A DNA stretch of 64,000 bases from Alphaproteobacteria bacterium (GTDB taxonomy: Bacteria; Pseudomonadota; Alphaproteobacteria; UBA8366): positions 1-64,000 of the forward strand of contig JANQKC010000021.1 in NCBI GenBank assembly GCA_028281325.1, in the 5' to 3' direction. Below the pieces are notes generated by a model. The model made no database searches. It saw nothing but the letters and a program-made list of their open reading frames with translations, and was not told the DNA's origin. Below, piece by piece: positions 1 to 64,000 of this stretch. The first letter of the stretch is position 1. Each line of letters opens with the position of its first letter. Position numbers and translations under genes: made by a program.

Positions 1-113
1 AACGCCTTCCAGGAGCGGCGTGGCCACCGCCGGCGCGCCCGACTCTCGCGGTCGCGCGCCGACGGACCAAACTGTCAGGGGATTACCATCGCAATACAAA
101 CGATGCATTAACC

Positions 114-458
114 CTAAGGCTCGCGCTGCAGCGGTTCCGGGGCCAACGCCAGTCGCTCGCCGAGCCAGATCGCGTGGTCGAAATGATCGGCCATGGCGTC
201 GCCGGTCATCGGATGCACCAGGACCGACAGCGGCCCGCGGTTGAGCGTCAGGAACGGCACAATGTCGGCGAATTGTTCGGGCGCGAAGGCGACCTGATAG
301 CTCCACGCCGGGTGCGGGCCGACCGGCTTGCGGTGCCAACGACCGAGCGTGACATCGAAGGCTTCCAGCGCTTCCCGAAGCGCCGCCGCCGCGGGCTCGC
401 TCGCCGCATCGAAATAGACATGCGCATGATAGCCGGTGATCGAGTCCGTGTGTTTCAT
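114..458 (-). CDS. DOPA 4,5-dioxygenase family protein
   Basis: The 114-residue protein matches the small DOPA 4,5-dioxygenase-like family, which are non-haem metal ring-cleavage enzymes or relatives. Visible motifs are an N-terminal GYHAHVYF segment and a C-terminal HPMTGD...DHFDHAIWLG segment, which supply the conserved histidines. The length is normal for the family. I chose the ATG at 458 because a strong GGAGG lies five bases upstream; an in-frame ATG at 473 lacks such a site. The gene stands alone, with a DUF2062 gene further upstream on the same strand. The substrate cannot be told from sequence. Confidence 0.85.
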   Translation of the reverse strand: MKHTDSITGYHAHVYFDAASEPAAAALREALEAFDVTLGRWHRKPVGPHPAWSYQVAFAPEQFADIVPFLTLNRGPLSVLVHPMTGDAMADHFDHAIWLGERLALAPEPLQREP

Positions 459-560
459 GCCACCCTCCTTCATCGCGACGACATCAACCGAGCGCTCTTT
501 TGCAGAACCTTTCTACAAAAATGGCGCGGCGGCATGGCCGGTCAATCGCCTGCGCTCCCG

Positions 561-1124
561 TCACCCGCGGGACAGCTCTTTCTGCATGCGACGCAACCGG
601 AACCGGCGGATCATGCCCAGACTCCAGCGATACCCCACCCAAGACCCCACGATGGCCCAGGGAATACAGCCGACGAACATGGGCACGCCCCACAATTCGA
701 AAATGCCGGCCACGTAGACCCACAGCGTTTCCAACGGCCCGGTATCGGTCGCCAATAGGCCGTCCAGACTCGTTTGAAAGTCGCCATAACCGCCCCTTTG
801 CTCCCAGCGACCCATCATGATCTCGCCGGTAACGAGGAAGCCGTAGTACAGCGGCGGCACGGTGACGAGATTGGTGACCCAGGTCCAAGCCATCCCGACA
901 ATCAGATTGAAGTCCCAGGACCGCCCGATCGCGCGACCCGCTAGCCAAAGCAACAACACGATCGGCATCTGCACGCCGACGGTCGGCGTCAACGCCACCA
1001 GCAGGCCGACGAACACCCCGCGCGCCGTATGCTCGGGCTCGCGCTTGCCGCGCAAGACCGGAATCAAAAGACGGTATCGGAACAACCGTCCGATCCGTCC
1101 TATAAATCCATGTCGTAATGCCAC
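561..1124 (-). CDS. DUF2062 family membrane protein
   Basis: This 187-residue protein fits DUF2062. It starts with a basic stretch, then a segment reading GVFVGLLVALTPTVGVQ, typical of the family, followed by further hydrophobic helices around residues 50-70, 78-105 and 125-165. The role of DUF2062 proteins is not established. The start at 1124 is a GTG without a clear ribosome binding site, so the true start is uncertain. Its C-terminus is basic (RRFRLRRMQKEL). It has no obvious operon partner. Confidence 0.75.
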   Translation of the reverse strand: MALRHGFIGRIGRLFRYRLLIPVLRGKREPEHTARGVFVGLLVALTPTVGVQMPIVLLLWLAGRAIGRSWDFNLIVGMAWTWVTNLVTVPPLYYGFLVTGEIMMGRWEQRGGYGDFQTSLDGLLATDTGPLETLWVYVAGIFELWGVPMFVGCIPWAIVGSWVGYRWSLGMIRRFRLRRMQKELSRG

Positions 1125-1282
1125 GGCAACCGCCCAATTCTCGTACTTTTCGCCCGTTCGATACGGTGTAGGGGTTCGCGAGGAATCCTGTCAATCGCGG
1201 GCGCGGTACCGGAGCATACTCGACGCAAATAAATGATCCGTTAGCGCTTTCGCGCAACACCGCGCGACGGCGGCGGCCGGGT

Positions 1283-1480
1283 CTAGCGGTCGCGAATCAG
1301 CGAATAGACGTAAAACAGAACCGACGTGATCATGATCGCGCCGCCGATCAAGGTCGGCGCGTATGTGCCTTCGCGGATGAGGCCGACCGCCAGGTCGATG
1401 GCGAAAGCGATCACGAAGAACACCACATAGACGCGGCGTTTCTCCTCCGAGGTCGGTTTATCGTCGTCGCGTCCCGCCAT
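1283..1480 (-). CDS. small two-helix membrane protein, unknown function
   Basis: A 65-residue protein with a charged N-terminus (residues 1-18) and two predicted transmembrane helices at about 19-36 and 42-60, ending in the basic tail LIRDR. I do not recognise a family. Support for it being real comes from its protein-like hydrophobicity pattern and its place as the only sensible reading frame between two other genes. Confidence 0.55.
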   Translation of the reverse strand: MAGRDDDKPTSEEKRRVYVVFFVIAFAIDLAVGLIREGTYAPTLIGGAIMITSVLFYVYSLIRDR

Positions 1481-1656
1481 TGTCCTCGCCTCGATAGCTG
1501 CCTATGCAGGCATGCCTTACACCGAGAATTTGCCCGATCCGCGCGGAAAGGTAAAATCCCGAGAACGTTATCGCGGATCGCTCTCGTATCCGCGTTCCCG
1601 GACACGCCGAACCGGCACGCCAACCACGACATACCGGTCTAGGATAAGGATGGATT

Positions 1657-2022
1657 ATGTATGACATCGTTTTGACGGGCGGCCGCGTGGTCGATCCGGG
1701 TCAGGGCATCGACCCAGTCACCGATGTCGCGTTCAAGGACGGCCGTGTCGCGGCGGTCGGCGACGGGCTGGTCACCATGTCGAAGTTCCTCTCGCTCGGC
1801 GCGTCGTTGAGCGATGTCATCGCGGCCGGAACAAACCGCGCGGCGGCGGCCGTCGGCCGGCCGGATCTCGGCACGCTGAAACCCGGATCGCCGGGCGACG
1901 CCGTGGTGTTGCGCCACATCGAAGGTGAATTCGAGTATCTCGATAGCCTGGGGCAGAGCTACATCGGCGAGCAGAAGCTGGAGCCGGAGGCGATGATCCT
2001 CAACGGCGGCTGGTGGGAATGA
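1657..2022 (+). pseudogene. Collapsed amidohydrolase/deacetylase-family metallohydrolase: both ends kept, catalytic core lost
   Basis: The 121-codon frame joins an amidohydrolase N-terminus (MYDIVLTGGRVVDPGQGID, up to about VGDGL at residue 38) directly to the C-terminal segment (TMSKFLSLGASLSDVI through LGTLKPGSPGDAVVL to the end). Intact relatives are around 380-420 residues. Roughly 260-300 residues holding the metal-binding HxH, carboxylated lysine and catalytic Asp are missing, yet the frame is preserved. A good ribosome site (AAGGA) precedes the ATG. The product cannot be a working hydrolase. It lies 4 bp before the first TauD gene and probably belonged to the same catabolic operon. Confidence 0.85.
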
Positions 2023-2026
2023 GCCT

Positions 2027-3076
2027 ATGACCGGAACCACGCATTCCTCCGACACGCTGAAAGCCCCGCTGGTCGATCCGTCCGCCTGGCGCGGCGCGGA
2101 CCTGCGCGACCGGACCGACTGGATCGTCACCCTGACGGCCACGGAAATCGCCGAGATCGAGGCGGCGCTCGCCGAAACACGGGACCGGCGGGCCGATCTG
2201 TTCGCCCTGACGAAGGACGACTTTGCCCTGCCGACACTGTCGGCCAAATTGGAAGGACTGCTGCCGGTGCTGGAAGGCGGCCGCGGCTTCGCCTTGCTGC
2301 GCGGCCTGCCGGTGGAGCGCTACAGCGAGGAAGACGCACGCACGATCTTCTGGGGGCTGGCGCAGCATGTCGGCATCCCGGAACGGCAGGACGGCGCGGG
2401 CAACCTGATGCATGACGTGCGCGATACCGGCAAATCCTTCGCCGACTCCGACACATTGCGCGACTACCAGACCGACGCCGCGATCAACTTCCACAACGAC
2501 GGCGCGGACATCTTCATGCTGTGCTGCCTGCAGGCGGGCGCGAGCGGCGGGGAGAGCCTGCTGGTCAGCGCGGTCGAAGTCTTCAACGAGGCGATGCGCC
2601 GTCGCCCGGACCTCGCCGAGGTGCTGCAACAGGCGTGTTGGCACATGGATACGCGCGGCCAGCGGCGCGACGGCGTGAAAGTCCAGGTGATGCCGATCTA
2701 CACCTATTGGAACGGCCAACTGACGCCGAACTACAAGAACAGCCTGATGTACGCGGCCCAGCGCTTCCCCGAGGTGCCGCCCTTTACCGAGAAGCAGCGG
2801 GAAGCGATCGCGCTGCTCGACGAGATTTGCGGCGACCCCGATGTCGCGCTGTCCTTCGTCATGGAACCGGGCGATATCCAGATCGCCAGCAATTACGCGA
2901 CCTTTCACGCTCGCACGAAATACCGGGACGGCGGCGACCCGGACCGCAAGCGGCATCTGCTGCGGATCTGGCTGACCATCCCGAACGGCCGGCCGCTGCC
3001 GCCCAATTTCGAAGGGACGCGCGAGTTCGGCGCGACCTATGCCCGACGCATGACACCGAATGGAGGACAGACATGA
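2027..3076 (+). CDS. TauD/TfdA-family Fe(II)/2-oxoglutarate dioxygenase, first of a tandem pair
   Basis: A 349-residue member of the TauD/TfdA superfamily, which uses Fe(II) and 2-oxoglutarate to oxidise small organic substrates. The iron facial triad is visible as H156-x-D158 (FHNDG) and distal H294 (ATFHART). R313 (HLLRIWL) is the likely 2-oxoglutarate anchor. It begins 4 bp after the collapsed amidohydrolase frame and overlaps the next paralogue by 4 bp (ATGA), so the genes are translationally coupled. The overall layout (ARDL-type N-terminus, FHNDG, TREFGATYARR end) resembles proteins annotated as taurine catabolism dioxygenases, but the substrate is unknown. Confidence 0.88.
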   Translation: MTGTTHSSDTLKAPLVDPSAWRGADLRDRTDWIVTLTATEIAEIEAALAETRDRRADLFALTKDDFALPTLSAKLEGLLPVLEGGRGFALLRGLPVERYSEEDARTIFWGLAQHVGIPERQDGAGNLMHDVRDTGKSFADSDTLRDYQTDAAINFHNDGADIFMLCCLQAGASGGESLLVSAVEVFNEAMRRRPDLAEVLQQACWHMDTRGQRRDGVKVQVMPIYTYWNGQLTPNYKNSLMYAAQRFPEVPPFTEKQREAIALLDEICGDPDVALSFVMEPGDIQIASNYATFHARTKYRDGGDPDRKRHLLRIWLTIPNGRPLPPNFEGTREFGATYARRMTPNGGQT

Positions 3077-4077
3077 GCGATTACCTGACCCACCGCGTCG
3101 ACGACCCGGCCGCCTGGAGCGGCCCGGCAATCCGGGACCGGCAGGACTGGATCATCGAGCTTTCCGCCGACCAGAAAGACGCGATTCGCGCCGCCCAGCG
3201 TCAGGCGTCGGCCGGCGGGCGCGACCTGTTCACGCTCGGCCGAGACGATTTCCCGATCCCGGCGCTCGCCGACATCATCGATGACGTACACCGGGAATTG
3301 GAAGGCGGGCGCGGCTTCACCGTCTTGCGCGGCGTGCCGGTCGCCGAAATGTCCGAGGACGCGGCGAAGACGGTCCTGTGGGGCCTCGGCCGCCACATCG
3401 GGACGCCGGAACCGCAGGACGGCGCGGGCAACCTGCTGCACAGCGTGCGCGATACCGGCGCCCGGGTGGAGACGACCGACAACATCCGCAGCTTTCAAAC
3501 CAACGATCCGCAGCGCTTCCACAACGACGGCTGCGACACGTTCATGCTGATGTGCCGCCAGACCGCGAAATCGGGCGGCCGCAGCCGGCTCGCCAGCGCC
3601 GTGCAAATCTTCAACGACATCCTGGAACAGCGGCCCGACCTCGCCAAAGTGCTGCAGGAGGATTTCCACATGGACGCCCGCGGCCAACGTCCGGACGGGG
3701 TCACCGTTCAGATCATGCCGATCTATCACTGGTTCGCCGAACGGCTGTCGATCAACCTGAAGCTCCGCTATATCCACACCGCCCAGCGGTTCGACGAGGT
3801 GCCGCCCCTCAGCCCCGCCCAGAAAGAGGCGATCGCGCTGTTCGAGAAGGTCGCCGAAGACAACGTGCTCGAATTCGACATGGCGGCGGGCGACGTACTG
3901 ATCGCGAACAACTATACGATCATCCACGGCCGGACCGGCTTCGAGGACTGGCCCGATCCCGAGCAGCGGCGACACATGCTGCGCCTGTGGTTAACCCTTC
4001 CGGAGGGCCGGCCGTTGCCGCCGGTTTTCAAAGGAAGCCGCGAATTTGGGGCCAGTTACGCGCGCCGCATGAATTGA
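3073..4077 (+). CDS. TauD/TfdA-family Fe(II)/2-oxoglutarate dioxygenase, second of a tandem pair
   Basis: A 334-residue paralogue of the preceding protein, matching it along the whole length. Shared blocks include DRQDWI, LEGGRGF, PQDGAGNL, HNDG and REFGASYARRMN. The iron ligands are H150-x-D152 and H285 (IIHGRT). The ATG at 3073 overlaps the upstream stop and has GGAGG seven bases ahead. The pair looks like a tandem duplication; both copies retain catalytic residues, so they may form a heteromer or act on related substrates. Substrate unknown. Confidence 0.88.
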   Translation: MSDYLTHRVDDPAAWSGPAIRDRQDWIIELSADQKDAIRAAQRQASAGGRDLFTLGRDDFPIPALADIIDDVHRELEGGRGFTVLRGVPVAEMSEDAAKTVLWGLGRHIGTPEPQDGAGNLLHSVRDTGARVETTDNIRSFQTNDPQRFHNDGCDTFMLMCRQTAKSGGRSRLASAVQIFNDILEQRPDLAKVLQEDFHMDARGQRPDGVTVQIMPIYHWFAERLSINLKLRYIHTAQRFDEVPPLSPAQKEAIALFEKVAEDNVLEFDMAAGDVLIANNYTIIHGRTGFEDWPDPEQRRHMLRLWLTLPEGRPLPPVFKGSREFGASYARRMN

Positions 4078-4182
4078 ATAATAGGTAAATATACCTTCAC
4101 GGGAGGAATCGGGCCGGGGCTGCCTTAATATTGCCTTATTCCGGGCAAATCGAAGCCACAGTCCCCGTGTGTACTAATCAAG

Positions 4183-4304
4183 CTGAGACCTCCCCTCTCA
4201 GACGAGGCTACGCCAAACAGCCTCATTCAAGTATACGGCCTTGGCGTAAGGTCGTTCACTCCTGGCGGTCGCTGGCCCACCCCCAGCGACCGTCTTTCTT
4301 TTTG
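4183..4304 (+). ncRNA. Structured small-RNA candidate with C/U-rich hairpin loop and intrinsic terminator
   Basis: The gap before ccmA contains a run of hairpins on the plus strand. A CTGAGA/TCTCAG stem (4183-4188 with 4196-4201) displays a CCTCCCC loop. A GAGGC/GCCTC stem (4204-4208 with 4220-4224) competes with a TACGCCAA/TTGGCGTA pairing (4209-4216 with 4241-4248). A strong terminator follows. A C/U-rich loop that could pair with Shine-Dalgarno sequences is a hallmark of several alphaproteobacterial trans-acting sRNAs. The 5' end is not defined; I see no convincing promoter. It could instead be a 3'UTR of the dioxygenase operon. Confidence 0.5.
4266..4304 (+). terminator. Rho-independent terminator upstream of ccmA
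   Basis: A perfect 10-bp stem (4266-4275 with 4283-4292, CGGTCGCTGG and complement) with a 7-nt loop is followed by the T-rich run TCTTTCTTTTTG. It ends either the dioxygenase transcript or the small-RNA candidate and insulates ccmA. Confidence 0.85.
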
Positions 4305-4353
4305 CCCCTTTCCTGCGATACCTTGTGCGCTCCGCCAACAGCCGTGACGCGCG

Positions 4354-5010
4354 ATGCCCGATCAATTTTCCGCCGAGAACCTTCTCTGCATGCGCGGCGA
4401 ACGGATCGTGTTCACGGATCTCGGCTTCACCCTCGATAGCGGCGGCGCCCTGGTGCTGCGCGGCCCGAACGGCAGCGGCAAGTCCAGCCTGATACGCCTC
4501 ATGGCGGGGCTCGGCCGTCCGGTCGAGGGCGCGTTACGGTGGAACGGCGACGATATCCGCAACGATTTTGCCGATCACCGGACGCGGACCGTCTACGTCG
4601 GCCACGCGGACGGCATCAAACCCGCGCTGACGCTGCGCGAGAACCTCGCCTTTTGGGCGGGACTCGGCGACGCCGACGGCGGCAACCGCGTACAGGACGC
4701 CATCGACCGGATGGCGCTGTCCCGCCTGGCCGACGTGCCCGGCCGGTTCCTCTCCGCCGGGGAGAAACGGCGGCTTGCCCTGGCGCGGTTGCTGGTGCGC
4801 GCCGCGCCCTTGTGGCTGCTCGACGAGCCGACCGTCGGCCTCGACAGCGGGGCGCAGGACATCTTCGAAACTGTGTTGGCCGAACAGTGCGCCGGCGGCG
4901 GCATGGTCGTGCTGTCGACGCATACGCCAATCCGGTTGGCGACGGCGCAAGACCTCCAACTCGACGATTTCGCCGTGGCCCGGATGCACCTGGACATGGC
5001 CGGCGCATGA
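4354..5010 (+). CDS. ccmA: Cytochrome c biogenesis ATP-binding protein CcmA
   Basis: The 218-residue ABC ATPase of the System I haem handling complex CcmABCDE, which releases holo-CcmE from CcmC. Visible motifs are Walker A GPNGSGKSS (37-45), signature LSAGEKRRLALARLL and Walker B WLLDEPTVGLD. The length is typical. Its stop overlaps the ccmB start by 4 bp. It lies 50 bp downstream of an intrinsic terminator, so the ccm operon should have its own promoter just upstream. Confidence 0.93.
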   Translation: MPDQFSAENLLCMRGERIVFTDLGFTLDSGGALVLRGPNGSGKSSLIRLMAGLGRPVEGALRWNGDDIRNDFADHRTRTVYVGHADGIKPALTLRENLAFWAGLGDADGGNRVQDAIDRMALSRLADVPGRFLSAGEKRRLALARLLVRAAPLWLLDEPTVGLDSGAQDIFETVLAEQCAGGGMVVLSTHTPIRLATAQDLQLDDFAVARMHLDMAGA

Positions 5011-5675
5011 TCGCCGCCTTCCGCCACATGCTGATGCGCGACCTACGGCTGGCCTTGCGCCAGGGCATGGACGCGACCATGGCCGTGGCTTTCTTCATCA
5101 TCGCGGGCACCCTCTTTCCCTTGGGCGTCGGCCCGGAACTCAACACGCTGGCGCGGATCGCGGCCGGCGTGATCTGGGTCACGGCGCTGCTGGCGGTGCT
5201 GCTGTCGCTCGACCGGCTGTTCCAGCAGGACTTCGAGGACGGATCGCTGGAGCAATTGGTGCTCTCGCCGACGCCGCTGGAAATCCTGGTGCTGGCCAAG
5301 ATCGCCGCCCATTGGATCATCACCGGCGTGTTGCTGATCGCCGCGTCGCCGTTGCTGGCGATCTTCCTCAACCTGCCGGCCGAGGTCTATCCCGTACTGC
5401 TGCTCGCCATGGGTTTGGGCACGCCCAGCCTCAGCCTGATCGGGGCGATCGGCGCGGCGCTCAGCCTCGGTGCGCGGCGCGGCGGCGTGCTGATGGCCGT
5501 GCTGGTGTTGCCGCTCTACATCCCGGTGCTGATCTTCGGCGTCGGGGCCGCGAACGCCGTCGCCATCGGCCAAAGCCCGCGACCGCATCTGTTGCTGCTT
5601 GGCGCAATCCTCGCCGCCGCCCTTCCCTTGGCCCCTTGGGCCGCCGCCGCCGCACTGCGCCAAGCCACGGAATAA
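5007..5675 (+). CDS. ccmB: Haem exporter permease CcmB
   Basis: A 222-residue, six-helix membrane protein that partners CcmA. The N-terminal amphipathic stretch is followed by helices at about 22-42, 45-65, 98-120, 128-150, 158-180 and 195-215. The FQQDFEDGSLEQLVLSP segment after helix 2 is characteristic of CcmB. The ATG at 5007 overlaps the ccmA stop. Confidence 0.93.
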   Translation: MIAAFRHMLMRDLRLALRQGMDATMAVAFFIIAGTLFPLGVGPELNTLARIAAGVIWVTALLAVLLSLDRLFQQDFEDGSLEQLVLSPTPLEILVLAKIAAHWIITGVLLIAASPLLAIFLNLPAEVYPVLLLAMGLGTPSLSLIGAIGAALSLGARRGGVLMAVLVLPLYIPVLIFGVGAANAVAIGQSPRPHLLLLGAILAAALPLAPWAAAAALRQATE

Positions 5676-5843
5676 CCATCGGTCCGGACTGGACCGGCAA
5701 GGTCGCGTGAATTGGCCCTTACCGTCCGATCCCTGACCGTGGATATAACGTGTGAAATGCAATTCAGCGCGCCGGGGCGCTTGCCGCCGGCGGGGATTTC
5801 GACGCAGTATCGCCATCACCACCGCTGATCGAGACCGAGCCGC

Positions 5844-7052
5844 ATGACACGATCCATCGCACATGGCTGGCGCACGCCGCTCCTGGTGTTCCTGATGGGC
5901 TGCCTGCTGCTGTTCCTGTCGTTCGGCACGCGCGCGTCCTTCGGCCTGTATCTTCAACCCGTCAGCGCCGATTTCGGCTGGGGCCGCGAGGTCTTCGCCC
6001 TGTCGATCGCGATCCAGAACCTGATCGTCGGCGCGGCGCAGCCCTTCGCCAGCGCCGTGGCCGACCGCTACGGCACGGGCCGGATGGTCGCCGCCGGCGG
6101 CGTGCTGTACGCGGCCGGCCTTTACCTGATGGCGAATGCGTCCACGCCGATGGACGCGTATCTGAGTATGGGCGTGCTGATCGGGCTCGGCCTCAGCGGC
6201 ACCAGTTTCGCCATCGTGTTTTCCTCGATCGCCCGCGTGGTGCCCGAGGACAAACGCTCCCTCGCCCTCGGCGCGGGCACCTCGATCGGTTCGATCGGCC
6301 AGTTCACCATGGTGCCGCTCGGCCAGTCCTTCCTCAGCGCCTATGGTTGGTCGACCGTGTTGACGATGTTCTGTTTCGTGATCCTGCTGACCGTCCCCAT
6401 CGGCGCCGTCCTGAGAGGCAAACCTCAGGAACACGGCAGCAAACAAAGCCTGCGCGAGGCATTGCGCGAGGCGCGCGGCCATCGCGGCTACCGGCTGCTG
6501 GTCTGCGGATTCTTCGTCTGCGGCTTTCATGTCGCCTACATCGGCACGCATCTGCCGTCCTATATCGTCGACCGCGGCTTGCCCGCGGAACTCGGCGCAT
6601 GGACGCTCGGCCTCGTCGGTCTGTTCAATGTCTTCGGGGCGCTTTGCGCGGGATTCCTCGGCGGCAAGCTCAGCAAACGCTACCTGCTGAGCAGCCTGTA
6701 TTTCGCGCGCGCCGTCCTGTTCACGGTCTTCGTCCTGACGCCACTGACCGAAACCACCGTGTTGTTGTTCGGCGCGACCATGGGATTGCTGTGGCTCAGC
6801 ACGGTGCCGCTGACCTCGGCCCTGGTGGCGCAGATTTTCGGCCCGCGATACATGGCGACGCTATTCGGCATCGTCTTTTTCAGTCATCAGATCGGCAGTT
6901 TTCTGGGCGCGTGGCTCGGCGGCTATCTGTTCGACGCGACCGGCTCCTATGACGTCGTTTGGTGGATTTCCGTGGCGCTCGGCATCGCATCGGCGATAAT
7001 TCACCTGCCGATCGACGAGAAGCCGGTGCCGCGATTGGCCGCCGCCGACTGA
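5844..7052 (+). CDS. MFS transporter inserted between ccmB and ccmC
   Basis: A 402-residue major facilitator with about 12 hydrophobic helices. It resembles the monocarboxylate/oxalate-formate antiporter-like branch: an early FGTRASFGLYLQPVSADFGW segment and ADRYGTGRM as the motif A equivalent. It is separated from ccmB by 168 bp and from ccmC by 67 bp, both larger than the gaps in the rest of the operon. Nothing ties it to haem or cytochrome c. It may be a passenger gene co-transcribed with ccm. Substrate unknown. Confidence 0.85.
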   Translation: MTRSIAHGWRTPLLVFLMGCLLLFLSFGTRASFGLYLQPVSADFGWGREVFALSIAIQNLIVGAAQPFASAVADRYGTGRMVAAGGVLYAAGLYLMANASTPMDAYLSMGVLIGLGLSGTSFAIVFSSIARVVPEDKRSLALGAGTSIGSIGQFTMVPLGQSFLSAYGWSTVLTMFCFVILLTVPIGAVLRGKPQEHGSKQSLREALREARGHRGYRLLVCGFFVCGFHVAYIGTHLPSYIVDRGLPAELGAWTLGLVGLFNVFGALCAGFLGGKLSKRYLLSSLYFARAVLFTVFVLTPLTETTVLLFGATMGLLWLSTVPLTSALVAQIFGPRYMATLFGIVFFSHQIGSFLGAWLGGYLFDATGSYDVVWWISVALGIASAIIHLPIDEKPVPRLAAAD

Positions 7053-7119
7053 CGCTTCGGCAAACGCGACAAATTTTCCCCGGAAATCGCTGCAAAAAGC
7101 TCTTATATAATAAGGAGCC

Positions 7120-7839
7120 ATGCACCGATTTGCGAACCCGACCCGATTTCTCCGGATCGCCAACGCCGTCCTCCCTTGGACCGGCGGGCTGACCGCCCTG
7201 CTGCTCGGCGTGGGGCTGTATCTGGCGTTGTTGAACTCGCCGCCGGACTATCAGCAAGGCGAAACGGTGCGGATCATGTATGTGCATGTGCCGTCCGCCT
7301 GGATGGGCATGCTCGTCTACCTGACAATGGCGATCGCGAGCGCGGTGGCGCTGATCTGGCGGCATCCGCTCGCGGACATCGCCGCCAAGGCGGCCGCGCC
7401 GATCGGCGCCGGTTTCACGATCATCTGCCTCGTCACCGGGGCCCTGTGGGGCAAGCCGATGTGGGGCACCTGGTGGGTGTGGGACGCACGGCTCACGTCC
7501 ATGTTAATCCTGCTATTCCTGTATCTTGGCTATATTGCGCTGGTGAACGCTTTCGACGATCCCAACCGCGGTTACCGCGCCGCCGGCATTCTGGCGCTGG
7601 TCGGGGTCGTGAACCTGCCGATCATCAAGTTCTCGGTCGATTGGTGGAACACGCTGCACCAGCCTGCCAGCGTGATCCGGCTCGACGGTCCGACGATCCA
7701 CCCGGACATCCTGCTGCCGCTTCTCGTGATGGCGGTGGCGTTCAAGCTGTTCTTCATCACCGTCCTGATCCTGCGGATACGGAGCGAGATCGCGGCCGCG
7801 AAGATTCGCAACCTGCAGCTCAGCCTGGCGCGAGGGTAA
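7120..7839 (+). CDS. ccmC: Haem lyase/transfer protein CcmC
   Basis: A 239-residue HemeHandling protein with six helices. The tryptophan-rich signature GTWWVWDARLTS is present, as are flanking histidines (YVHVPSAW and WNTLHQPAS) that ligate haem in this family. CcmC loads haem onto CcmE. An AAGGAG site sits just before the ATG, and an AT-rich TATAAT (7106-7111) lies directly upstream, so an internal promoter is possible but no -35 is evident. ccmD follows after 7 bp. Confidence 0.93.
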   Translation: MHRFANPTRFLRIANAVLPWTGGLTALLLGVGLYLALLNSPPDYQQGETVRIMYVHVPSAWMGMLVYLTMAIASAVALIWRHPLADIAAKAAAPIGAGFTIICLVTGALWGKPMWGTWWVWDARLTSMLILLFLYLGYIALVNAFDDPNRGYRAAGILALVGVVNLPIIKFSVDWWNTLHQPASVIRLDGPTIHPDILLPLLVMAVAFKLFFITVLILRIRSEIAAAKIRNLQLSLARG

Positions 7840-7846
7840 GGCCGGC

Positions 7847-8023
7847 ATGGACACATATTTCAGCATGGGCGGGCACGCCGCCTACATCTGGCCGTCCTAC
7901 CTGGTCGCCGCGGTGGTCCTGATCGCCCTGTTGATCGCATCGTGGCGCGCGGTGCGGGCACGGGAAGCACAACTCAAAACGTTGCGGCACGCACGGCGCG
8001 GCGGCGCGGGAGAAACGGAATGA
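7847..8023 (+). CDS. ccmD: Haem exporter small subunit CcmD
   Basis: A 58-residue single-helix protein beginning MDTYFSMGGHAAYIWPSYLV, with a transmembrane segment near residues 15-34 and a basic cytoplasmic tail. This is the standard CcmD pattern (MGGHAxYIWxSY). It stabilises the CcmC-CcmE complex. The stop overlaps the ccmE start (ATGA). Confidence 0.92.
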   Translation: MDTYFSMGGHAAYIWPSYLVAAVVLIALLIASWRAVRAREAQLKTLRHARRGGAGETE

Positions 8024-8478
8024 CGCGGAAACGACTGCGGCTTTACGCCGTGCTCAGCGGATTGGCGATGCTGGGCATCGCCACGGCGTTGGTGCTGAGC
8101 GCGCTCTCCGACAATCTGGTGTTCTTCCATAGCCCGAGCGACGTCGTCGAAAACTCCGTCGAGGCCGGACAGCGTATCCGGCTCGGCGGTCTTGTCGAGG
8201 AAGGCAGCGTCGCGCGCAGCGACGGCACCGTCCTCTTCGCGATTACCGATATGAAAACGACGATCCCGGTCCGATTCGCCGGTATCGTTCCCGACCTCTT
8301 TCGCGAGGGTCAAGGCGTGGTCGCCGACGGGCAGCTCGACGGCAAGGGAAACTTCATCGCCAGCGAAGTGCTCGCCAAGCATGACGAAAAATACATGCCG
8401 CCCGAAGTCGCCGACGCGCTGAAACGCGCCGGGCACTGGAAGGAAGGCGAAGGACCGGAAGGAGCATCGTACAAATGA
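8020..8478 (+). CDS. ccmE: Periplasmic haem chaperone CcmE
   Basis: A 152-residue membrane-anchored haem chaperone. An N-terminal signal anchor (about 8-29) is followed by an OB-fold domain. The covalent haem ligand is H121 in AKHDEKYMPPEV, with Y125 as axial ligand. I placed the start at the ATG overlapping the ccmD stop; an upstream in-frame start at 7942 lies inside ccmD and is unlikely. It overlaps ccmF by 4 bp. Confidence 0.94.
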   Translation: MTRKRLRLYAVLSGLAMLGIATALVLSALSDNLVFFHSPSDVVENSVEAGQRIRLGGLVEEGSVARSDGTVLFAITDMKTTIPVRFAGIVPDLFREGQGVVADGQLDGKGNFIASEVLAKHDEKYMPPEVADALKRAGHWKEGEGPEGASYK

Positions 8479-10466
8479 TCGCCGAGCTTGGGCATTTCGC
8501 GCTGATCCTGTCGCTCTGCGTCGCGGTGGCGCAATCGACGCTTCCGCTTGCCGGCGCGGCGCGGAACCACGCCGGATTGATGACGCTGGGCAGCGCCGCC
8601 GCCATCGCGCAGTTTTTCCTGGTCGCCATCTCCTTCGCCGCCCTGACGCACGCCTTTGTCGTCAGCGACTTCTCCCTCAAGGTCGTGGCGTCGAACTCGC
8701 ACTCGCTGAAGCCGATGATCTACAAGATTTCCGGCGTCTGGGGGAACCATGAAGGCTCGATGCTGCTGTGGGTGCTCATCCTCGCCCTGTTCGGTGGGTT
8801 GATCGCCGGGTTCGGCCGTAACCTGCCGCCACCGCTGCGCGCCCGGGTGTTGGCGGTCCAGGCGATGATCGCGGTCGGCTTCCTGTTGTTCCTGCTGCTC
8901 ACGTCGAACCCGTTCGAACGGCTCTACCCGCCGCCGGCGAACGGCAACGACCTGAACCCGCTGTTGCAGGATCCGGGCCTCGCCCTCCATCCGCCGATCC
9001 TGTACGTGGGTTATGTCGGCTTCTCGATCGCCTTCTCCTTCGCCGTCGCCGCCTTGATCGAAGGCCGCGTCGACGCCGCCTGGGCGCGCTGGGTGCGGCC
9101 TTGGACGCTGCTGGCCTGGTCCTTCCTGACCGGCGGGATCGCGCTCGGCAGTTGGTGGGCCTATTACGAACTCGGCTGGGGCGGTTTCTGGTACTGGGAC
9201 CCGGTGGAGAACGCCTCCTTCATGCCGTGGTTGGTCGGAACGGCGCTGCTGCACTCCGCCATCGTCGTGGAGCGGCGCGACGCGCTGAAAACATGGACCA
9301 TCCTGCTCGCGATCCTCACCTTTTCACTCAGCCTGATCGGCACCTTCCTGGTGCGGTCGGGCGTGCTGACCTCGGTTCACGCCTTCGCCGTCGACCCGGA
9401 CCGCGGCGTCTTCATCCTGCTGCTGCTGATCATCGCCATCGGCGGCAGCTTGGCACTCTATGCGTGGCGCGCGCCGACGCTCAAGGGCGGCGGATTGTTC
9501 GCCCCGATCAGCCGCGAGGGCGCACTGCTGCTGAACAACCTGTTGCTGACCACGGCGGCGGCGACCGTGTTCATCGGCACGCTCTATCCGCTGCTGCTGG
9601 AAGCGGTCGGCGGCGGCAAGGTTTCCGTCGGACCACCCTTCTTCAACGCGACCTTCATCCCGCTGATGGTGCCGTTGGTCGCCGCGCTCGCGGTCGGTCC
9701 GTTGCTGGCCTGGAAGCGCGGGGACATTATGGGCGCGCTGTCGCGGCTCAAGGTTGCCGGGGCGGTCACCGCCGTGGCGCTCGTGCTGTGCGCGGCGCTG
9801 GCATGGGGCCGGCCGATCCTGGGCACGATCGCCATGGGGTTTGCGGTCTGGCTCGCCGCCGGCGTCGTCACCGAGATCGCCGAGCGCATCCGCCTCGGCC
9901 GTATTCCCTTGCGGCAGAGCCTGGCGCGCGCCGGCGGGTTGCCGCGCAGCGCCTGGGGCATGGCGCTTGCCCATATCGGCATCGCCGGCATCATCGCCGG
10001 CGCCGCGGGCGCGACCGTCTGGAAAGAAGAAATCATCCACGTGATGCAGCCCAATGAGACGATGGAGATCGGCGGTTACACGCTGACCTACGACGGGGTT
10101 CAGGATTCGCGCGGCCCGAACTACCTGACGCGGAAAGGGTTGTTTTCGGTCAGCAAGGACGGCGAACCGGTGACGAAGATGTACGCCGAACGGCGGCGCT
10201 ATCTGGTCGGCGGGCAGCAGACCACCGAAGCGGCGATTTACAGTACGCTGGCCGGCGACCTCTACGCGGTGGTCGGCGACAACGACGGTCAGGGCGGCCA
10301 GACGGTGAACGTCTATTACAAACCGCTGGTGCCGTGGATGTGGATCGGCAGCACCTTGATGGTGCTGGGCGGTTTCGTCTCGCTGAGCGACCGTCGGCTC
10401 CGTATCGGCGCGCCGTCGCGGAAACGCCGAAAGCCCGCCGCGGCGCAGCCCGTCCCCGCGGAATGA
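8475..10466 (+). CDS. ccmF: Haem lyase subunit CcmF
   Basis: A 663-residue polytopic protein that ligates haem to apocytochrome c together with CcmH/CcmI. The WWD domain is seen as GWGGFWYWDPVENASFMPW, with nearby conserved histidines (ALHPPILY; LLHSAIV). The C-terminal periplasmic loop (about 510-615) and final helix are present. Normal length. The start overlaps ccmE. Confidence 0.95.
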   Translation: MIAELGHFALILSLCVAVAQSTLPLAGAARNHAGLMTLGSAAAIAQFFLVAISFAALTHAFVVSDFSLKVVASNSHSLKPMIYKISGVWGNHEGSMLLWVLILALFGGLIAGFGRNLPPPLRARVLAVQAMIAVGFLLFLLLTSNPFERLYPPPANGNDLNPLLQDPGLALHPPILYVGYVGFSIAFSFAVAALIEGRVDAAWARWVRPWTLLAWSFLTGGIALGSWWAYYELGWGGFWYWDPVENASFMPWLVGTALLHSAIVVERRDALKTWTILLAILTFSLSLIGTFLVRSGVLTSVHAFAVDPDRGVFILLLLIIAIGGSLALYAWRAPTLKGGGLFAPISREGALLLNNLLLTTAAATVFIGTLYPLLLEAVGGGKVSVGPPFFNATFIPLMVPLVAALAVGPLLAWKRGDIMGALSRLKVAGAVTAVALVLCAALAWGRPILGTIAMGFAVWLAAGVVTEIAERIRLGRIPLRQSLARAGGLPRSAWGMALAHIGIAGIIAGAAGATVWKEEIIHVMQPNETMEIGGYTLTYDGVQDSRGPNYLTRKGLFSVSKDGEPVTKMYAERRRYLVGGQQTTEAAIYSTLAGDLYAVVGDNDGQGGQTVNVYYKPLVPWMWIGSTLMVLGGFVSLSDRRLRIGAPSRKRRKPAAAQPVPAE

Positions 10467-10473
10467 GCCCGCT

Positions 10474-11010
10474 GTGAAACGGCTTCTTTTCATCGCACCG
10501 CTGGTCCTGTTTCTGGGCATCGCCGGCTATCTGGGGTTCGGCCTGACGCGGGATTCCAGCATTCTGCCGTCGACACTGATCGACAAGCCCGCGCCGACGT
10601 TCGACCTGGAGGCGCTGATCCCCGACGGCAAAGGTCTCAAGACCGACGATCTCAAAGGCAGGGTGGCGCTGGTGAACGTCTTCGCCTCCTGGTGCGTGCC
10701 GTGTCGGGCCGAACATCCCATCTGGATGCGCGTGGCGACGCAGGAGAAGATTCCGATCTACGGCCTGAACTGGAAAGACAAGCGGTCGGACGCCATCGCC
10801 TGGCTGGAAGAACTCGGCGACCCCTACGAACGGATCGGGTTCGATCCGGATCACAAGGGGGGCGTCGAATGGGGCGTGTATGGCGCGCCCGAAACCTACG
10901 TCATCGACCGCGACGGGCGCGTCCGGTTCAAGTATGTCGGGCCGGTCTTCTCGGAAACCCTTAACGAAACGATCTTGCCGCTTGTGCGGAAACTGCAGGA
11001 AACGCCATGA
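10474..11010 (+). CDS. ccmG: Thiol:disulfide interchange protein CcmG/DsbE
   Basis: A 178-residue membrane-tethered thioredoxin that reduces the apocytochrome CXXCH thiols or CcmH. An N-terminal anchor (4-23) is followed by a thioredoxin fold with the active site WCVPC (C74, C77) and the conserved GAPETYVID cis-proline region. It starts with GTG 7 bp after ccmF and overlaps ccmH by 4 bp. Confidence 0.94.
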   Translation: MKRLLFIAPLVLFLGIAGYLGFGLTRDSSILPSTLIDKPAPTFDLEALIPDGKGLKTDDLKGRVALVNVFASWCVPCRAEHPIWMRVATQEKIPIYGLNWKDKRSDAIAWLEELGDPYERIGFDPDHKGGVEWGVYGAPETYVIDRDGRVRFKYVGPVFSETLNETILPLVRKLQETP

Positions 11011-11537
11011 CGCGTCATCTTCTCGCCGCCGCATTCCTGACCGTCGTCATGGGCCTGACCGGCCCGGGCCTCGCCGTGCAGCCGGACGAAATGCTGTCCG
11101 ACCCGGCGCAAGAGGCGCGGGCGCGGGCGTTGTCCGCCGAGATTCGCTGCCTCGTCTGCCAAAATCAATCGATCGACGATTCCGACGCCAGCCTCGCCCG
11201 CGACCTGCGCCTCCTGGTGCGCGAGCAGATCACCGCAGGCAAGACCGACCAGGGCATCCGCGATTTCCTCGTCGAGCGTTACGGCGCCTTCGTGTTGCTG
11301 AAACCGCCGGTCAATGCCAGTACCTGGCTGCTCTGGTTCGGCCCGTTGATCGTCTTCATCCTCGGCGTGATCGGATTGACCATGTTTTTCCGCAACCGCG
11401 CCCAAAGCGGCGCGCCGGCCGCGACCGCGCGCCTGAACGCCGACGAGCAAGCCCGCATCGCACGCCTCCTGGACGACATGGAGCACGGGTCCGAAAGCCA
11501 TGAGAGCGGCGATCACGGCAAGGGCGACAAACCATGA
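11007..11537 (+). CDS. ccmH: Cytochrome c-type biogenesis protein CcmH
   Basis: A 176-residue protein with a cleavable signal, the redox motif LVCQNQS (C48 and C51 in RCLVC), a three-helix bundle and a C-terminal transmembrane helix (about 108-130). It is the apocytochrome-binding thiol subunit working with CcmG and CcmF. It overlaps ccmG and ccmI by 4 bp each. Confidence 0.94.
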   Translation: MTRHLLAAAFLTVVMGLTGPGLAVQPDEMLSDPAQEARARALSAEIRCLVCQNQSIDDSDASLARDLRLLVREQITAGKTDQGIRDFLVERYGAFVLLKPPVNASTWLLWFGPLIVFILGVIGLTMFFRNRAQSGAPAATARLNADEQARIARLLDDMEHGSESHESGDHGKGDKP

Positions 11538-12916
11538 CCTTCTGGATCATCGCCGTTGTCATGATGCTGGCCGTCGCGGCCGGCCTGTTGTTCCCGGCCC
11601 TGCGCCGCGGCGCCGATGACGTGGACGCCGCCGACTTCGACATCGAGGTCTATCGGCACCAACTCGAACAGATCGACGCGGACCAAGGGGCGGGTCTGAT
11701 CGGCGAGACGGAAGCAGGGGCGGCCCGGGCGGAAGTGTCCCGCCGCATGCTCGACGCGGACGCGCGCCGGGACACCGAGGCATCCGGCAGAAAATCCATG
11801 CCGGCCAGCCGCTGGATCGCCGCGGTCACCGCCGCCGTCGTGCCGCTCTGCGCCTTACTGCTCTACGCCGATTGGGGCGCGCCCGGCATGCCCGGCTATC
11901 CCTTTGCCGAGCGAAGCGAACAGATCAGCCAGCAAACCGCGGACTTGCGCGCGCGAATCGCGAATCTGCGCGAAAACCTGGAGCAGAACCCCGATAACCT
12001 CGAAGGATGGGTGTTGCTGGCCACCAGCCTCGCCACGCTGAGCGACTATGAGGAGGCCAGCAAAGCGTACGAAAAGGCGCTGGGGCTCGATGCCGGAAAT
12101 GCCGGGCTGATCGCGGCCTACGGCGAAACGCTGGTCATGATGAATACGGGCGTTGTCACCCCGGCGGCCCGCGCGGCCTTCGAGTCCGCCTTGGAAAAAT
12201 CCGCGGCCGAGCCGCGCGCGCGCTTCTATCTCGCCATCGCGGAGGAGCAGGCCGGCAACAACCGCGCGGCGCTTCAGCGCTGGCTCTCGCTGCTGAAGGA
12301 CTCGCCGCCGAACGCGCCATGGACGCCGGTCGTCCGGCAACGGACCATCAACGCGGCGGAAGCGGCGGGTATCGAGCCGGACAGCATCGTCCCGCCGCCC
12401 GCCGCCGTCGCCGAGAAACCACCCGGACCGAGCGCGGAAGACATGGCCGCCGCGCAATCGATGACCCCCGCCGAACGCGCGGCGATGATCGAAGGCATGG
12501 TCACGCAGTTGGCCGATCGGCTGAAGGAAGAGCCCGACGACCTGGAGGGATGGCTTCGGCTGGGCCGCGCCTATACGGTGCTGAGCCGGCACGCCGATGC
12601 GAAAATCGCCATGGCGAACGCCGCGCGGCTCGCGCCGGACAAGGTGGACATCCTGGTTCTGTACGCCCGTACCCTGCGGAACGCCGCCGACAATAAGCAG
12701 ACGCCGGAATCGGTTGCCGTGATGCGCAAGGTGCTGGCGCTCGATGCGAAGAATATCGAAGGGCTCTGGCTGGTTGGACGCGCCGAAATCGAGAGCGGCG
12801 ATGTCGAGGCGGGCCGCGCCAAGATGCAGCAGGCGCTCGACAGTTTGCCCGCCGACGCACCGGACCGCGACAAGCTGCAACAGCATCTGGACGAGCTGAT
12901 CAAGCCCAAGAACTAG
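11534..12916 (+). CDS. ccmI: Cytochrome c biogenesis TPR protein CcmI
   Basis: A 460-residue apocytochrome chaperone. It has an N-terminal helix (2-25), the family-typical EVYRHQLEQIDAD...G.I segment, a second helix (about 94-112) and periplasmic TPR repeats (WVLLATSLATLSDYEEASKAYEKAL and the similar block WLRLGRAYTVLSRHADA later). It ends the ccm operon and faces the convergent glxA-like gene 6 bp away. Confidence 0.93.
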   Translation: MTFWIIAVVMMLAVAAGLLFPALRRGADDVDAADFDIEVYRHQLEQIDADQGAGLIGETEAGAARAEVSRRMLDADARRDTEASGRKSMPASRWIAAVTAAVVPLCALLLYADWGAPGMPGYPFAERSEQISQQTADLRARIANLRENLEQNPDNLEGWVLLATSLATLSDYEEASKAYEKALGLDAGNAGLIAAYGETLVMMNTGVVTPAARAAFESALEKSAAEPRARFYLAIAEEQAGNNRAALQRWLSLLKDSPPNAPWTPVVRQRTINAAEAAGIEPDSIVPPPAAVAEKPPGPSAEDMAAAQSMTPAERAAMIEGMVTQLADRLKEEPDDLEGWLRLGRAYTVLSRHADAKIAMANAARLAPDKVDILVLYARTLRNAADNKQTPESVAVMRKVLALDAKNIEGLWLVGRAEIESGDVEAGRAKMQQALDSLPADAPDRDKLQQHLDELIKPKN

Positions 12917-12922
12917 GGCGCA

Positions 12923-13915
12923 TCATTCCGCCGCGTCGAGCGAGAAACGCTGGCGGTACCGGCCCGGCGCCACGCCCAGACGGCTTAGAAAGGCGCGGCG
13001 CATGCGTTCCTCCTCGCCGAAACCGCAACGCAACGCGACCTGCCCGACCGGCAAAGCGGTTTCCTCCAGCAAACGGCGCGCCGCCTCGACCCGCAACGCG
13101 GCGACCACCTTGGCCGGCGTCATGCCCGTGCGGTCCCGATAGACGCGGGCGAAGGTGCGGGGACTCATGCCGGCCTGCTCGGCGAGACGCTCGACCCGCA
13201 GGTCGGCGGCCAAGTTGTCCGCCATCCAGGCGTGCAAGTCCGCGAAATCGCCGGTGTCGGAGAGTTGGGCGGCCAGGATCGAACTGAACTGCGCCTGCCC
13301 GCCGGGCCGTTTCATGAACACCACGAGCCGCTGGGCGGTCTGCAACGCCACGCGGCGGCCCAAATCCGCCTCGACCAAAGCCAGCGAGAGATCGATCCCC
13401 GCCGTCACGCCGGCCGACGTCCAGACGCCGCCGTCCTCGACGAAGATCGAATTTCCGTCGACCCGCACGTCCGGATGCTGTGCCGCCAGCGCGTCGCAGT
13501 ATCCCCAATGCGTGGCCGCGCGCTTTCCGGCGAGCAGACCGGCGGCGGCGAGCAGGAAGGCGCCGGTGCAGACCGAACAGGCGCGTCGCGCCGTCGCCGC
13601 CTGCGCCCGGAGCCAGTTGACCGTCGCGGTATCCTCGGCCGCCGCCTGCACGCCATGCCCACCGGACGCGATCACCGTATCGAAGGATTTTCCGGCCGCA
13701 TCGCCGAACGAGACCGAAGACAGACCGACGCCCGCCGACGTGCCGATCTCACCGCCGTCGCGGGACACGACGGTCACCCGATAGGCCGGAACCGCACGCC
13801 CTTCGGCCTGTTCGGACGCAGAAGCGAAGACCTGGGCCGGCCCTGCGATGTCGAGCAGCTGCGCGTCCGGGAAACCGAGAATGGCGATGTCTTTGGTGCG
13901 GGCCGGATCGATCAT
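12923..13915 (-). CDS. GlxA-type transcriptional regulator (DJ-1/PfpI plus AraC domains)
   Basis: A 330-residue regulator. Residues 10-185 form a DJ-1/PfpI-like sensor domain with the nucleophile-elbow motif SVCTGAFLLAAAGLL. Residues about 220-325 form an AraC/XylS double helix-turn-helix (AEQAGMSPRTFARVYRDRTG...LRCGFGEEERMRRAF). It is divergent from a DJ-1/PfpI enzyme gene, and a perfect 12-bp dyad lies between them, suggesting control of both promoters. The ligand is unknown. Confidence 0.9.
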   Translation of the reverse strand: MIDPARTKDIAILGFPDAQLLDIAGPAQVFASASEQAEGRAVPAYRVTVVSRDGGEIGTSAGVGLSSVSFGDAAGKSFDTVIASGGHGVQAAAEDTATVNWLRAQAATARRACSVCTGAFLLAAAGLLAGKRAATHWGYCDALAAQHPDVRVDGNSIFVEDGGVWTSAGVTAGIDLSLALVEADLGRRVALQTAQRLVVFMKRPGGQAQFSSILAAQLSDTGDFADLHAWMADNLAADLRVERLAEQAGMSPRTFARVYRDRTGMTPAKVVAALRVEAARRLLEETALPVGQVALRCGFGEEERMRRAFLSRLGVAPGRYRQRFSLDAAE

Positions 13916-13935
13916 GTCCGCATTTTACGGGTTCG

Positions 13936-13974
13936 TTTGGCAGAAATCGAGGATATTTTGTCATTTCTGCCAAA
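13936..13974. promoter_or_regulatory. Perfect 12-bp inverted repeat between divergent genes: likely operator
   Basis: TTTGGCAGAAAT at 13936-13947 and its exact complement ATTTCTGCCAAA at 13963-13974 are separated by 15 bp in the 110-bp gap between the GlxA-type regulator and the DJ-1/PfpI gene. The size and placement suit binding of the AraC-type regulator. No T-run follows, so it is not a terminator. Confidence 0.75.
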
Positions 13975-14025
13975 TTCGATTTCCCGTAGCATGAAATCAT
14001 CCAAACGCCACGAGGTATTGCCGCC

Positions 14026-14718
14026 ATGACCGATCCGATTTCCGTTGGACTATTGCTGTTTCCACGCCTGACCCAACTCGACCTGACAGGCCCGTTCGAG
14101 GTGTTTTCCCGCACGCCCGGCATGACCGTTCATCTGATCTGGAAATCGCTCGACCCGGTAACGTCGGACAGCGGGATGAGCATCGCGCCGACGGCGACCT
14201 TCGCCGATGCGCCGCCGCTCGACATCATCTGCGTGCCCGGCGGCCCCGGCGTCGCGGCGCTGATGGAGGACGACGAGACCCTGGCCTTCCTGCGCCGGTG
14301 CGCCGAACAGGCGGACTACGTCACCTCGGTCTGTACCGGATCGCTGGTGCTGGGCGCGGCCGGCCTGCTGACGGGAAAGCGCGCCACCACCCATTGGATG
14401 TCGCTCGACCTGCTGCCGCATTTCGGCGCCGAGGCGGTCGATGCGCGCATCGTGCGGGACGGCCATACGATCACCGGCGGCGGCGTGACGGCGGGAATCG
14501 ATTTCGCCTTGTCGATCGTCGAGGCGCTGCGCGGCCGCACCGTCGCCGAAGAAACCCAGTTGGCCATCGAATACGATCCGGAACCGCCGCTCCAGTCGGG
14601 ATCGCCGCGCAGCGCCGACCCGGCCCTGGTCGCGGAGGTGCGGCAACGCGGCGCGGCCCGGCAGCAGGAGCGGCTGGAAATCGTGCAACGCGCGGCGGCC
14701 AAACTATCGGCGGCGTGA
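14026..14718 (+). CDS. DJ-1/PfpI family protein (isonitrile hydratase-like)
   Basis: A 230-residue single-domain DJ-1/PfpI protein. The conserved acidic residue lies in LDLTGPFEVF and the nucleophile in SVCTGSLVLGAAGLL, followed by GKRATTHWMSLDLL and GGGVTAGIDFAL. These features match isonitrile hydratase (InhA)-like and GlxA-like sensor domains. It has no DNA-binding domain, so it is probably the enzyme partner of the divergent regulator. The actual substrate is not known. Confidence 0.85.
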   Translation: MTDPISVGLLLFPRLTQLDLTGPFEVFSRTPGMTVHLIWKSLDPVTSDSGMSIAPTATFADAPPLDIICVPGGPGVAALMEDDETLAFLRRCAEQADYVTSVCTGSLVLGAAGLLTGKRATTHWMSLDLLPHFGAEAVDARIVRDGHTITGGGVTAGIDFALSIVEALRGRTVAEETQLAIEYDPEPPLQSGSPRSADPALVAEVRQRGAARQQERLEIVQRAAAKLSAA

Positions 14719-14722
14719 AGCC

Positions 14723-15565
14723 CTAGGCCGCCTTCAGCCGTTCGGTGCAACCGACGATGAATCGGAACAGCGTGCGCGGCTCGGTATAGTCGCTGGTCGC
14801 GCAATGCATCGAGGCGCGGTTGTCCATGCCGACGAGTTGGCCCTTGCGCCAGACATGCCGGTACCGGAATTCCGGCTTCAGCGAATGCTCGATCAGCTCG
14901 CCCAACAAGGCGTCGCTCTCCGACTGCTCCAAGCCGACGATGCGCACCGTGAAGCCGGGATTGACGAAGAGCGCCTTGCGGCCGGTTTCCGCGTGGGTTC
15001 GCACCACCGGGTGCTCCACGTCGGGATGCGCTGCCTGCTGCGCGGCGTTAAGCGACGTCATCGCCGCGCCGCCGTTCCAGCCGTAGCGGTGGATCGCGGT
15101 CATGCCGTCGATCCGGTGGCGCGTCGCCGCCGGCAGCGTCTCGTAGGCCCGAATCATATCGGCGAACAACGTATCGCCCCCCTTCGGCGGAATCTGCACC
15201 GAATACAGGAAGGTCGCATCCGACGGGTTGGCGTCATAGGTCAGGTCGGCATGCCAATAGGCCCCGGCGGGCTTGGCGGTGGTGCGCGACAACGCGTCGC
15301 CGTGGTTCGACCGGATGACCGAACAGTCCGGCGTCTCCGGATGGTGATACTGGTCGAGGATATGCGGCACCAACGGTCCGAACCGGCGCGTTAGATCGAG
15401 CAGCCAGTCGAAATCCTCGGGAAGGTCGGACAGCACGATCACGCGGTGATCGAGCAGCGCCTGCTTGATCGCGGCGAAATCGTCGGCGCTGAGCGGCGTC
15501 GACGGATCGGCGCCCGCAACATCCGCGCCGAACCCGTGGTCGAAGGGGGTAACGGTAATCGGCAT
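14723..15565 (-). CDS. TauD/TfdA-family dioxygenase (taurine dioxygenase-like)
   Basis: A 280-residue Fe(II)/2-oxoglutarate dioxygenase with the classical TauD layout. The iron ligands are H105-x-D107 (YWHADLTY) and H254 (ASMHCATSDY), and R268 (LFRFIVG) binds 2-oxoglutarate. I start at the ATG at 15565, preceded by GGAGACAGG, rather than at an upstream candidate at 15607. It converges with the DJ-1/PfpI gene and is divergent from the broken MFS gene. Substrate unknown. Confidence 0.88.
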   Translation of the reverse strand: MPITVTPFDHGFGADVAGADPSTPLSADDFAAIKQALLDHRVIVLSDLPEDFDWLLDLTRRFGPLVPHILDQYHHPETPDCSVIRSNHGDALSRTTAKPAGAYWHADLTYDANPSDATFLYSVQIPPKGGDTLFADMIRAYETLPAATRHRIDGMTAIHRYGWNGGAAMTSLNAAQQAAHPDVEHPVVRTHAETGRKALFVNPGFTVRIVGLEQSESDALLGELIEHSLKPEFRYRHVWRKGQLVGMDNRASMHCATSDYTEPRTLFRFIVGCTERLKAA

Positions 15566-15726
15566 GATCCTGTCTCCGGTCTGTGGTTCCGCGCCCGATC
15601 GGGCCATTTCGGAATTTTACGGCAAACCGCCGGTCAGGGGGAAATCGCCGCTCGGCGTTTGGCAGGACGCGGCGCTGCGCGGTAGGGTCGAAACGACGAG
15701 TCCCATATCAGCAGACGCCGCCACCG

Positions 15727-17274
15727 ATGAGCGCCGTATCCACCGCCGAAACCGACAGCGACGGCGGCCCCGCGACCCCGGCCAGCCCCGGCGCCTTTCA
15801 ACGCGCCATGATCCTGGCGACGGCGACCCTGGCGACGATGCTGGTCAGCATGACCCTGATGATCGTCAGCGTGGTCATGCCGCAGTTGCAGGGCTTGCTG
15901 TCGGCGACCCAAGATCAAGTCGCCTGGGTCATCACCTTCAACATCATCGCGATCGCCGTGGTCACGCCGATGACCGGGTGGCTGGCCAACCGCTTCGGCC
16001 GGCGCAACGTGATGATCTACAGCACGATTGGGTTCGTCGTCTCGACGATCCTGTGCGGCACCGCCAACAGCCTGGAAGTGCTGGTGCTGTACCGAATGTT
16101 GCAGGGCGTGTTCGGCGCGCCGCTCAACCCGCTGTCGAACGCCATCGTGCTGGACACTTTCCCGCGCGAGCAACATGGCACCGTCAACTCGATCTACGGC
16201 GTCGGCGTGGTCATCGGCCCGATGGTCGGGCCGATCATCGGCGGCTATATCGCGGACGCCTATACCTGGCGCTGGGCGTTCATCGCGGTCGGCATCGCCG
16301 GGATCCTGGCGGTGATCGGCGCGGTCGTCTTCATCCGCGACGACCGCCGCGAGGCGAAACTGACGCTCGACTGGACCGGCTTCATCACGCTGGCCATCGC
16401 CATCCTGTGCTTCCAACTCGTGCTCGACCGCGGCGAGCAGGAGGACTGGTTCAATTCCGTCGAGATCGTGATCCAGGCGGGCTTGGCCGTCGCGGCCTTC
16501 TAGGTGTTCGTCGTTCACAGCCTGACCAGCCGGCGACCCTTCCTCAACCCGCGCCTGCTACTCGACCGGAATTATGCGATCGGCCTGATGGTCGTGCTGA
16601 TCTTCGGGATGATGAATTTCACGCCGATGGCGCTGTTGCCGCCACTGCTGCAGAACCTGGCCGGCTATCCCGACGACGCCATCGGCCTGTTGATCGGCGC
16701 GCGCGGCCTCGGCGGCGTCCTGGGGTTCTTCGCGTCGATCTGGGTCGGCAAGCTCGACCCGCGCATCGGCATGACCGCCGGTTTTCTCATCCAGGCGCTG
16801 TCCGGCTGGTGGATGATGGCCTTCGACGTCAACCTGACCGGTTTCGACGTGGCGCTGACCAGCGCCATGCAGGGCTTCGCCGTCGGGTTGATCTGGGTGC
16901 CGCTGGTGGTCGCCACCTTCGCCACGCTGCGCCGGGAACATCTGAACGAAGCCACCGCGGTGTTTCATCTGCTGCGCTATATCGCGGCCAGCGCCTTCGT
17001 CTCGGTCAGCGTGGCGATCGTATTGCACACCGGGCAAGTGAACTACGCCCGCATGACGGAATTCGTGTCCCCGTTCAACGACGTGCTGCTGGAGTCGTCG
17101 GCGCTGGGGCAATGGAGCCTGGAGAGTTTGCGCGACCTGGCGACGCTCAGCGGCGAGGTCGGCCGGCAGGCCTTCATGATCGGCTATATCAACGCCTTCA
17201 CCGCCTATACGGTGCTGAGCATCGCCATTCTGCCGCTGGTGTTCTTCGTTCGTGTACCCGACCGGAACGGCTGA
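15727..17274 (+). pseudogene. DHA2-type MFS multidrug exporter (EmrB/QacA-like) interrupted by one in-frame amber codon
   Basis: Two adjacent open stretches in the same frame encode the N- and C-terminal halves of one 14-helix DHA2 exporter, separated only by TAG at 16501-16503 (codon 259 of 515). The first half has GWLANRFGRRNVM (motif A) and YGVGVVIGPMVGPIIGGYI (motif C). The second continues with FVVHSLTSRRPFLNPRLL without any loss. A tyrosine or tryptophan codon could have become TAG by one substitution. A GTG follows the TAG directly, so re-initiation is conceivable, but no ribosome site is visible. Confidence 0.85.
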
Positions 17275-17275
17275 T

Positions 17276-17590
17276 CTAACGCCAACCCGGCGCGTGCGTG
17301 GATCGCTTCATCACGATCCAACCGCCGACCGCGGACGCAATCAACATGACCGCGGCGGCGCTGCCATAGGTCCAGCGGGGCAGGACGCCGAGCGCGCCCA
17401 ACAGCACGACGGGCAGAAGCAGCGCGACCGCCACCCACGTACCCAGAACGGCGCGGGCAACGCGCCGTCGTTGATGCGCCGACCGAATGCGCCGGACCGA
17501 ATTGACCGTGGTGACGAACGCGACCAGGCAAGCCAGCACCGGCAAGGCCCAGGTGGCGATCATGCCAATTGTGGCGGTATCCAAGATCAT
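17276..17590 (-). CDS. small membrane protein, unknown function
   Basis: A 104-residue protein with three predicted hydrophobic helices at about 7-27, 46-66 and 72-93 and a basic loop (RRIRSAHQRRRVAR) after the first. No family recognised. It converges with the broken MFS gene, ending 1 bp beyond it. Codon pattern and hydropathy look protein-like. Confidence 0.55.
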   Translation of the reverse strand: MILDTATIGMIATWALPVLACLVAFVTTVNSVRRIRSAHQRRRVARAVLGTWVAVALLLPVVLLGALGVLPRWTYGSAAAVMLIASAVGGWIVMKRSTHAPGWR

Positions 17591-17813
17591 CCCGCTCCTC
17601 CCGGATCACGCGGACGGCGCACAGGGGACCGCCTGGAGCCAACCCGCATGGACCAGAATCCAACCACCGCCTTAACAAGCCCTTAAAGGCTTATAGCGTA
17701 TTGATTTCCAATGGTTCGCGCCCACGGGAGAAGACGCTCCCGCGGTCGATTCTCGGCAGAATTCGAAGAACGTTGCGGCCGGGCGAATCGCCGCCGCGTC
17801 GGGCGGACTGCCC

Positions 17814-18818
17814 CTACATAAACAGCCTTTCGCCCTTCTTGTCCTTATAGAGGTCCGCGACGAATTCGCCGTAGCCGTTATACAGCAGCGTCGGGACCCG
17901 GCCGTTGACGCCGAGCACGCGCTCGGTCGCCTGGCTCCAGCGGGGATGATCCACTTCGGGGTTCACGTTCGCCCAGAAGCCGTACTCCCGCCCTTGGATC
18001 TGTTCCCAGAAACTGACCGGGCGCTTATCGGTGAATTCGAACCGCACCAGCCCCTTGATCGACTTGAAGCCGTACTTCCACGGCACCGCCAGGCGCAGCG
18101 GCGCGCCGTTCTGTTTCGGCAACGTCTTGCCGTAGATCCCGGTCGCCATGAAGGCAAGCTCGTTCGTCGCTTCGGCCAGGGTCAGGCCTTCGACATAAGG
18201 CCAGGGGTACCAGCCTTCGCTTTGCCCCGGCGCGACATCGGGATTCTTGAAGGTTTCCATCTTGACGTATTTCGCCGAGGACAGCGGCCGCGCCAGATCG
18301 ACCAGCGCCTTCATCGCAAACCCGCTCCACGGCACCGCCATCGACCAGGCCTCAACGCAGCGAAACCGGTAGAGCCGTTCTTCCAACGGCATCTTGGCGA
18401 GCAGGTCGTCCATGCCGATCTCGAATTCCTTCTCGACCTGGCCGGCGATCGTGATCGTCCAGGGCCGGATCGGCAAGGCTTGCGCCCGTTCATGGATATT
18501 CTTGGAGGAGCCGAACTCGTAATAGTTATTGTAGGTCGTCGCGAGCCTTTCGGCGGTCAGGGGACGGTCGAGCGTGTATTTCGGGTTGCGGTCGACCGGA
18601 TAGAGATGCGCGGACGGATCGGGAATCTTGGCCGCGGCCTCCAGGGCCGCCTTCGCGGCGGGATCGCCATCGTCGCAGGCGGCCAGCAGCGCCGGCAGCC
18701 CCAAAAGGACGGGGCCGGCCGCCGCCGCCTTGACGAGACGGCGGCGGTTCCGAAACAGGCTTTCGGGCGTCGCCGCGGATTCCGGCAGTTCCCACCCTTT
18801 CGGTATGCGGATCAGCAT
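17814..18818 (-). CDS. msrP: Protein-methionine-sulfoxide reductase catalytic subunit MsrP
   Basis: A 334-residue periplasmic molybdoenzyme of the YedY/MsrP family that repairs oxidised methionines. The N-terminus carries a Tat signal (RNRRRLVKAAAAGPVLLG, residues 23-40). The sulfite-oxidase fold contains the molybdenum-ligating C154 in YRFRCVEAWSMAVPW. Length and flanking motifs are normal. The membrane haem partner MsrQ, usually the next gene, is not adjacent here. Confidence 0.92.
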   Translation of the reverse strand: MLIRIPKGWELPESAATPESLFRNRRRLVKAAAAGPVLLGLPALLAACDDGDPAAKAALEAAAKIPDPSAHLYPVDRNPKYTLDRPLTAERLATTYNNYYEFGSSKNIHERAQALPIRPWTITIAGQVEKEFEIGMDDLLAKMPLEERLYRFRCVEAWSMAVPWSGFAMKALVDLARPLSSAKYVKMETFKNPDVAPGQSEGWYPWPYVEGLTLAEATNELAFMATGIYGKTLPKQNGAPLRLAVPWKYGFKSIKGLVRFEFTDKRPVSFWEQIQGREYGFWANVNPEVDHPRWSQATERVLGVNGRVPTLLYNGYGEFVADLYKDKKGERLFM

Positions 18819-18977
18819 TCTCGTCTCCTACGTTCCTGGCCACCTCGCCAGACTTATATAGATGGTATGACGGCGAGGGCCACCATCGTCCCCCAGCACG
18901 CAAGAGGGGGACAATGATGACGCCTCGGCCGACATAGGAAGGCACCGTATCGCGCAAGCGCGGCTACCCTTGGGGGG

Positions 18978-19259
18978 TTACTTGGCCTTGCAAGGGCTGC
19001 AAGGACGGCATGCCTTCTTCGCGGCGCAGGGGTTGCCGGCCTTTTTGGCCGCGCACGGGTTCTTGGCGGCGCACGGATTGCCCGCTTTCTTGGCGGCGCA
19101 GGGGTTCTTACCGGCGCACGGGTTCGCCTTACAGGCGGCAAGCTGGATGCGCTCGCCGGCAAGGGCGGTTGCGGTCGGCAAGGCGGCCGCGCTCGACAGG
19201 GCGACGGCGGCGCCGAGCGCCATGGCGGTGCGGGCAAGCGGCAATTTCTTCTTCTGCAT
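18978..19259 (-). CDS. Secreted cysteine-rich repeat protein, probably metal-binding
   Basis: A 93-residue precursor with a signal peptide (basic start, hydrophobic AMALGAAVALSSAAALPTATALA). The mature part is mostly repeats of NPCAAK and KAGNPCAAK and contains nine cysteines and many lysines. I chose the ATG at 19259 because GGAGAAACT precedes it; an in-frame start 15 bp upstream is less likely. No enzyme motif is present. Evenly spaced cysteines in a periplasmic peptide suggest metal (for example copper) binding, which is an inference. No DUF692 or other partner gene is adjacent. Confidence 0.75.
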   Translation of the reverse strand: MQKKKLPLARTAMALGAAVALSSAAALPTATALAGERIQLAACKANPCAGKNPCAAKKAGNPCAAKNPCAAKKAGNPCAAKKACRPCSPCKAK

Positions 19260-19426
19260 AATGAGTTTCTCCAAACGCGTTTGCCGGACCCTCTTGGCGG
19301 AGCCCGAAAGCCTCTCGGCCTCTTCCCTGCGCTAGGCAAGGCGAAGGGGCCATGCCGGGAAGTGTGGCAAAGTGACGTAAAGTCCCGATAAGGAAGATTT
19401 AAAGATTTTGTAAGGGCAAAATTCCC

Positions 19427-19445
19427 CTGAAACCCGAGGTTTCAG
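19427..19445 (-). terminator. Stem-loop at the 3' end of the two-component operon
   Basis: CTGAAACC (19427-19434) pairs with GGTTTCAG (19438-19445) around a 3-nt loop and covers the histidine kinase stop codon. On the minus strand the stem is followed by GGGGAATTTT, a weak T-run, so termination is only possible. Confidence 0.35.
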
Positions 19446-20506
19446 CGGTCCAATGCGAACCAGAAGCGAACATCCCCGCCGTCGGCGTCGGCCCCGACGC
19501 GGCCGCCATGCGCTTCGACCAGTTCCTTGACGATGGTCAACCCGATCCCCGCGCCGCCGCTGTCGCGCGACCGCGATTTATCGACCCGATAGAAACGCTC
19601 GAAGATCAGCGGCAGATCCGTCTCGGCGATACCGGCCGCCGTATTGCGGAACGATACGGTGACCCCGTCGCCGTCCTCCTTGGCGGCGACGGTCAGGTGG
19701 CCGCCGTCGGGCGTGTACTGCCAGGCATTCTGCGTCAGGTTCCGCAGCACCTGCAGCAGCTTGTCCCGGTCGCCGTGCACGATCAACGGATCGGCCGGCA
19801 TCTCGGTTTCGACGGCGATGTCGCGCGATTGGAATTGGAATCGGTCGAGTTCCAGCGCTTGCCCGATCAACGTCGGCAGGTCGACCTCCTGGCGGCTGAG
19901 GAAGGCCTTCGCCGCGTCGGCCTTGGTGAGCTGATGCAGGCTTTCGACCAGCCGGACCAGGCGCATGATCTCGTCCTGCAGAATCCTGAAGGTCCCCTTG
20001 TTCGCTTCCACCACGCCGTCGTCCATCGCTTCGAAATAGCCGCGCAGGCTGGTCAACGGCGTCCGCAGTTCGTGGGCGAGGTCGACCACCATGGTGCGGC
20101 GCAGACCTTCGATTTTTTCCAGGCTGTCCGCCATGCGGTTGAACGCCAGCCCCAGCCGGCCGACCTCGTCCTTGGACGTTACCTCGACCCGCGCCGAATA
20201 GTCGCCCGCCGCGACGCGCTGGCTGATCTCGGTCATCTGCGACAACGGCCGCAACACCGTCCGCGTCAACAGGAAGCTGAGCAGCACGGCGATGGCGGTG
20301 GCCACGATGCTGGCCTGAATCAGGTAGCCGTGCACCGATTCGACGAACATTCGGTGGGTGTCGGCGGGCGATATCTTGTACTCCACCATCAGCACGGTGA
20401 AGTAATCGGCGGCCAGGAAATCCACCGCGATCCAGACGATCAGGATGACCGTGCCGATGACCGGCAGGTTGATCGCCAACAGTTTCCACAAAAGCTTGTC
20501 GCGCAT
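19442..20506 (-). CDS. Sensor histidine kinase (BaeS-like)
   Basis: A 354-residue membrane kinase: helix 1 at about 10-32, a short periplasmic loop, helix 2 at 63-83, HAMP (84-135), HisKA with phospho-acceptor H145 in DLAHELRTPL, and an HATPase domain with an N box (NLTQNAWQYTPDGG) and DSGGAGIGLTIVKELVEAHGG. AGGAG precedes its ATG. It lies 16 bp downstream of the response regulator. The small sensor loop gives no hint of the stimulus. Confidence 0.92.
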   Translation of the reverse strand: MRDKLLWKLLAINLPVIGTVILIVWIAVDFLAADYFTVLMVEYKISPADTHRMFVESVHGYLIQASIVATAIAVLLSFLLTRTVLRPLSQMTEISQRVAAGDYSARVEVTSKDEVGRLGLAFNRMADSLEKIEGLRRTMVVDLAHELRTPLTSLRGYFEAMDDGVVEANKGTFRILQDEIMRLVRLVESLHQLTKADAAKAFLSRQEVDLPTLIGQALELDRFQFQSRDIAVETEMPADPLIVHGDRDKLLQVLRNLTQNAWQYTPDGGHLTVAAKEDGDGVTVSFRNTAAGIAETDLPLIFERFYRVDKSRSRDSGGAGIGLTIVKELVEAHGGRVGADADGGDVRFWFALDR

Positions 20507-20522
20507 GGTCGGCTCCTGGCCG

Positions 20523-21236
20523 TTAAGGAGATTTGGACTGGGCGAAGCGATAGCCGACGCCGTGCACGGTGAGCAGGAATCGCGGCGTCGATGGGTCGGG
20601 CTCCAGCTTCTGCCGCAGCTTGCCCATGTGAACGTCGATCACGCGATCGACCACGACACCGCCGTTGTCGTACAACCGGTCGAGCAGTTCGTCGCGACTG
20701 AAGACCTTGCCCGGCGCCTGCATCATCGTTTGCAACAGTTTGAATTCGGAGGGCGTGAGCGCCACGTCCATGCCGCTCACGGTGACGGCGTGCCGGTCCG
20801 GATCCAGGCGGATCGGCCCAGACTCCAGAACGGCGGCGGCCGGGGGATCGGCGCGACCGGCGGTACGGCGCAGGATCGCCTTCACCCGCTCCACCAACTC
20901 GCGGGGGCTGAACGGCTTGACGACATAATCGTCCGCACCGATCGACAGGCCGACCACGCGGTCCATCTCCTCCGCACGTGCGGTCAGCATCAGGATCGGC
21001 ACGTCGGAGTCCCGGCGCAGCGCGCGGCACACCTCCCAACCGTCCATCCCGGGCAGATTGATGTCCAGGATCACCAACGCCGGACCCTCGCGCCGCGCCA
21101 GCGCGAGGCCGGCATCCCCATCGCCGGCGCTCAGCGTTTCAAAGCCTTCTTTCCGGAGGTATTGCTCGACCAACGAGGCGATATTGCGGTCGTCCTCGAC
21201 GATCAGGATCGGCCGGCGGGGTTGCGGATCGGACAT
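20523..21236 (-). CDS. OmpR/PhoB-family response regulator
   Basis: A 237-residue regulator. The receiver domain (1-120) has acidic pocket E14-D15-D16, phospho-acceptor D58 (VILDINLPGMDG) and K108 (VVKPF). The winged-helix domain contains LTPSEFKLLQTMMQAPGKVFSRDELLD and ends VHGVGYRFAQS. The start at 21236 gives the normal length; a much longer upstream frame runs antisense to the CitE-like gene and is rejected. Operon with the kinase downstream. Confidence 0.93.
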   Translation of the reverse strand: MSDPQPRRPILIVEDDRNIASLVEQYLRKEGFETLSAGDGDAGLALARREGPALVILDINLPGMDGWEVCRALRRDSDVPILMLTARAEEMDRVVGLSIGADDYVVKPFSPRELVERVKAILRRTAGRADPPAAAVLESGPIRLDPDRHAVTVSGMDVALTPSEFKLLQTMMQAPGKVFSRDELLDRLYDNGGVVVDRVIDVHMGKLRQKLEPDPSTPRFLLTVHGVGYRFAQSKSP

Positions 21237-21351
21237 GGCGGCGCTCCCGGAACGCGAACGGTTTCGCCGCAGATCGAGAATCGGCGCGGCGGTGCCGGCC
21301 AATTTGACGTATGATGGCGCCCAAACGCAATGCACGGGGAGTGACGAAAGA

Positions 21352-22200
21352 GTGAGTGAGACCAAGATCCAGCCGCGACGGAGCCTGATTTTCGTGCCGG
21401 GCGACCACCCGGAGATGTTTCCCAAGGCGCTGACGACCGGCAGCGACATCGTCTGCGTCGACCTGGAAGACGCCATCGCGCCGCAGCACAAGCAGATCGC
21501 GCGCGACAAGACGCTGGCCCTGTTCGCGGAGCCGCAGGCCGATGACGGGGTCGAGCGGATCGTTCGGATCAACTGCCTGCGCACGCCGGAAGGACAGCGC
21601 GACGTGCTGGCGATCGGCGAGACCGACACGCCACCGCCGGCCCTGATGCTGACCAAGGTCAAGACCGCCGACGAGGTCCGTCTGCTCGCCGACCTGTTGA
21701 GCGGCCCGCACGAAGCGATCCGGTTTCACGTGATCATCGAGACGAATGACGGACTGAACGCCGCCTACGACATCGCGCGGTCCTGCGACCGCATCGACTC
21801 CTTGTTGTTCGGCGGGGTCGACATGGCCGCCGACCTGCGCGTCGAGCCGACCTGGGACGGGCTGCTGCATGCCCGGCAACGGGCCGTCCATGCCGCCGCG
21901 GGCGCGGATGTCGACATGATCGACGTGCCGTTCCTGGACCTCAACGACATGCCGGGCCTGGAACAAGCCGCGCGCGCCTCCGCCGAAATCGGCTTCACCG
22001 GCAAGGCGGCGATCCATCCCAAGCAGATTCCGGTGATCAACGGTATCTTCAGCCCCAGTGCGGAACAGGTGGACAAGGCGCGCCGCATCGTCGAGGCCTT
22101 CGCCAATCACGACAGCGGCTTGCTGGTGGTGGACGGCGAATTGATCGAACGCCCCGTGCTACGCTCGATGACCCGCATACTGGCGCTCGCCAACCGGTAA
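21352..22200 (+). CDS. HpcH/HpaI/CitE-family CoA ester lyase
   Basis: A 282-residue TIM-barrel protein of the citrate lyase beta / malyl-CoA lyase family, which cleaves or hydrolyses acyl-CoA esters such as malyl- or citramalyl-CoA. Visible motifs are PRRSLIFVPGDHPEMFPKAL, CVDLEDAIAP, the metal-binding glutamate in HVIIETNDGL, and FTGKAAIHPKQIPVIN. The likely start is the GTG at 21352, because the family begins just before RRSLIFVP. It is divergent from the response regulator. The exact ester is not predictable. Confidence 0.88.
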   Translation: MSETKIQPRRSLIFVPGDHPEMFPKALTTGSDIVCVDLEDAIAPQHKQIARDKTLALFAEPQADDGVERIVRINCLRTPEGQRDVLAIGETDTPPPALMLTKVKTADEVRLLADLLSGPHEAIRFHVIIETNDGLNAAYDIARSCDRIDSLLFGGVDMAADLRVEPTWDGLLHARQRAVHAAAGADVDMIDVPFLDLNDMPGLEQAARASAEIGFTGKAAIHPKQIPVINGIFSPSAEQVDKARRIVEAFANHDSGLLVVDGELIERPVLRSMTRILALANR

Positions 22201-22238
22201 TCGCCCGGCCGCTGGAGGACATGCCGTCAGTCGATATT

Positions 22239-23366
22239 CTATTTCGACGCGGTATCCATCCGGCGCACCTGATAGGACGTGCCATCCTTGCGCAGGACAA
22301 AATGTTTGTGCTTCTGATGCGGTGCCCCGCTAAAAGTTTCCACTGCGATAAAGCGCATATCGACGATAATTTCGCCCGCACTATTGGTGGCGAGTTTCAT
22401 CGAATTTACTTTTTGCACGGAAGCGCCATGCGAAGTGTCGGGAAAGTCAACACCGCCCCCTTGCATATCATAGTAGGTGACAATTGCATCTCGGATCGCA
22501 TTCCGATCCGAGGTCTGGTAAGGCGTGAGTCCCGAACGCGCACGCGTTCCCAGTGGCGCTACGGCTGCTTGCTTCCTGGGAACCACGGTCTCCTTAGAGG
22601 GTGCCCTTTTCTGGGATGAAGCGGCGGTCTTACCCGGTGCAACGGCCTCAGATTTGTCGGCGTTGCCTTCCGTTTCCGTAGATGGCGGCGTCGACGGTTC
22701 GGAGAGCGATGCGAACGCCTCAAGATCACCACCGTGGTTTTCATCATAGGGACCCGCCGGAAACCCGATCCCGGGGAAAGTGATGGTTTGTGCATTCGCC
22801 TGGCGCGCCAGGGGCATATAGTTAGGCGCCGCCTTCTGGATCGCGGCAGCAACGGCTTGGCCAATCAGCCCCGCTACGCCACCGCCTGTCGCCTGCGGCG
22901 AGTATTGCATCGTGGTCTTCTCGCGCCAGATATCTTCGCCGGTCCGGCCACTCTTCAGCACATAGGTAAAGGATACGATCGTTGTAGCGGAAATGATGAT
23001 ATACTGCGTTTCCCAATGCTCGATCGAGATGTAGAGGATCGCATCGGCCCCGAACAGATCACCCAAGACAACCGGGTCGGCGTTATGGACGAGATTGGCG
23101 TCGGACAGCCCTTCTTCATTCATCACCCCGCGCACGAGATTCACCGGGAACACGTAGTAACCCCGCTCCGAGACGGGCACCGAAACCGTCGAAAGGAAAT
23201 AGCGCGGCGCATCGACGTCCACGGTGTTGTTCACCACCGGCAGGATCAGGATTGACTTGGGGTTCTCAGCGCGAAACTTCGTGTAGTCCTTTTTCATCTG
23301 CGGCGCGCACGCAGCCATGAATGTCAGCGCGATGATGACCGCGGCCATGTGTTTGAGCGTCGTCAT
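22239..23366 (-). CDS. DUF799 lipoprotein with extra C-terminal domain (GNA1162-like)
   Basis: A 375-residue lipoprotein with lipobox cysteine C20 (TFMAAC). Residues about 25-215 match DUF799 (KSILILPVVNNT, DAILYISIEHWETQYIIIS, GEDIWREKTTM, ARQANAQ). This is followed by a low-complexity linker (about 230-285) and an extra C-terminal domain (about 290-375) that I do not recognise. It overlaps the DUF4810 gene by 4 bp and is last in a four-lipoprotein operon. DUF799 proteins usually accompany CsgG-like and DUF4810 lipoproteins. Function unknown. Confidence 0.85.
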   Translation of the reverse strand: MTTLKHMAAVIIALTFMAACAPQMKKDYTKFRAENPKSILILPVVNNTVDVDAPRYFLSTVSVPVSERGYYVFPVNLVRGVMNEEGLSDANLVHNADPVVLGDLFGADAILYISIEHWETQYIIISATTIVSFTYVLKSGRTGEDIWREKTTMQYSPQATGGGVAGLIGQAVAAAIQKAAPNYMPLARQANAQTITFPGIGFPAGPYDENHGGDLEAFASLSEPSTPPSTETEGNADKSEAVAPGKTAASSQKRAPSKETVVPRKQAAVAPLGTRARSGLTPYQTSDRNAIRDAIVTYYDMQGGGVDFPDTSHGASVQKVNSMKLATNSAGEIIVDMRFIAVETFSGAPHQKHKHFVLRKDGTSYQVRRMDTASK

Positions 23367-23797
23367 TTTGGGGCGCCATCCTTGGCAAAGAAGCCCTTAG
23401 TGCTTGGACTCGCGGAACTGCGGTCGATCACCGCGATCATTTTGTTCATCAATACGCTCGATTCCGGCCAGCTTTCCTTTTCCCGAACGAAGTAGCGCCG
23501 CGCCTCGCTCGGCCGGTTCGTGATCATCAGCAGGTATCCGTACTCCGCATATAGCCCGGGCGCTAAGATCGGCGGATTTTCTCCATCCAAAGAGGCACCC
23601 TCTATTTGCCCTTCCTCCGCATTCGCAATGGCCTGCTCCAGTGTCAGCATCAGCGACTCAAGCTGCTCTGGATCTTTGTAATAGCCGTATAGCTGTTCCT
23701 CGTAATTGCCCCAGTAGTATTTCTGCTGCGGCGCACAAGCGCCGGCGACAATGGCGACGGCAAACAGAAAAACAAAAGACTTGGCGGACGGCATCAT
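23363..23797 (-). CDS. DUF4810 lipoprotein
   Basis: A 144-residue lipoprotein, lipobox cysteine C21 (VAGACAPQ). The start of the mature part, KYYWGNYEEQLYGYYKDPEQL, is the DUF4810 hallmark. A helical, TPR-like region follows (GLYAEYGYLLMITNRPSEARRYFVREKESWPES). It is the central gene of the CsgG-DUF4810-DUF799 set. It overlaps the DUF799 gene by 4 bp and ends an operon segment starting at 25095. Confidence 0.88.
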   Translation of the reverse strand: MMPSAKSFVFLFAVAIVAGACAPQQKYYWGNYEEQLYGYYKDPEQLESLMLTLEQAIANAEEGQIEGASLDGENPPILAPGLYAEYGYLLMITNRPSEARRYFVREKESWPESSVLMNKMIAVIDRSSASPSTKGFFAKDGAPK

Positions 23798-24106
23798 TCA
23801 CTGCACCACGAACGTCTTGGTGGCTTGGCCAGAGACGAAAACGCGTTCCGAGAACAAAACCTTTTCGCCCATCCGCACCTCTATGAAATGGATGCCCGGT
23901 TCAACCAGAAGCACGTTTTCGACCCCGTCGAAAGAAGCTGCGAGCCCCATGTTGTTGCCATCGACGACCACCACCGATCCGATGGGCGCATTCCTGAACG
24001 CAAGCGAGGGACGCTCGTCGGAAATGTCGGTTCGGGTCGTCGGGTCGCAAGCGGCGGCGACCATGACGAAAGCGAGTATTGCAATCCAACGAAAACCGCC
24101 ATTCAT
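23798..24106 (-). CDS. Small PEGA-like lipoprotein
   Basis: A 102-residue lipoprotein (lipobox cysteine C20, VAAACDP). The mature part resembles a PEGA-type beta sandwich: RNAPIGSVVVVDGNNMGLA, then VEPGIHFIEVRMGEKVLFSE. PEGA domains are thought to bind cell-surface or wall components. It overlaps the CsgG-like gene by 4 bp and directly abuts the DUF4810 gene. This small gene is an addition to the usual three-gene set. Confidence 0.75.
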   Translation of the reverse strand: MNGGFRWIAILAFVMVAAACDPTTRTDISDERPSLAFRNAPIGSVVVVDGNNMGLAASFDGVENVLLVEPGIHFIEVRMGEKVLFSERVFVSGQATKTFVVQ

Positions 24107-25095
24107 GACCCTGGCTCCCGAACGTATAGGCCCGCCAACGGTTTGCCGGTCAATGAGCCCTGAACGATGCTGCTAATCGCGCCTTCGGAGGCCGATGAAT
24201 CACCGAATAGGCTTTCGACCTTTATGCGGCCAACCTCTCGTCCTGGAAGCGTTATCTCCAACCCGGTTTGACGGCTCCGAATCCGTTCACCTTCGCTGAC
24301 CACAACCAATTCGTCACCGACCTTGAGGCCTTGGCTAGCGCCGCCGCTGATATAGACACGATTGCCCTGTACTTTAAGGATGTCCGTTCGCCACGGGCGC
24401 TCTTCCAGCTTCGTGATAAGCTGGTTAACCGTTTCGCTGATCGCCGCGGTCAGCGCTTTGTCATTAAGCGTCGCGTCATATTCCGCGCGCGATCCAAAGC
24501 CGGCCACCGCTCCAGATTCGAGCGTCGCTTGCCCGGCGCCACTAGTCGAGAAGAAAACGAGCCCGTTACGAACGTCCGCCAAACGTATATCCACCTTCGC
24601 CCGTGCCAATTGTTTCTTGGTGGAACTTAGGAACCCCGCTTGTCCCGTCGTCGACCGCCCAAATTCGGTGACGGAGCCCAATACCAGAACATCCACCCCG
24701 ACAAGGCCACCTTCGGCACCATTGCGCTGCCGCTCCAACTCGACCTTGCTTAGGTCGGGCCTCTCGAAGACCAAGAAACGATTCGTGGCCACTAATTGGT
24801 TGGAAAGAATGTCGAGCGCCTGTTTGCCGAGTGGATCGCCCTGTGCGTCGCGAAGCAAGGAACGGCCGTACCGCGTCTCGTTCGAGAAACGGCCTATGGC
24901 GATTTTCCGCTTGAACCGCTTCGCCACTGGAAGATTGGCCGCATTCTGCGCTTCAATCTGCGCGTCGCGGCTCGAACTCCCTTCCTGCTTAACCGTTGGG
25001 TCACCCGGAACGGCACAAGCTGTCAACAGCGTAACCGCGCCCACAGCAAACGCCCGCACGAGGAGCGGATTGATGTTTTCGATAGAGGTTTTCAA
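24103..25095 (-). CDS. CsgG/HfaB-family outer-membrane lipoprotein
   Basis: A 330-residue lipoprotein (lipobox LLTAC, C27). The CsgG domain is seen in KRKIAIGRFSNETRYG, DILSNQLVATNRFLVFERPDL, GVDVLVLGSVTEFGR and a strand region containing KVDIRLADVRNGLVFFSTSG. CsgG homologues form outer-membrane secretion pores or multimeric periplasmic rings. It has a C-terminal extension (about 240-330) rich in beta strands. First gene of the four-lipoprotein operon; its upstream DNA is AT-rich. Confidence 0.88.
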   Translation of the reverse strand: MKTSIENINPLLVRAFAVGAVTLLTACAVPGDPTVKQEGSSSRDAQIEAQNAANLPVAKRFKRKIAIGRFSNETRYGRSLLRDAQGDPLGKQALDILSNQLVATNRFLVFERPDLSKVELERQRNGAEGGLVGVDVLVLGSVTEFGRSTTGQAGFLSSTKKQLARAKVDIRLADVRNGLVFFSTSGAGQATLESGAVAGFGSRAEYDATLNDKALTAAISETVNQLITKLEERPWRTDILKVQGNRVYISGGASQGLKVGDELVVVSEGERIRSRQTGLEITLPGREVGRIKVESLFGDSSASEGAISSIVQGSLTGKPLAGLYVREPGS

Positions 25096-25377
25096 GGTTC
25101 GGTACTTATTGTTGGTTTCAATTTCTACGATAGCCTAAACAATTTTAATGCTATCCTATGTTCTGCCATTCTTTCGACATTATGCTGTAACATCAAGAAG
25201 TTTTCCAAAGCAGATCAAGTTATTAGTCTAATGACAAAAACTTTTAATTTAGTTAACTGATTTTACCTTCTACCGTTTGGTCGGCCTTCGCTGGTTCCTA
25301 AAATGATCGCTCGGTCTCGCATCGAGCAATCGGCTAATATCTAAATCCTTGTCAATCTCGATCAGGACAACACTGTC
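25096..25377. other. AT-rich divergent intergenic region
   Basis: The 282-bp gap between the CsgG-like gene and the HpcH-type aldolase is markedly AT-rich around 25120-25290, unlike nearly all other gaps here. It should hold the promoters of both genes. I see no stem-loop, tRNA or integrase remnant in it. Together with the lower GC of the lipoprotein genes it suggests that segment was acquired by transfer. Confidence 0.5.
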
Positions 25378-26244
25378 ATGGCTAACAACATTCCGCGTCT
25401 GAACGGCGCGATCCGGGCGCTCGAACAGGGCAAGCCCACCTTCACCACCTTCACCGCGCCCGAGATCGGCGCGACCCAGGCGATCAACGCCGCCCCCTAC
25501 GACGCCCTGGTGTTCGAGATGGAGCATGGCGCGTATGACGTCACCGCCATGCGCCACTGCATGCAATACATGCTCGACCGGCGGCAAATCCTCGACGGCG
25601 GCAGCCTGGCGCCCGCGACCGCGCCTTTCGTCCGCATTCCGCCAAACGGCGGCGAGATGAACCAGTGGACCGCCAAGCAGGTGCTCGACCTCGGCGTTTA
25701 CGGCGTGATCTGGCCGCATGTCAGCACGGTCGACGAAGCGCGCAACGCGGTCGCCGCCTGCCGCTATCCCCGGCCGCCCAAAGCGCCCTTGTTCGACCCC
25801 GCGGGCCAGCGCGGGGACGGCCCGCGCACCGCCGCCGGCTACTGGGGCGTGGATCAGCAGACCTACTACAAGCGCGCCGACGTGTGGCCGCTCAATCCCG
25901 ACGGCGAAATCCTCGTGGTCATCATGTGCGAGGAGAAGCGCGCCATCGACAATCTGCCGAAGATGCTGGAGGAGGTTCAGGGCATCGGCGTGGTGCTGAT
26001 CGGCGAAGGCGACCTGTCGCAAGACCTAGGCTACCCGCGGCAATACGACCACCCGACCGTCGCGTCGGCGATCGACGAGATTCTGACCATCTGCAAGGAA
26101 CATGACGTGGTCTGCGGCCATCCGCATGTCGACGCCGGCAACGTGGACGAGCTGTTGGAGCGAGGCTTCCGTTGGTTGATGGCGCAACCGACACTGTCCT
26201 TCGCCGGGCTGGAACGGGGCCTCGCGGCGTCCGGACGCGCCTGA
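25378..26244 (+). CDS. HpcH/HpaI-type class II aldolase/lyase
   Basis: A 288-residue (beta/alpha)8 barrel protein of the HpcH/HpaI family, which includes 4-hydroxy-2-oxo-acid aldolases and related lyases. Visible segments are VFEMEHGAYDVTAMRHCMQY, FVRIPPNGG, GVIWPHVSTVDEARNAV, VVIMCEEKRAIDN (metal-ligand glutamate region) and IGEGDLSQDLGYP. It is slightly longer than typical HpaI because of an insert near 140-165 (GDGPRTAAGYWGVDQQTYYK). Upstream of the thiamine-diphosphate enzyme, probably a shared pathway. Confidence 0.85.
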   Translation: MANNIPRLNGAIRALEQGKPTFTTFTAPEIGATQAINAAPYDALVFEMEHGAYDVTAMRHCMQYMLDRRQILDGGSLAPATAPFVRIPPNGGEMNQWTAKQVLDLGVYGVIWPHVSTVDEARNAVAACRYPRPPKAPLFDPAGQRGDGPRTAAGYWGVDQQTYYKRADVWPLNPDGEILVVIMCEEKRAIDNLPKMLEEVQGIGVVLIGEGDLSQDLGYPRQYDHPTVASAIDEILTICKEHDVVCGHPHVDAGNVDELLERGFRWLMAQPTLSFAGLERGLAASGRA

Positions 26245-26378
26245 CCGGGAAAGGGCTGCCTGCCGCGGCGCGTCACGTTGCGGCGGCGGCGGATTCCGCG
26301 CATACATAAGCATTAACGGGATACATTCCCTCCCTCCGAATTTTGACGCAAAAACGACGAACAACAGCGAGCCCCTCC

Positions 26379-28010
26379 ATGCAGAAATCAGACACGGTCC
26401 GCGGCGCGGACAGGGCCGCGCAAGCCCTTCGGGCAGCCGGCATCGAAACCGTCTTCGCCATGTCCGGCAACCAAATCATGGTGCTGTTCGATGCCTTCCT
26501 GGACGAGCAGATCAACGTCGTCCACATCCGCCATGAAGCCGCCGCGGTCCATATGGCGGAAGCCCGCGCGCAGTTGACGGAGGATGTCGCGGTCGCCCTG
26601 GTGCCGGCGGGGCCGGGTTTTGCGAACGCCTTGTCCGCGCTGTATTCCAGCCGCATGTCGGAAAGCCCGATGGTCTTGCTGAGCGGCCACGCGCCGGTCG
26701 CCCGTATAGGCCAGGGCGCCTTTCAGGAAATGCCGCAGGCCGACATGGCGGCGCATCTGGCGAAGGCCTCATGGACCGTCGAGAACCCGGACGGCGTCGC
26801 CCCGGCCATCGCCGAAGCGATACGGATCGCGCGCGCCGACCGGCCCGGCCCGGTCCATGTCGCCCTGCCCTTCGACGTGTTATGCGCCGATACGGAGGAC
26901 GGCGCCGTGCCGGCGGCGGATGCCTTCACACCGGCCAGGAACGACCTGACCGACGCCGACGCGCAAGCAGCACTCGATGCCATCGCCAATGCGGCGCGCC
27001 CCTTGATCCTGGTCGGCCCCACCTTTGCCCGCGGGAACGGGGCGGAAACGGCGCGGCGCCTGGAGGACGCGACCGGCGTCCCGGTCGTCTGCTCGGAAAG
27101 CCCGCGCGGCACCAACGATCCTTGTCTCGGCGCCTTCGCCGAGGCGTTGCGGGACGCCGACCTCGTGGTGTCGGTCGGGAAGCGGCTGGACTTCACGGTC
27201 CAGCTCGGCGCGGCCATGGCGCCCGATGGAACGGTCATTCACATCGACCCGGAGCAACAGGAACTCGACCGCAGCGGGGCGGTCTTCGGCGACCGGTTGA
27301 CGCAGGCCATCAAGGCGGACGCCCTGCCCGCCGCAGCGCGCCTGATCGCCCTCGCCACGGATCCGGCCATCGACGCCGGCTGGGCCGCCGATGTGAAAGA
27401 CGCGGTAACCCATCGGCCCGGCGACTGGGCCTCGCTGACCGGTGGACCGGACGGCCCGCTGCACCCGATCGATGTCTGCCGCGCGGTGCAGGCCAAACTC
27501 GACGAGTCGCCCGACGCGGTGCTGATCATCGACGGCGGCGAGTTCGGGCAATGGGCGCAAGCCTGCCTGCACGCCCCCAACCGCATCATCAACGGCCCCG
27601 GCGGCGCAATCGGCGCGGGCATCCCGTTCAGCGTCGCCGCCGGATTGACGAAGCCCGACGCGCCGGTCATCGCGCTGATGGGCGACGGCTCGATGGGGTT
27701 TCACCTCAGCGAATTCGACACGGCGGCGCGGGCCAACGCACCCTTCGTCCTGATCGTCGGCAATGACGCGAAATGGAACGCGGAGTATCAAATCCAACTC
27801 CGCGACTACGGACCGCAGCGGATGATGGGGTGCGAGTTGAACGCCACGCGATACGACCAGGCCGCCGTGGCGTTGGGGTGCGAGGGCGGCCATGTCGCGC
27901 GCGCGGACGAGATGGCGCCCGCGCTCGACAAGGCCCTGAAATCGCGCCGGCCGACCTGCCTCAACGTATCGATCGAAAGCCATCCGGCGCCGACGGTGCG
28001 GCGCGGCTGA
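26379..28010 (+). CDS. Thiamine-diphosphate-binding enzyme, acetolactate synthase-like
   Basis: A 543-residue three-domain enzyme of the acetolactate synthase/benzoylformate decarboxylase superfamily. Catalytic glutamate E53 lies in IRHEAAAVHMAEA. The cofactor motif is GDGSMGFHLSEFDTAARANAPFVLIVGND. The central domain is SIR2-like. The ATG at 26379 lines up with the family start; an upstream TTG frame adds 12 unlikely residues. It sits 134 bp after the HpcH-type aldolase on the same strand. The real substrate could be a 2-oxo acid; no decisive motif. Confidence 0.85.
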   Translation: MQKSDTVRGADRAAQALRAAGIETVFAMSGNQIMVLFDAFLDEQINVVHIRHEAAAVHMAEARAQLTEDVAVALVPAGPGFANALSALYSSRMSESPMVLLSGHAPVARIGQGAFQEMPQADMAAHLAKASWTVENPDGVAPAIAEAIRIARADRPGPVHVALPFDVLCADTEDGAVPAADAFTPARNDLTDADAQAALDAIANAARPLILVGPTFARGNGAETARRLEDATGVPVVCSESPRGTNDPCLGAFAEALRDADLVVSVGKRLDFTVQLGAAMAPDGTVIHIDPEQQELDRSGAVFGDRLTQAIKADALPAAARLIALATDPAIDAGWAADVKDAVTHRPGDWASLTGGPDGPLHPIDVCRAVQAKLDESPDAVLIIDGGEFGQWAQACLHAPNRIINGPGGAIGAGIPFSVAAGLTKPDAPVIALMGDGSMGFHLSEFDTAARANAPFVLIVGNDAKWNAEYQIQLRDYGPQRMMGCELNATRYDQAAVALGCEGGHVARADEMAPALDKALKSRRPTCLNVSIESHPAPTVRRG

Positions 28011-28048
28011 ACCCGGCGCAGGGCCTCGCGCGGCGGACGCGTTTCGGC

Positions 28049-28077
28049 AAAAAAAGTGGGGCCGCGAAGGCCCCACT
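28049..28077 (-). terminator. Rho-independent terminator of the ABC importer operon
   Basis: A 9-bp stem (AGTGGGGCC at 28055-28063 with GGCCCCACT at 28069-28077) is followed on the minus strand by a run of seven Ts (28049-28055). It lies 24 bp after the substrate-binding-protein stop codon. Confidence 0.88.
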
Positions 28078-28101
28078 CAAACGCCAATCCGTTGACGGCG
28101 T

Positions 28102-29622
28102 TTACTTCTTCCAACGCGCGAACTGGAAGCGCGGCACTTCGTCGAGGCCGGCTTTCAGCTCCAGGTCCTTGTGGACTCCGTAGAAGCGCTTGACGCCGAA
28201 CATGGGCATCCAATACGCCTGCTCGATGATCCGCTGTTGCGCTTTCTTGTAAATGGCGGCGCGGACTTCGGGATCGACGGAATTGCGCGCTTCGTTCAAC
28301 CATTTCGACAGTTCCTTGTCGCCGGTATAGTTGTTCGAAGATTCCACATCGAAGAAGGGGAACAGGATCGCGTCGGCATCGAAGATGTTATAGCTGCCCC
28401 AGTTGAAGTTGCCGATACCGGTGACCTTTCCGGCCCGGCGCAGCTTGCCCATCTGTTGCGAGTTGCCGCGGAAGTCCTTCAGGTTCACCTGGATACCGAC
28501 CTTCTTCAACATCTCCATCGCCGCCTGGTTCGGCAGGTTCTGGTGATCTGAATACTGCCACAGGTCGATCTCGAAACCGTTGGGATGCCCGGCTTCGGCC
28601 AACAGCGCCTTGGCTTTCTTCGGATCGTAGGCGAACCCCTTTACGCTGTCGTCATAACCGAAGTGATGCGGGCTCATCGGCGTGTTCACCGGATAGCCTT
28701 CGTCCCGCACCAGCTTCTGAACGATCTTTTCGCGGTTGATCGCATGCGCGATGGCGCGGCGAACGCGGACATCTTTCAACGGAGTCTCCGACGCCCGACC
28801 CATCGAGTCGAACTGCCAGAAATCGATGCGGATGATCGGGAAGTTCAGCACCTCGTAATCCGGCTGGTTCTTGAATCCCGGCACCTGATCGAGCAACAGG
28901 TTCATCGAGACGTCGCTGCCGCCCGAGAACAGCTCGGCAAGGCGCGTCGATGCTTCCGGCACGACCTTGATGGTCACGTCCTTGATCGCGGGGACACCCT
29001 TCATCCAATAGTTCTCGTTCCGAACGAGCACGATCCGGCTGCCCTTGGTCCAGCTCACCCACTTATAGGGACCGGACCCCATGGCGTGTTCCTGCATGTA
29101 CTGGTCGTCCTTGCCCCACTTCGGATCCATGATGAAGAGCGTGTTCAGACGCTCCAAGGCCAGGGCATACGGCTCATGCGTGTGGATGCGGAGTGTGTGG
29201 TCGTCGATGACCTCGACACTCTTGACCCATTTGAAATTCGGCAACCGCGGTGACTTGCGCTCCGGATCAAGGACACGTTTCTCAATCGTGTATTTGATCG
29301 CTTCGGCGTTCAGCGGGTTGCCGTTGTGGAATTTCACGTCATTGCGAATCTTGAATTCCCATGTCGTGTCGGTCGGCGTGCTCCACGACGTGGCGACATG
29401 GGGCAGAATCTTGCCCGTGTCCGGATCGCGCAGCACCAGCGGATCCCAGATCATGTAGCCCATCTGGAGCATCTGGCGCGACGACGTTTGGTACGGTTCC
29501 ATCGTGTGGAACTTGCTGTAGAACGCGATGTTCAAGCTATCGCGCGCCGCCTGCGCCGGCGCCACGATCGCGACCGCAAGAAATGCGGCGGCGATGGATA
29601 AGAGTTTAAGTCTGCCTGGCAT
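28102..29622 (-). CDS. ABC transporter substrate-binding protein, peptide/nickel/opine family (SBP_bac_5)
   Basis: A 506-residue exported protein with a signal peptide ending near AQA (residue 25). It shows the SBP_bac_5 pattern: YSKFHTMEPYQTSS..., a VATSW...TWEFKIRNDVKFHNG block, RRAIAHAINREKIVQ, GYDDSVKGFAYDPKKAKALLAEAG. Family members capture peptides, nickel, opines or sugars; specificity is not deducible. It is last in the dppBCFD-like gene order and separated by 248 bp from the ATPase, so it may have its own promoter. Confidence 0.9.
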   Translation of the reverse strand: MPGRLKLLSIAAAFLAVAIVAPAQAARDSLNIAFYSKFHTMEPYQTSSRQMLQMGYMIWDPLVLRDPDTGKILPHVATSWSTPTDTTWEFKIRNDVKFHNGNPLNAEAIKYTIEKRVLDPERKSPRLPNFKWVKSVEVIDDHTLRIHTHEPYALALERLNTLFIMDPKWGKDDQYMQEHAMGSGPYKWVSWTKGSRIVLVRNENYWMKGVPAIKDVTIKVVPEASTRLAELFSGGSDVSMNLLLDQVPGFKNQPDYEVLNFPIIRIDFWQFDSMGRASETPLKDVRVRRAIAHAINREKIVQKLVRDEGYPVNTPMSPHHFGYDDSVKGFAYDPKKAKALLAEAGHPNGFEIDLWQYSDHQNLPNQAAMEMLKKVGIQVNLKDFRGNSQQMGKLRRAGKVTGIGNFNWGSYNIFDADAILFPFFDVESSNNYTGDKELSKWLNEARNSVDPEVRAAIYKKAQQRIIEQAYWMPMFGVKRFYGVHKDLELKAGLDEVPRFQFARWKK

Positions 29623-29870
29623 TGCGGGCCTCTCCTTCTGTGATTCGTTGCCTGTTCGTCACTTTTGCCGATCGTTGCAGTGGTCGCTTATCGACCGCGG
29701 CAAGATACCGTTCCATTCAGCCGCAGCCGGATCGGATAGTCTTTTTGTCCTTCCGTTTCAAAAGAATAGGGTCAGCGTCAAAGGCGGCGCAAGTCGCTTA
29801 CCCTGAATTACAACCAATGCGCCACAAAATGATCTGCATATTGACCTTTTCCGAGAATTTTGCCGATTCA

Positions 29871-30908
29871 TTACCCGGTTCCGGCCGAAACGGCCGGCGT
29901 CGGTTCGGCGTCCGCCGCGGCGTCTTTTTCGGATAGCCAGCATTTGCTGCCATGGGTCGGGCCGAGCGCGAACATCGGCGGTCGCGCCTGCTCGCATTTC
30001 GGCATGGCATGCGGGCACCGCGGCGCGAACGGGCAACCCGGCGGCAGCCGGATCAGGTTCGGCACGCTGCCCGGGATTTCCTGCAACGGCTGCTTGCCCT
30101 TCGTAAACTTGTCGCCGAGCCGGGGGATCGACCGCAACAGCCCTTGCGTATAGGGATGCTGCGCATTCTCGAACAGGTCGTCGATCTGCAGATACTCGAC
30201 GACCTCGCCGGCATACATGACGACCACCTCGTCCGAGGTTTCGGCGATCACGCCCAGGTCATGCGTGATCAGCATGACCGCCATATCCAGTTCTTCCTGC
30301 AACGACAGGATGAGGTCGAGGATCTGCGCCTGGATGGTAACGTCCAGCGCGGTCGTCGGTTCGTCCGCGATCAGCAGCTTCGACCGGCAGGCGATCGCCA
30401 TCGCGATCATCACCCGTTGGCGCATACCGCCGGAAAACTGATGGGGATAGTCGCCAAGTCGGCTTTTCGCGCTGGGAATACCGACCTGATCGAGCATCTC
30501 GGCGGCGGCGTCCAACGCCTCGTCGCGGCTCTTTCCCTGATGGATCATGAACACTTCGGCGACCTGATCGCCGACGGTCAGGACCGGGTTCAGAGAGGTC
30601 ATCGGTTCCTGGAAGATCATCGAGATGTCCGCGCCCCGCACATCGCGCATCTCGTTGTCGGACAGTTTCATCAGATCGCGGCCGTCGAATCGAATCTCGC
30701 CGTCGACGATCCGGCCCGGCGGGTCGGCAACCAGGCGCATCACGGACAATGCCGTCACCGACTTGCCGCTGCCGGATTCGCCCAAGACGCCAAGCGTCCG
30801 GCCTTTGTGGATCTCCAAGTTGACGCCGTCGACCGCTTTGACGACGCCGGCAGGCGTAAAGAAATGCGTCCGCAAACCGGACACGGAGAGAACGACATCA
30901 TCAGTCAT
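29871..30908 (-). CDS. Oligopeptide/nickel ABC transporter ATPase (OppD/DppD-like)
   Basis: A 345-residue ABC ATPase with Walker A GESGSGKS, signature [14 protein letters not shown], Walker [14 protein letters not shown], and the C-terminal oligopeptide-transporter domain with its cysteine pattern [14 protein letters not shown]. It overlaps the OppF-like gene by 8 bp. Pairs with the next ATPase to energise the importer. The C-terminus has an Ala-rich tail ([14 protein letters not shown]). Confidence 0.92.
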
Positions 30909-31917
30909 GGCGCATCGGTCCGTGCAAGTGACAGGCGACCCAATGGTCGGGTCGGGCTTCGATCATCGGCGGCTCTTCGACGCGGCAATGATCCATGGCC
31001 TTCGGACAGCGCGTATGGAAACGGCAGCCGCTCGGCGGGTTGATGGGGCTGGGCACGTCGCCGCGGAGAATCGTCTTGCGCCGGGCGCGGCCACCGGCCT
31101 CGGCGCGCGGCACGGCGGCGATCAGTGCCTCGGTATAGGGATGGAGCGGCGTCTGGTAGAGGTCCTTATCCGAGGCCATTTCCACGATCTTGCCGAGATA
31201 CATCACGGCCACGCGGTCGGCGATGTGTTCCACCACCGACAGGTCATGCGAGATGAACAGGAAGGAAAACCCGAATTCCTCTTTCAGCGAATCGAGCAGG
31301 TTGATCACCTGGGCCTGGATCGAGACGTCTAGCGCGGAGACGGCTTCATCGGCGATGATCAATTTCGGCGACATCGCCAACGCCCGCGCGATGCCGATCC
31401 GTTGACGTTGTCCGCCGGAGAATTCATGCGGATACCGCTGCATATGCTCGGGCTGCAGGCCGACCTTCGTCAGGACCTGCTCGACATTCTTCTCCCAGTC
31501 CTTGTCGCCGGTATGGACGCGATACGCCTCGCCGACGAGTTCCTTCACCCGCAGCCGCGGATTCAAGGACGCGAACGGATCCTGAAAGATGATCTGAATG
31601 CGTTGCCGGATCCGGTTGAGCTCGGCTTCGTCGACCGCGAAGATATTACGCCCGTCGAACATCACTTCGCCCGCGGTCGGCTCGTACAGCTTCAACAACA
31701 CCCGGCCGACCGTCGACTTGCCGCAGCCCGATTCACCGACCAGGCCCAGCGTCTCGCCCGGCTTGATCTCGAAACTCACGCCGTCGACCGCATAAACGTA
31801 ATTGGCGACCCGCTTGAGCAACCCCGCGCGCAGCGGGAAATGCATTTTCAGATCGCGGACGTCCAGGACCGGCGCATCGCCGGCCGGACTCCTTTCTTCT
31901 TGTTCTTCAACTGCCAT
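30901..31917 (-). CDS. Oligopeptide/nickel ABC transporter ATPase (OppF/DppF-like)
   Basis: A 338-residue ABC ATPase. Walker [13 protein letters not shown], signature [15 protein letters not shown], Walker [13 protein letters not shown], with the unusual A in place of P after DE as often seen in OppF proteins. The C-terminal domain has [14 protein letters not shown]. The gene starts 6 bp after the permease gene upstream. Confidence 0.92.
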
Positions 31918-31923
31918 AACCGG

Positions 31924-32847
31924 TTACGCCTTTCGCATCCGCGGGTCGAGCAGATCGCGCAAGGCGTCGCCGACGAGATTGATACCCAAACAGGCCAGGA
32001 AGATCGCGACGCCCGGCAATGTCGATAGCCACCAAACCGTCAGGATATAGTCGCGGCCTTCCGCCAGCATCAAGCCCCAGGACGGGGTCGGCGGCTGAAT
32101 GCCAAGGCCAAGGAAGCTCAGGAAGGTCTCGCGGATGATCGAGCGCGCGACCTCGACGGTGGCGATGACCAGCGTCGCGGCCGCCAGATTGTTCAGGATA
32201 TGCTTGAAAATGATCCGATAATGGTTGAGCCCTTGGGCGCGCGCCGCGATGACGAATTCCTGTTCACGCAGCTTTCGCGTCTCTATTCGGGCAACGCGCG
32301 CAAAGATCGGCCAATTCGATAAGCCAAGCGCCAGGATGATGTTCTGCATCGATGCGCCGAGCACGATGACCAGCGTCATGGCGAGCAGGATGAACGGAAA
32401 CGCCAGCATGGCGTTGACGCTGAAGTCGACCACAGAGTCGATCCATCCGCCGAAATAACCGGCGAACAGGCCCAAAATGACGCCGATGACCATGGAGACG
32501 AACACCGCCGAGACGCCCACCGTCAGCGAAATCCGGGCGCCGTGGACGATCCGGCTGTAAACGTCGCGGCCGAGCTGATCGGTGCCGAGCCAATGCTCCC
32601 ACGAGCCGCCTTCCATGAAGGCTGGCGGCGACAGCCGTTCCAAGATGTCCTGCGACAGCGGGTCGTGGGTCGCGACCCACGGGGCGAACAGCGCCATGAT
32701 CACCAGCACCGCCATCAACGCGAGCCCGAAAACGCCGAGGCGCAAGTGCCACATTTTGCGGAAAATGATGTAGGCCTTGCTCGGCGCCTTCTCGACCTCG
32801 CCGGCCCCGGGCACCATGTCGGATGTGTCTTCCACTCTTATTGTCAT
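31924..32847 (-). CDS. ABC transporter permease (DppC-like)
   Basis: A 307-residue inner-membrane permease with the N-terminal OppC helix and the periplasmic DPLSQDILERLSPP...WLGTDQLGRDVYSRIVHGARISL motif typical of OppC/DppC. The EAA-loop is ARVARIETRKLREQEFVIAA. Six helices predicted. It lies 8 bp after the DppB-like gene. Confidence 0.92.
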   Translation of the reverse strand: MTIRVEDTSDMVPGAGEVEKAPSKAYIIFRKMWHLRLGVFGLALMAVLVIMALFAPWVATHDPLSQDILERLSPPAFMEGGSWEHWLGTDQLGRDVYSRIVHGARISLTVGVSAVFVSMVIGVILGLFAGYFGGWIDSVVDFSVNAMLAFPFILLAMTLVIVLGASMQNIILALGLSNWPIFARVARIETRKLREQEFVIAARAQGLNHYRIIFKHILNNLAAATLVIATVEVARSIIRETFLSFLGLGIQPPTPSWGLMLAEGRDYILTVWWLSTLPGVAIFLACLGINLVGDALRDLLDPRMRKA

Positions 32848-32855
32848 AGCTTGCC

Positions 32856-33776
32856 CTATTCAAACCTGATGCGTGGATCGATCCACGCCGCGCCCACGTC
32901 GGCCGCGAGATTCGCCAATATCGTGAAGCCGGAAAAGATGATGACGATCGCCTGGACCACCGGGAAGTCGCCGACCTGAATCGATTCGACCGCCAGCCGG
33001 CCCAGGCCGGGCCAGGAGAATACGGTCTCGGTGACCACGGCCCCGCCGAGCAACGCGCCGAATTGAATGCCCGACACCGTCACCAACGGAATCGCGGCGT
33101 TCCGCAGCGCGTGCCGCATCAACACGGATTGTTCCTCGACACCCTTCGACCGGGCGGTGCGGATATAGTCCTGGCTCAGCACCTCCAGCATGCCGGATCG
33201 CACCAACCGCATGTTGAGCGGCAAAATGAACGACGCCAACGTGATCGCCGGAAGGATCAGATGCAGCCATGTTTCGCTGCCGGATGCCGGAAGCCATTTC
33301 AGCCAGACGCCGAATATCACTATCAAGACGATGCCGAGCCAAAACAGGGGCATCGCCTGGCCGACCAGGACCACGAGAATCGTCAGATTGTCGACGATCG
33401 AATACCGTTTCACCGCGGAGATGATCCCGAGCGGGATGGCCAACAGCGTCGCCAAGATCTGCGCCGCGATGGCCAATTTCAGCGTTGGCCATAGGGATGC
33501 GGCGATAAGGTCGCCCGCCGGCACCTTGGCGACCCAGGATACGCCGAAGTCGCCGGCGAAGATGACGCGCCCCATATAGTCGCCGTATTGGACGATCAGC
33601 GGCCGGTTGAGACCGTACTGCTCTTCGAAACGGGCGATATCCTGATCGTCGGCGTTCTCCGGCAGCAATGTCGATGCCGGGTCGGCTGTGTAGAAGAGAA
33701 GGAAAAACGATACGAAGGAGACGACGAGCGCCACGCCAATGGCGTGCAACAGCTTATGGACTATATATGTTCGCAT
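32856..33776 (-). CDS. ABC transporter permease (DppB-like)
   Basis: A 306-residue permease with six predicted helices. It begins MRTYIVHKLLHAIGVALVV and carries the DppB periplasmic region (RFEEQYGLNRPLIVQYGDYMG) and EAA motif (RSGMLEVLSQDYIRTARSKG). An in-frame GTG at 33785 is an alternative start; neither has a strong ribosome site. First gene of the importer operon. Confidence 0.9.
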   Translation of the reverse strand: MRTYIVHKLLHAIGVALVVSFVSFFLLFYTADPASTLLPENADDQDIARFEEQYGLNRPLIVQYGDYMGRVIFAGDFGVSWVAKVPAGDLIAASLWPTLKLAIAAQILATLLAIPLGIISAVKRYSIVDNLTILVVLVGQAMPLFWLGIVLIVIFGVWLKWLPASGSETWLHLILPAITLASFILPLNMRLVRSGMLEVLSQDYIRTARSKGVEEQSVLMRHALRNAAIPLVTVSGIQFGALLGGAVVTETVFSWPGLGRLAVESIQVGDFPVVQAIVIIFSGFTILANLAADVGAAWIDPRIRFE

Positions 33777-34039
33777 TAATGTCACGCATGGTTAGCCACC
33801 CGGAAACCAGTTTGTCATATCCAGACCGCAAGGCAAGAGGGACGTGCGATCACACTCCCGCCACCGAGTGGCACCAATGGAATTTTTTTCATGATGCAGA
33901 CCCGTGACAATTTCAACCGGCGACTTACATGGTTGCACACGCATTGTCATTTATGTTGCACTGCGGCATTCGCATTGAGGACGATTGAGAGGCTTCGCCG
34001 ACAAATATGCGCAATCTGGCGAAGTCTGAGGCACATACC

Positions 34040-35203
34040 ATGATCAGAACAAGTTTTTGCACTGCAATCGCAGGGATTTTCGCGGCATTGCTTATCGCCG
34101 TCGGTCCCGCCCACGCTCAGCAAGGGCCGATGCCCGTCACGGTCGCGAAGCCGCTGGTCAAGAATATTGTCGACTGGGACGAATATACCGGGCGGTTCGA
34201 AGCGGTCGAACGGGTCGACGTGCGGGCGCGCGTTTCCGGTTTCCTGGAATCCGTTCATTTCCGCGAAGGGCAGATGGTCGAAAAAGGCCAGGTGCTGTTC
34301 ATTATCGATCCACGGCCGTTCCAGGCCGAACTGGATGCCGCCAAGGCGGCGGTGGAAGGCGCGGAAACCGCGTTCAATCTGGCCGTCACCGAGTTAAAAC
34401 GCGCTGAATCGCTGATCTCCCGGAACAACATCGCCCGCGAGACCGTCGATCAGCGCCGCGCCGCCCGGGAAACGGCGCGGGCCGAGATTCTGTCCGCTAA
34501 GGCGCGCGTGCGCAGCGCGGAGTTGAACCTCGAATTCACCCAGGTCCGTGCGCCGTTCAAGGGCCGGATATCGGACGCACGGGTCGATGTCGGCAACCTC
34601 GTGGAAGGCGGCACCGCGCAATCGACCTTGTTGACCACGCTGCTCTCGACCGACCCGATCCTGTTCACCTTCACCGCCTCCGAGGCGGAATTCCTCAAGT
34701 ACACCCGGCTCGACCTGTCGGGACAGCGCCAGTCGTCGCGCGAGACACAGAACCCGGTTTACGTCCGCCTCGCGGACGAGACCGACTGGAAACGAAGGGG
34801 CGAGATGTTCTTCGTCGACAACGAGATTTCGCCGGAAACCGGCACGATGCGCGGCAAGGCAATCTTCGACAACCCGGACGACATTCTCACGCCCGGGATA
34901 TTCGGCCGGCTGCGCCTCATCGGATCAGCGCCTTATGACGCCATCCTGATCCCGGACGACGCAGTGATCTCGGACCAAAGCCGGAAGATGGTTCTCGTCC
35001 TGGGCGAGGATGCGACGGTCATCGCCAAGCCGGTAACGCTCGGCCCGCGTCACAACGGTTTGCGGGTCGTGCGATCCGGCCTCGACGCCGACGAAACGGT
35101 CATCATGCGGGGCGTCCAGCGCGCCCGTCCCGGCGGCAAGGTCTTGCCGCAAGAGGCAACCCTGCAGCTGGATGGCACGTTAACGCCATCCCCGGGAAGC
35201 TAG
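34040..35203 (+). CDS. RND efflux periplasmic adaptor (AcrA/MexA-like)
   Basis: A 387-residue membrane fusion protein. Signal peptide ends near AHA-QQ. A barrel-sandwich (lipoyl-like) hybrid around VRARVSGFLESVHFREGQMVEKGQVLFIIDPRPF, a coiled coil (about 85-150), then a beta-barrel domain follow. The ATG at 34040 is preceded by GAGG at good spacing; an upstream ATG at 34007 would spoil the signal peptide. It links the RND pump downstream to an outer-membrane channel that is not encoded here. Confidence 0.9.
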   Translation: MIRTSFCTAIAGIFAALLIAVGPAHAQQGPMPVTVAKPLVKNIVDWDEYTGRFEAVERVDVRARVSGFLESVHFREGQMVEKGQVLFIIDPRPFQAELDAAKAAVEGAETAFNLAVTELKRAESLISRNNIARETVDQRRAARETARAEILSAKARVRSAELNLEFTQVRAPFKGRISDARVDVGNLVEGGTAQSTLLTTLLSTDPILFTFTASEAEFLKYTRLDLSGQRQSSRETQNPVYVRLADETDWKRRGEMFFVDNEISPETGTMRGKAIFDNPDDILTPGIFGRLRLIGSAPYDAILIPDDAVISDQSRKMVLVLGEDATVIAKPVTLGPRHNGLRVVRSGLDADETVIMRGVQRARPGGKVLPQEATLQLDGTLTPSPGS

Positions 35204-35256
35204 GTCTCCTCATCCTCTTTATTCTTCAAACCACACGGTAGTTGGAGGGCGCGGGC

Positions 35257-38200
35257 ATGCGCTTTACGCATTTCTTCGTCGACCATCCGATTTTTGCGAC
35301 CGTCATCTCGGTGTTGATCACCCTGCTCGGCGCGATTTCCTATTTCAGCCTGCCGGTCGCGCAGTATCCCGAAGTCGCGCCGCCGACGATTCAGGTCACC
35401 GCGACGTATCCCGGCGCGTCCGCCGAGACGATCGCGGATACCGTGGCGACGCCGATCGAGCAGGAAATCAACGGCATCGAGAACATGCTCTACATGCGCT
35501 CGGAATCGACCGGCGACGGGCGGTTGACATTGACCGTCACTTTCGCGCTCGGCACGGATTTGGATTTCTCGCAGGTTCTCGTCCAGAACCGGGTCGCGAT
35601 CGCCGAGGCCCGCCTGCCCGAACCCGTGCGCCGCCTCGGCGTCACCGTGCAGAAGAGTTCGCCCGACCTGATGATGGTGATCCATCTGCTGTCGCCCGAC
35701 GACTCGCGGGACCAACTCTACATATCGAATTATGGCCGGACCCAAATCGTCGACCGGCTTGCCCGCATCAACGGTGTCGGCGAGGCGCGCATATTCGCCG
35801 AGCGCGCTTATTCCATGCGCATCTGGCTCGACCCGGAACGCGCGGCAAGCTTCAACATCACCCCCGGCGAGATCGTCGACGCGCTGCAGCAGAACAATGT
35901 TCAGGTCGCGTCCGGAATCATCAACCAGTTGCCGGTCCCGACCCCCGGCGCGTTCGAAATCAACGTCGAAACGCAGGGCCGCCTGATCGCGCCTGAGGCG
36001 TTCGGCAACATCGTGGTCAAACGCGGCGAAGGCACCTCGACGGTGCGGGTCAAGGACATCGCGCGCGTCGAGTTGGGCTCGCAGGACTATTCGACCATCG
36101 GCTATCTGGACAAATCGACGGCGCTGCCGATCCTGATCTTTCAGCGGCCCGGGTCGAACGCGCTGGAAACGGCGGACGAACTGATCCGGACGATGGACGA
36201 ACTGGCCGAGGACTTCCCCGAAGGCCTGGAGCACACCATCGTCTATAACCCGACGGAGTTCATCGAAGAATCGGTCGACGCGGTCTACATGACCCTGATC
36301 GAGGCGGTCTTCCTCGTCGTCCTGGTGGTGGTGGTTTTCCTGCAGAACGTGCGGGCGTCGTTCATCCCGATCGTCGCCATCCCAGTGTCCCTCGTCGGCA
36401 CCTTCCTGGTGATGGCGGCGTTGGGATACTCGATCAACAACCTGACCTTGTTGGGCCTTGTGCTCGCCATCGGCATCGTCGTCGATGACGCCATCGTCGT
36501 GGTCGAGAATGTCGAACGATACGTCGCCAAAGGCATGAACGCGCGAGAAGCCGCGCACAAGACGATGGACGAGGTCGGTTCCGCGCTGGTGGCGATATCG
36601 CTGGTGCTGGTTGCCGTGTTCCTGCCGACGGCGTTTATCGAGGGCATTTCAGGACAATTCTACCGGCAGTTCGCGATCACCATCGCGACCGCGACCCTGT
36701 TCTCGCTGATCGTTTCGCTCACGCTGTCGCCGGCGCTCTGCGCCCTGCTGCTGAACCGGCGCGAAACGCGGCGCAAGGAATGGCCGCCGGTAACGTGGAT
36801 CATGTGGCCCTTCCGCAAATTCGCGGCCGGGTTCAACTGGGGCTTCGATCGCATGTCCAACGGCTATGCCGGACTCACGCGCCGGGCGGTGCGCATGACG
36901 CTGATCGTCATGATCGTCTATGCCGGACTGATCGGCTTGACGGTGCAGCAGTTCCGCGCCGCGCCGACCGGCTTCATTCCCGAACAGGACCAAGGCTACC
37001 TGATCACGGTCGTGCAGCTTCCCGCCGGATCGAGTCTGGCGCGGACCGACGCCGTCGTGCAGCGCGCGGTGAATCTGATCCTCGACCATCCCGAAGTCGA
37101 ACATGCGGTCGGTTTCGCCGGCTTCGACGGCGCGACCTTTACCAACGCACCCAACACCGGGGCGATCTTCTTCACGATGAAGGATTTCGCCGAGCGCGCC
37201 GACCGTGGCGCATCGGCGCAAAAGATCCTCGGCGAGGTGCAAGGCAGCCTGTTCGAGATTCAAGACGCCTTCATCTTCATCGTCGCCCCGCCGCCGGTCC
37301 GCGGCATCGGCAACAGCGGCGGTTGGAAACTCTACGTGCAGGACCGGCGCGGGCGCGGCATCGCGGCGCTCGAAGCGGCGACCAACGACCTGATCCAGGC
37401 CGCCAACGGCGATCCGGACCTCACGCGCGTCTTCACGTTGTTCAACACCGCAACGCCGAAGATCTTTGCGGATATCGACCGCACGCGCGCCGAGATTCTC
37501 GACGTGCCTGCCGACCGCGTGCTGGAAGCGCTCGAAGTCTTCATCGGGTCGGTCTATATCAACGACTTCAACTTCCTGGGCCGCACCTATCGTGTGACGG
37601 CACAGGCCGACGGCCCCTACCGTGACGATCCAGGCGATATCGCCAAACTCCGCGCCCGGTCGACGACCGGCGCGATGGTGCCGCTGGGATCGGTCGCGAC
37701 GTTCCGCGATATCACCGGGCCGCACCGGGTGCCGCGCTACAATCTTTATCCGGCCACCGAGGTGATCGGCGCCACGGCGCCCGGCGTCTCGACCGGCGAG
37801 GCTATCGAAAAGGTCGAGGCGCTGGCCGAGAACGTTTTGCCCGACGGATTCGACATCGAATGGACCGAACTGGCGTTGCAGGAAAAGCTTGCCGGGGATA
37901 CGGCGCTGATCGCCTTCGGTCTGGCGGTGGTATTCGTCTTCCTGCTGCTCGCCGCGATGTACGAGAGTTGGCTGCTGCCGCTCGCGGTTATCCTGATCGT
38001 GCCGATGTGTCTGCTTGCCGCCCTGGTCGGCATCGGATTGCGCGGGATCGACAGCAATATTCTAGTGCAGATCGGTTTCGTCGTTCTCATCGGCCTCGCG
38101 GCGAAGAACGCGATCCTAATCGTCGAGTTCGCCAAACAGGCGGAAGAAGACGGCATGAGCCGGATAGATGCTGCGGTCGAGGCCGCGCGCGTGCGCTTGC

Positions 38201-38436
38201 GGCCGATCCTGATGACGGCCTTCGCCTTTATTTTGGCCGTCGTGCCGCTGGCGATCGCGGACGGCGCCGGCGCGGAAATGCGCCGCGCGCTTGGAACCGC
38301 CGTGTTCTCGGGCATGCTGGGCGTCACGCTCTTCGGACTGTTGTACACTCCTGTGTTTTACGTGGTTTGCCGTTGGATCGGCTCGCTACGCGGGTCGTCC
38401 CGTCCTGCGGATAAGAGCGCACCGCCGCCAGCTTAA
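35257..38436 (+). CDS. RND multidrug efflux permease (AcrB/MexB family)
   Basis: A 1059-residue HAE1-type proton/drug antiporter. It starts MRFTHFFVDHPIFATVISV. Proton relay aspartates lie in GIVVDDAIVVVENVERYV, and the relay lysine in GLAAKNAILIVEFAKQAEE. Two large periplasmic domains are present. GGAGGG precedes the ATG at 35257. It lies 53 bp downstream of its adaptor gene. No local regulator (TetR/MarR) or outer-membrane factor is seen. Confidence 0.93.
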   Translation: MRFTHFFVDHPIFATVISVLITLLGAISYFSLPVAQYPEVAPPTIQVTATYPGASAETIADTVATPIEQEINGIENMLYMRSESTGDGRLTLTVTFALGTDLDFSQVLVQNRVAIAEARLPEPVRRLGVTVQKSSPDLMMVIHLLSPDDSRDQLYISNYGRTQIVDRLARINGVGEARIFAERAYSMRIWLDPERAASFNITPGEIVDALQQNNVQVASGIINQLPVPTPGAFEINVETQGRLIAPEAFGNIVVKRGEGTSTVRVKDIARVELGSQDYSTIGYLDKSTALPILIFQRPGSNALETADELIRTMDELAEDFPEGLEHTIVYNPTEFIEESVDAVYMTLIEAVFLVVLVVVVFLQNVRASFIPIVAIPVSLVGTFLVMAALGYSINNLTLLGLVLAIGIVVDDAIVVVENVERYVAKGMNAREAAHKTMDEVGSALVAISLVLVAVFLPTAFIEGISGQFYRQFAITIATATLFSLIVSLTLSPALCALLLNRRETRRKEWPPVTWIMWPFRKFAAGFNWGFDRMSNGYAGLTRRAVRMTLIVMIVYAGLIGLTVQQFRAAPTGFIPEQDQGYLITVVQLPAGSSLARTDAVVQRAVNLILDHPEVEHAVGFAGFDGATFTNAPNTGAIFFTMKDFAERADRGASAQKILGEVQGSLFEIQDAFIFIVAPPPVRGIGNSGGWKLYVQDRRGRGIAALEAATNDLIQAANGDPDLTRVFTLFNTATPKIFADIDRTRAEILDVPADRVLEALEVFIGSVYINDFNFLGRTYRVTAQADGPYRDDPGDIAKLRARSTTGAMVPLGSVATFRDITGPHRVPRYNLYPATEVIGATAPGVSTGEAIEKVEALAENVLPDGFDIEWTELALQEKLAGDTALIAFGLAVVFVFLLLAAMYESWLLPLAVILIVPMCLLAALVGIGLRGIDSNILVQIGFVVLIGLAAKNAILIVEFAKQAEEDGMSRIDAAVEAARVRLRPILMTAFAFILAVVPLAIADGAGAEMRRALGTAVFSGMLGVTLFGLLYTPVFYVVCRWIGSLRGSSRPADKSAPPPA

Positions 38437-38479
38437 GACGGCGCCCGAAAGGCGCTGTGCAGAACGGACACGGGCAATC

Positions 38480-38493
38480 TTGATCTAGATCAC
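38480..38493. promoter_or_regulatory. FNR/FixK-type box upstream of the host-attachment-family gene
   Basis: TTGAT-CTAG-ATCAC matches the FNR/FixK consensus TTGAT-N4-ATCAA at nine of ten positions. A possible -10 (TATCTC at 38516-38521) would place the transcription start near 38528, giving the class II spacing of about 41.5 bp from the box centre. The controlled gene would be that at 38620. Confidence 0.65.
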
Positions 38494-38619
38494 GGTTCCA
38501 ATACGCCGGCGCGGCTATCTCTCTTCGACGAATGGCCGCGCCGGCCTGCGATTCCGGATTTCAGGACGCAGACGCGCGTAACCTCACGTCATACAGATGT
38601 CACCGCGGACCGTATTCGA

Positions 38620-39060
38620 ATGGCAAGAGCAATCACCTGGGTGCTGGTTTCCGATGGCCAGCATGCGCGCGTTTTCGAAGTTGCCGGAAAAGGGCGTGTC
38701 GAATTCATGGGGGCTTACGGATCTGAAATACCGCCGACCCGCGACATTGCCGCCGACCGGCCGGGCCGGACCTTCGATCGCGCCGGCCCCGGACGGCATG
38801 CCATGGAACCGCGGCACGACGCCCATCGACATGCGAAGCACGTATTCGTGAAGGAAATGGCCGAGCGGCTGGACCGGTCGTGTCGGAGCGGCGATTTCAC
38901 CGGCTTGATCGTCGTCGCCGCGCCGGCGGCGCTCGGCAACCTGCGGTCCGCGTTCTCAAAACGGGTTCAAGCTACAGTGAGAAGAGAACTCGCGAAAGAA
39001 GTGACGGGACTATCGGAAAAGGATCTCGTGGATTACCTGAAGCGCGTCGAGGTCATTTGA
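38620..39060 (+). CDS. Host_attach family protein
   Basis: A 146-residue protein matching the family annotated as required for attachment to host cells (PF10116-like, related to baeRF release-factor-like domains). It starts ITWVLVSDGQHARVFE. A basic His-rich middle segment follows, then FVKEMAERLDR, FTGLIVVAAPAALGNLRSAFSK and LSEKDLVDYL at the end. Its molecular role is poorly known. An FNR-type box upstream suggests induction at low oxygen. It overlaps the convergent LysR gene by 8 bp. Confidence 0.8.
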   Translation: MARAITWVLVSDGQHARVFEVAGKGRVEFMGAYGSEIPPTRDIAADRPGRTFDRAGPGRHAMEPRHDAHRHAKHVFVKEMAERLDRSCRSGDFTGLIVVAAPAALGNLRSAFSKRVQATVRRELAKEVTGLSEKDLVDYLKRVEVI

Positions 39061-39946
39061 CCGGCAAAGACCGCTTATCGAAGGTCGACGCCGATACCGC
39101 GAGATCGCCGACGATACCGGCGAGCGGCGGGGGCGACACCGCCGAATGCAGGGCGTAGAAGGACGTGGGGGCGATCGCCGGCGTCACGGTCAATTCCACA
39201 AGCTCCATGCCGTCCCGATAGTCCCGCGGCAACAAACCGATCCCCAACCCCGCCCGCGTCAGGCCGGCGCAAACGCTGAGACTGTTGCAGGCGTTGACCC
39301 GTTTCGGCCGCACGCCCTCCGCTCCGAACCAGCTTTCCATCAATCGATGCAACACCGACGAGCGGGTCATCGTGATCAGCGGCCATTTCGCAAGTTCGGC
39401 CGGCGACAGCGGGTCGGCCGCAACGCCCAGCTTGGGGTGCGCCATCCACGCGAAGGTGACATCGCCGAGCGGTCGATAGGAAAAGGCCGGATCGGGCGGG
39501 TCCGGCGACGCGGTGAGCAACACGTCGAGATCGCCGGTGCGGATTTGCCGCATCATCTCGTCGAGCAGGCCGATTTCGAGTTCGACGACCGCCTCGGGAT
39601 GCCGCCGGTTGAGCACCGCCACCATCTCCGGCAGCCATGTCAGCGCGATATGCTCGGCCACGCCGACCCGGACCGACCCCGATAACCGCGCCGGATCGCC
39701 GACGCTGCGGCGGATTTGCCGCGTCAACGCCACCACGTCCGCCGCATATCCGGCCAGGTCACGGCCCTTCGCCGTCAACCGGTACGGGCGATGACGGCGG
39801 TCGACAAGGGCGACGCCGAGTTCGCGCTCGAGATCGGCAAGCCGCATCGATACCGCCGATTGGGTCGTGTTGAGATGCTCGGCCGCCTTGCTCACGCTGC
39901 CCAGGCGCGCAATCTTCAGAAAGGTCTCAAGCTGCTGCAGGTTCAT
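39053..39946 (-). CDS. LysR-family transcriptional regulator
   Basis: A 297-residue LTTR. N-terminal helix-turn-helix: ETFLKIARLGSVSKAAEHLNTTQSAVSMRLADLERELG. The substrate-binding domain starts near GSVRVGVAEHIALTWLPEM. It is divergent from a phytanoyl-CoA dioxygenase-like gene and probably controls it; a TATCAT/ATGATA dyad lies between them. Ligand unknown. Confidence 0.9.
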   Translation of the reverse strand: MNLQQLETFLKIARLGSVSKAAEHLNTTQSAVSMRLADLERELGVALVDRRHRPYRLTAKGRDLAGYAADVVALTRQIRRSVGDPARLSGSVRVGVAEHIALTWLPEMVAVLNRRHPEAVVELEIGLLDEMMRQIRTGDLDVLLTASPDPPDPAFSYRPLGDVTFAWMAHPKLGVAADPLSPAELAKWPLITMTRSSVLHRLMESWFGAEGVRPKRVNACNSLSVCAGLTRAGLGIGLLPRDYRDGMELVELTVTPAIAPTSFYALHSAVSPPPLAGIVGDLAVSASTFDKRSLPVK

Positions 39947-39974
39947 CTTGAACTTCAGAAAATTTGATGTTCAG

Positions 39975-40001
39975 TATCATATTATCGCATTTGACATGAT
40001 A
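39975..40001. promoter_or_regulatory. Dyad in the divergent LysR/dioxygenase promoter region
   Basis: TATCAT (39975-39980) and ATGATA (39996-40001) form a 6-bp inverted repeat 15 bp apart. A TTGACA (39991-39996) overlaps it and could be the -35 of the plus-strand gene, although no good -10 follows. Consistent with a LysR site but short. Confidence 0.4.
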
Positions 40002-40081
40002 TTGCAGGGTGTTGTTACCATATGGCGCCGCACGCGGCCGCCGACCGGCCGCCAAGCCCATCTGCCATGAGGAGAGCACTG

Positions 40082-40894
40082 ATGCCCACGGCCCCCATTC
40101 GGGACATCACCGAAGACGAAATTCGCGCCTACGAGGAAGACGGCGTCGTCCATTTAAAGGGACTGTTCGCCGCCGATTGGGTCGGAATGCTTCGGGAACG
40201 GGCGGACCATGTCCTGGCCAACCCGGGGAAACTATCCCATGAACTGGCGCACGAAGACGGCCGATTCTTCAGCGACACCTTCCTTTGGCACCAGCATGAC
40301 GGGTTTCGCGACTTTATATATAAGTCGCCGGCCGCCGCCATCGTCGGGCAGGTAATGCAATCGGCGAAGATCAACATCGTCTTCGACCAATTCCTGATCA
40401 AGGAACCGGAGACCGGCGAACCGACCGTCTGGCATCACGACCTGACCTATTGGCCGATCAAGGGCCGGCAGGTGTCCACGCTGTGGCTGGCGCTCGACCC
40501 GGTGACCGAAGACTCGGGGTCGATGGAATTCGTGAAAGGCTCGCATAAATGGGGCCAACGATTCCGGCCCGTGGCCTTCGTCGACCCGGAGAAGTACAAG
40601 ACCGATGAGCCTCCGGTTCCCGACATCGACGCGATGCGGGACGAGCTGGAGTTCATCCGCTTCGACTACGAGCCGGGCGATTGCACCGTGCACCAAGGAT
40701 TGCTGGTGCATGCGGCCGGCGGCAACAAGCGCAAGGACCGGCGGCGGCGCGCCTACGTCACCCGCTGGGCCGGCGACGACGTGGTCTATGACCCCCGGCC
40801 AAAAATCCAGCAAATGTTGTGGGAACCCGGCATATCCGCGGGCGCGGCGCTGGACAGCGACCTCTGGCCAAGGGTATGGGAGAAGGCGGCCTAG
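40082..40894 (+). CDS. Phytanoyl-CoA dioxygenase (PhyH) family protein
   Basis: A 270-residue Fe(II)/2-oxoglutarate enzyme. Iron ligands are seen as WHHDLTYWP (H-x-D) and a distal histidine in GDCTVHQGLLVHAAGGN, followed by an arginine-rich RRRRAYVTRW segment that anchors the cosubstrate. The ATG at 40082 has AGGAG six bases upstream. It lies 67 bp before the CoA-transferase gene on the same strand, suggesting a common catabolic unit. Substrate unknown. Confidence 0.87.
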   Translation: MPTAPIRDITEDEIRAYEEDGVVHLKGLFAADWVGMLRERADHVLANPGKLSHELAHEDGRFFSDTFLWHQHDGFRDFIYKSPAAAIVGQVMQSAKINIVFDQFLIKEPETGEPTVWHHDLTYWPIKGRQVSTLWLALDPVTEDSGSMEFVKGSHKWGQRFRPVAFVDPEKYKTDEPPVPDIDAMRDELEFIRFDYEPGDCTVHQGLLVHAAGGNKRKDRRRRAYVTRWAGDDVVYDPRPKIQQMLWEPGISAGAALDSDLWPRVWEKAA

Positions 40895-40961
40895 GGCCTT
40901 CGCCACCGACGAACCCCGCCACCCCATCGCGCGATCCAGCCCGGCCGACGAGGATAGGCGC

Positions 40962-43136
40962 ATGACATTGCTCACGGATTTCCGCGTGGCGCAACTCGGC
41001 CCCGGACGCGCCGCGGCCGTCTGCGGCCGGCTGTTCGCGGATGCCGGCGCGGCCGTCACCGCCGTAGACCCGGCGGTGTCCAACCCGCTCGAACAGTATT
41101 TGAACGCCGGCAAAACGACCGTCGCAAAGGCCAACGCGGAAGACGCCGTGGCGACAGCGAATGTCATCGTCTGCGAAGGCGCGCCCGGCGGGCTTCGTAA
41201 CGACGGGTGGGATGAGGACAGGCTGCGCCACCTCAACAAGGACGCCGCCATCGTCCTGGTCTCGAACTACGGCCAGACCGGCCCGCACGCGGACGACCCC
41301 GCCACCGACCTGACGCTTTTCTACGCCAGCGGCATGGCGCGGCTACAGACGGGACAGGTGACCGACCTGACCGAGCCGCCGATGCGCCCGGTCGGCGAAC
41401 AGTCGGCCTTTCTCGGCGGTGTCGCCGCGGCCTGCGCCGGCATGCAGGCGGCCCTGCTCCCGCGTGGCGGCGCCACGGTCGATATCTCGATCCAGGAGGC
41501 GCTGGCCACCTTGGCGATTTCGGAACTGGCGCGCGCCGGCCTCACCGGGCGGAGCTGGTCCCGCAAGCGCGTGAAGGACGGCAACGGTGCCACGGTCACG
41601 ATCCTGCCGGCCAAGGACGGTTACACGGCAATCTCGCCGCGCGAGGATCATCAATGGGCCGCCTGGCTCGCGGCGATGGGCAGCCCGGAATGGGGAGACG
41701 ACCCGCGCTTCGCCGCCAAGCCGGACCGCATCGAGAATTGGGATGCGCTGCACGCCCTGATGTCCGACTGGAGCCGCCGCCACGACAAGCAGTGGATCGC
41801 CGACACCGCCCAGGCGGCGCATGTGCCGAGCTTTCCGCTGCGCGATCCGGCGGAGCAATTGGACTCACCGCAACTGGCCCATCGAGAATTCTACAAGACG
41901 CTCGATATCGACGGACGGACGGTGAAGACGCCCTCCGCGCCCTTCACGCTCACCTATAGCGACGACCCGGACACACAGTCGCCGCGTCCGATACCGCCCG
42001 GTCCGCTGCCGTTGTCGGGTATTCGGATCCTGGATTTCAGTTGGGTCATCGCCGGGCCGACCGCGACGCGGCATCTCGCCGCCATGGGGGCCGAGGTCAT
42101 CAAGGTCGAGGCGCCGGGTCGGGGTGATCCCGGCCGCACGTCGGAACTGCACACGGTGCTGGGGCAGGCGAAGCAGGGCATCGTCCTGAACCTGAAGAAC
42201 CCGGACGCGGTCGGGATTGCAACCGCCCTCGCCGCCCGATCCGACGTGCTGATCGAGAATTTCGCAACCGGCGTGATGGACCGGCTGGGCCTTGGCGCGG
42301 AAACGCTGCACGCGGCAAACCCGAACCTGATCTACCTGTCGGCGTCGGGGCTTGGACGGACCGGGCCGGAAGCGGGCGCGGTCGCCTACGGCACCTTGTT
42401 GCAATGCTATGCCGGGTTCGCCGGCCTCAACCGCCACCCGGATAACCCGCCGCGCATCGGCTTTGCCTGGCTCGATCCCATGTGCGGCCTCATGCTGCCC
42501 TTCGTCGTGGCGGCGGCCCTCCAGCGGCGGCGGACCGCGGGACACGGGGTACGGATCGATTTTTCGATGATCGAGGCGATGCTGTGGACCATGGCGCAGC
42601 CGCTATTGGCGACACAACTCGACGCGCCGCCGCGACCAGCGGGAAACTTTTCGCCGCATGACGCACCGCACAATGCCTATCGCTGCGCGGGCGAGGACGA
42701 ATGGCTCGCCGTCGCCGTGACCCGGGAAACCGAATGGCAAGAGCTCTGCGCCGCCGTACCGCCGCTTGCCGCGATGGCGGATCACGGGCTGTGGCAGCGC
42801 CTGGCGTCGCGCGACGCCATCGACGCGAAGATCGCCGAATGGGCCCGCCCGTTGTCCGCGCAAAAGGCCGCCGCCACATTGTGCGAAGCCGGCGTTCCAG
42901 CCGCCGCGCTGGCGACATCTCGCGACCTCATCGACGACCCTCACCTGAACGATCGCGGGTTCTGGGATAGGCAGGAGACGGGTGTGCTGCCGGGTCTGCC
43001 GTGGAAGACAAGCTTTGGCCGGAAGACCGGAGCGGCGCCGGGCCTCGGTGCCGATACCGACACCGTCCTACGCGAGGTGCTCGGCCTTTCGGACGACCGG
43101 ATCGCCGCGTTGCGGCGCGCCGGCGCACTCGGCTAG
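40962..43136 (+). CDS. Fused tandem class III CoA-transferase (CaiB/BaiF family)
   Basis: A 724-residue protein consisting of two CaiB/BaiF domains (about 1-340 and 350-724); single-domain relatives have about 400 residues. The second half begins with the typical GIRILDFSWVIAGPTATRHLAAMGAEVIKVE and has the expected catalytic aspartate D505 (FAWLDPMCGL). In the first half the matching position is not an aspartate (VGEQSAFLGG), so it is probably structural. Such fused proteins act as pseudo-dimers. Acyl donor and acceptor are unknown. Confidence 0.85.
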   Translation: MTLLTDFRVAQLGPGRAAAVCGRLFADAGAAVTAVDPAVSNPLEQYLNAGKTTVAKANAEDAVATANVIVCEGAPGGLRNDGWDEDRLRHLNKDAAIVLVSNYGQTGPHADDPATDLTLFYASGMARLQTGQVTDLTEPPMRPVGEQSAFLGGVAAACAGMQAALLPRGGATVDISIQEALATLAISELARAGLTGRSWSRKRVKDGNGATVTILPAKDGYTAISPREDHQWAAWLAAMGSPEWGDDPRFAAKPDRIENWDALHALMSDWSRRHDKQWIADTAQAAHVPSFPLRDPAEQLDSPQLAHREFYKTLDIDGRTVKTPSAPFTLTYSDDPDTQSPRPIPPGPLPLSGIRILDFSWVIAGPTATRHLAAMGAEVIKVEAPGRGDPGRTSELHTVLGQAKQGIVLNLKNPDAVGIATALAARSDVLIENFATGVMDRLGLGAETLHAANPNLIYLSASGLGRTGPEAGAVAYGTLLQCYAGFAGLNRHPDNPPRIGFAWLDPMCGLMLPFVVAAALQRRRTAGHGVRIDFSMIEAMLWTMAQPLLATQLDAPPRPAGNFSPHDAPHNAYRCAGEDEWLAVAVTRETEWQELCAAVPPLAAMADHGLWQRLASRDAIDAKIAEWARPLSAQKAAATLCEAGVPAAALATSRDLIDDPHLNDRGFWDRQETGVLPGLPWKTSFGRKTGAAPGLGADTDTVLREVLGLSDDRIAALRRAGALG

Positions 43137-43145
43137 CGCGCGGAC

Positions 43146-44063
43146 TCAGAACTCGCCGCTGCGGTACGCCTCGTCGAGACGCTTCGCCTCCTCCTCCGAC
43201 AATTCGTCCCAGGCCTCGCCGCGCCGCCGCAACGCGCCGGTGAAGTTGGGCGGGCGTTTCTCATTGAACGCGGCACGACCTTCCTCGCCGTCGACGGTGG
43301 TCTGGATCAGCATCGAATTGATCAGATTCTGGACGTGCCAAGCCTGATCGGGCGGCAGATTGCCGAACCGGACCACGAACTCCTTCATCATCCGCACCGC
43401 GACCGGCGGCATCTTGACGATGTGGCGCGCCATTTTCTCCGCCCGCTCCATCAACTCGGCATGGGGGGCGACCTCGTTGATCAGCCCGATGCGCAAAGCT
43501 TCCTCTGCATCGAACGGTTCGTCGGTCAGCAAGACCTTCATCGCATCGATGTAGCGGAGCTGCTGGATCAACAGGCTCGCGCCCGGTCCGTGACCGAGCC
43601 ACCCCTGCGACAACAAGGCGAACTTGAACCGCGCATGCTCGGCGCTGGCGATCCGGATGTCGGTCGACGCGAGCAACAGGTAGAGACCGGCGCCCGCCGC
43701 CCAGCCGTTCACCGCCGCGATGATCGGCTTCCACACCCGCGGATAGTGATCGCCCATCCGGCCGTCGACGCCGGTCTGCTGGCCGTGCACGGTTCCGGCC
43801 AATGGCCAGTAGATACGGTTGGTTCGAAGGTACTCGCGATCCTCTTCGGTGAGGTCGGGACGCGGCGCCAGATTATGCCCGCCGCAGAAATGCCGGTCGC
43901 CTGCGCCCGTGACGATGCCGCAGCGGATGTCCCGGTCCTCCCACAGATCGACCCACGCCGCCGAGATATCGTCCGACGTCGCCTTGTCGAGGATGTTCGC
44001 CTTATCGATGTTGTTGATGGTGATATATGCAACGCCGTCGCGTTTCTCGTAGTCGATGGCCAC
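43146..44063 (-). CDS. Enoyl-CoA hydratase/isomerase family protein
   Basis: A 305-residue crotonase-fold protein. Oxyanion-hole segments are GDRHFCGGHNLAP and NGWAAGAGLYLLLASTDIRIAS. It has the usual RIGLINEVAPHAELMERA region and a C-terminal trimerisation tail. I take the GTG at 44063 as start because GGGAGGG lies just upstream; a longer frame to 44198 adds unlikely sequence. It converges with the CoA-transferase gene. Reaction not assignable further. Confidence 0.87.
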   Translation of the reverse strand: MAIDYEKRDGVAYITINNIDKANILDKATSDDISAAWVDLWEDRDIRCGIVTGAGDRHFCGGHNLAPRPDLTEEDREYLRTNRIYWPLAGTVHGQQTGVDGRMGDHYPRVWKPIIAAVNGWAAGAGLYLLLASTDIRIASAEHARFKFALLSQGWLGHGPGASLLIQQLRYIDAMKVLLTDEPFDAEEALRIGLINEVAPHAELMERAEKMARHIVKMPPVAVRMMKEFVVRFGNLPPDQAWHVQNLINSMLIQTTVDGEEGRAAFNEKRPPNFTGALRRRGEAWDELSEEEAKRLDEAYRSGEF

Positions 44064-44210
44064 GTCGATACCCTCCCGTGCCGTTGGATTGCCGCCGCCG
44101 CAAGGCCGCACCCGGCATTGTCCCGCGTATCCGGGCCGGCGACAAACGCATGACGGCCTGCCCGGCGACGCCGCCGGCGCAGGGCGCACACGTCGCATCG
44201 ACGGAAACGT

Positions 44211-45155
44211 CTATTCGGCGGCGAGCATGACGGAGTCGGGCACGCGGTAGCCGTACCGTTCCTCCAGGCCCAGTTCCTTCACCAGCCGCAGTCCCCGCGC
44301 GAGATGATCGCCCGACAACGCGGTCAGCGGCTTGCGCATCGGACCGGCCGGCATGCCGACGGCGGCCAACAGCGACTTGACCGGCACCGGATTGATCGCC
44401 GAATAGGCGAAATGCAGCATCGGCAGGTTCTTCAGATAGGCGGCGCGGAAGCGGGCCGACTGCGCCGGGTCGTCCCAGGGCGTCGAAATTTCGACCATTT
44501 CCCGCGGGATGATGTTGCCGGTCATGTTCGCGGTGCCATGCCCGCCCAAGGACATCGTCGGCACGACAAGGCCGAGATTCGGCGAGCAGCAGCACATGAT
44601 GGAAATGTCCGGATCGGCGGCGCAAACCTGGGCGACCTGGGCGACGCGGCCGGTCGATTCCTTGTTCACCCGCACGTTCGGATGCACGGCGATCTCCAGG
44701 ATTTCCTCGGCGGACAGATCCGTCTGGACCCGGGGCGGGTTGTTGTAGATGCCGATCGGGATCGGCGACGCGTCGGCAACGTCAAGAAAGAACCGGACGA
44801 TGTCCTGGGTCGACGCACAGATATAGGCGGGCGCGGCGATGACGGCCCCGTCCGCCCCTTCGGTCGCCGCCTGCTTCACATAGTCGATCGTCGCTTCGGT
44901 GGTCGCGCCGGTGCAACCGTACCAATGCTCCATCCTTCCCTTCTTCATCGGCATGGTCTGCGCCACAACCCGATGGCGTTCTTCCGGGGACAGCATGGAC
45001 ACCTCGCCGGACGATCCCATGATCAGGACAGCCGATGTCCCGGCGTCGCGCTGGAAATCGAGGAGCGTCTCGAACCCGCCCATGTCGATCGAGTAGTCGG
45101 CGTTCATCGGCGTGATCAGCGCAACGAACGATCCGGTAATCTTGTTCTGTCCCAT
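44211..45155 (-). CDS. Dihydrodipicolinate synthase/N-acetylneuraminate lyase family aldolase
   Basis: A 314-residue class I aldolase barrel. The Schiff-base lysine is K165 (VRVNKESTGR) and the general acid Y137 (GIYNNPPR). The 2-oxo-acid carboxylate motif is MGSSGEVSMLSPEER (GxxGE). The context of CoA-ester and DUF1847 genes argues for a catabolic 2-oxo-acid aldolase rather than lysine biosynthesis. GGGAGAC precedes the ATG. Confidence 0.88.
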   Translation of the reverse strand: MGQNKITGSFVALITPMNADYSIDMGGFETLLDFQRDAGTSAVLIMGSSGEVSMLSPEERHRVVAQTMPMKKGRMEHWYGCTGATTEATIDYVKQAATEGADGAVIAAPAYICASTQDIVRFFLDVADASPIPIGIYNNPPRVQTDLSAEEILEIAVHPNVRVNKESTGRVAQVAQVCAADPDISIMCCCSPNLGLVVPTMSLGGHGTANMTGNIIPREMVEISTPWDDPAQSARFRAAYLKNLPMLHFAYSAINPVPVKSLLAAVGMPAGPMRKPLTALSGDHLARGLRLVKELGLEERYGYRVPDSVMLAAE

Positions 45156-45222
45156 ATTCTGTCTCCCAGATTGGCGTGCTATGCGACGGGGCCCGGCAGT
45201 GGACCCGAATGCCCCGGCCCAA

Positions 45223-45945
45223 TCAGTTGGGCCGTCGGCCTTCTTTCGGCAGCTTGTGCGGCTTCTCCGGACGGTCCGGTCCCCAGACGCGGTCGTAGTA
45301 AGACTCCGCCAGCATCAACGCGCCGACCGGGTTATGCGCGAGCACGCGATCCTTCGCGACCAACGTGGTGACGGGCCCTTCCGAATGCTGGAAGAACAGG
45401 CTGTCGTGACCGACGCACAGGCCGAGGACCACGTTGAACTCGCAGCCGGCATCGTTCAGCAGTTCGGCCTGCGACACCGGGTTGCACATGGACTCATGTC
45501 CGCCAGGACGGATTTTCTCGGAATCCTTCAGGCCGATTTCCTCTTTCCCGACACTGCCGTTCTTGCAGGCGGCGGACGCCACCTCGAAACCGTGGCTTTC
45601 GAGGATGTCGCTCAAAACGCGCGCCTGATCGACGAAACTGATACAGGTCGCGATTCCGATCTTCTTGAACCCCATCTTCTTCGCAAATTGGCAAACTTCC
45701 TCGACGCGGGTCCAACGGCAATACCCCTCGCTTTCGACACGGGCCGATTCCTGAGCGATTTTCCGTGTGAAGGGGTCGGCGTATTTCGCCGCCGCGCTAT
45801 CGATCGCGCCTTGCGCAACCTTCGACGGGCAGTAACCGGGACCGCGTTCTGCGGACTCGCCTTGCCGGCACGCGCGCACAGTCGACGGACAGTAAGCGCA
45901 GGCGGCGTCATGATATTTTGGGGCGTTCGTTTCCTTCAGCGGCAT
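45223..45945 (-). CDS. DUF1847 cysteine-rich protein, probably metal-binding
   Basis: A 240-residue protein of the DUF1847 family. The N-terminus has paired cysteines (ACAYCPSTVRAC...GYCPSK). Further conserved cysteines lie in IATCISF, SAACKNGSVGKEEIG, SMCNPVSQAELLNDAG and LGLCVGHDSLF. The end resembles NPVGALMLAESYY. The many cysteines suggest a metal or Fe-S site, which is an inference. The ATG at 45945 has GGGAGAG upstream; a perfect FNR-type box lies 53 bp upstream of it. Function unknown. Confidence 0.85.
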   Translation of the reverse strand: MPLKETNAPKYHDAACAYCPSTVRACRQGESAERGPGYCPSKVAQGAIDSAAAKYADPFTRKIAQESARVESEGYCRWTRVEEVCQFAKKMGFKKIGIATCISFVDQARVLSDILESHGFEVASAACKNGSVGKEEIGLKDSEKIRPGGHESMCNPVSQAELLNDAGCEFNVVLGLCVGHDSLFFQHSEGPVTTLVAKDRVLAHNPVGALMLAESYYDRVWGPDRPEKPHKLPKEGRRPN

Positions 45946-45997
45946 GATTCTCTCCCATTTTAGGGACAACCATAGGCAGCGCCGGTCGCGATCGGCT

Positions 45998-46011
45998 TTG
46001 ATGTCGATCAA
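45998..46011. promoter_or_regulatory. Perfect FNR/FixK-type box upstream of the DUF1847 gene
   Basis: TTGAT-GTCG-ATCAA is an exact match to the FNR/FixK consensus. On the minus strand a TATGGT (45974-45969) could serve as -10, placing the start near 45963, about 41.5 bp from the box centre, as expected for class II activation. This predicts low-oxygen expression of the DUF1847 gene. Confidence 0.75.
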
Positions 46012-46053
46012 AAAACCACAAAGAATTCAAATCCGGCCGCCGGCTTGGCCCGA

Positions 46054-47484
46054 TCAGCACGCCGAACCCGAGGAGCGCCACGCCGATCCGAACCAGATGC
46101 GCGGCCGCAGCAACGTAACGCCGAGGAAGACGAGCAGCACGCCGCCGGCGCCGGACACGGTTAGGCTAAAGGGCAATAAGAAGTCGTCGCCGGTCGTCGC
46201 CGCGCCGGACGGGGTGAATCCGGCAAAGGCCAGCGCCAAGCCGGTCGCCCCGCTCACGACGCCGATCGTCCGGGTCACCATGGCGAGGCTGCCGGCGACC
46301 CCACGCTCGCGCAGCGGCAGGATCGCGGCGACGATTTCCATATAGGCCACCTGGAACAATCCGAAGCCGACACCCACCGTCGCGAGGCCGAGGACCATCA
46401 CCATAATCGACGTCATCGCATCCCACTGGCCGACGGCGAGCAGCCCCAACCCGACCAGAACCGCCCCGATCAGCGCCAACCGGGGCGCGGCGATACGGTC
46501 CAGCAGCCACCCGCCGGCCGGACCGGCGAGCACCATGCCGGCCGGACTCATCGCCAGCACGCCGCCGGCCAGCACGATCGACAAGTCCGTCATCCGATCG
46601 AGATAGAAAGGCACCAGGAACATCACGGCGAACCCGACCATGTTGACCATGACATTCGTTACATTGACCACGGTAAACACCGTGTTGCGGAAGAACCGCG
46701 GATGCAGGATCGGTTCCCGCGACCGTTTCTGTTGCCACACGAATCCGGCGAAACAGGCCACCGCGGCGATGGCGAGCAACAACGGCACCAACGGCTCGCC
46801 GGCGCCGGCATGGCGCGCCTGGTTGATCGCGAGCAGAAAGGTGCTGAGGCCAACCACCAGCAACGCCGCGCCGGCGATGTCGAAGGAGCGGGAGCCCGCT
46901 CCCGTTTGCGCTTTCGGCAGCAGAAAGAGCAGCATCAGGGTGACCGCGCACAACGGCACCCGAAACCAGAAAACCGATGACCAGCCCCACTCGGCGATCA
47001 ACAGGCCGCCGAGCGACGGTCCGATGACCCCGCCGAGCCCGAAGGCCATCGTGTAGATACCGAGCGCGCGGGCGCGGAACGATTCCGCGAAAAGCATCGT
47101 CGCCAAGGCCGGCCCGCAACTGATCACCAGCGCCGACCCGACACCTTGCAGCGCCCGGGCGAAGAGCAGCTCGATGAAGGTATCGGCCGCGCCGCACAGC
47201 GCGAAGGCGACCATCGATACGAGCAACCCGATCCCGAAGATGCGCCGATGCCCGACCAGATCGCCCATCTTGCCGAACACCAGCGTCAGGCTGGAGTAGA
47301 TCAGCACATAACAGATGACGACCCACTGCATGTCCTCGAGCGGCACCTCGAAGGCCCGCGTGATAGCCGGGAAAGCGATATTGACGGCAGAGTCGAGCGG
47401 CGCCGTCAGCGTCCCGAGACCAACGACGAAAAGCCCCAGCATCGCACGCGGTCCGACCCGCTCCGGCGACGTGCTGGCGGTCAT
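46054..47484 (-). CDS. DHA2-type MFS transporter (EmrB/QacA-like)
   Basis: A 476-residue, probably 14-helix exporter. Motif A-like GKMGDLVGHRRIFG and motif C-like FGLGGVIGPSLGGLLI are visible, along with the N-terminal LDSAVNIAFPAI typical of DHA2. Substrate unknown. It stands alone downstream of the Mrp operon and is unrelated in sequence position to the broken DHA2 gene at 15.7 kb. Confidence 0.88.
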   Translation of the reverse strand: MTASTSPERVGPRAMLGLFVVGLGTLTAPLDSAVNIAFPAITRAFEVPLEDMQWVVICYVLIYSSLTLVFGKMGDLVGHRRIFGIGLLVSMVAFALCGAADTFIELLFARALQGVGSALVISCGPALATMLFAESFRARALGIYTMAFGLGGVIGPSLGGLLIAEWGWSSVFWFRVPLCAVTLMLLFLLPKAQTGAGSRSFDIAGAALLVVGLSTFLLAINQARHAGAGEPLVPLLLAIAAVACFAGFVWQQKRSREPILHPRFFRNTVFTVVNVTNVMVNMVGFAVMFLVPFYLDRMTDLSIVLAGGVLAMSPAGMVLAGPAGGWLLDRIAAPRLALIGAVLVGLGLLAVGQWDAMTSIMVMVLGLATVGVGFGLFQVAYMEIVAAILPLRERGVAGSLAMVTRTIGVVSGATGLALAFAGFTPSGAATTGDDFLLPFSLTVSGAGGVLLVFLGVTLLRPRIWFGSAWRSSGSAC

Positions 47485-47596
47485 GGGCTACTCACGGCCG
47501 GGCGGCAAAGGTCCGGACCGACCATCGATGCTGGAATAGTGATCAGGGCAACTCTCCGGGTGTCCCGACAACACTACAGCATTGCGACCGCCCGTC

Positions 47597-47959
47597 CTAT
47601 TTTTCCCCATCCGATTTGTCAGGGGTGTCGTGCCGCACGTCGTCCCGCCTCAGGTCATCGATGACCGTCCCCTCCCAAAGCGGCACACCCTCGCGGTAGG
47701 CCGCGCGGCCGATCATATGCGCCGCGACCGGCGCCGTGACCAGGAGAAAGACGATCGTCGCCAAGGCGCGCGTGACGATGCCGCCTTCACCGAAATGGAA
47801 CGCCAACGCCAGCAGAATCAACCCGCAGCCGAGCGTGCCCGCCTTGGTCGACGCATGCATGCGAATCAACACGTCCGGCAACCGCAGCACGCCCAGCGCC
47901 GCCACGAACGCGAAGAATCCGCCAAGCACGATAAGCACCGCCACCACAATCTCCATCAT
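47597..47959 (-). CDS. mrpG: Mrp Na+/H+ antiporter subunit G
   Basis: A 120-residue, three-helix MnhG/PhaG subunit (GVLRLPDVLIRMHASTKAGTLG is diagnostic). Last gene of the seven-gene Mrp operon; it overlaps mrpF by 4 bp. Confidence 0.93.
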   Translation of the reverse strand: MMEIVVAVLIVLGGFFAFVAALGVLRLPDVLIRMHASTKAGTLGCGLILLALAFHFGEGGIVTRALATIVFLLVTAPVAAHMIGRAAYREGVPLWEGTVIDDLRRDDVRHDTPDKSDGEK

Positions 47960-48288
47960 GGCTTCGCCTCGTCGCCGGAAGAAGAGGAAGATTCCGCCGC
48001 CGAAGGGTCGGGGCCCACGCGGCGTTCGATGTATCGGGCCAGCACCACCGTCGCCAAAAAGGCGACGAGCGCCAGCGCGACGCCCACGTCAAGGAATGCC
48101 GGCCGGTCGGACGAGATCGCAACCAGAGCGCAAAACCCAACCGCCAAGATCGTCATAAGGTCGAGCGCCACGACACGGTCCGCGGCGCTCGGACCAAGCA
48201 GGAGGCGGATAAAGGAAAGCACGAAGGCCGCAACCAGGCAAAAGAAGCCGATATCCACCGCCCATGCGAGAATGACACCGCTTTCCAT
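47956..48288 (-). CDS. mrpF: Mrp Na+/H+ antiporter subunit F
   Basis: A 110-residue, three-helix MnhF/PhaF subunit (LLGPSAADRVVALDLMTILAVG motif, and FLDVGVALALVAFLATVVLARYIE). It overlaps mrpG by 4 bp and shares one base with the mrpE stop. Confidence 0.93.
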   Translation of the reverse strand: MESGVILAWAVDIGFFCLVAAFVLSFIRLLLGPSAADRVVALDLMTILAVGFCALVAISSDRPAFLDVGVALALVAFLATVVLARYIERRVGPDPSAAESSSSSGDEAKP

Positions 48289-48761
48289 CAGTTGAAGGCC
48301 TCCAGCACCTTTCGTTCGAGACCGTCCTTGATCTCGCGCCGGCTCTCCTCCGGGTCATCGATGAACATCGCATGGACATAGAGCGTCTTACGGTCATCGG
48401 ATACGTCGAGGCTCAACGAACCCGGCGTCAACGACACGAGATTCGCCACCACCATGATCTGGCCGTCGTCCTTCACATCGAGCGGCACCGCGATGATGCC
48501 GGGCCTGCTGCGGTGATCCGGCGTGATGACGTCCCACACCACGCGGAGGCTGGACACGACCAACTCGAACAAGAAGAAGAGGGCGAGTCCGATCACCCGC
48601 CAGACGCGGCCGAAATACGTGGTCTCGCCGAACAACGGCCGAACGGTCCAGAGCGCGAAATAGCCGACGACCAAGCCGCTCGCCAATGTCGGCCACGCGA
48701 AACTGCCCCACAGCGCGGCCCAGCCGGTCGCCAAAAGCCCATTGAGCAACAACAGCGTCAT
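48288..48761 (-). CDS. mrpE: Mrp Na+/H+ antiporter subunit E
   Basis: A 157-residue MnhE/PhaE subunit: helices near 5-50 and 58-80, then a cytoplasmic domain with RPGIIAVPLDVKDDGQIMVVANLVSLTPGSLSLDVS, the typical MrpE core. Overlaps mrpD by 4 bp. Confidence 0.93.
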   Translation of the reverse strand: MTLLLLNGLLATGWAALWGSFAWPTLASGLVVGYFALWTVRPLFGETTYFGRVWRVIGLALFFLFELVVSSLRVVWDVITPDHRSRPGIIAVPLDVKDDGQIMVVANLVSLTPGSLSLDVSDDRKTLYVHAMFIDDPEESRREIKDGLERKVLEAFN

Positions 48762-50260
48762 CGTGCACCTCGCAACACCGTCTCAACATAGGCGGCGGGA
48801 TTGAGAAGCTCCGCCGCGGATCGCTCGGCCGCGTTCACGAACGGCTCGGGATAGAAACCGATGCACAGCGTCAACGCCGCCAGCGCGGCGATCGGCAACA
48901 TCAGACAGGCCGTTTCCCGACGCCCCAACCGGCCCTGCACCTTCAACTCGCCATCGGGGTGCGGTTTCCAGAACCCTTCGCCCCAAATCTTGGTCATCGA
49001 AAACACGGTCAACAGCCCGACCAGCAGGGCGAACCCGGCGACAACGTAAGCTTCCGCATCGAGGCTCGCCTTGACCAGCAGAAATTTCGCCCAGAAGCCC
49101 GAAAGCGGTGGAAAACCGGCGAGCGAAAAGGCCGGAATGAGAAACAATACCCCCAAAACCGGGCGCGACTTATACAAACCGCCAATCCGGCCAAGGTCGA
49201 AGGAGCCCGTAAGGCGCTGCATGACGCCGCTGACCAGGAACAGGTTCGCCTTCACGATGATGTGGTGCACCAGATAAAAGACGGCGCCGGCGATCGCCAA
49301 CGGCGTGTATAACGCCAGCCCGAGGATCATGTAGCCGATCTGACTGATGATGTGGAACGAGAGGATCTTGCGGACCTGGCTCTGCGCCGCCGCACCCAGC
49401 ACGCCGGTCACCATCGTCAAAACGGCGACGACCAGCAACGCGCCGTGGGTATAGGCAATGTCGTGAGTGAAGATCAGCGTGAAGGTGCGGATCAACGCAT
49501 AGACGCCGACCTTGGTCAGGAGCCCCGCGAAGATCGCCGAGATGGCGACGGGCGGCGTATGGTAGGATGCCGGCAACCAAAAGAAGAGCGGAAACACCGC
49601 CGACTTGATCCCGAAAGCGACCAGAAACAGCACCGCGACCACCGTGAGCAGGCCGGTCTGATCGCTCGCCTGCACGGCGACATGCAAATCCGCCATATTG
49701 AGCGTACCGGTCAGACCGTACAGCAAGCCGATGCCGCCCAGGAAGAGGATCGTCGACACCAGATTGAGCGCGACATACTTGATCCCGCCGTCCAACTGCG
49801 CGCGGTCGCCGCCCAACACCAGCAGGCCGAAGGATGCGATGAGCATCACCTCGAACCAGACATACAGATTGAAGATGTCACCGGTGAGAAAGGCGCCGCA
49901 GACGCCGGCAATCAGAACATGAAACAGCGCATGGAAACCGAGCATCTCACGGCGGGCGTCGATGTCGGCCAAGGCGTAGACCGCAACCGCCAAACCCGAA
50001 ATGGCGGTGATCAAGACCATGATGACGCTCAACATGTCCGCGACGAGCGTGATGCCGAACGGCGCGGACCAGCCGCCCATTTGCGTCGCAAGGATACCGT
50101 CGGTCCAGACCCGCGCCACCAGCCAGACGGCCACCCACAATAACGCGGCGCTGCCCGCAATGCTGATGGTCCGTTTTAGCCGCGGCGCGGACCGGGTGGC
50201 GAATGTCAGGATCGACGTCGCGAGCGGAATCAGGATGGGCGCCGCAAGAAGCCAGGTCAT
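48758..50260 (-). CDS. mrpD: Mrp Na+/H+ antiporter subunit D
   Basis: A 500-residue proton-translocating subunit homologous to complex I NuoM/N. It has about 14 helices, the key glutamate in LYVWFEVMLIASFGLL, and the lysine/His-rich discontinuous helices (GIKSAVFPLFFWLPASYHTPP; FHIISQIGYMILG). Together with MrpA it drives Na+/H+ exchange. Overlaps mrpC and mrpE by 4 bp. Confidence 0.94.
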   Translation of the reverse strand: MTWLLAAPILIPLATSILTFATRSAPRLKRTISIAGSAALLWVAVWLVARVWTDGILATQMGGWSAPFGITLVADMLSVIMVLITAISGLAVAVYALADIDARREMLGFHALFHVLIAGVCGAFLTGDIFNLYVWFEVMLIASFGLLVLGGDRAQLDGGIKYVALNLVSTILFLGGIGLLYGLTGTLNMADLHVAVQASDQTGLLTVVAVLFLVAFGIKSAVFPLFFWLPASYHTPPVAISAIFAGLLTKVGVYALIRTFTLIFTHDIAYTHGALLVVAVLTMVTGVLGAAAQSQVRKILSFHIISQIGYMILGLALYTPLAIAGAVFYLVHHIIVKANLFLVSGVMQRLTGSFDLGRIGGLYKSRPVLGVLFLIPAFSLAGFPPLSGFWAKFLLVKASLDAEAYVVAGFALLVGLLTVFSMTKIWGEGFWKPHPDGELKVQGRLGRRETACLMLPIAALAALTLCIGFYPEPFVNAAERSAAELLNPAAYVETVLRGAR

Positions 50261-50655
50261 GCGTTTGCCCCGTCCTTGCCGTCACTTGCCGGGACCGCCG
50301 TCGGCGACTCTCCCTCGGCGATGCGCATGGCGTCGCCGTCGACCGTGCCGAGAACGCGCCAAGACCGATAGACCAGCACCAGCGTGAAGGCGAGCAAGCC
50401 GAAGCCGATGACAATCGCGGTCAGGATCAGCGCCTGCGGCAGCGCATTCGCCGCCTGGACCGCCGGCTCGGACAAGCCATCGGGCACAAGCGGCGGTTCG
50501 GCCTGGGTCAACCGGCCCGAGGCGAAGATGATCAGATTCGCCGCATTGCTCATGAGAATGAGGCCGAACAGGAATTTCACGACGTTGCGCCGGAGCATGA
50601 GATAGACGCTGGCGGCAACCAAAGCGCCGACGAGAACGGCCATGACGGTTTCCAT
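50257..50655 (-). CDS. mrpC: Mrp Na+/H+ antiporter subunit C
   Basis: A 132-residue NuoK-like subunit (VYLMLRRNVVKFLFGLILMSNAANLIIF; DALPQALILTAIVIG-type segment as ANALPQALILTAIVIGFG). Three helices and a hydrophilic tail. The ATG at 50655 lies 2 bp after the mrpB stop; a longer upstream frame is antisense-like noise. Confidence 0.93.
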   Translation of the reverse strand: METVMAVLVGALVAASVYLMLRRNVVKFLFGLILMSNAANLIIFASGRLTQAEPPLVPDGLSEPAVQAANALPQALILTAIVIGFGLLAFTLVLVYRSWRVLGTVDGDAMRIAEGESPTAVPASDGKDGANA

Positions 50656-50657
50656 CG

Positions 50658-51077
50658 TCAGTCCCCCTCTTCGAGCGCGAAGACGAAGGTGAGGACGGCC
50701 CCGATGACGACCAGATAGACGCCGATATCGAACATCAAGACGGTGCTTATCGGCAGCCCCTTGCTGTCCCCGTCGGCGCCGGCAAACCACCAGAGTCCGG
50801 TCAGGAAGGCGTCGCCCGCAACCGCCGCCAACAGTCCCGCAACCAGGGCCACGCCGAGCCCGATCATGGCGATCATGCGAGGGTCCATCCGCAGCGCGCG
50901 CCGGGCAGCGGCCGCGCCGTGTGCGATCGCGTAGAGCGCGTATCCGGTCGCGGCCAGCAAACCGCCGATAAAGCCGCCGCCCGGCTCGTTGTGGCCGCGC
51001 AGCAGCATAAACAGCGAAAAGACCAGCATCAGGCTGACCAGAATGCGGGTCGCGGCGCTAAGGATTACCGAATTCAT
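50658..51077 (-). CDS. mrpB: Mrp Na+/H+ antiporter subunit B
   Basis: A 139-residue MnhB-domain protein with four helices ([26 protein letters not shown] is the signature). Here it is a separate gene, not fused to MrpA as in some rhizobia. Overlaps mrpA by 4 bp. Confidence 0.93.
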
Positions 51078-53374
51078 GAGCCGTCTCCCGAAGCAGGCCG
51101 CGCCTTGAGGACGGCATAGGCCGCCAGTGCAGCCACGGCGACGACGGCAATCTCACCAAAAGTATCCAACGCCCGGAAGTCCACCAGGATGACGTTGACG
51201 ATGTTGCGGCCGAATGCGGCGGGAACGCTGTTTTCCTCAAAGAACACCGTGAGCGACCGATCGAAAGGCGTCTGCGTTACCGCAAGAAGCACCAACGCAA
51301 CAACCGTGCCGGTGCCGAGCGCCAGCGCGGCGTCGCGCCGCCGGCTCCAGCGCCGGGCCGATTCGACCGCGCTGAAATGCGGCAAGCGCAGCAACACGAC
51401 AGCGACCAGAATGACCACCAACGATTCGACGAGGAGCTGCGTGATCGCCACGTCCGGCGCGCCGAACAGCAGGAACAGAAGCGCGACCCCGACCCCGACC
51501 GCCCCAAGCGCCGTCATGGCCATCAACCGAGAGCTGGAAATGACGACCACGATCGTCGCCGCGAAGACAAGCGCGGCCGCGCCCCATTCGGCCAGCGCCA
51601 AGTCGGGCCAGCGGTCGGGCAAGGCGATGGCGTCGCGCAAGACCAATGTCGCCCCGACCGACAGGGCCAGCACCGCGAAGATAACCGCAATGTAGCGGCG
51701 CAATAGGCCAACCTGAATCCAGTCCGTTTGAAACGCCGCGATCCAGCGCAGACCGTGAAGGCAGCGGTCGTACACCTCGTCTCCCGAGATCATGCGGGCA
51801 TCGATCGCCGCGAGGATTTTGCGCAGACGCCAATGGCCGAAATAGATCGCGACGCCGAGCGAGAACGTCAGGATGCTCAGCGCAAGCGGGACGTTGATGC
51901 CATGCCACAGCGCCAGCTTGACCGTTTCCGGACGCCCGAGAATCGACGCCACCGCCGGCTGGACCAACGTATCCGCAACAAGCGCCGGCGCCAGTCCGAA
52001 CGCCAGTCCGGCGACAGCCAGCAATAAGGGACCGATCCACATGCGAATGGGCACTTCGATCGGCGGCTTGGGGGTGGATGTCCGCTTGCCGTAGAACGGC
52101 AGGAGCGCCACGATACCGGCGACGCCGACCATCAGCGCGCTGGCGATGACGGCGGTAGTCGCAACCACGACCGGTTCCGAAGCGATCGCCAGCGCGCCTT
52201 CGTATTTCAGTTCCTTGCCGATGAATCCGAGAAACGGCGGGAAACCCGCCATCGACAACGCCGACGCCGTGGCGATGAAGAGCGTTATCGGCATCACCCT
52301 GGCAAGCCCGCCCAATTGTCCGATCTCGCGGGTTCCCGTGCTGTAGTCGATATTGCCGACCACCAGGAACAACGCCGCCTTATAAAGAGAATGCACGATC
52401 AAGAAGGTGACCGCGGCGGCGACGGCGACCGTCGCCTCGGCCCCCAGGAACATGGTCAGGGTGCCGAGCGCCATCACCGTGGTATAGGCCAGCATCATTT
52501 TGAGATCGGTCTGCCGGATTGCGACCAGTGAGGCGAATATCGCGGTCACCGCACCGAAGATCGTCAAGGTCCAGATCCAGGCGTCGGTCCCGCTCAACAC
52601 CGGGTGCATCCGCGCCAACAGGTAGATGCCCGCCTTCACCATCGTCGCCGAATGCAGGAAAGCGCTGACCGGCGTCGGCGCGGCCATGGCATTCGGCAGC
52701 CAGAAATGAAACGGAACCTGCGCCGACTTGGTGAAAGCGCCGACCAGGATCAGGGTCAGGATCGCGCCATAATGCGGATGTGCGCGGATCAAATCCCCGC
52801 TCGCAAGGATTTCCGACAGCTCGTAACTGCCGGCCGCGTTACCCAACATGATGAACCCGGCAAGCAGGACCAAACCGCCCGCGCCGGTCACCAAAAGCGC
52901 CTGAAGCGCGCAACGGCGCGCCTTGGCCGATGCGTGGTCATAGCCGATCAACAGATACGACGTGATCGTCGTGACTTCCCAGAAGACGAACAGCGTGATC
53001 AGGTTGTCCGCCAGGACCAGCCCCAACATCCCGAGCATGAAGAGCGAGAGATAGAGAAAGAACCGGTTGAAGTGGGCATGGCCCGCCAGGTAGGCGGAAG
53101 AATAGGTCAGGATAATGATACAGATGACGCTGATCAAAAGGCCGAAGGTCAAGCTCAGCCCGTCAATCAGAAATGAAAATTCGACGTCCATACTGGGCGC
53201 CCACGGCACGGCCAACCGCACCGTCTCGCCGGTCGCGATTGTCGGCAGGAGAGTCGCCAGGAACAGGGCCGCGGCAATTGCCGGCAGCAACGCCAAACCG
53301 ACCGTCCCCATAGACGCCGGCGACAGCCGCACCGGCCTCGGCCGGTCCGTCCCATTGTTCGCCCGTTCAGTCAT
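51074..53374 (-). CDS. mrpA: Mrp Na+/H+ antiporter subunit A
   Basis: A 766-residue NuoL-like subunit with a C-terminal MbhD/MbhE-type extension (VEESLV-type region [19 protein letters not shown], then [32 protein letters not shown]). The key glutamate is in [17 protein letters not shown] and the translocation lysine in [24 protein letters not shown]. First gene of the Mrp operon; the YdcH-like gene lies 176 bp upstream on the same strand. The pump controls cytoplasmic pH and Na+. Confidence 0.94.
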
Positions 53375-53550
53375 GATCGTATCAGGTTTCTTCGTCTTTT
53401 CTCGTTGTCGTTCAGATCATGCATCGGGCCGGCCGACACACTCAGGTCACTGTATCACACCCCTCTCGGCAACCGGCCGCCCAGGGGGCGGCCGATACCT
53501 ATCACACGGGAAGATTCAAAACACGAGACAGTTTCAGTGTTAGAACAGAA

Positions 53551-53823
53551 TTATTGTGCCCGTCCAGTTCCGGCCAAGTTGGACCCCAAATCCGTATCGC
53601 CGGACTGCCCATCGATTAGGCGCTCGATCGCGGCGATTGCATCCTTGGTGTGCAGCTTACGCCGTTTCATCTCCTGGATCGCGAATGTGTTCACGGCCGG
53701 CCGCGCGGTTTCCCGGCCGATCTGGTCTTCCAACTGTCGATGCGTTCGGACGAGAGAGTCATACCGGCGGGCGATCTCGGGCCACTGGGGGGCATGCGAT
53801 TTCACGGAAACGGTAGCGCTCAT
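53551..53823 (-). CDS. YdcH/DUF465-like small protein
   Basis: A 90-residue helical protein with the DUF465 pattern: RRYDSLVRTHRQLEDQIGRE, then IQEMKRRKLHTKDAIAAIE. Its Gly-rich tail is longer than usual. It overlaps the isocitrate dehydrogenase stop by 4 bp, implying translational coupling. DUF465 proteins have no proven biochemical function. Confidence 0.78.
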   Translation of the reverse strand: MSATVSVKSHAPQWPEIARRYDSLVRTHRQLEDQIGRETARPAVNTFAIQEMKRRKLHTKDAIAAIERLIDGQSGDTDLGSNLAGTGRAQ

Positions 53824-55334
53824 TGGTTCTCTCCTTGTGCCAACGTGAATCCGGCAGTGCCATCGAAATGCTGCAGTTTCTCAACATGCATCCAACGATG
53901 AATATCGCCGATCCGGGTCAACAGATCGCGTATATCCGCATCCGTGCAGGATCGGTCGCGGTCGGTCCATGCGAACCGGCAGCGCCAATGGTTCACGGTA
54001 TCCGTATGGCCGGTTCGGCCCGGGTAAACCTTCGTGCCGCGATTGGAGATCATCGAGAGCCGGAAGCCCGACGCGAAAACCGCCGTTTCCAGACTTTGGC
54101 CCAGCGCATCGGCGTTGCCCTTCCATTCGATGAAGACATCGACGCCAGCCATCTCGCGCGTGACTTCGCCGAGCGGGCCGTGAACCGCATCCGGAATCTG
54201 CAGCGGCGCGTATGTCCGATTTTCCAAGTGGCGGGACGACCTGCCGAAGTTGTCGATCACGGCGCCGGTGAAGGCGGCCGTGCCGACCGACTCGGCATCG
54301 CGCGCGATATCCGCGGTGAGATGGGTCCCGTCCTCCAGCGTACAGTACAGCGCATTTTCGACCACATCCGCCACTTCCTGTTGGCCAATATGCCGCATCA
54401 TCATGACTGCCGACAGAAGCAGCGCGGTGGGATTGGCCAGCCCCTGTCCCGCGATGTCGGGCGCCGACCCGTGGACCGCTTCGAACATGGCGACCTGACG
54501 GCCGAGGTTTGCGCTGGGCGCCAAGCCGAGGCCGCCGACCAAACCGGCGGCAAGGTCGCTCAGGATGTCGCCATTCATGTTGGTCGTGACCACGACGTCG
54601 AAGGATTCCGGCGCAACCACCATCTTATGGGCGCAGTTATCGACCACCAGGTGACCGGCCTCGAACTCCGGGAAGTCGGCGGCGACCGATTCGAAGGTCG
54701 ATTTGAACAGACCTTCGGTCAATTTCATGATGTTGGCCTTGGTCGCGCATTCGACCTTGTGACGCCCCTCGGCCTGCGCCAAGGCAAAGGCGAACCGTGC
54801 GATCTTTTCGCTGCCTTTGCGCGAAATCAGCTTGAGGCACTGCGCGACGTCCGGCGTCTGCATATGTTCGATGCCGGCGTAGAGATCTTCCACGTTCTCG
54901 CGGACGACGACGAAGTCGATATTCCGACCGCTGAACGGGGTCGCGATTCCCGGCAAGGCGCGGACGGGCCGCACGTTGGCGTACAGCTCGAAAATCTTGC
55001 GCAACGTGACGTTCGCACTCTTTTCGCCGAACCCGACCGGCGTTTCGAGCGGCCCTTTCAGCACAACGCCCGCGTTCTCGATAGCGTCCAAGGTTTTATC
55101 GGGCACGCCGGACGCAATGCCGTCGCGGAACACATTGGCGCCGGCGTCGCATATCCGCCAATCGATCGACGCCCCTGCTTCGTCGAGCACGCTCATCGCC
55201 GCTCGCATGACTTCGGGACCGACACCATCGCCGGGCAGGGCGACGACCGGATGGGTCACCTGTTTTGCGCGGTCCGGCGACTGCGATCGACCCGCGCCGG
55301 GCGACACGCTAGAAGAGTCTGCCTCGTACATCAT
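53820..55334 (-). CDS. icd: Isocitrate dehydrogenase, long form with extra C-terminal domain
   Basis: A 504-residue beta-decarboxylating dehydrogenase. The first about 360 residues carry the family motifs: [48 protein letters not shown], the aspartate-rich [20 protein letters not shown] and [25 protein letters not shown]. The remaining about 140 residues match the C-terminal domain of the Thermus/Rickettsia-type isocitrate dehydrogenases of about 500 residues. Substrate isocitrate is the best call; coenzyme choice is uncertain. It may be a second, stress-related isozyme given its neighbours. Confidence 0.85.
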
Positions 55335-55843
55335 GGCGTGTCACCGCCCGCTCGACCGATTCGTATCCAGCCTTGCCTCTTTTTCATTGGGCGCTCCCCA
55401 GGTTTCAGGTTTCATCGAACGGTCGCCGAGTAGATATGTGGGCGCGCGCCTTATTGTCCCAATCGATATGGCGTCGATGCGTGATAGGTTTTTCCGATTG
55501 CGGTCGATCCCTATGGCAATGGAAAAACAATCGGCGCACTTGACCCCACCCATGCGGACACCACTTCGCCGAGAGTCCCGTGTTCGACGGCGGCGCCGGG
55601 TCGGGGATGTTTACCGGCGTCTCGACTCCGAGATAAAGCCGACACCATGCGCGGGCAAACAGGCCGTCGCGACGCCCCCTTTTTCCGGATTCGCGGTAAT
55701 CGCCTGCGCAGGACGGCGTAGCCCAACAAGCTGTGCGTTGAGCCACGACCGTCAAAGACTGACGTCTATCGCAGCGCCTGATCGCGCCAACCGAGACCGA
55801 TGCGCTTTTCGTGCGGAATATCCTATGAGGCGATTTCGTCGCG
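55335..55843. other. 509-bp gap with promoter region of the icd transcription unit
   Basis: No credible gene. Frames of up to 116 codons on the minus strand here have arginine/proline-rich, non-protein-like translations. The gap contains an OxyR-type element at 55484-55498, about 150 bp upstream of icd. No terminator is seen after atpE. Confidence 0.55.
55484..55498. promoter_or_regulatory. OxyR-type element upstream of icd
   Basis: ATAG-GTTTTTC-CGAT fits ATAG-N7-CTAT with one mismatch and includes the LysR T-N11-A core. It is about 150 bp upstream of the icd start codon and shares the GNTTTTTCC-type centre with the other elements of this block. Confidence 0.45.
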
Positions 55844-56071
55844 TCACATGACGAAGAGGATGATGAAGGAGATGATCAGCGCGAACAGGGCGATCGCTTC
55901 GGTAAGCGCAAATCCCAGCAAGCCGACGGGCTGTAGTTTCTCACCCGCACCGGGATTGCGCGCCACGGCGGAAATCCAGTCGGAGAAAATCTTCCCCAAC
56001 GCCATCGCGACGCCAAAGAGGGGAAGGATGGCCACCGCGGCCGCCAGTAGCCGCATACCTTGGTCAGTCAT
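55844..56071 (-). CDS. atpE: F-type ATP synthase subunit c (orphan F0 pair)
   Basis: A 75-residue, two-helix proteolipid with the polar loop VARNPGAG (R38, N39, P40) and ion-binding carboxylate E58 in GFALTEAIALF. Residues flanking E58 (A59, F63) and L25 in helix 1 replace the Ser/Tyr/Gln of Na+-binding rings, so a proton site is predicted. It follows atpB by 58 bp. No b/b', delta or F1 genes follow; this looks like an extra a/c pair rather than the main operon. Confidence 0.9.
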   Translation of the reverse strand: MTDQGMRLLAAAVAILPLFGVAMALGKIFSDWISAVARNPGAGEKLQPVGLLGFALTEAIALFALIISFIILFVM

Positions 56072-56129
56072 GACGATAACTCCTTTTATTATAACAATTG
56101 CGTGATGGGGTTAGAGGACGGCGCGGCCG

Positions 56130-56897
56130 TTAGTGGCCATGGAGCGCGTCCCGGATGTAGAGCGACGTGATCAGGATGAAGATGTAGGCCTGGACCAGGA
56201 AGATCATGAACTCGAAGGCGTACAGCGCCACCATCATTATGATCGGAAACACGTTGAACGCGACGCCGGTCATCCCGAGCGCGTCGGTGAACATGACGCT
56301 GAAATCGGCAAACAGTTTCAGCATGATGTGACCGGCAAGGATGTTCGCGAAAATTCGAACGCCCAATGTCACCGGTCTGAACAGATAGGAGATTACCTCG
56401 ATGACGATGAGCAGCGGCGCCAGGTAACCGGGCGTTCCCTCCGGCAGGAAGAACCGGAAAAAACCCATTCCCTGCGTGCGGAAGGCCAACACGTTGACAT
56501 AGGTGAACACCAGAAGCGCCAGAGCCATCGTCACGATCAGATGGCTCGTGAAGGTGAATTTGATCGGCGTCAGGCCGAACCAACTGCCGAACAGGATGAA
56601 GACGAATAGGCAGAACACAAACGGTATGGCGGGCGCCGCAGCCGGCCCGGCGGATCGGGTGACGGTCTGGGCGACGAACAAATACACCGCTTCGGCGCTC
56701 GCTTGCAGCCGGCCCGGAACCAGCGCGCGATCTCGCATGCTGTAGATCAAAAACGCGCTGACCAGAAGCGTGGTCGTGACCATCGCTTGCGCGGATGTTG
56801 TGAATGATAGGTCGAATCCGAACAGCTCGATCGGAATCAGGACGTCGATCTCGAATTGCCGTATCGCGTAGGGCAATTCCGGCTCATTTGCCGCCAT
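56130..56897 (-). CDS. atpB: F-type ATP synthase subunit a (orphan F0 pair)
   Basis: A 255-residue, polytopic subunit a. The essential arginine is R181 in LGVRIFANILAGHIMLKLF. The N-terminal QFEIDVLIPIELFG and GLTPIKFTFTSHL segments match alphaproteobacterial AtpB. It precedes atpE in the usual order but atpI and the b-type subunits are missing. A possible small gene lies 50 bp upstream. Confidence 0.92.
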   Translation of the reverse strand: MAANEPELPYAIRQFEIDVLIPIELFGFDLSFTTSAQAMVTTTLLVSAFLIYSMRDRALVPGRLQASAEAVYLFVAQTVTRSAGPAAAPAIPFVFCLFVFILFGSWFGLTPIKFTFTSHLIVTMALALLVFTYVNVLAFRTQGMGFFRFFLPEGTPGYLAPLLIVIEVISYLFRPVTLGVRIFANILAGHIMLKLFADFSVMFTDALGMTGVAFNVFPIIMMVALYAFEFMIFLVQAYIFILITSLYIRDALHGH

Positions 56898-56947
56898 GCG
56901 GCTTCTCCCCTTTCACGACTGCGCAGCCGTTGGCCGCGCAGTCAGCC

Positions 56948-57187
56948 TCATACAAGCGCGCCGTCGCGACCGCCTGATGCTCGTTCGTAGCTGGTGATAC
57001 TGCGACTCGCGTCAGCGACCGCAGCGCCGGTTTTCAGTGTGTGCAGCGACCATTTCGGCACCCGCCCCATGCATGATGGCGATCCGTCCGCAGCGGCAAT
57101 CTTCGCCTCTACGGATCGGACAACGTCGCCAGGCGCACGGCCAGCGGCACCGGCTGTCGAGCCGACAGCCAGGGAGGTCCGCTTCAT
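56948..57187 (-). CDS. Possible small protein upstream of atpB, unknown function
   Basis: A 79-codon frame starting MKRTSLAVGSTAGAAG with an AAGGAG site at good spacing, ending 50 bp before atpB. The N-terminus is weakly signal-like; the rest (GRVPKWSLHTLKTGAAVAD, SITSYERASGGRDGALV) is soluble. No family recognised and the frame could be chance in GC-rich DNA. Listed because of its ribosome site and tight placement. Confidence 0.4.
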   Translation of the reverse strand: MKRTSLAVGSTAGAAGRAPGDVVRSVEAKIAAADGSPSCMGRVPKWSLHTLKTGAAVADASRSITSYERASGGRDGALV

Positions 57188-57577
57188 AAAAACGCCTCTC
57201 CTTCTCATATCGGATTACCGGACCCGCATTCGCAACAGCTGCCGCCGATCACACCTGGATGGTCGCGGCGACGCCGCGCGCCGCAACGTTAGGAAGCCGC
57301 CTCTCGGGCGACGCCGCCGCGCGTGAAGGCCGCCGCGGCACCTCCAGACACGGTTGACGCCGATACCGGATGGCGGCCCCCATCCATAGGATGAGCAGCG
57401 CAAACGGCGCGATGGCGGATGTCATGATTTTCGGCACTTTCAGGTCCCGGTCCGGGCTTGGCGAGTTTCACGGTGGCAATGTGACGTTTGACTTTTAATC
57501 AGGCCAATCGATTTCTAATGAAACTTCGATAGAAAATTCCAACCAGCGAATGCTGGACATCACGAGGCCCGCCCCCA
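57188..57577. other. 390-bp divergent intergenic region (atpB side and OxyR-like gene)
   Basis: No convincing gene. A 58-62 codon minus-strand frame near 57249-57437 has one hydrophobic stretch but an Arg/Pro-rich remainder and no ribosome site. Close to the OxyR-like start the DNA is AT-rich and contains an inverted repeat and an OxyR-type half element. Confidence 0.5.
57512..57543. promoter_or_regulatory. Dyad and OxyR-type half element upstream of the OxyR-like gene
   Basis: TTTCTA (57512-57517) and TAGAAA (57530-57535) form a 6-bp inverted repeat 12 bp apart. ATAG-AAAATTC-CAAC (57529-57543) shares its left half with the ATAG-N7-CTAT elements nearby. It lies 35-66 bp before the regulator start, suited to autoregulation. 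Confidence 0.45.
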
Positions 57578-58498
57578 ATGCCCACCGTTAAACAACTGCG
57601 CTATCTCGTCGCGATCGCCGACACGCTCCATTTTCGGCGCGCGGCGGAAATGACACATGTCACACAACCTACCTTGAGCGGACAGCTTCGAGAGCTGGAA
57701 ACCCGCCTTGGCGTACAATTGGTCGAACGCAGCCGCGCGCGCGTTGTGTTGACCCCCGTCGGAAAGGAGATCGCGGCGTTGGCACGCACCGTCCTACGCG
57801 ACGTGCAGCGCATCACCGAGATCGCCAAACATGGCCAGCAACCGCTTGGCGGCACAATCCGACTCGGCGTGCTGCAAACGCTTGGCCCATATCTTTTCCC
57901 GCACATCCTACCGGAGTTGCATGAAAACTATCCGGACTTAAAACTTTATATCCGGGAAGGCATGCCGGCCGCCTTGATGTACGCACTGGAGGAAGGACAG
58001 CTTGACCTGCTGCTGTTCCCCTTGCCCGTGCGCAGCAGCGACCTGCAGACAACGCGGCTGTTCCGCGAGCCGCTTTGGATCGCCGCCCCGGCGGACCATC
58101 GGCTGGGCGACAAGGAGCTTGCCGACCGGTCCGACCTCAAGGGCGAGACCGTCCTATCGCTGGAACGCGGATACCGGCTGCACGACCAGGTGAGCCACCT
58201 CTGCGAACAGTACGGCGCAACGCTGTCGCTGGACTATGAGGGGACGAGCCTCGATACCTTGCGGCAGATGGTCGCGATGGGGATGGGTTTGTCCTTCTTC
58301 CCGTCGCTATACGTCCAATCCGAAATCCTCAACGACAAGCAAGTCGTCGCACGGCAGATGCGGTCGCATCCGCCGAACCGTATGATCGGCATGGTTTGGC
58401 GAAAGAACAGCGCCAGCCAAACCGACTACGTGACGCTGGCGTCGCTGATCCGTGAAATCTTGAAAACCCGGGTTACCGGGATCACCGTCATGAAGTGA
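57578..58498 (+). CDS. OxyR-like LysR regulator lacking the peroxidatic cysteine
   Basis: A 306-residue LTTR closely resembling OxyR: helix-turn-helix HFRRAAEMTHVTQPTLSGQLRELE, GVLQTLGPYLFPHILPEL (OxyR-type T-GPYL), GTSLDTLRQMVAMGMGLSFFPSLYV. In the redox loop (LERGYRLHDQVSHLCEQYG) the position of E. coli C199 is R200, while the C208 equivalent is kept as C209. The protein therefore cannot form the usual peroxide-sensing disulfide and may sense something else or be constitutive. It sits between the atp pair and the COX4-like gene. Confidence 0.9.
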   Translation: MPTVKQLRYLVAIADTLHFRRAAEMTHVTQPTLSGQLRELETRLGVQLVERSRARVVLTPVGKEIAALARTVLRDVQRITEIAKHGQQPLGGTIRLGVLQTLGPYLFPHILPELHENYPDLKLYIREGMPAALMYALEEGQLDLLLFPLPVRSSDLQTTRLFREPLWIAAPADHRLGDKELADRSDLKGETVLSLERGYRLHDQVSHLCEQYGATLSLDYEGTSLDTLRQMVAMGMGLSFFPSLYVQSEILNDKQVVARQMRSHPPNRMIGMVWRKNSASQTDYVTLASLIREILKTRVTGITVMK

Positions 58499-58510
58499 CG
58501 GCAACAACCG

Positions 58511-58756
58511 CTACAGCAGGAAGACGGCGAGCGCGACCAGAATGGCGGCGATCCCAATCGTCGACCATTTGGTCAGCGCCACGAAGTTTTCCCAAGCTTC
58601 GACATGCGGTTCGATATCCTGGTGCATTGGCCGCGCCGACGATTGCAGGAGCGCTGCAGCGCCGGCGGCGCCATTGGCGTGCCCAGCGGCATCGTTATGG
58701 TCGGCGGGAACCGATGCCTCAGCCCCTGTTTCTGATCCGGTTCGACTCGCTTCCAA
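58511..58756 (-). CDS. aa3-type cytochrome c oxidase subunit IV-like peptide
   Basis: An 81-residue protein whose C-terminal 35 residues (AWENFVALTKWSTIGIAAILVALAVFLL) match the bacterial COX4_pro_2 family: a conserved W..F..LTKWS followed by one helix. The N-terminal 45 residues are an Ala/Gly-rich extension. The TTG at 58756 is the likely start because GGAGG lies five bases upstream. No oxidase core genes are nearby, so it is an isolated accessory subunit. It converges with the OxyR-like gene. Confidence 0.75.
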   Translation of the reverse strand: MEASRTGSETGAEASVPADHNDAAGHANGAAGAAALLQSSARPMHQDIEPHVEAWENFVALTKWSTIGIAAILVALAVFLL

Positions 58757-59176
58757 TTTTTCCTCCGGTTCATTTCGTCGGGCCGGCGCACACCCATCCG
58801 GCCCCTTTTAGATGGACAAAGGAAGCAGCCAAACAATTCAATTGAAGGAAATGATTTAATAGGAAAAGTCTATCAAAACTCGCCGATTGATTTTTCCTAT
58901 CAAACTGCGCCCGTATTCGAATTGGAGCAATCAGCGGCGAAGCGCCATACTTCTTCCGAACAAACGAATAGGTTCTGTCGCTTTACGCGACAGTAGGGAT
59001 GTATCTTGCTTCCGTGTGTTTCACATAAACTTACTTTGATTAAGGTCGTTACAGACTCCGTTTCCGCGCGCCTCGCCGCCCTGCGCGGAGACGGGACGCC
59101 GTCGCCTGAAGCGACGACGGCGTAGGGCGCATCAACCCGCCCTGGCCGCGCGGGGGGATAGGGAACAGTCCCCTCC
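58757..59176. other. 420-bp intergenic region with tandem OxyR-type elements
   Basis: No credible gene; a 103-codon minus-strand frame overlapping the uspA end is not protein-like. It contains the two elements at 58859-58900, a palindrome CGCCGTCG/CGACGGCG (59097-59104 with 59115-59122) and the stem at the uspA stop. Confidence 0.55.
58859..58900. promoter_or_regulatory. Tandem OxyR-type elements upstream of the COX4-like gene
   Basis: ATAG-GAAAAGT-CTAT (58859-58873) is an exact ATAG-N7-CTAT; ATTG-ATTTTTC-CTAT (58886-58900) matches with one change. The outer arms form a 9-bp perfect inverted repeat (ATAGGAAAA with TTTTCCTAT), and inner ATCAA/TTGAT also pairs. The elements lie 100-145 bp upstream of the TTG start of the COX4-like gene. 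Confidence 0.6.
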
Positions 59177-59182
59177 CTATCC
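59156..59182 (-). other. Stem-loop across the uspA stop codon
   Basis: GGATAGGGA (59156-59164) and TCCCTATCC (59174-59182) form a perfect 9-bp stem with a 9-nt loop overlapping the stop codon. No T-run follows on the minus strand, so it may protect the 3' end rather than terminate. Confidence 0.4.
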
Positions 59183-60130
59183 CTCCAGCGCAACCGGCGA
59201 AACAAAGCCATCCGGTTTAATCGTCAGCACGGAACAATCAACCTGCCGCAGCACGTCTTCGGCCGTGGTGCCAATGAGGAATCCGGCAATGCCACCGCGG
59301 GTCGCCGTGCCCATCACGATGAGGTCGACGGCATGTTCCGCCACCAACTGCGGGATCAGCAGGCTGGGATTTCCGCGCGGCAGATGCAATTCGTAAGACA
59401 GGTCTTCCAAATCCACTTTGCCGAGGAGACGTTTGATAGCCGCCTCGCGCGCCGACGTGTTCACGGTGTGCAATCGCTCGCGTATCGTGTCGTCGATCTC
59501 CGACCGGCTGGTATCGAGATCGGCGCCGACATAATCCCAGGCGTTCACGATATCCAGCCGACACCCCTCCATCCGCGCCAGCGAGCTGGCCATTTCGAGA
59601 ATCTTCACGTCCAAGGGATTGAGCGGGGCATCCGCGGGACCCGGATCGACTGCGGCAAGAATCCGATGGAAGCGCCGTTCCGCCTTCGGCTTCATCACCC
59701 AGACCGGACACGGACATTTACGCATCACATGCATGGAGTTGCTGCCGAAGGTAATCGACCGCAAACCCCGGAGACTGTCCGCCGTCATGACCACGAGGTC
59801 GAAGCCGTCGCGCAGGACGGCCCGAACGATCGCCAGAAAGACCTTGTCTTGAGCGACCGCCACATCCACCTGGACTCCATCCCGCCGCAACGGGTCGACC
59901 AACCGCTCGAGCAACGCCCGCCGTTCATCGAAGTAGCGGCCTTGCAGATCACGCTGTTCGGACACCGAAGACCCGAACGGCGCCGCCGCCAGGCTCGGCA
60001 ACCGCTCAATCACCTCAAGCACGGTCAAGCGCGCGCCATTGCGCTTCGCCAACGCGGTCGCCCGGTCCAAGGCCGCCTCATCGCCGACGCTTTGGTTGTA
60101 AAGCATCAGGATATTCTTAAAGCGTTGCAT
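59177..60130 (-). CDS. Tandem universal stress protein (two UspA domains)
   Basis: A 317-residue protein with two UspA domains, about 1-148 and 150-312. ATP-binding glycine motifs are visible as FGSNSMHVMRKCPCPVWVM in the first domain and MGTATRGGIAGFLIGTTAEDVLRQVDCSVL in the second. Tandem Usp proteins of this kind respond to oxygen limitation or stress. An exact ATAG-N7-CTAT element lies 107 bp upstream of the start codon. Confidence 0.92.
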   Translation of the reverse strand: MQRFKNILMLYNQSVGDEAALDRATALAKRNGARLTVLEVIERLPSLAAAPFGSSVSEQRDLQGRYFDERRALLERLVDPLRRDGVQVDVAVAQDKVFLAIVRAVLRDGFDLVVMTADSLRGLRSITFGSNSMHVMRKCPCPVWVMKPKAERRFHRILAAVDPGPADAPLNPLDVKILEMASSLARMEGCRLDIVNAWDYVGADLDTSRSEIDDTIRERLHTVNTSAREAAIKRLLGKVDLEDLSYELHLPRGNPSLLIPQLVAEHAVDLIVMGTATRGGIAGFLIGTTAEDVLRQVDCSVLTIKPDGFVSPVALEG

Positions 60131-60436
60131 CTAATCGTCCCGCTAACAGCAAGGGATTGATCCTCTGGGATATTCGATATCGCATGAATGTGGTGCCGCG
60201 CGACAAAGCGAATGAATGATTGTTTCCGCTGTTTTTATAGAAATTTCCTATCAGTCTCAGGCTCGGGAGGCGCCAGGCAGAGCATCGTCGTCACCTGATG
60301 CGCCGACACGCCGATCCGTAAAAGTCAGGCGTCAGGATGCGGAATTTTTGATTTGGTAAAATCTGTGCCACCCTTAGACCTTAGCACATCATGGTAGGAT
60401 GAGCGTTCCGTCACTATCACGCAGAGGAGGTCTCGA
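60131..60436. other. 306-bp divergent region between uspA and the selenoprotein gene
   Basis: Contains the OxyR-type element at 60237-60251 on the uspA side. On the selenoprotein side I see AT-rich DNA at 60345-60372 and a strong GAGGAGG ribosome site just before 60437, but no clear operator. Confidence 0.6.
60237..60251. promoter_or_regulatory. OxyR-type element upstream of uspA
   Basis: ATAG-AAATTTC-CTAT is an exact ATAG-N7-CTAT element with the LysR T-N11-A core, 107 bp upstream of the uspA start codon. Confidence 0.6.
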
Positions 60437-61321
60437 ATGGAGCACGTGCGCTACATTGACCGCACAGCAGAGGACTATCGTCGCCAGGGATACGATACCG
60501 AGTATAAATGGGCCCATCACACCGACGCGCCCTTCACGCCACTGACGAAACCCCTTTCGGAATGCACGGTCGGGCTGATCGGCACGAGCGAAGTGGCCGT
60601 GCGATTCGATCCGGAGACCGAGGAAGACCCGATCGTCGAGGAGGATTTCCGCGGCATTTACGCGATCCCGGGGGACGTGCCGACGGACCGCTTCTACAGC
60701 CGGACGTCATCCTTCGACCGGAACGCGACGCATCTGGACGACGTCAACGCCTACTACCCGGTCGATCGCATGCGCGAAGCCGTCGCCGACGGCGTGATCG
60801 GCGCGATGCCGGACCGGTTCTACGGCGCCTACAACAACTATAGCCAACGCAAGGTGCTGACCCAGGAAGCGCCGAAAGCGCTCGAACTGTGCCGCGAAGA
60901 CGGCGTCGATGCGTTGGTGATGGTCCCTCTGTGACCGGTTTGCCATCAGACCGTGAGTCTGATCAGCCGATACATCGAAGAGCATGGCATTCCGACGGTC
61001 GTCATCGGCGCCGCGCGGGACATTGTCGAACATTGCGGCGTCGCCCGCTTCCTGTTCGTCGATTTCCCCTTGGGCAGCCCGTGCGGCGAACCCGGCAATG
61101 TCGAGCAGCAGCGCGGCATTTTCCGGCAAGCGCTCGATCTGCTTGAAACCGCGCCGGGCCCGATGACCACGCAGGAGGCCGGCTACACCTGGAGCAAGGG
61201 CGACGAGTGGAAACGCCTGGTCTTCACCGAGGAACAACCGTGGCAGGACGAAGAGACGAAAGCCGAATGGCTCGCCCGTAAGGAAGAGTACCGGCGGCTG
61301 AAAGAGGAAGGGAAAGTCTGA
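60437..61321 (+). CDS. GrdB-like selenoprotein (glycine/sarcosine/betaine/D-proline reductase selenoprotein B family), Sec at UGA 60932-60934
   Basis: Conventional translation stops at TGA 60932-60934, but the same frame continues without further stops to 61321, giving 294 residues with selenocysteine as residue 166. The motif around it reads VPL-U-PVCHQTVSLIS, that is UxxCxxT, as in selenoprotein B-type reductases. A bacterial SECIS hairpin lies directly downstream. The C-terminal part (GIPTVVIGAARDIVEHCGVARFLFVDFPLG) matches the family. GGAGG precedes the ATG. The stop overlaps the glutaredoxin gene by one base. A GrdB-like reductase role is inferred; the substrate is unknown. Standard gene callers will split or truncate it. 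Confidence 0.9.
60945..60963 (+). promoter_or_regulatory. Bacterial SECIS element
   Basis: ATCAGAC (60945-60951) and GTCTGAT (60957-60963) form a perfect 7-bp stem with loop CGTGA. The apical loop starts 17 nt after the UGA and has G as its second base followed by U, meeting the known bSECIS rules (loop 16-37 nt after UGA, G among the first two loop bases). It lies within the coding frame, as in all bacterial SECIS elements. Confidence 0.85.
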
Positions 61322-61581
61322 TGGGCGACGACGCAGCCGGGGCGGCCAAGGAGGTCATCGTCTACTCGTCGCCCTTCTGCGCGCCTTGCGAAGCGCTCAA
61401 GAAGTTCCTGAGCGAGCGGGATGTCGATTTCACGGTGCGCGATCTGATGATGGACGAGGACGCCCAGGACCGGCTGGAAGAATTCGGGATCCGGTCGACG
61501 CCGGCGCTGGAAATCGATGGCCAGCTTTACGCGGGCGGCGCCCTCAACCCGCAGAACGTGAAAGACCTGTTGAACCTGTGA
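61321..61581 (+). CDS. Small glutaredoxin/NrdH-like protein
   Basis: An 86-residue thioredoxin-fold protein with redox motif FCAPC (C20, C23), the cis-proline region RSTPALEIDG and a C-terminal helix. Its ATG overlaps the selenoprotein stop (TGATG), so the two are translationally coupled. It is a likely electron donor to, or disulfide resolver of, the selenoprotein; this is inferred from the coupling. Confidence 0.88.
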   Translation: MGDDAAGAAKEVIVYSSPFCAPCEALKKFLSERDVDFTVRDLMMDEDAQDRLEEFGIRSTPALEIDGQLYAGGALNPQNVKDLLNL

Positions 61582-61627
61582 CGGTATCGGGCTGGCCCGG
61601 CCTTTATAAAAGAACGGTAGTATTAAG

Positions 61628-63874
61628 ATGAGCGGCGCGACGATTTACGAGGCACCCCGACCGACGGCAAAACCCGGCGAGACGGTGGTGACGACGACCT
61701 GCGGGCATAATTGCGGCGGCCGTTGCGTGGTCAACGCCCATGTCGTCGACGGCAAGATCGACCGAATCTCGACCGACTCACGCCGCTGGGACCCGGACCA
61801 TCCGCCGTTGCCTGCCTGCGCGCGCGGCGTCGGCCAGATCGAGCGGGTCTATCATCCCGACCGCCTCAAATATCCGATGCGCCGCACCGGACCGCGCGGC
61901 TCCGGCCAATTCGAGCGGATTTCCTGGGACGAGGCGCTCGACACCGTCGCCCGCGAGATGCTGCGCGTGCGCGACCAATACGGCAACGCGGCGATCCTCG
62001 ACGGGTCGCGGTCTGGCACCACGTCCAGCCTGCACGGCCGCAACGCCGCGAAACGCTTTCTGCACATGTTCGGCGGCTGCACGACTCTCTGGTCGAACAT
62101 GTCCTGCGAGGCCGAGGTCTTCGCCATCCGCCACACCTTCGGGCATGACGTGAACTACAAGGCAGCCGGGCGCGAGCCGACGGACTACGTCAACTCCAAG
62201 CTCATCCTCATGTGGGGATGGTCGCCCGGCGACGGCACCTTCGGCACCGGCACCATGCCCTATCTGAAATGGGCGAAGGAGAACGGCACCCGGATCGTCT
62301 GCGTCGACCCACGCCGCACCCGGACCAGCAAGCAACTGACCGACGAGCATATCTTCATCCGGCCGTCCACCGACGCAGCGGCGCTGATCGCCATGACCCA
62401 GGCGATCGTGGCCGAAGGCCTGCACGACGCCAATTTCTGCCGACGCTACGTCCAAGGTTTCGACGAAGACACCCTGCCGCCGGAAGCGCCCGCCGGCAGT
62501 TCCTATCTTTCCTATCTGACGGGCGATGCCGACGGCGTGGCCAAGACGCCGGAATGGGCCAGCCCGATCACCGGCATCCCGGCCAAGACGATCCGGCAGC
62601 TCGCCATCGACTTCGCGACCAGCAAGCCCGCCGCGATCCACGGCGGCTACGCGCCGGGCCGAACCGCCTACGGCGAGCAGTTCCACCGCGCCGCCTATGC
62701 GCTCGCGGCCGTCACCGGCAGCATCGGCACGCCGGGCGGCAACGCCGGGCCCAGCAACGGGGCGACGGGCCGCGCCGGGATCAAGATGCTGCCCGCCGGC
62801 AAGAACCCGATCGAGTCGAAGGTCGCAACGCCCTTCCTCGGCGATCTGCTGCTGAAGGGCAAGGCGGGCGGGTTCCCGGCCGACATCAAGTTGATCTATT
62901 CGACGGGCGGCGACCTGTTCAACCAATGCTCCAACGCGAGCAAGCTCGCCAAGGCCTTGGACAACGTGGAATTCATCGTCGGCCAGGATCATTTCCTGAC
63001 CCCAACGACACGCCATGCCGATATCGTCCTGCCGGCGACGACCTTCTGGGAACGCAACGACGTGCACACCCCGTGGGCCGGCGCGGGGCATTACGGCATC
63101 TACATGCAGCAGGCGATCGAGCCGATGTACGAATGCCGCAACGACATGGATATCTATGCGGACCTCGCGCAGCGGGTCGGCATCAACGGCTACAACCTGC
63201 AAACGGAAGAAGAATGGCTGCGCGAACTGACGGCGGACGTGGTCGACGATTTCGACGCCTTCCGGGAGAACGGCGTGGCGCGGATGCCGAAACCGGACGA
63301 TGCTGTGGCCTTCGCCAAACAAATCCGCGATCCGGAGAACCACAAGTTCACCACGCCGTCCGGCAAGATCGAAATCTACTCCAGTTTCCTCGGCGAGAAC
63401 CCGGACCCGTACGGTCTGGGCGAGATTTCGCCGATCCCGACCTGGGTGCCGCATGCGGACCTGCCGGACGATGCGGCCTATCCGCTGCGTCTCTGCAGCC
63501 CCAAGTCGCGGGCGCGCACGCATTCGATCCATGGCAACCAGCCGAAACTCGCCAAGGTCGACCCGGACGACGTGTGGATTCATCCGGCGGACGCCGAGGC
63601 GCGCAGCATCGCGCAAGGCGACCGGGTCAAGGTGTTCAACGGCTATGGGGCCACGACACTGGCGGCGCGGGTCACCGAGGACGTGGCGCTTGGGGTCGTG
63701 TCGATCAACGAAGGCGCCTGGTTCACGCCGGATGCCGACGGGACCGACACCTCGGGCTGCGCCAACGCGGTGACGGCCGACACCGCCGCGCCCAGCGGCG
63801 CGATGACCTACAACACCAATTTCGTGGAGATCGCCGCCGCCGACCGGATGTCAGACCGCCCCTTTGCCGCGTAG
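61628..63874 (+). CDS. Molybdopterin-dependent oxidoreductase, DMSO reductase family
   Basis: A 748-residue molybdo-bis-MGD enzyme. An N-terminal [4Fe-4S] motif is formed by C25, C29, C33 and C64 (TTCGHNCGGRC...PACARG). Near residue 159 the segment WSNMSCEAEV aligns with the molybdenum-ligand region of DmsA-type enzymes, suggesting Ser159 as ligand. The C-terminal MGD-binding domain is seen in RLCSPKSRARTHSIHGN and WIHPADAEARSIAQGDRV. There is no Tat signal, so a cytoplasmic enzyme is likely. It follows the glutaredoxin gene by 46 bp on the same strand. Substrate unknown. Confidence 0.9.
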   Translation: MSGATIYEAPRPTAKPGETVVTTTCGHNCGGRCVVNAHVVDGKIDRISTDSRRWDPDHPPLPACARGVGQIERVYHPDRLKYPMRRTGPRGSGQFERISWDEALDTVAREMLRVRDQYGNAAILDGSRSGTTSSLHGRNAAKRFLHMFGGCTTLWSNMSCEAEVFAIRHTFGHDVNYKAAGREPTDYVNSKLILMWGWSPGDGTFGTGTMPYLKWAKENGTRIVCVDPRRTRTSKQLTDEHIFIRPSTDAAALIAMTQAIVAEGLHDANFCRRYVQGFDEDTLPPEAPAGSSYLSYLTGDADGVAKTPEWASPITGIPAKTIRQLAIDFATSKPAAIHGGYAPGRTAYGEQFHRAAYALAAVTGSIGTPGGNAGPSNGATGRAGIKMLPAGKNPIESKVATPFLGDLLLKGKAGGFPADIKLIYSTGGDLFNQCSNASKLAKALDNVEFIVGQDHFLTPTTRHADIVLPATTFWERNDVHTPWAGAGHYGIYMQQAIEPMYECRNDMDIYADLAQRVGINGYNLQTEEEWLRELTADVVDDFDAFRENGVARMPKPDDAVAFAKQIRDPENHKFTTPSGKIEIYSSFLGENPDPYGLGEISPIPTWVPHADLPDDAAYPLRLCSPKSRARTHSIHGNQPKLAKVDPDDVWIHPADAEARSIAQGDRVKVFNGYGATTLAARVTEDVALGVVSINEGAWFTPDADGTDTSGCANAVTADTAAPSGAMTYNTNFVEIAAADRMSDRPFAA

Positions 63875-64000
63875 GTCGCGGACCGTCTCGGCGGACAGGC
63901 CGAGCCAGTTCCGCAGCACGGTCTCGGTGTGCTCGCCCAGAAGCGGCGCCGCTTCGAGGGCAACCGCGTTGCCGGACATCTTGACCGGCCAGCCCAGCAG
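63851..64000 (-). CDS. Class III CoA-transferase (CaiB/BaiF), C-terminal fragment cut by the window edge
   Basis: The minus strand from 64000 reads 49 codons to a TGA at 63851-63853: LLGWPVKMSGN..., LLGEHTETVLRNWLGLS and ETVRDLRGKGAV. This is the usual end of CaiB/BaiF proteins (GEHT.EVL..LG.). It overlaps the 3' end of the molybdopterin oxidoreductase gene by 24 bp in convergent orientation. Confidence 0.85.
   Translation of the reverse strand: MLGWPVKMSGNAVALEAAPLLGEHTETVLRNWLGLSAETVRDLRGKGAV

What the first reader, a model, noticed from the sequence alone, without database searches (positions are those of the whole stretch)
57578..58498. OxyR paralogue with C199 replaced by arginine
The protein keeps OxyR features (TLGPYL segment, TSLDTLRQMV loop, C208 equivalent C209) but has R200 where the peroxidatic cysteine should be. 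It cannot use the standard disulfide switch. A lone resolving-position cysteine may be modified otherwise, or the protein may be a locked activator or repressor.
Basis: partly seen in the sequence, partly recalled or inferred. Interest (0 to 1): 0.68.

Follow-up and report, generated by a model that had tools for sequence, protein, structure and literature searches.

The report
Cysteine-less OxyR relative beside sodium antiporters
A protein that public annotation usually calls a hydrogen-peroxide sensor belongs to a branch that lacks the peroxide-sensing cysteine, keeps an OxyR-like DNA-binding site, and sits beside genes that pump sodium and protons across the membrane, so it probably controls salt or pH balance rather than peroxide defence.

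Summary
In detail: a 306-aa LysR-type protein (57578-58498 +) has R200 at E. coli OxyR's C199 position and C209 at C208; C209 is its only cysteine. It is not a lone oddity. It belongs to a clade (100/100 support) of OxyR-family proteins in which position 199 is R/K/H/Q/T/A/V/N and never C (42 of 42 dereplicated members). C208 is kept in 34 of 42. The same genome has a separate OxyR with both cysteines. Members sit beside Na+/H+ antiporter genes (Mrp or the unrelated NhaA) at 53 of 76 loci, against 0 of 39 cysteine-containing OxyR loci. Usp, SbtA, carbonic anhydrase or isocitrate dehydrogenase genes recur there. An OxyR-type palindrome, ATAG-N7-CTAT, lies in 50 of 71 promoters of the regulator, and further copies precede usp, icd, nhaA/sbtA and mrpA. 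Best reading: a derived OxyR relative that kept OxyR's operator, rebuilt its sensor pocket and took charge of Na+/H+ (and bicarbonate) homeostasis. The signal is unknown: Na+, pH or a small anion. 'Locked' or 'lone-cysteine sensor' is unlikely, although one lone-cysteine OxyR (Deinococcus) is published. No expression or binding data exist.

The parts
57578..58498 (+). OxyR-family LysR-type regulator without peroxidatic cysteine (R200, C209)
57525..57547 (+). degenerate OxyR-type operator in the regulator's own promoter (GATAG-N7-CAAC), matrix score 13.3
58855..58877 (+). operator with perfect ATAG-N7-CTAT core (score 31.3), about 100 bp upstream of the small COX4-like gene
58882..58904 (+). 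second, weaker operator 27 bp from the previous one (score 20.3)
60233..60255 (+). operator with perfect ATAG-N7-CTAT core (score 27.8), about 105-115 bp upstream of the usp start; also 5' of the selenoprotein-like gene at 60437
55480..55502 (+). weak operator-like site (score 7.8) upstream of icd; the sister species has a strong one before icd
59177..60130 (-). UspE-like universal stress protein (recurrent neighbour, operator upstream)
58511..58756 (-). 81-aa membrane protein, COX4_pro_2 (aa3 oxidase subunit IV-like)
56130..56897 (-). second F0 ATP synthase subunit a gene (atpB paralogue)
53820..55334 (-). NADP-dependent isocitrate dehydrogenase, alphaproteobacterial type (recurrent neighbour in part of the clade)
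51074..53374 (-). MrpA, Na+/H+ antiporter subunit A
50658..51077 (-). 139-aa ORF in the MrpB position (by place and length; not scanned)
50257..50790 (-). MrpC (homology starts at residue 46 of this ORF)
48758..50260 (-). MrpD
48288..48761 (-). MrpE
47956..48288 (-). MrpF
47597..47959 (-). MrpG

Best explanation
The gene encodes a derived OxyR-family transcription regulator that no longer senses peroxide by a thiol switch. It binds OxyR-type operators (TTGATAGA-N5-TCTATCAA, core ATAG-N7-CTAT) in its own promoter and in nearby promoters. Through them it controls a local set of genes for Na+/H+ exchange (Mrp or NhaA), with usp and, by lineage, Na+/bicarbonate transporters, carbonic anhydrase or isocitrate dehydrogenase. 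Shown by computation: the missing cysteine is a clade-wide trait, the neighbourhood recurs, and the operator is conserved in the matching promoters. Inferred: that the protein binds this operator, that it regulates these genes, and whether it activates or represses. Also inferred: its signal is Na+, alkaline pH or low CO2, read through a small ligand (bicarbonate, or a carboxylate such as 2-oxoglutarate) held in a rebuilt, arginine-rich cleft (R126, R/K/H200, R268, Y245, S224, D226). I put about 0.7 on the Na+/H+ homeostasis role and no more than 0.3 on any one ligand.
For: Clade: all 42 non-C199 rows form one group at 100/100 on a tree built without the loop columns. Neighbours within 6 kb: antiporter genes at 53 of 76 loci (Mrp 42, NhaA 11), Usp 44, SbtA 8, ICDH 6, SulP plus carbonic anhydrase 2; canonical OxyR loci 0 of 39 antiporter, 0 of 39 Usp, 1 of 39 SbtA (all 39 controls have C199 and C208). 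Dereplicated: 28 of 42 rows against 0 of 39. Mrp and NhaA are unrelated transporters and both recur. Named plasmid records agree at 6 of 7 read: mrp in Tateyamaria, Haematobacter and Ketogulonicigenium; nhaA in Ensifer, Novosphingobium and Actibacterium, the last with carbonic anhydrase and usp. Operator: ATAG-N7-CTAT in 50 of 71 upstream regions, against best palindromes of 5-8 in ten shuffles. At matrix score 17 or more there are 85 sites in 919,725 bases, 74 of them just upstream of the regulator or a theme gene. In the window the best-scoring distinct sites cluster at this locus. In the sister species, sites precede usp, the small COX4-like gene and icd. Pocket: R126 41/42, R268 42/42, Y245 42/42 where OxyR has A (67 of 73), D226 42/42, P130 36/42 where OxyR has T or S (73 of 73).
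Against: No expression, binding or mutant data exist. In the window itself the site in the regulator's promoter is degenerate, the icd site is weak, and no site precedes mrpA directly. The sister genome G001 has this regulator but no match to MrpA; its only NhaA hit is on another contig. 14 of 42 dereplicated rows have no antiporter within 6 kb, 10 of them in the second subclade, though three of the others (L018, L048, L054) sit on contigs cut short. The matrix was made from the regulator's own promoters, so only sites elsewhere test it independently: 21 such sites, 10 upstream of another theme gene and 4 more upstream of the COX4-like gene. Genome-wide, perfect 8-base cores are no commoner than the reversed control (14 against 16). 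Canonical OxyR promoters carry the same perfect core in 5 of 39, so the operator is shared with OxyR and not proof of which protein binds. Loci share ancestry, so counts are not independent.
Confidence: 0.7

Rival explanations
1. A one-cysteine OxyR: C209 alone is oxidised by peroxide (sulfenic acid or mixed disulfide) and the protein is still a peroxide sensor, as published for Deinococcus radiodurans OxyR.
For: C209 is kept in 34 of 42 dereplicated members. The D. radiodurans protein has one conserved cysteine, C210; the paper names T201 as the place of the missing one and shows C210 is needed to sense H2O2 (passages of PMC2225504).
Against: C209 is lost in 8 of 42; five members without it (L024, L028, L039, L045, L049) keep the mrp context, and all five have operator sites scoring 26 or more upstream. 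T129 of the peroxide pocket is P in 36 of 42. No catalase or peroxidase was identified among the neighbours I looked at, except one Ensifer plasmid where katG and a second gene annotated as H2O2-inducible activator begin about 3 to 5 kb away, and Haematobacter, where iron-uptake efeB is in the stretch shown. The own genome has a two-cysteine OxyR.
Confidence: 0.12
2. A sensor-dead, locked regulator that competes with canonical OxyR for shared operators, setting a fixed tone of expression.
For: The operator core is the OxyR type and also occurs in 5 of 39 canonical OxyR promoters. In P. aeruginosa, Cys199 mutants act as constitutive activators and Cys208 mutants as locked repressors (passage of PMC8289212).
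Against: The cleft carries new invariant residues (Y245, D226, R126) rather than drift. Sites cluster at this regulator's own antiporter loci, while antiporters were not found at 39 canonical OxyR loci.
Confidence: 0.1
3. An inorganic-carbon / 2-oxoglutarate regulator like cyanobacterial CcmR (NdhR), to which Na+/H+ antiport is subordinate. It overlaps the best explanation and differs in what the signal is.
For: The recurrent partners SbtA, SulP plus carbonic anhydrase and isocitrate dehydrogenase fit. CcmR represses sbt, mnh and ndh-I3 operons with 2-oxoglutarate and NADP+ as co-repressors (passages of PMC3401165; that mnh is Mrp-type is recalled). CcmR with 2-OG is among the structural matches (5y2v, Z 20.9).
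Against: Antiporters without carbon genes are the commoner context. CcmR is a CbbR homologue (PMC3401165) and is no closer in fold than many other LysR regulators.
Confidence: 0.25

Closest known systems
OxyR (E. coli, P. aeruginosa)
   Same: Best sequence and structural match over the full length; regulatory domain within 1.8 A over 204 residues of reduced E. coli OxyR; operator core ATAG-N7-CTAT (OxyR consensus recalled, not from a call).
   Different: No C199, usually no T129, A244 replaced by Y; neighbours are Na+/H+ antiporters, not peroxide-defence genes.
D. radiodurans DrOxyR (one-cysteine OxyR)
   Same: Lacks one of the two conserved cysteines and keeps one; the paper names T201 as the place of the missing cysteine (PMC2225504).
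   Different: DrOxyR is shown to sense H2O2 through C210. Here the remaining cysteine is not conserved throughout the clade. Whether the two belong to one clade was not tested.
NhaR (E. coli), LysR-type Na+-responsive regulator of nhaA
   Same: LysR-type regulator linked to a Na+/H+ antiporter gene; [quoted passage not shown]
   Different: E. coli NhaR gave no score above the reporting limit to nearly all OxyR-like rows, and it is not among the 25 best NCBIfam matches of the window protein.
CcmR/NdhR (Synechocystis)
   Same: LysR-type regulator whose regulon includes the mnh operon and SbtA (PMC3401165).
   Different: About 22-24% identical over the structural alignments; a CbbR homologue; cyanobacterial.

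Membership tests
OxyR, two-cysteine peroxide sensor | Peroxidatic cysteine at position 199 | tested here: not met
   R200 in the window; C in 0 of 42 dereplicated clade members
OxyR, two-cysteine peroxide sensor | Resolving cysteine at position 208 | tested here: met
   C209 in the window; 34 of 42 in the clade
OxyR, two-cysteine peroxide sensor | Groups with OxyR rather than other LysR-type regulators | tested here: met
   Whether the clade lost C199 or branched before it was fixed is open: AU test p 0.384
OxyR, two-cysteine peroxide sensor | NCBIfam OxyR equivalog cut-off | tested here: inconclusive
   246 bits against 329, but no genome among 192 alphaproteobacterial ones passed it either
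OxyR, two-cysteine peroxide sensor | OxyR-type operator ATAG-N7-CTAT | tested here: met
   50 of 71 promoters in the clade; binding itself not tested; consensus recalled
OxyR, two-cysteine peroxide sensor | Responds to H2O2 | not testable with these tools
   needs purified protein or a mutant
One-cysteine OxyR (DrOxyR type) | Lone sensing cysteine conserved among orthologues | tested here: not met
   Lost in 8 of 42, with the mrp context kept in five members without it
NhaR | Sequence relation to E. coli NhaR | tested here: inconclusive
   NhaR scored below the reporting limit for nearly all rows; its branch on the tree was too long to place
LysR-type transcription regulator | N-terminal helix-turn-helix plus periplasmic-binding-like effector domain | tested here: met

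The most novel reading that the evidence does not exclude
OxyR's fold and operator were turned into a direct sensor of Na+, pH or bicarbonate: position 199, the peroxidatic cysteine in OxyR, here carries a basic or polar side chain that helps hold a non-redox signal and switches Na+/H+ antiporters on or off. It would be a second LysR-type Na+/pH-responsive gene-control protein, independent of NhaR.
Probability: 0.3. Interest if true: 0.82.

Novelty: new variant of a known kind. Interest (0 to 1): 0.62.

Why it matters
RefSeq names several of these proteins 'hydrogen peroxide-inducible genes activator' (5 of 7 records read). If this reading is right, the name is wrong for a whole clade across several alphaproteobacterial orders, with two gammaproteobacterial members. 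It would show how a thiol-switch sensor can be recast while its operator is kept, so two paralogues in one cell share a DNA code but answer different signals. It also gives concrete candidates for a gap stated in print: only one protein, NhaR, is validated as a Na+-selective gene-control factor (PMC9337991). The conserved operator and the divergent promoters make the idea directly testable.

Tried and rejected
Rejected: sequencing error or decayed gene (intact ORF, clade-wide trait, invariant pocket residues). Rejected: non-OxyR LysR clade. Rejected: R200 as a fixed arginine. Not decided: loss of C199 versus branching before its fixation; C199 rows form one group in 2% of bootstrap trees, but the AU test does not reject it (p 0.384). 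E. coli NhaR could not be placed (branch length 10).

Led nowhere: genome-wide perfect operator cores in the own genome are at chance level. I looked at ORFs around three operator hits elsewhere in the genome and drew no conclusion. Paper searches for an OxyR-like or LysR regulator of Mrp/NhaA in this group found none: searches returned nothing of that kind in their listings, one search returned NhaR papers, and searches returned no clade of this kind. The library holds open-licence papers only. Papers: passages read of PMC3401165, PMC8289212, PMC9337991, PMC2225504; all others were seen as listings only.

Rows dropped before counts: the tree left out L058_2, L059_4, L005_0, L007_1, L091_0 and near-copies by identity. 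The operator counts left out L063 (a C199 protein), L052 and L059 (near-copies) and the duplicate loci L209-L211. The neighbour count kept L052, L059 and L209-L211 (the last three repeat L011, L019, L018), so its 76 loci include at least three repeats; one search gives the dereplicated count, in which the two tandem copies of locus L055 count twice. Some loci end near the gene and could not show all neighbours (for example L015, L018, L035, L048, L054).

Full report
What was checked. The ORF at 57578-58498 is intact and encodes 306 aa. R200 aligns with E. coli OxyR C199 and C209 with C208; C209 is the only cysteine. The best NCBIfam model is OxyR (246 bits), and the best solved structures by sequence are OxyR proteins. 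The same genome carries an ordinary OxyR on another contig, 34% identical, with GHCLRDQVYEAC. An AlphaFold model (mean pLDDT 91) matches full-length P. aeruginosa OxyR and the reduced E. coli regulatory domain (1.8 A over 204 residues, Z 25.1).

A clade, not a single oddity. In a tree of 122 rows built without the cysteine loop, all 42 non-C199 OxyR-like rows form one group (100/100), apart from 73 C199 rows. The tree places the group inside C199 proteins, but a smaller tree does not reject C199 proteins as one clade (AU p 0.384). So 'C199 was lost' is likely, not shown. At position 199 the 42 rows have R 16, K 9, H 7, Q 6 and T, A, V, N one each. At position 208: C 34, A 6, G 1, T 1. New conserved features appear (E. 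coli numbering): Y at 244 (42 of 42; A in 67 of 73 C199 rows), D at 225 (42 of 42), R at 125 (41 of 42), P at 129 (36 of 42; T or S in all 73 C199 rows), and R at 266 kept (42 of 42). This is a rebuilt and constrained pocket, not decay.

Neighbourhood. In the window, the minus strand on the regulator's upstream side carries atpB, icd and the mrp genes (47597-56897); a Usp gene lies on the other side. Across the clade, within 6 kb, Na+/H+ antiporter genes occur at 53 of 76 loci (Mrp 42, NhaA 11), Usp at 44, SbtA at 8, ICDH at 6, AtpB at 5, and SulP with carbonic anhydrase at 2. At 39 canonical OxyR loci, each verified to have both cysteines, the counts are 0 antiporters, 0 Usp, 1 SbtA. Dereplicated by the tree, 28 of 42 against 0 of 39 (Fisher p about 1e-11, which ignores shared ancestry). 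Mrp and NhaA are unrelated proteins, so their exchange under one regulator clade argues for function rather than for inherited linkage alone. Seven named plasmid records were read: nhaA divergent in Ensifer canadensis and Novosphingobium resinovorum; carbonic anhydrase, nhaA and two usp genes in Actibacterium; mrp divergent in Tateyamaria (after usp), Haematobacter and Ketogulonicigenium; Alloyangia has a calcium/sodium antiporter and a SLC13 permease. RefSeq calls five of the seven 'hydrogen peroxide-inducible genes activator'. Residue 199 is R in Ensifer, Tateyamaria, Novosphingobium and Alloyangia, H in Actibacterium, and another non-cysteine residue in Haematobacter and Ketogulonicigenium (read by eye).

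Operator. An unbiased count of paired 4-mers in 71 upstream regions put ATAG-N7-CTAT first, in 50 of 71; shuffled sets gave at most 8 for any palindrome. The extended form is TTGATAGA-N5-TCTATCAA, often with ATTGATCCAATCGAAA about 30 bases upstream. This is the OxyR half-operator (consensus recalled). In the 64-kb window only two perfect cores occur (0.03 expected): one upstream of the small COX4-like gene, one upstream of usp. A weight matrix ranks four sites at this locus first in the window (58855, 60233, 58882, 57525); a weaker one lies upstream of icd (55480, score 7.8). In all clade loci examined, 85 sites reach score 17 in 919,725 bases and 74 lie within 350 bases upstream of the regulator or a theme gene. 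Of 21 sites away from the regulator's own promoter, 10 precede usp, icd, mrpA, nhaA/sbtA or atpB, and 4 precede the COX4-like gene in the window and its sister. In the sister genome the extended-motif hits include usp, COX4-like and icd promoters on the regulator's contig. Canonical OxyR promoters have a perfect core in 5 of 39, so the two paralogues may share operators.

Mechanism. Shown: clade-wide absence of C199, conserved pocket, recurrent antiporter context, conserved operator. Inferred: the protein binds this operator, regulates itself and the divergent genes, and reads Na+, pH or a small anion in the cleft. Na+/H+ antiport, bicarbonate uptake, carbonic anhydrase and isocitrate dehydrogenase could all be wanted under alkaline, low-CO2 or salty conditions. 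The cyanobacterial CcmR offers a parallel: its regulon includes sbt and mnh operons, and 2-oxoglutarate and NADP+ are its co-repressors (PMC3401165). NhaR is the only validated Na+-selective protein regulator according to PMC9337991.

Evidence the other way. The window's own promoter site is degenerate and no site lies directly before mrpA. The sister species lacks a MrpA match. 14 of 42 rows show no antiporter. A one-cysteine OxyR that does sense H2O2 is published for Deinococcus (PMC2225504), so the missing C199 alone does not exclude peroxide sensing. The variable C209 and lost T129 make it unlikely here.

Verdict. This is a new variant of a known kind: an OxyR-family clade with its sensor changed and, most likely, its targets moved to sodium/proton homeostasis.

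Noticed in passing
60437-61321 (+): PrdB-like (D-proline reductase family) gene with an in-frame TGA read as U166 in a UxxC motif (UPVC); the genome has a tRNA-Sec over the Rfam cut-off (76.7 bits). Probably a selenoprotein split by standard gene calling. It is followed by a glutaredoxin-like gene (61321-61581) and a DMSO/selenate reductase-family gene (61628-63874)..
   Followed up: partly
60233-60255: The operator before usp also lies in the promoter region of the divergent selenoprotein-like gene, so that operon could be a further target.
   Followed up: no
56130-56897 (-): Second F0 ATP synthase subunit a gene, 48% identical to a copy elsewhere in the genome (C10:114259-114969); copies also lie by the regulator in L012, L015, L017 and L208, in L208 with an operator 101 bases upstream..
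   Followed up: partly
L022:7185-8123, L020:7324-8268, L055:7177-8115 and similar: Tandem second copy of the regulator with T or A at position 199 in some Rhodobacterales, sometimes next to acetyl-CoA synthetase and adenylate kinase genes..
   Followed up: no
L276:1-5915: Ensifer canadensis plasmid pT173d: this regulator with nhaA lies a few kb from katG and another gene annotated as H2O2-inducible activator, which may hint at where the paralogue arose..
   Followed up: no
51074-53374 and L011: The sister species (L011/G001) lacks the mrp operon and the atpB copy here; its regulator is directly divergent from icd..
   Followed up: partly

What the first reader, a model, noticed from the sequence alone, without database searches (positions are those of the whole stretch)
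60437..61321. In-frame UGA decoded as selenocysteine in a GrdB-like protein, with a matching SECIS
The frame runs through TGA 60932-60934 and continues with clear family homology. The context is UxxCxxT (U-PVCHQT), and a perfect 7-bp stem with a CGUGA loop starts at the distance required for a bacterial SECIS. These three independent signals agree. The protein is an aerobe-style member of the glycine/betaine/sarcosine/D-proline reductase selenoprotein B group, best known from anaerobic clostridia.
Basis: partly seen in the sequence, partly recalled or inferred. Interest (0 to 1): 0.9.

Follow-up and report, generated by a model that had tools for sequence, protein, structure and literature searches.

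The report
Stand-alone GrdB-like selenoprotein with SECIS
A gene in an oxygen-respiring alphaproteobacterium almost certainly reads an internal UGA 'stop' as selenocysteine; it belongs to a known family of selenium proteins, but it lacks the partner proteins that give that family its named reaction, so its substrate is still unknown.

Summary
ORF 60437-61321 reads through TGA 60932-60934 and stays in the GrdB/PrdB family on both sides. In 67 distinct homologous sites the codon at residue 166 is TGA (58) or Cys (9), never anything else. The hairpin is a genuine bacterial SECIS: 4 of its 7 pairs show compensatory changes (0 of 500 shuffles reach the covariation score), and its codons are frozen at synonymous sites in Sec copies but free in Cys copies. 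The genome encodes selA, selB, tRNA-Sec and selD (selD is itself a selenoprotein) and six GrdB-like genes, each with one UGA.

The naming needs qualifying. The genome has no GrdE/PrdA pyruvoyl subunit and no GrdA (positive controls rang), and the tree separates this clade from true PrdB. It is therefore unlikely to be a glycine, betaine, sarcosine or proline reductase. In 7 of 11 clade members a CxxC glutaredoxin gene follows; here the two overlap (TGATG). Best reading: a stand-alone selenol reductase that cycles U166-xx-C169 and is re-reduced by that glutaredoxin. The substrate is unknown.

Related proteins are known from marine selenoproteome surveys as 'PrdB' and from NCBI annotation, so this is a new member of a known kind. 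Interest is moderate.

The parts
60425..60430 (+). Shine-Dalgarno sequence AGGAGG, 6 nt before the ATG
   Evidence: read in the sequence
60437..61321 (+). GrdB/PrdB-like selenoprotein gene, 294 residues plus terminal stop TGA
   Evidence: frame and translation; Pfam GRDB 30.2 bits, cut-off 22; homologues over the full length on both sides of the UGA; similar dN/dS before and after the UGA
60932..60934 (+). recoded UGA, selenocysteine 166
   Evidence: 58 TGA and 9 Cys codons, nothing else, in 67 distinct homologous sites
60941..60943 (+). Cys169, presumed resolving residue of the U-x-x-C motif
   Evidence: 11/11 in the clade, 54/60 elsewhere
60945..60951 (+). SECIS stem, 5' arm AUCAGAC
   Evidence: covariation, 0/500 shuffles; model R1 hit of 65.8 bits at 60932-60979 (the window sequence was among those the model was built from)
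60952..60956 (+). SECIS apical loop CGUGA
   Evidence: CGUGA, or CGUGG/CGUGU, in nearly all HQ-type Sec copies
60957..60963 (+). SECIS stem, 3' arm GUCUGAU
61321..61581 (+). CxxC glutaredoxin-like protein; its ATG overlaps the terminal TGA (TGATG); probable electron donor
   Evidence: Pfam Glutaredoxin 52.6 bits; the same neighbour in L019, L021, L024, L025, L053 and L082
61628..63874 (+). DmsA/BisC-type molybdopterin oxidoreductase without visible export signal; same strand, but found next to this gene only in the closest relative
   Evidence: TIGR02166 593 bits, below its cut-off; present in L019, no match in L020-L025

Best explanation
The gene encodes a true selenoprotein. SelB with Sec-tRNA-Sec binds the hairpin just after UGA 166 and inserts selenocysteine; the terminal UGA, with no such hairpin, stops translation. 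(Shown: frame, SECIS conservation, genes of the machinery. Inferred: actual insertion.) The product is a soluble, stand-alone member of the GrdB/PrdB superfamily, lacking the pyruvoyl subunit and GrdA that make up the clostridial reductases. Most likely U166 attacks an electrophilic substrate (an activated C-X, S-X or N-X bond), C169 resolves the adduct as a selenylsulfide, and the adjacent CxxC glutaredoxin re-reduces the enzyme. Two further clade-specific cysteines (C200, C216) may take part. The substrate is unknown; the neighbourhoods point to catabolism or detoxification of small organic compounds, often acyl-CoA linked. (Inferred.) The confidence given is for the selenoprotein and stand-alone part; for the glutaredoxin-recycled reductase mechanism it is about 0.5.
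For: Sec/Cys exclusivity at residue 166; SECIS covariation and synonymous freezing limited to Sec copies; selA, selB, selC, selD in the genome, with SelD carrying a UGA in its GGGUGCKV motif; six GrdB-like genes each with one UGA; tRNA-Sec in 26 of 28 genomes with UGA copies but 0 of 7 with only Cys copies, Fisher p = 5e-6; purifying selection beyond the UGA; glutaredoxin neighbour in 7 of 11 clade members; PF09338 and GrdA absent with positive controls; C200 and C216 in 11/11 clade members; model pLDDT 82, pTM 0.86.
Against: No protein-level or selenium-incorporation data. No glutaredoxin match next to the gene in L020, L022, L023, nor in L084, so the donor is an inference. Neighbourhoods vary (CoA transferases, acyl-CoA ligases and dehydrogenases, PhyH, amidohydrolases, MFS and ABC transporters), so no substrate can be named. 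Six sequences in the wider family have Asp at position 169, so the U-x-x-C resolving step is not universal.
Confidence: 0.9

Rival explanations
1. The UGA is an ordinary stop or a sequencing error: the gene is a truncated or split pseudogene, with the downstream part starting at GTG 60953.
For: A 122-residue ORF does start at GTG 60953, and UGA is a normal stop; one relative (L066) has a stray TAG elsewhere in its frame.
Against: The same UGA recurs in many different genomes at the same residue; the only alternative is Cys; dN/dS is about equally low downstream; the SECIS covaries; the Sec machinery is present.
Confidence: 0.01
2. It is a true PrdB or GrdB working in a classical D-proline, glycine, betaine or sarcosine reductase complex.
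For: Best NCBIfam match is PrdB (112.9 bits); Pfam GRDB above cut-off; U-x-x-C motif as in PrdB; GOS surveys call marine genes of this kind PrdB (PMC2398784).
Against: No GrdE/PrdA (PF09338) in this genome or in six relatives, while Gemella gives 704 bits; no GrdA, while Peptoclostridium gives 263 bits; well below the PrdB cut-off of 300 bits; the tree separates the clade from true PrdB.
Confidence: 0.04
3. It is a selenol reductase or dehalogenase-type enzyme for one defined electrophile, acting like the fluoroacetate-linked FarB of Cloacibacillus rather than as a general thiol oxidoreductase.
For: FarB, a GrdB-like selenoprotein whose partner FarE cannot form a pyruvoyl group, is proposed to cleave C-F (PMC10838667); neighbours here include transporters, CoA transferases and acyl-CoA enzymes.
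Against: FarB still has the paired FarE subunit, and no GrdE relative is found here; no dehalogenation gene is linked; the neighbours vary.
Confidence: 0.2
4. It is a general thiol-disulfide oxidoreductase or peroxide-detoxifying selenoprotein.
For: U-x-x-C motif and glutaredoxin neighbour; aerobic host.
Against: No thioredoxin- or peroxiredoxin-family hit; several divergent paralogues with different neighbours suggest different substrates.
Confidence: 0.25

Closest known systems
D-proline reductase selenoprotein PrdB (TIGR04483)
   Same: homologous over residues 31-239, Sec at the equivalent residue, U-x-x-C motif
   Different: below the family cut-off, no PrdA partner, separate clade, extra C-terminal residues beyond the PrdB model, glutaredoxin neighbour
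Glycine/sarcosine/betaine reductase protein B (GrdB/GrdF/GrdH; PF07355, TIGR01918)
   Same: Pfam family match, Sec/SECIS arrangement
   Different: 294 instead of about 435 residues; the match is to the C-terminal part of the models; no GrdE or GrdA; aerobic host
'Proline reductase PrdB' selenoproteins of ocean metagenomes (PMC1088965, PMC2398784)
   Same: U-x-x-C motif; assigned to Pfam 07355 in the 2008 survey; abundant in sea-water samples
   Different: no sequences were compared here, so identity with this clade is inferred
NCBI 'glycine/sarcosine/betaine reductase selenoprotein B family protein' of alphaproteobacteria (Haematobacter, Roseomonas)
   Same: same subfamily, 39-44% identical
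   Different: Cys instead of Sec
FarB of Cloacibacillus porcorum (PMC10838667)
   Same: GrdB-like selenoprotein proposed to work without a partner-derived pyruvoyl group
   Different: has a FarE partner; strict anaerobe

Membership tests
Bacterial selenoproteins (UGA-decoded Sec) | in-frame UGA with homology on both sides and Cys homologues | tested here: met
Bacterial selenoproteins (UGA-decoded Sec) | SECIS hairpin just 3' of the UGA | tested here: met
Bacterial selenoproteins (UGA-decoded Sec) | selA, selB, selC and selD in the genome | tested here: met
Bacterial selenoproteins (UGA-decoded Sec) | selenium found in the protein | not testable with these tools
   needs mass spectrometry or 75Se labelling
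GrdB/PrdB superfamily (PF07355) | profile match above the curated cut-off | tested here: met
   30.2 bits against 22
D-proline reductase PrdB (TIGR04483) | score above the equivalog cut-off | tested here: not met
   112.9 against 300 bits
D-proline reductase / glycine reductase complexes | pyruvoyl-forming subunit PrdA/GrdE (PF09338) | tested here: not met
   absent in G000, present in Gemella controls
Glycine reductase complex | GrdA selenoprotein (PF04723) | tested here: not met
   absent in G000, 262.8 bits in the Peptoclostridium control
D-proline reductase PrdB | groups with characterised-type PrdB in a tree | tested here: not met
   window in a starred group of 39 rows apart from L126 and L031-L033 (quick tree, midpoint root)
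D-proline / glycine reductase | reduction of proline, glycine, betaine or sarcosine | not testable with these tools
   needs enzyme assay

The most novel reading that the evidence does not exclude
A partner-less, glutaredoxin-fed branch of the GrdB/PrdB superfamily, with several paralogues per genome in aerobic alphaproteobacteria, catalyses a selenol-dependent reduction not yet described; the abundant marine selenoprotein called 'proline reductase PrdB' is largely this branch and is misnamed.
Probability: 0.45. Interest if true: 0.65.

Novelty: new member of a known kind. Interest (0 to 1): 0.4.

Why it matters
'Proline reductase' ranks among the more abundant selenoprotein families in ocean surveys (PMC1088965, PMC2398784, PMC9402790), yet the alphaproteobacterial relatives examined here have no proline reductase partner. 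If they are one and the same, a major use of selenium by sea-water bacteria has been given the wrong enzyme name and its substrate is unknown. The gene pair with a glutaredoxin makes that testable in vitro.

Tried and rejected
Rfam gathering search of the window found nothing, so SECIS had to be tested by comparison. PDB sequence search: nothing convincing; 7rmy at 4e-7 is a de novo designed protein matched over 30 residues. Foldseek against PDB: no match at E <= 0.001; VIA-align best Z 9.4 to LacI/PurR sugar-binding cores, with Rossmann folds just below, 20% identity or less, read as a common Rossmann-like arrangement. The molybdopterin oxidoreductase as functional partner: set aside because it is not next to the gene outside the closest relative. 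The CoA transferase as partner: near the gene in many related loci, but on the opposite strand here. A TAG in a relative (L066) as possible alternative Sec codon: rejected, since residue 166 there is TGC. Literature searches for GrdB-like or PrdB-like stand-alone proteins gave only two Synergistota fluoroacetate papers; wider searches added no function for them.

Full report
Observation. The frame 60437-61321 translates with one internal TGA at 60932-60934 (codon 166) into 294 residues containing U-PVC-HQT. It starts at an ATG 6 nt after AGGAGG and ends at TGA 61319-61321, which overlaps the ATG of the next gene (TGATG). Pfam gives GRDB (PF07355) at 30.2 bits against a cut-off of 22; the match ends at residue 163, just before the Sec, but the NCBIfam PrdB model matches 31-239, across the UGA.

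Is the UGA translated? Residue 166 was located in all loci fetched. In the first set the codons were 50 TGA, 7 TGC and 2 TGT (duplicates included); over 67 distinct sites they were 58 TGA and 9 Cys. On a tree of 71 rows Sec and Cys interchange at least 7 times. Against five relatives, the ratio of amino-acid-changing to silent differences is about as low after the UGA as before it.

Is the hairpin a SECIS? Alone, it is modest: the fold is 1.2 sd better than shuffles, and random synonymous recoding gives stem plus CGUGA loop in 0.26% of draws. Comparatively it is clear. In 27 diverse Sec copies, 95.2% of cells pair, 25 cells have both sides changed, 4 of 7 pairs show compensatory change, the covariation score is 0.415 against 0.141, and no shuffle of 500 reaches it; sliding the partner by one to three columns destroys it. 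In 42 HQ-type Sec copies the codons ACC, GTG and AGT at +6 to +8 are nearly frozen (40/42, 41/42, and all 33 Ser codons AGT), while Cys copies use other codons and mostly lose the stem. A covariance model of the element finds the window site and three other GrdB-like sites in the genome, and not the terminal UGA (some of these sites were in the training set).

Is the machinery there? Yes: selA, selB and tRNA-Sec lie close together on contig C24 (600.6, 451.6 and 76.7 bits), and selD on C17 (411.7 bits). SelD itself has UGA in GGGUGCKV. Six GrdB-like genes, each with one UGA, are in the genome. In a class-wide sample, 35 of 289 genomes have the family; tRNA-Sec at 66 bits or more occurs in 26 of 28 with UGA copies and 0 of 7 with only Cys copies (Fisher 5e-6). 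The 66-bit line was set after seeing a gap between 54.9 and 66.1 bits, because weaker hits probably include other long tRNAs.

What is it? It is homologous to the B subunits of the clostridial reductases but does not meet what defines them. No PF09338 pyruvoyl subunit occurs in this genome or six relatives, while the Gemella control gives 704 bits. No GrdA occurs, while the Peptoclostridium control gives 263 bits. Scores are far below the equivalog cut-offs, and in the tree the window sits in an all-Sec clade of 11 rows within a starred group apart from PrdB of Gemella and Peptoclostridium. The host has two COX1-type oxidase genes. The clade has C169, C200 and C216 in all 11 members; the last two are uncommon elsewhere.

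How does it work? In 7 of the 11 clade members (window, L019, L021, L024, L025, L053, L082) a CxxC glutaredoxin-like gene follows directly. The simplest mechanism is attack by the U166 selenolate, resolution by C169 and re-reduction by the glutaredoxin. This is inference from motif and neighbourhood. Neighbours elsewhere in the family (CoA transferase III, AMP-dependent ligases, acyl-CoA dehydrogenases, PhyH, amidohydrolases, transporters) suggest catabolism of small organic compounds, but do not agree on one substrate. The predicted fold is confident (pLDDT 82, pTM 0.86) and Rossmann-like, with no convincing solved counterpart.

Known or new? Selenoproteins called PrdB were reported as abundant in the Sargasso Sea and GOS data (PMC1088965, PMC2398784) and again in 2021 (PMC9402790). 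NCBI names Cys homologues in alphaproteobacteria 'selenoprotein B family protein'. FarB of Cloacibacillus is the nearest proposal of a GrdB-like protein with other chemistry (PMC10838667). The gene is therefore a new member of a known kind; what is added here is the evidence that this branch lacks the partners of the enzymes it is named after and often sits beside a glutaredoxin.

Noticed in passing
L048 8329-8844 and 9559-10185 (G000:C14:370322-372181): Two GrdB-like selenoprotein genes of the PxCTRAV type in tandem, each with one UGA; weaker SECIS-like hairpins with a different loop.
   Followed up: partly
G000:C33:123515-124432 (L036): A second SelD-type domain (303.7 bits) in an 819-residue open frame without UGA, besides the Sec-containing SelD on C17; possibly a fusion protein.
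   Followed up: no
L066/L104 (G071:C321): A Cys-type relative has an in-frame TAG away from residue 166: assembly error or decaying gene.
   Followed up: partly
window 61628-63874: DmsA/BisC-type molybdopterin oxidoreductase without an obvious twin-arginine signal and without DmsB/DmsC-type neighbours in the stretch read; perhaps a cytoplasmic S- or N-oxide reductase.
   Followed up: partly
L092 and L094 (G281:C84, G187:C113): Two different GrdB-like Sec genes lie about 5-6 kb apart in both genomes, a conserved pairing of two subfamilies.
   Followed up: no
L050 3977-5811 (G000:C24): selA and selB are followed by an ORF that by eye resembles the enolase superfamily, then selC, then an ORF that by eye resembles the AhpD/carboxymuconolactone decarboxylase family.
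   Followed up: no
L128 (Roseomonas haemaphysalidis plasmid p546-2): A Cys-type GrdB-like gene lies next to SelO, a redox-linked AMPylator reported to modify glutaredoxin in E. coli (own knowledge).
   Followed up: no
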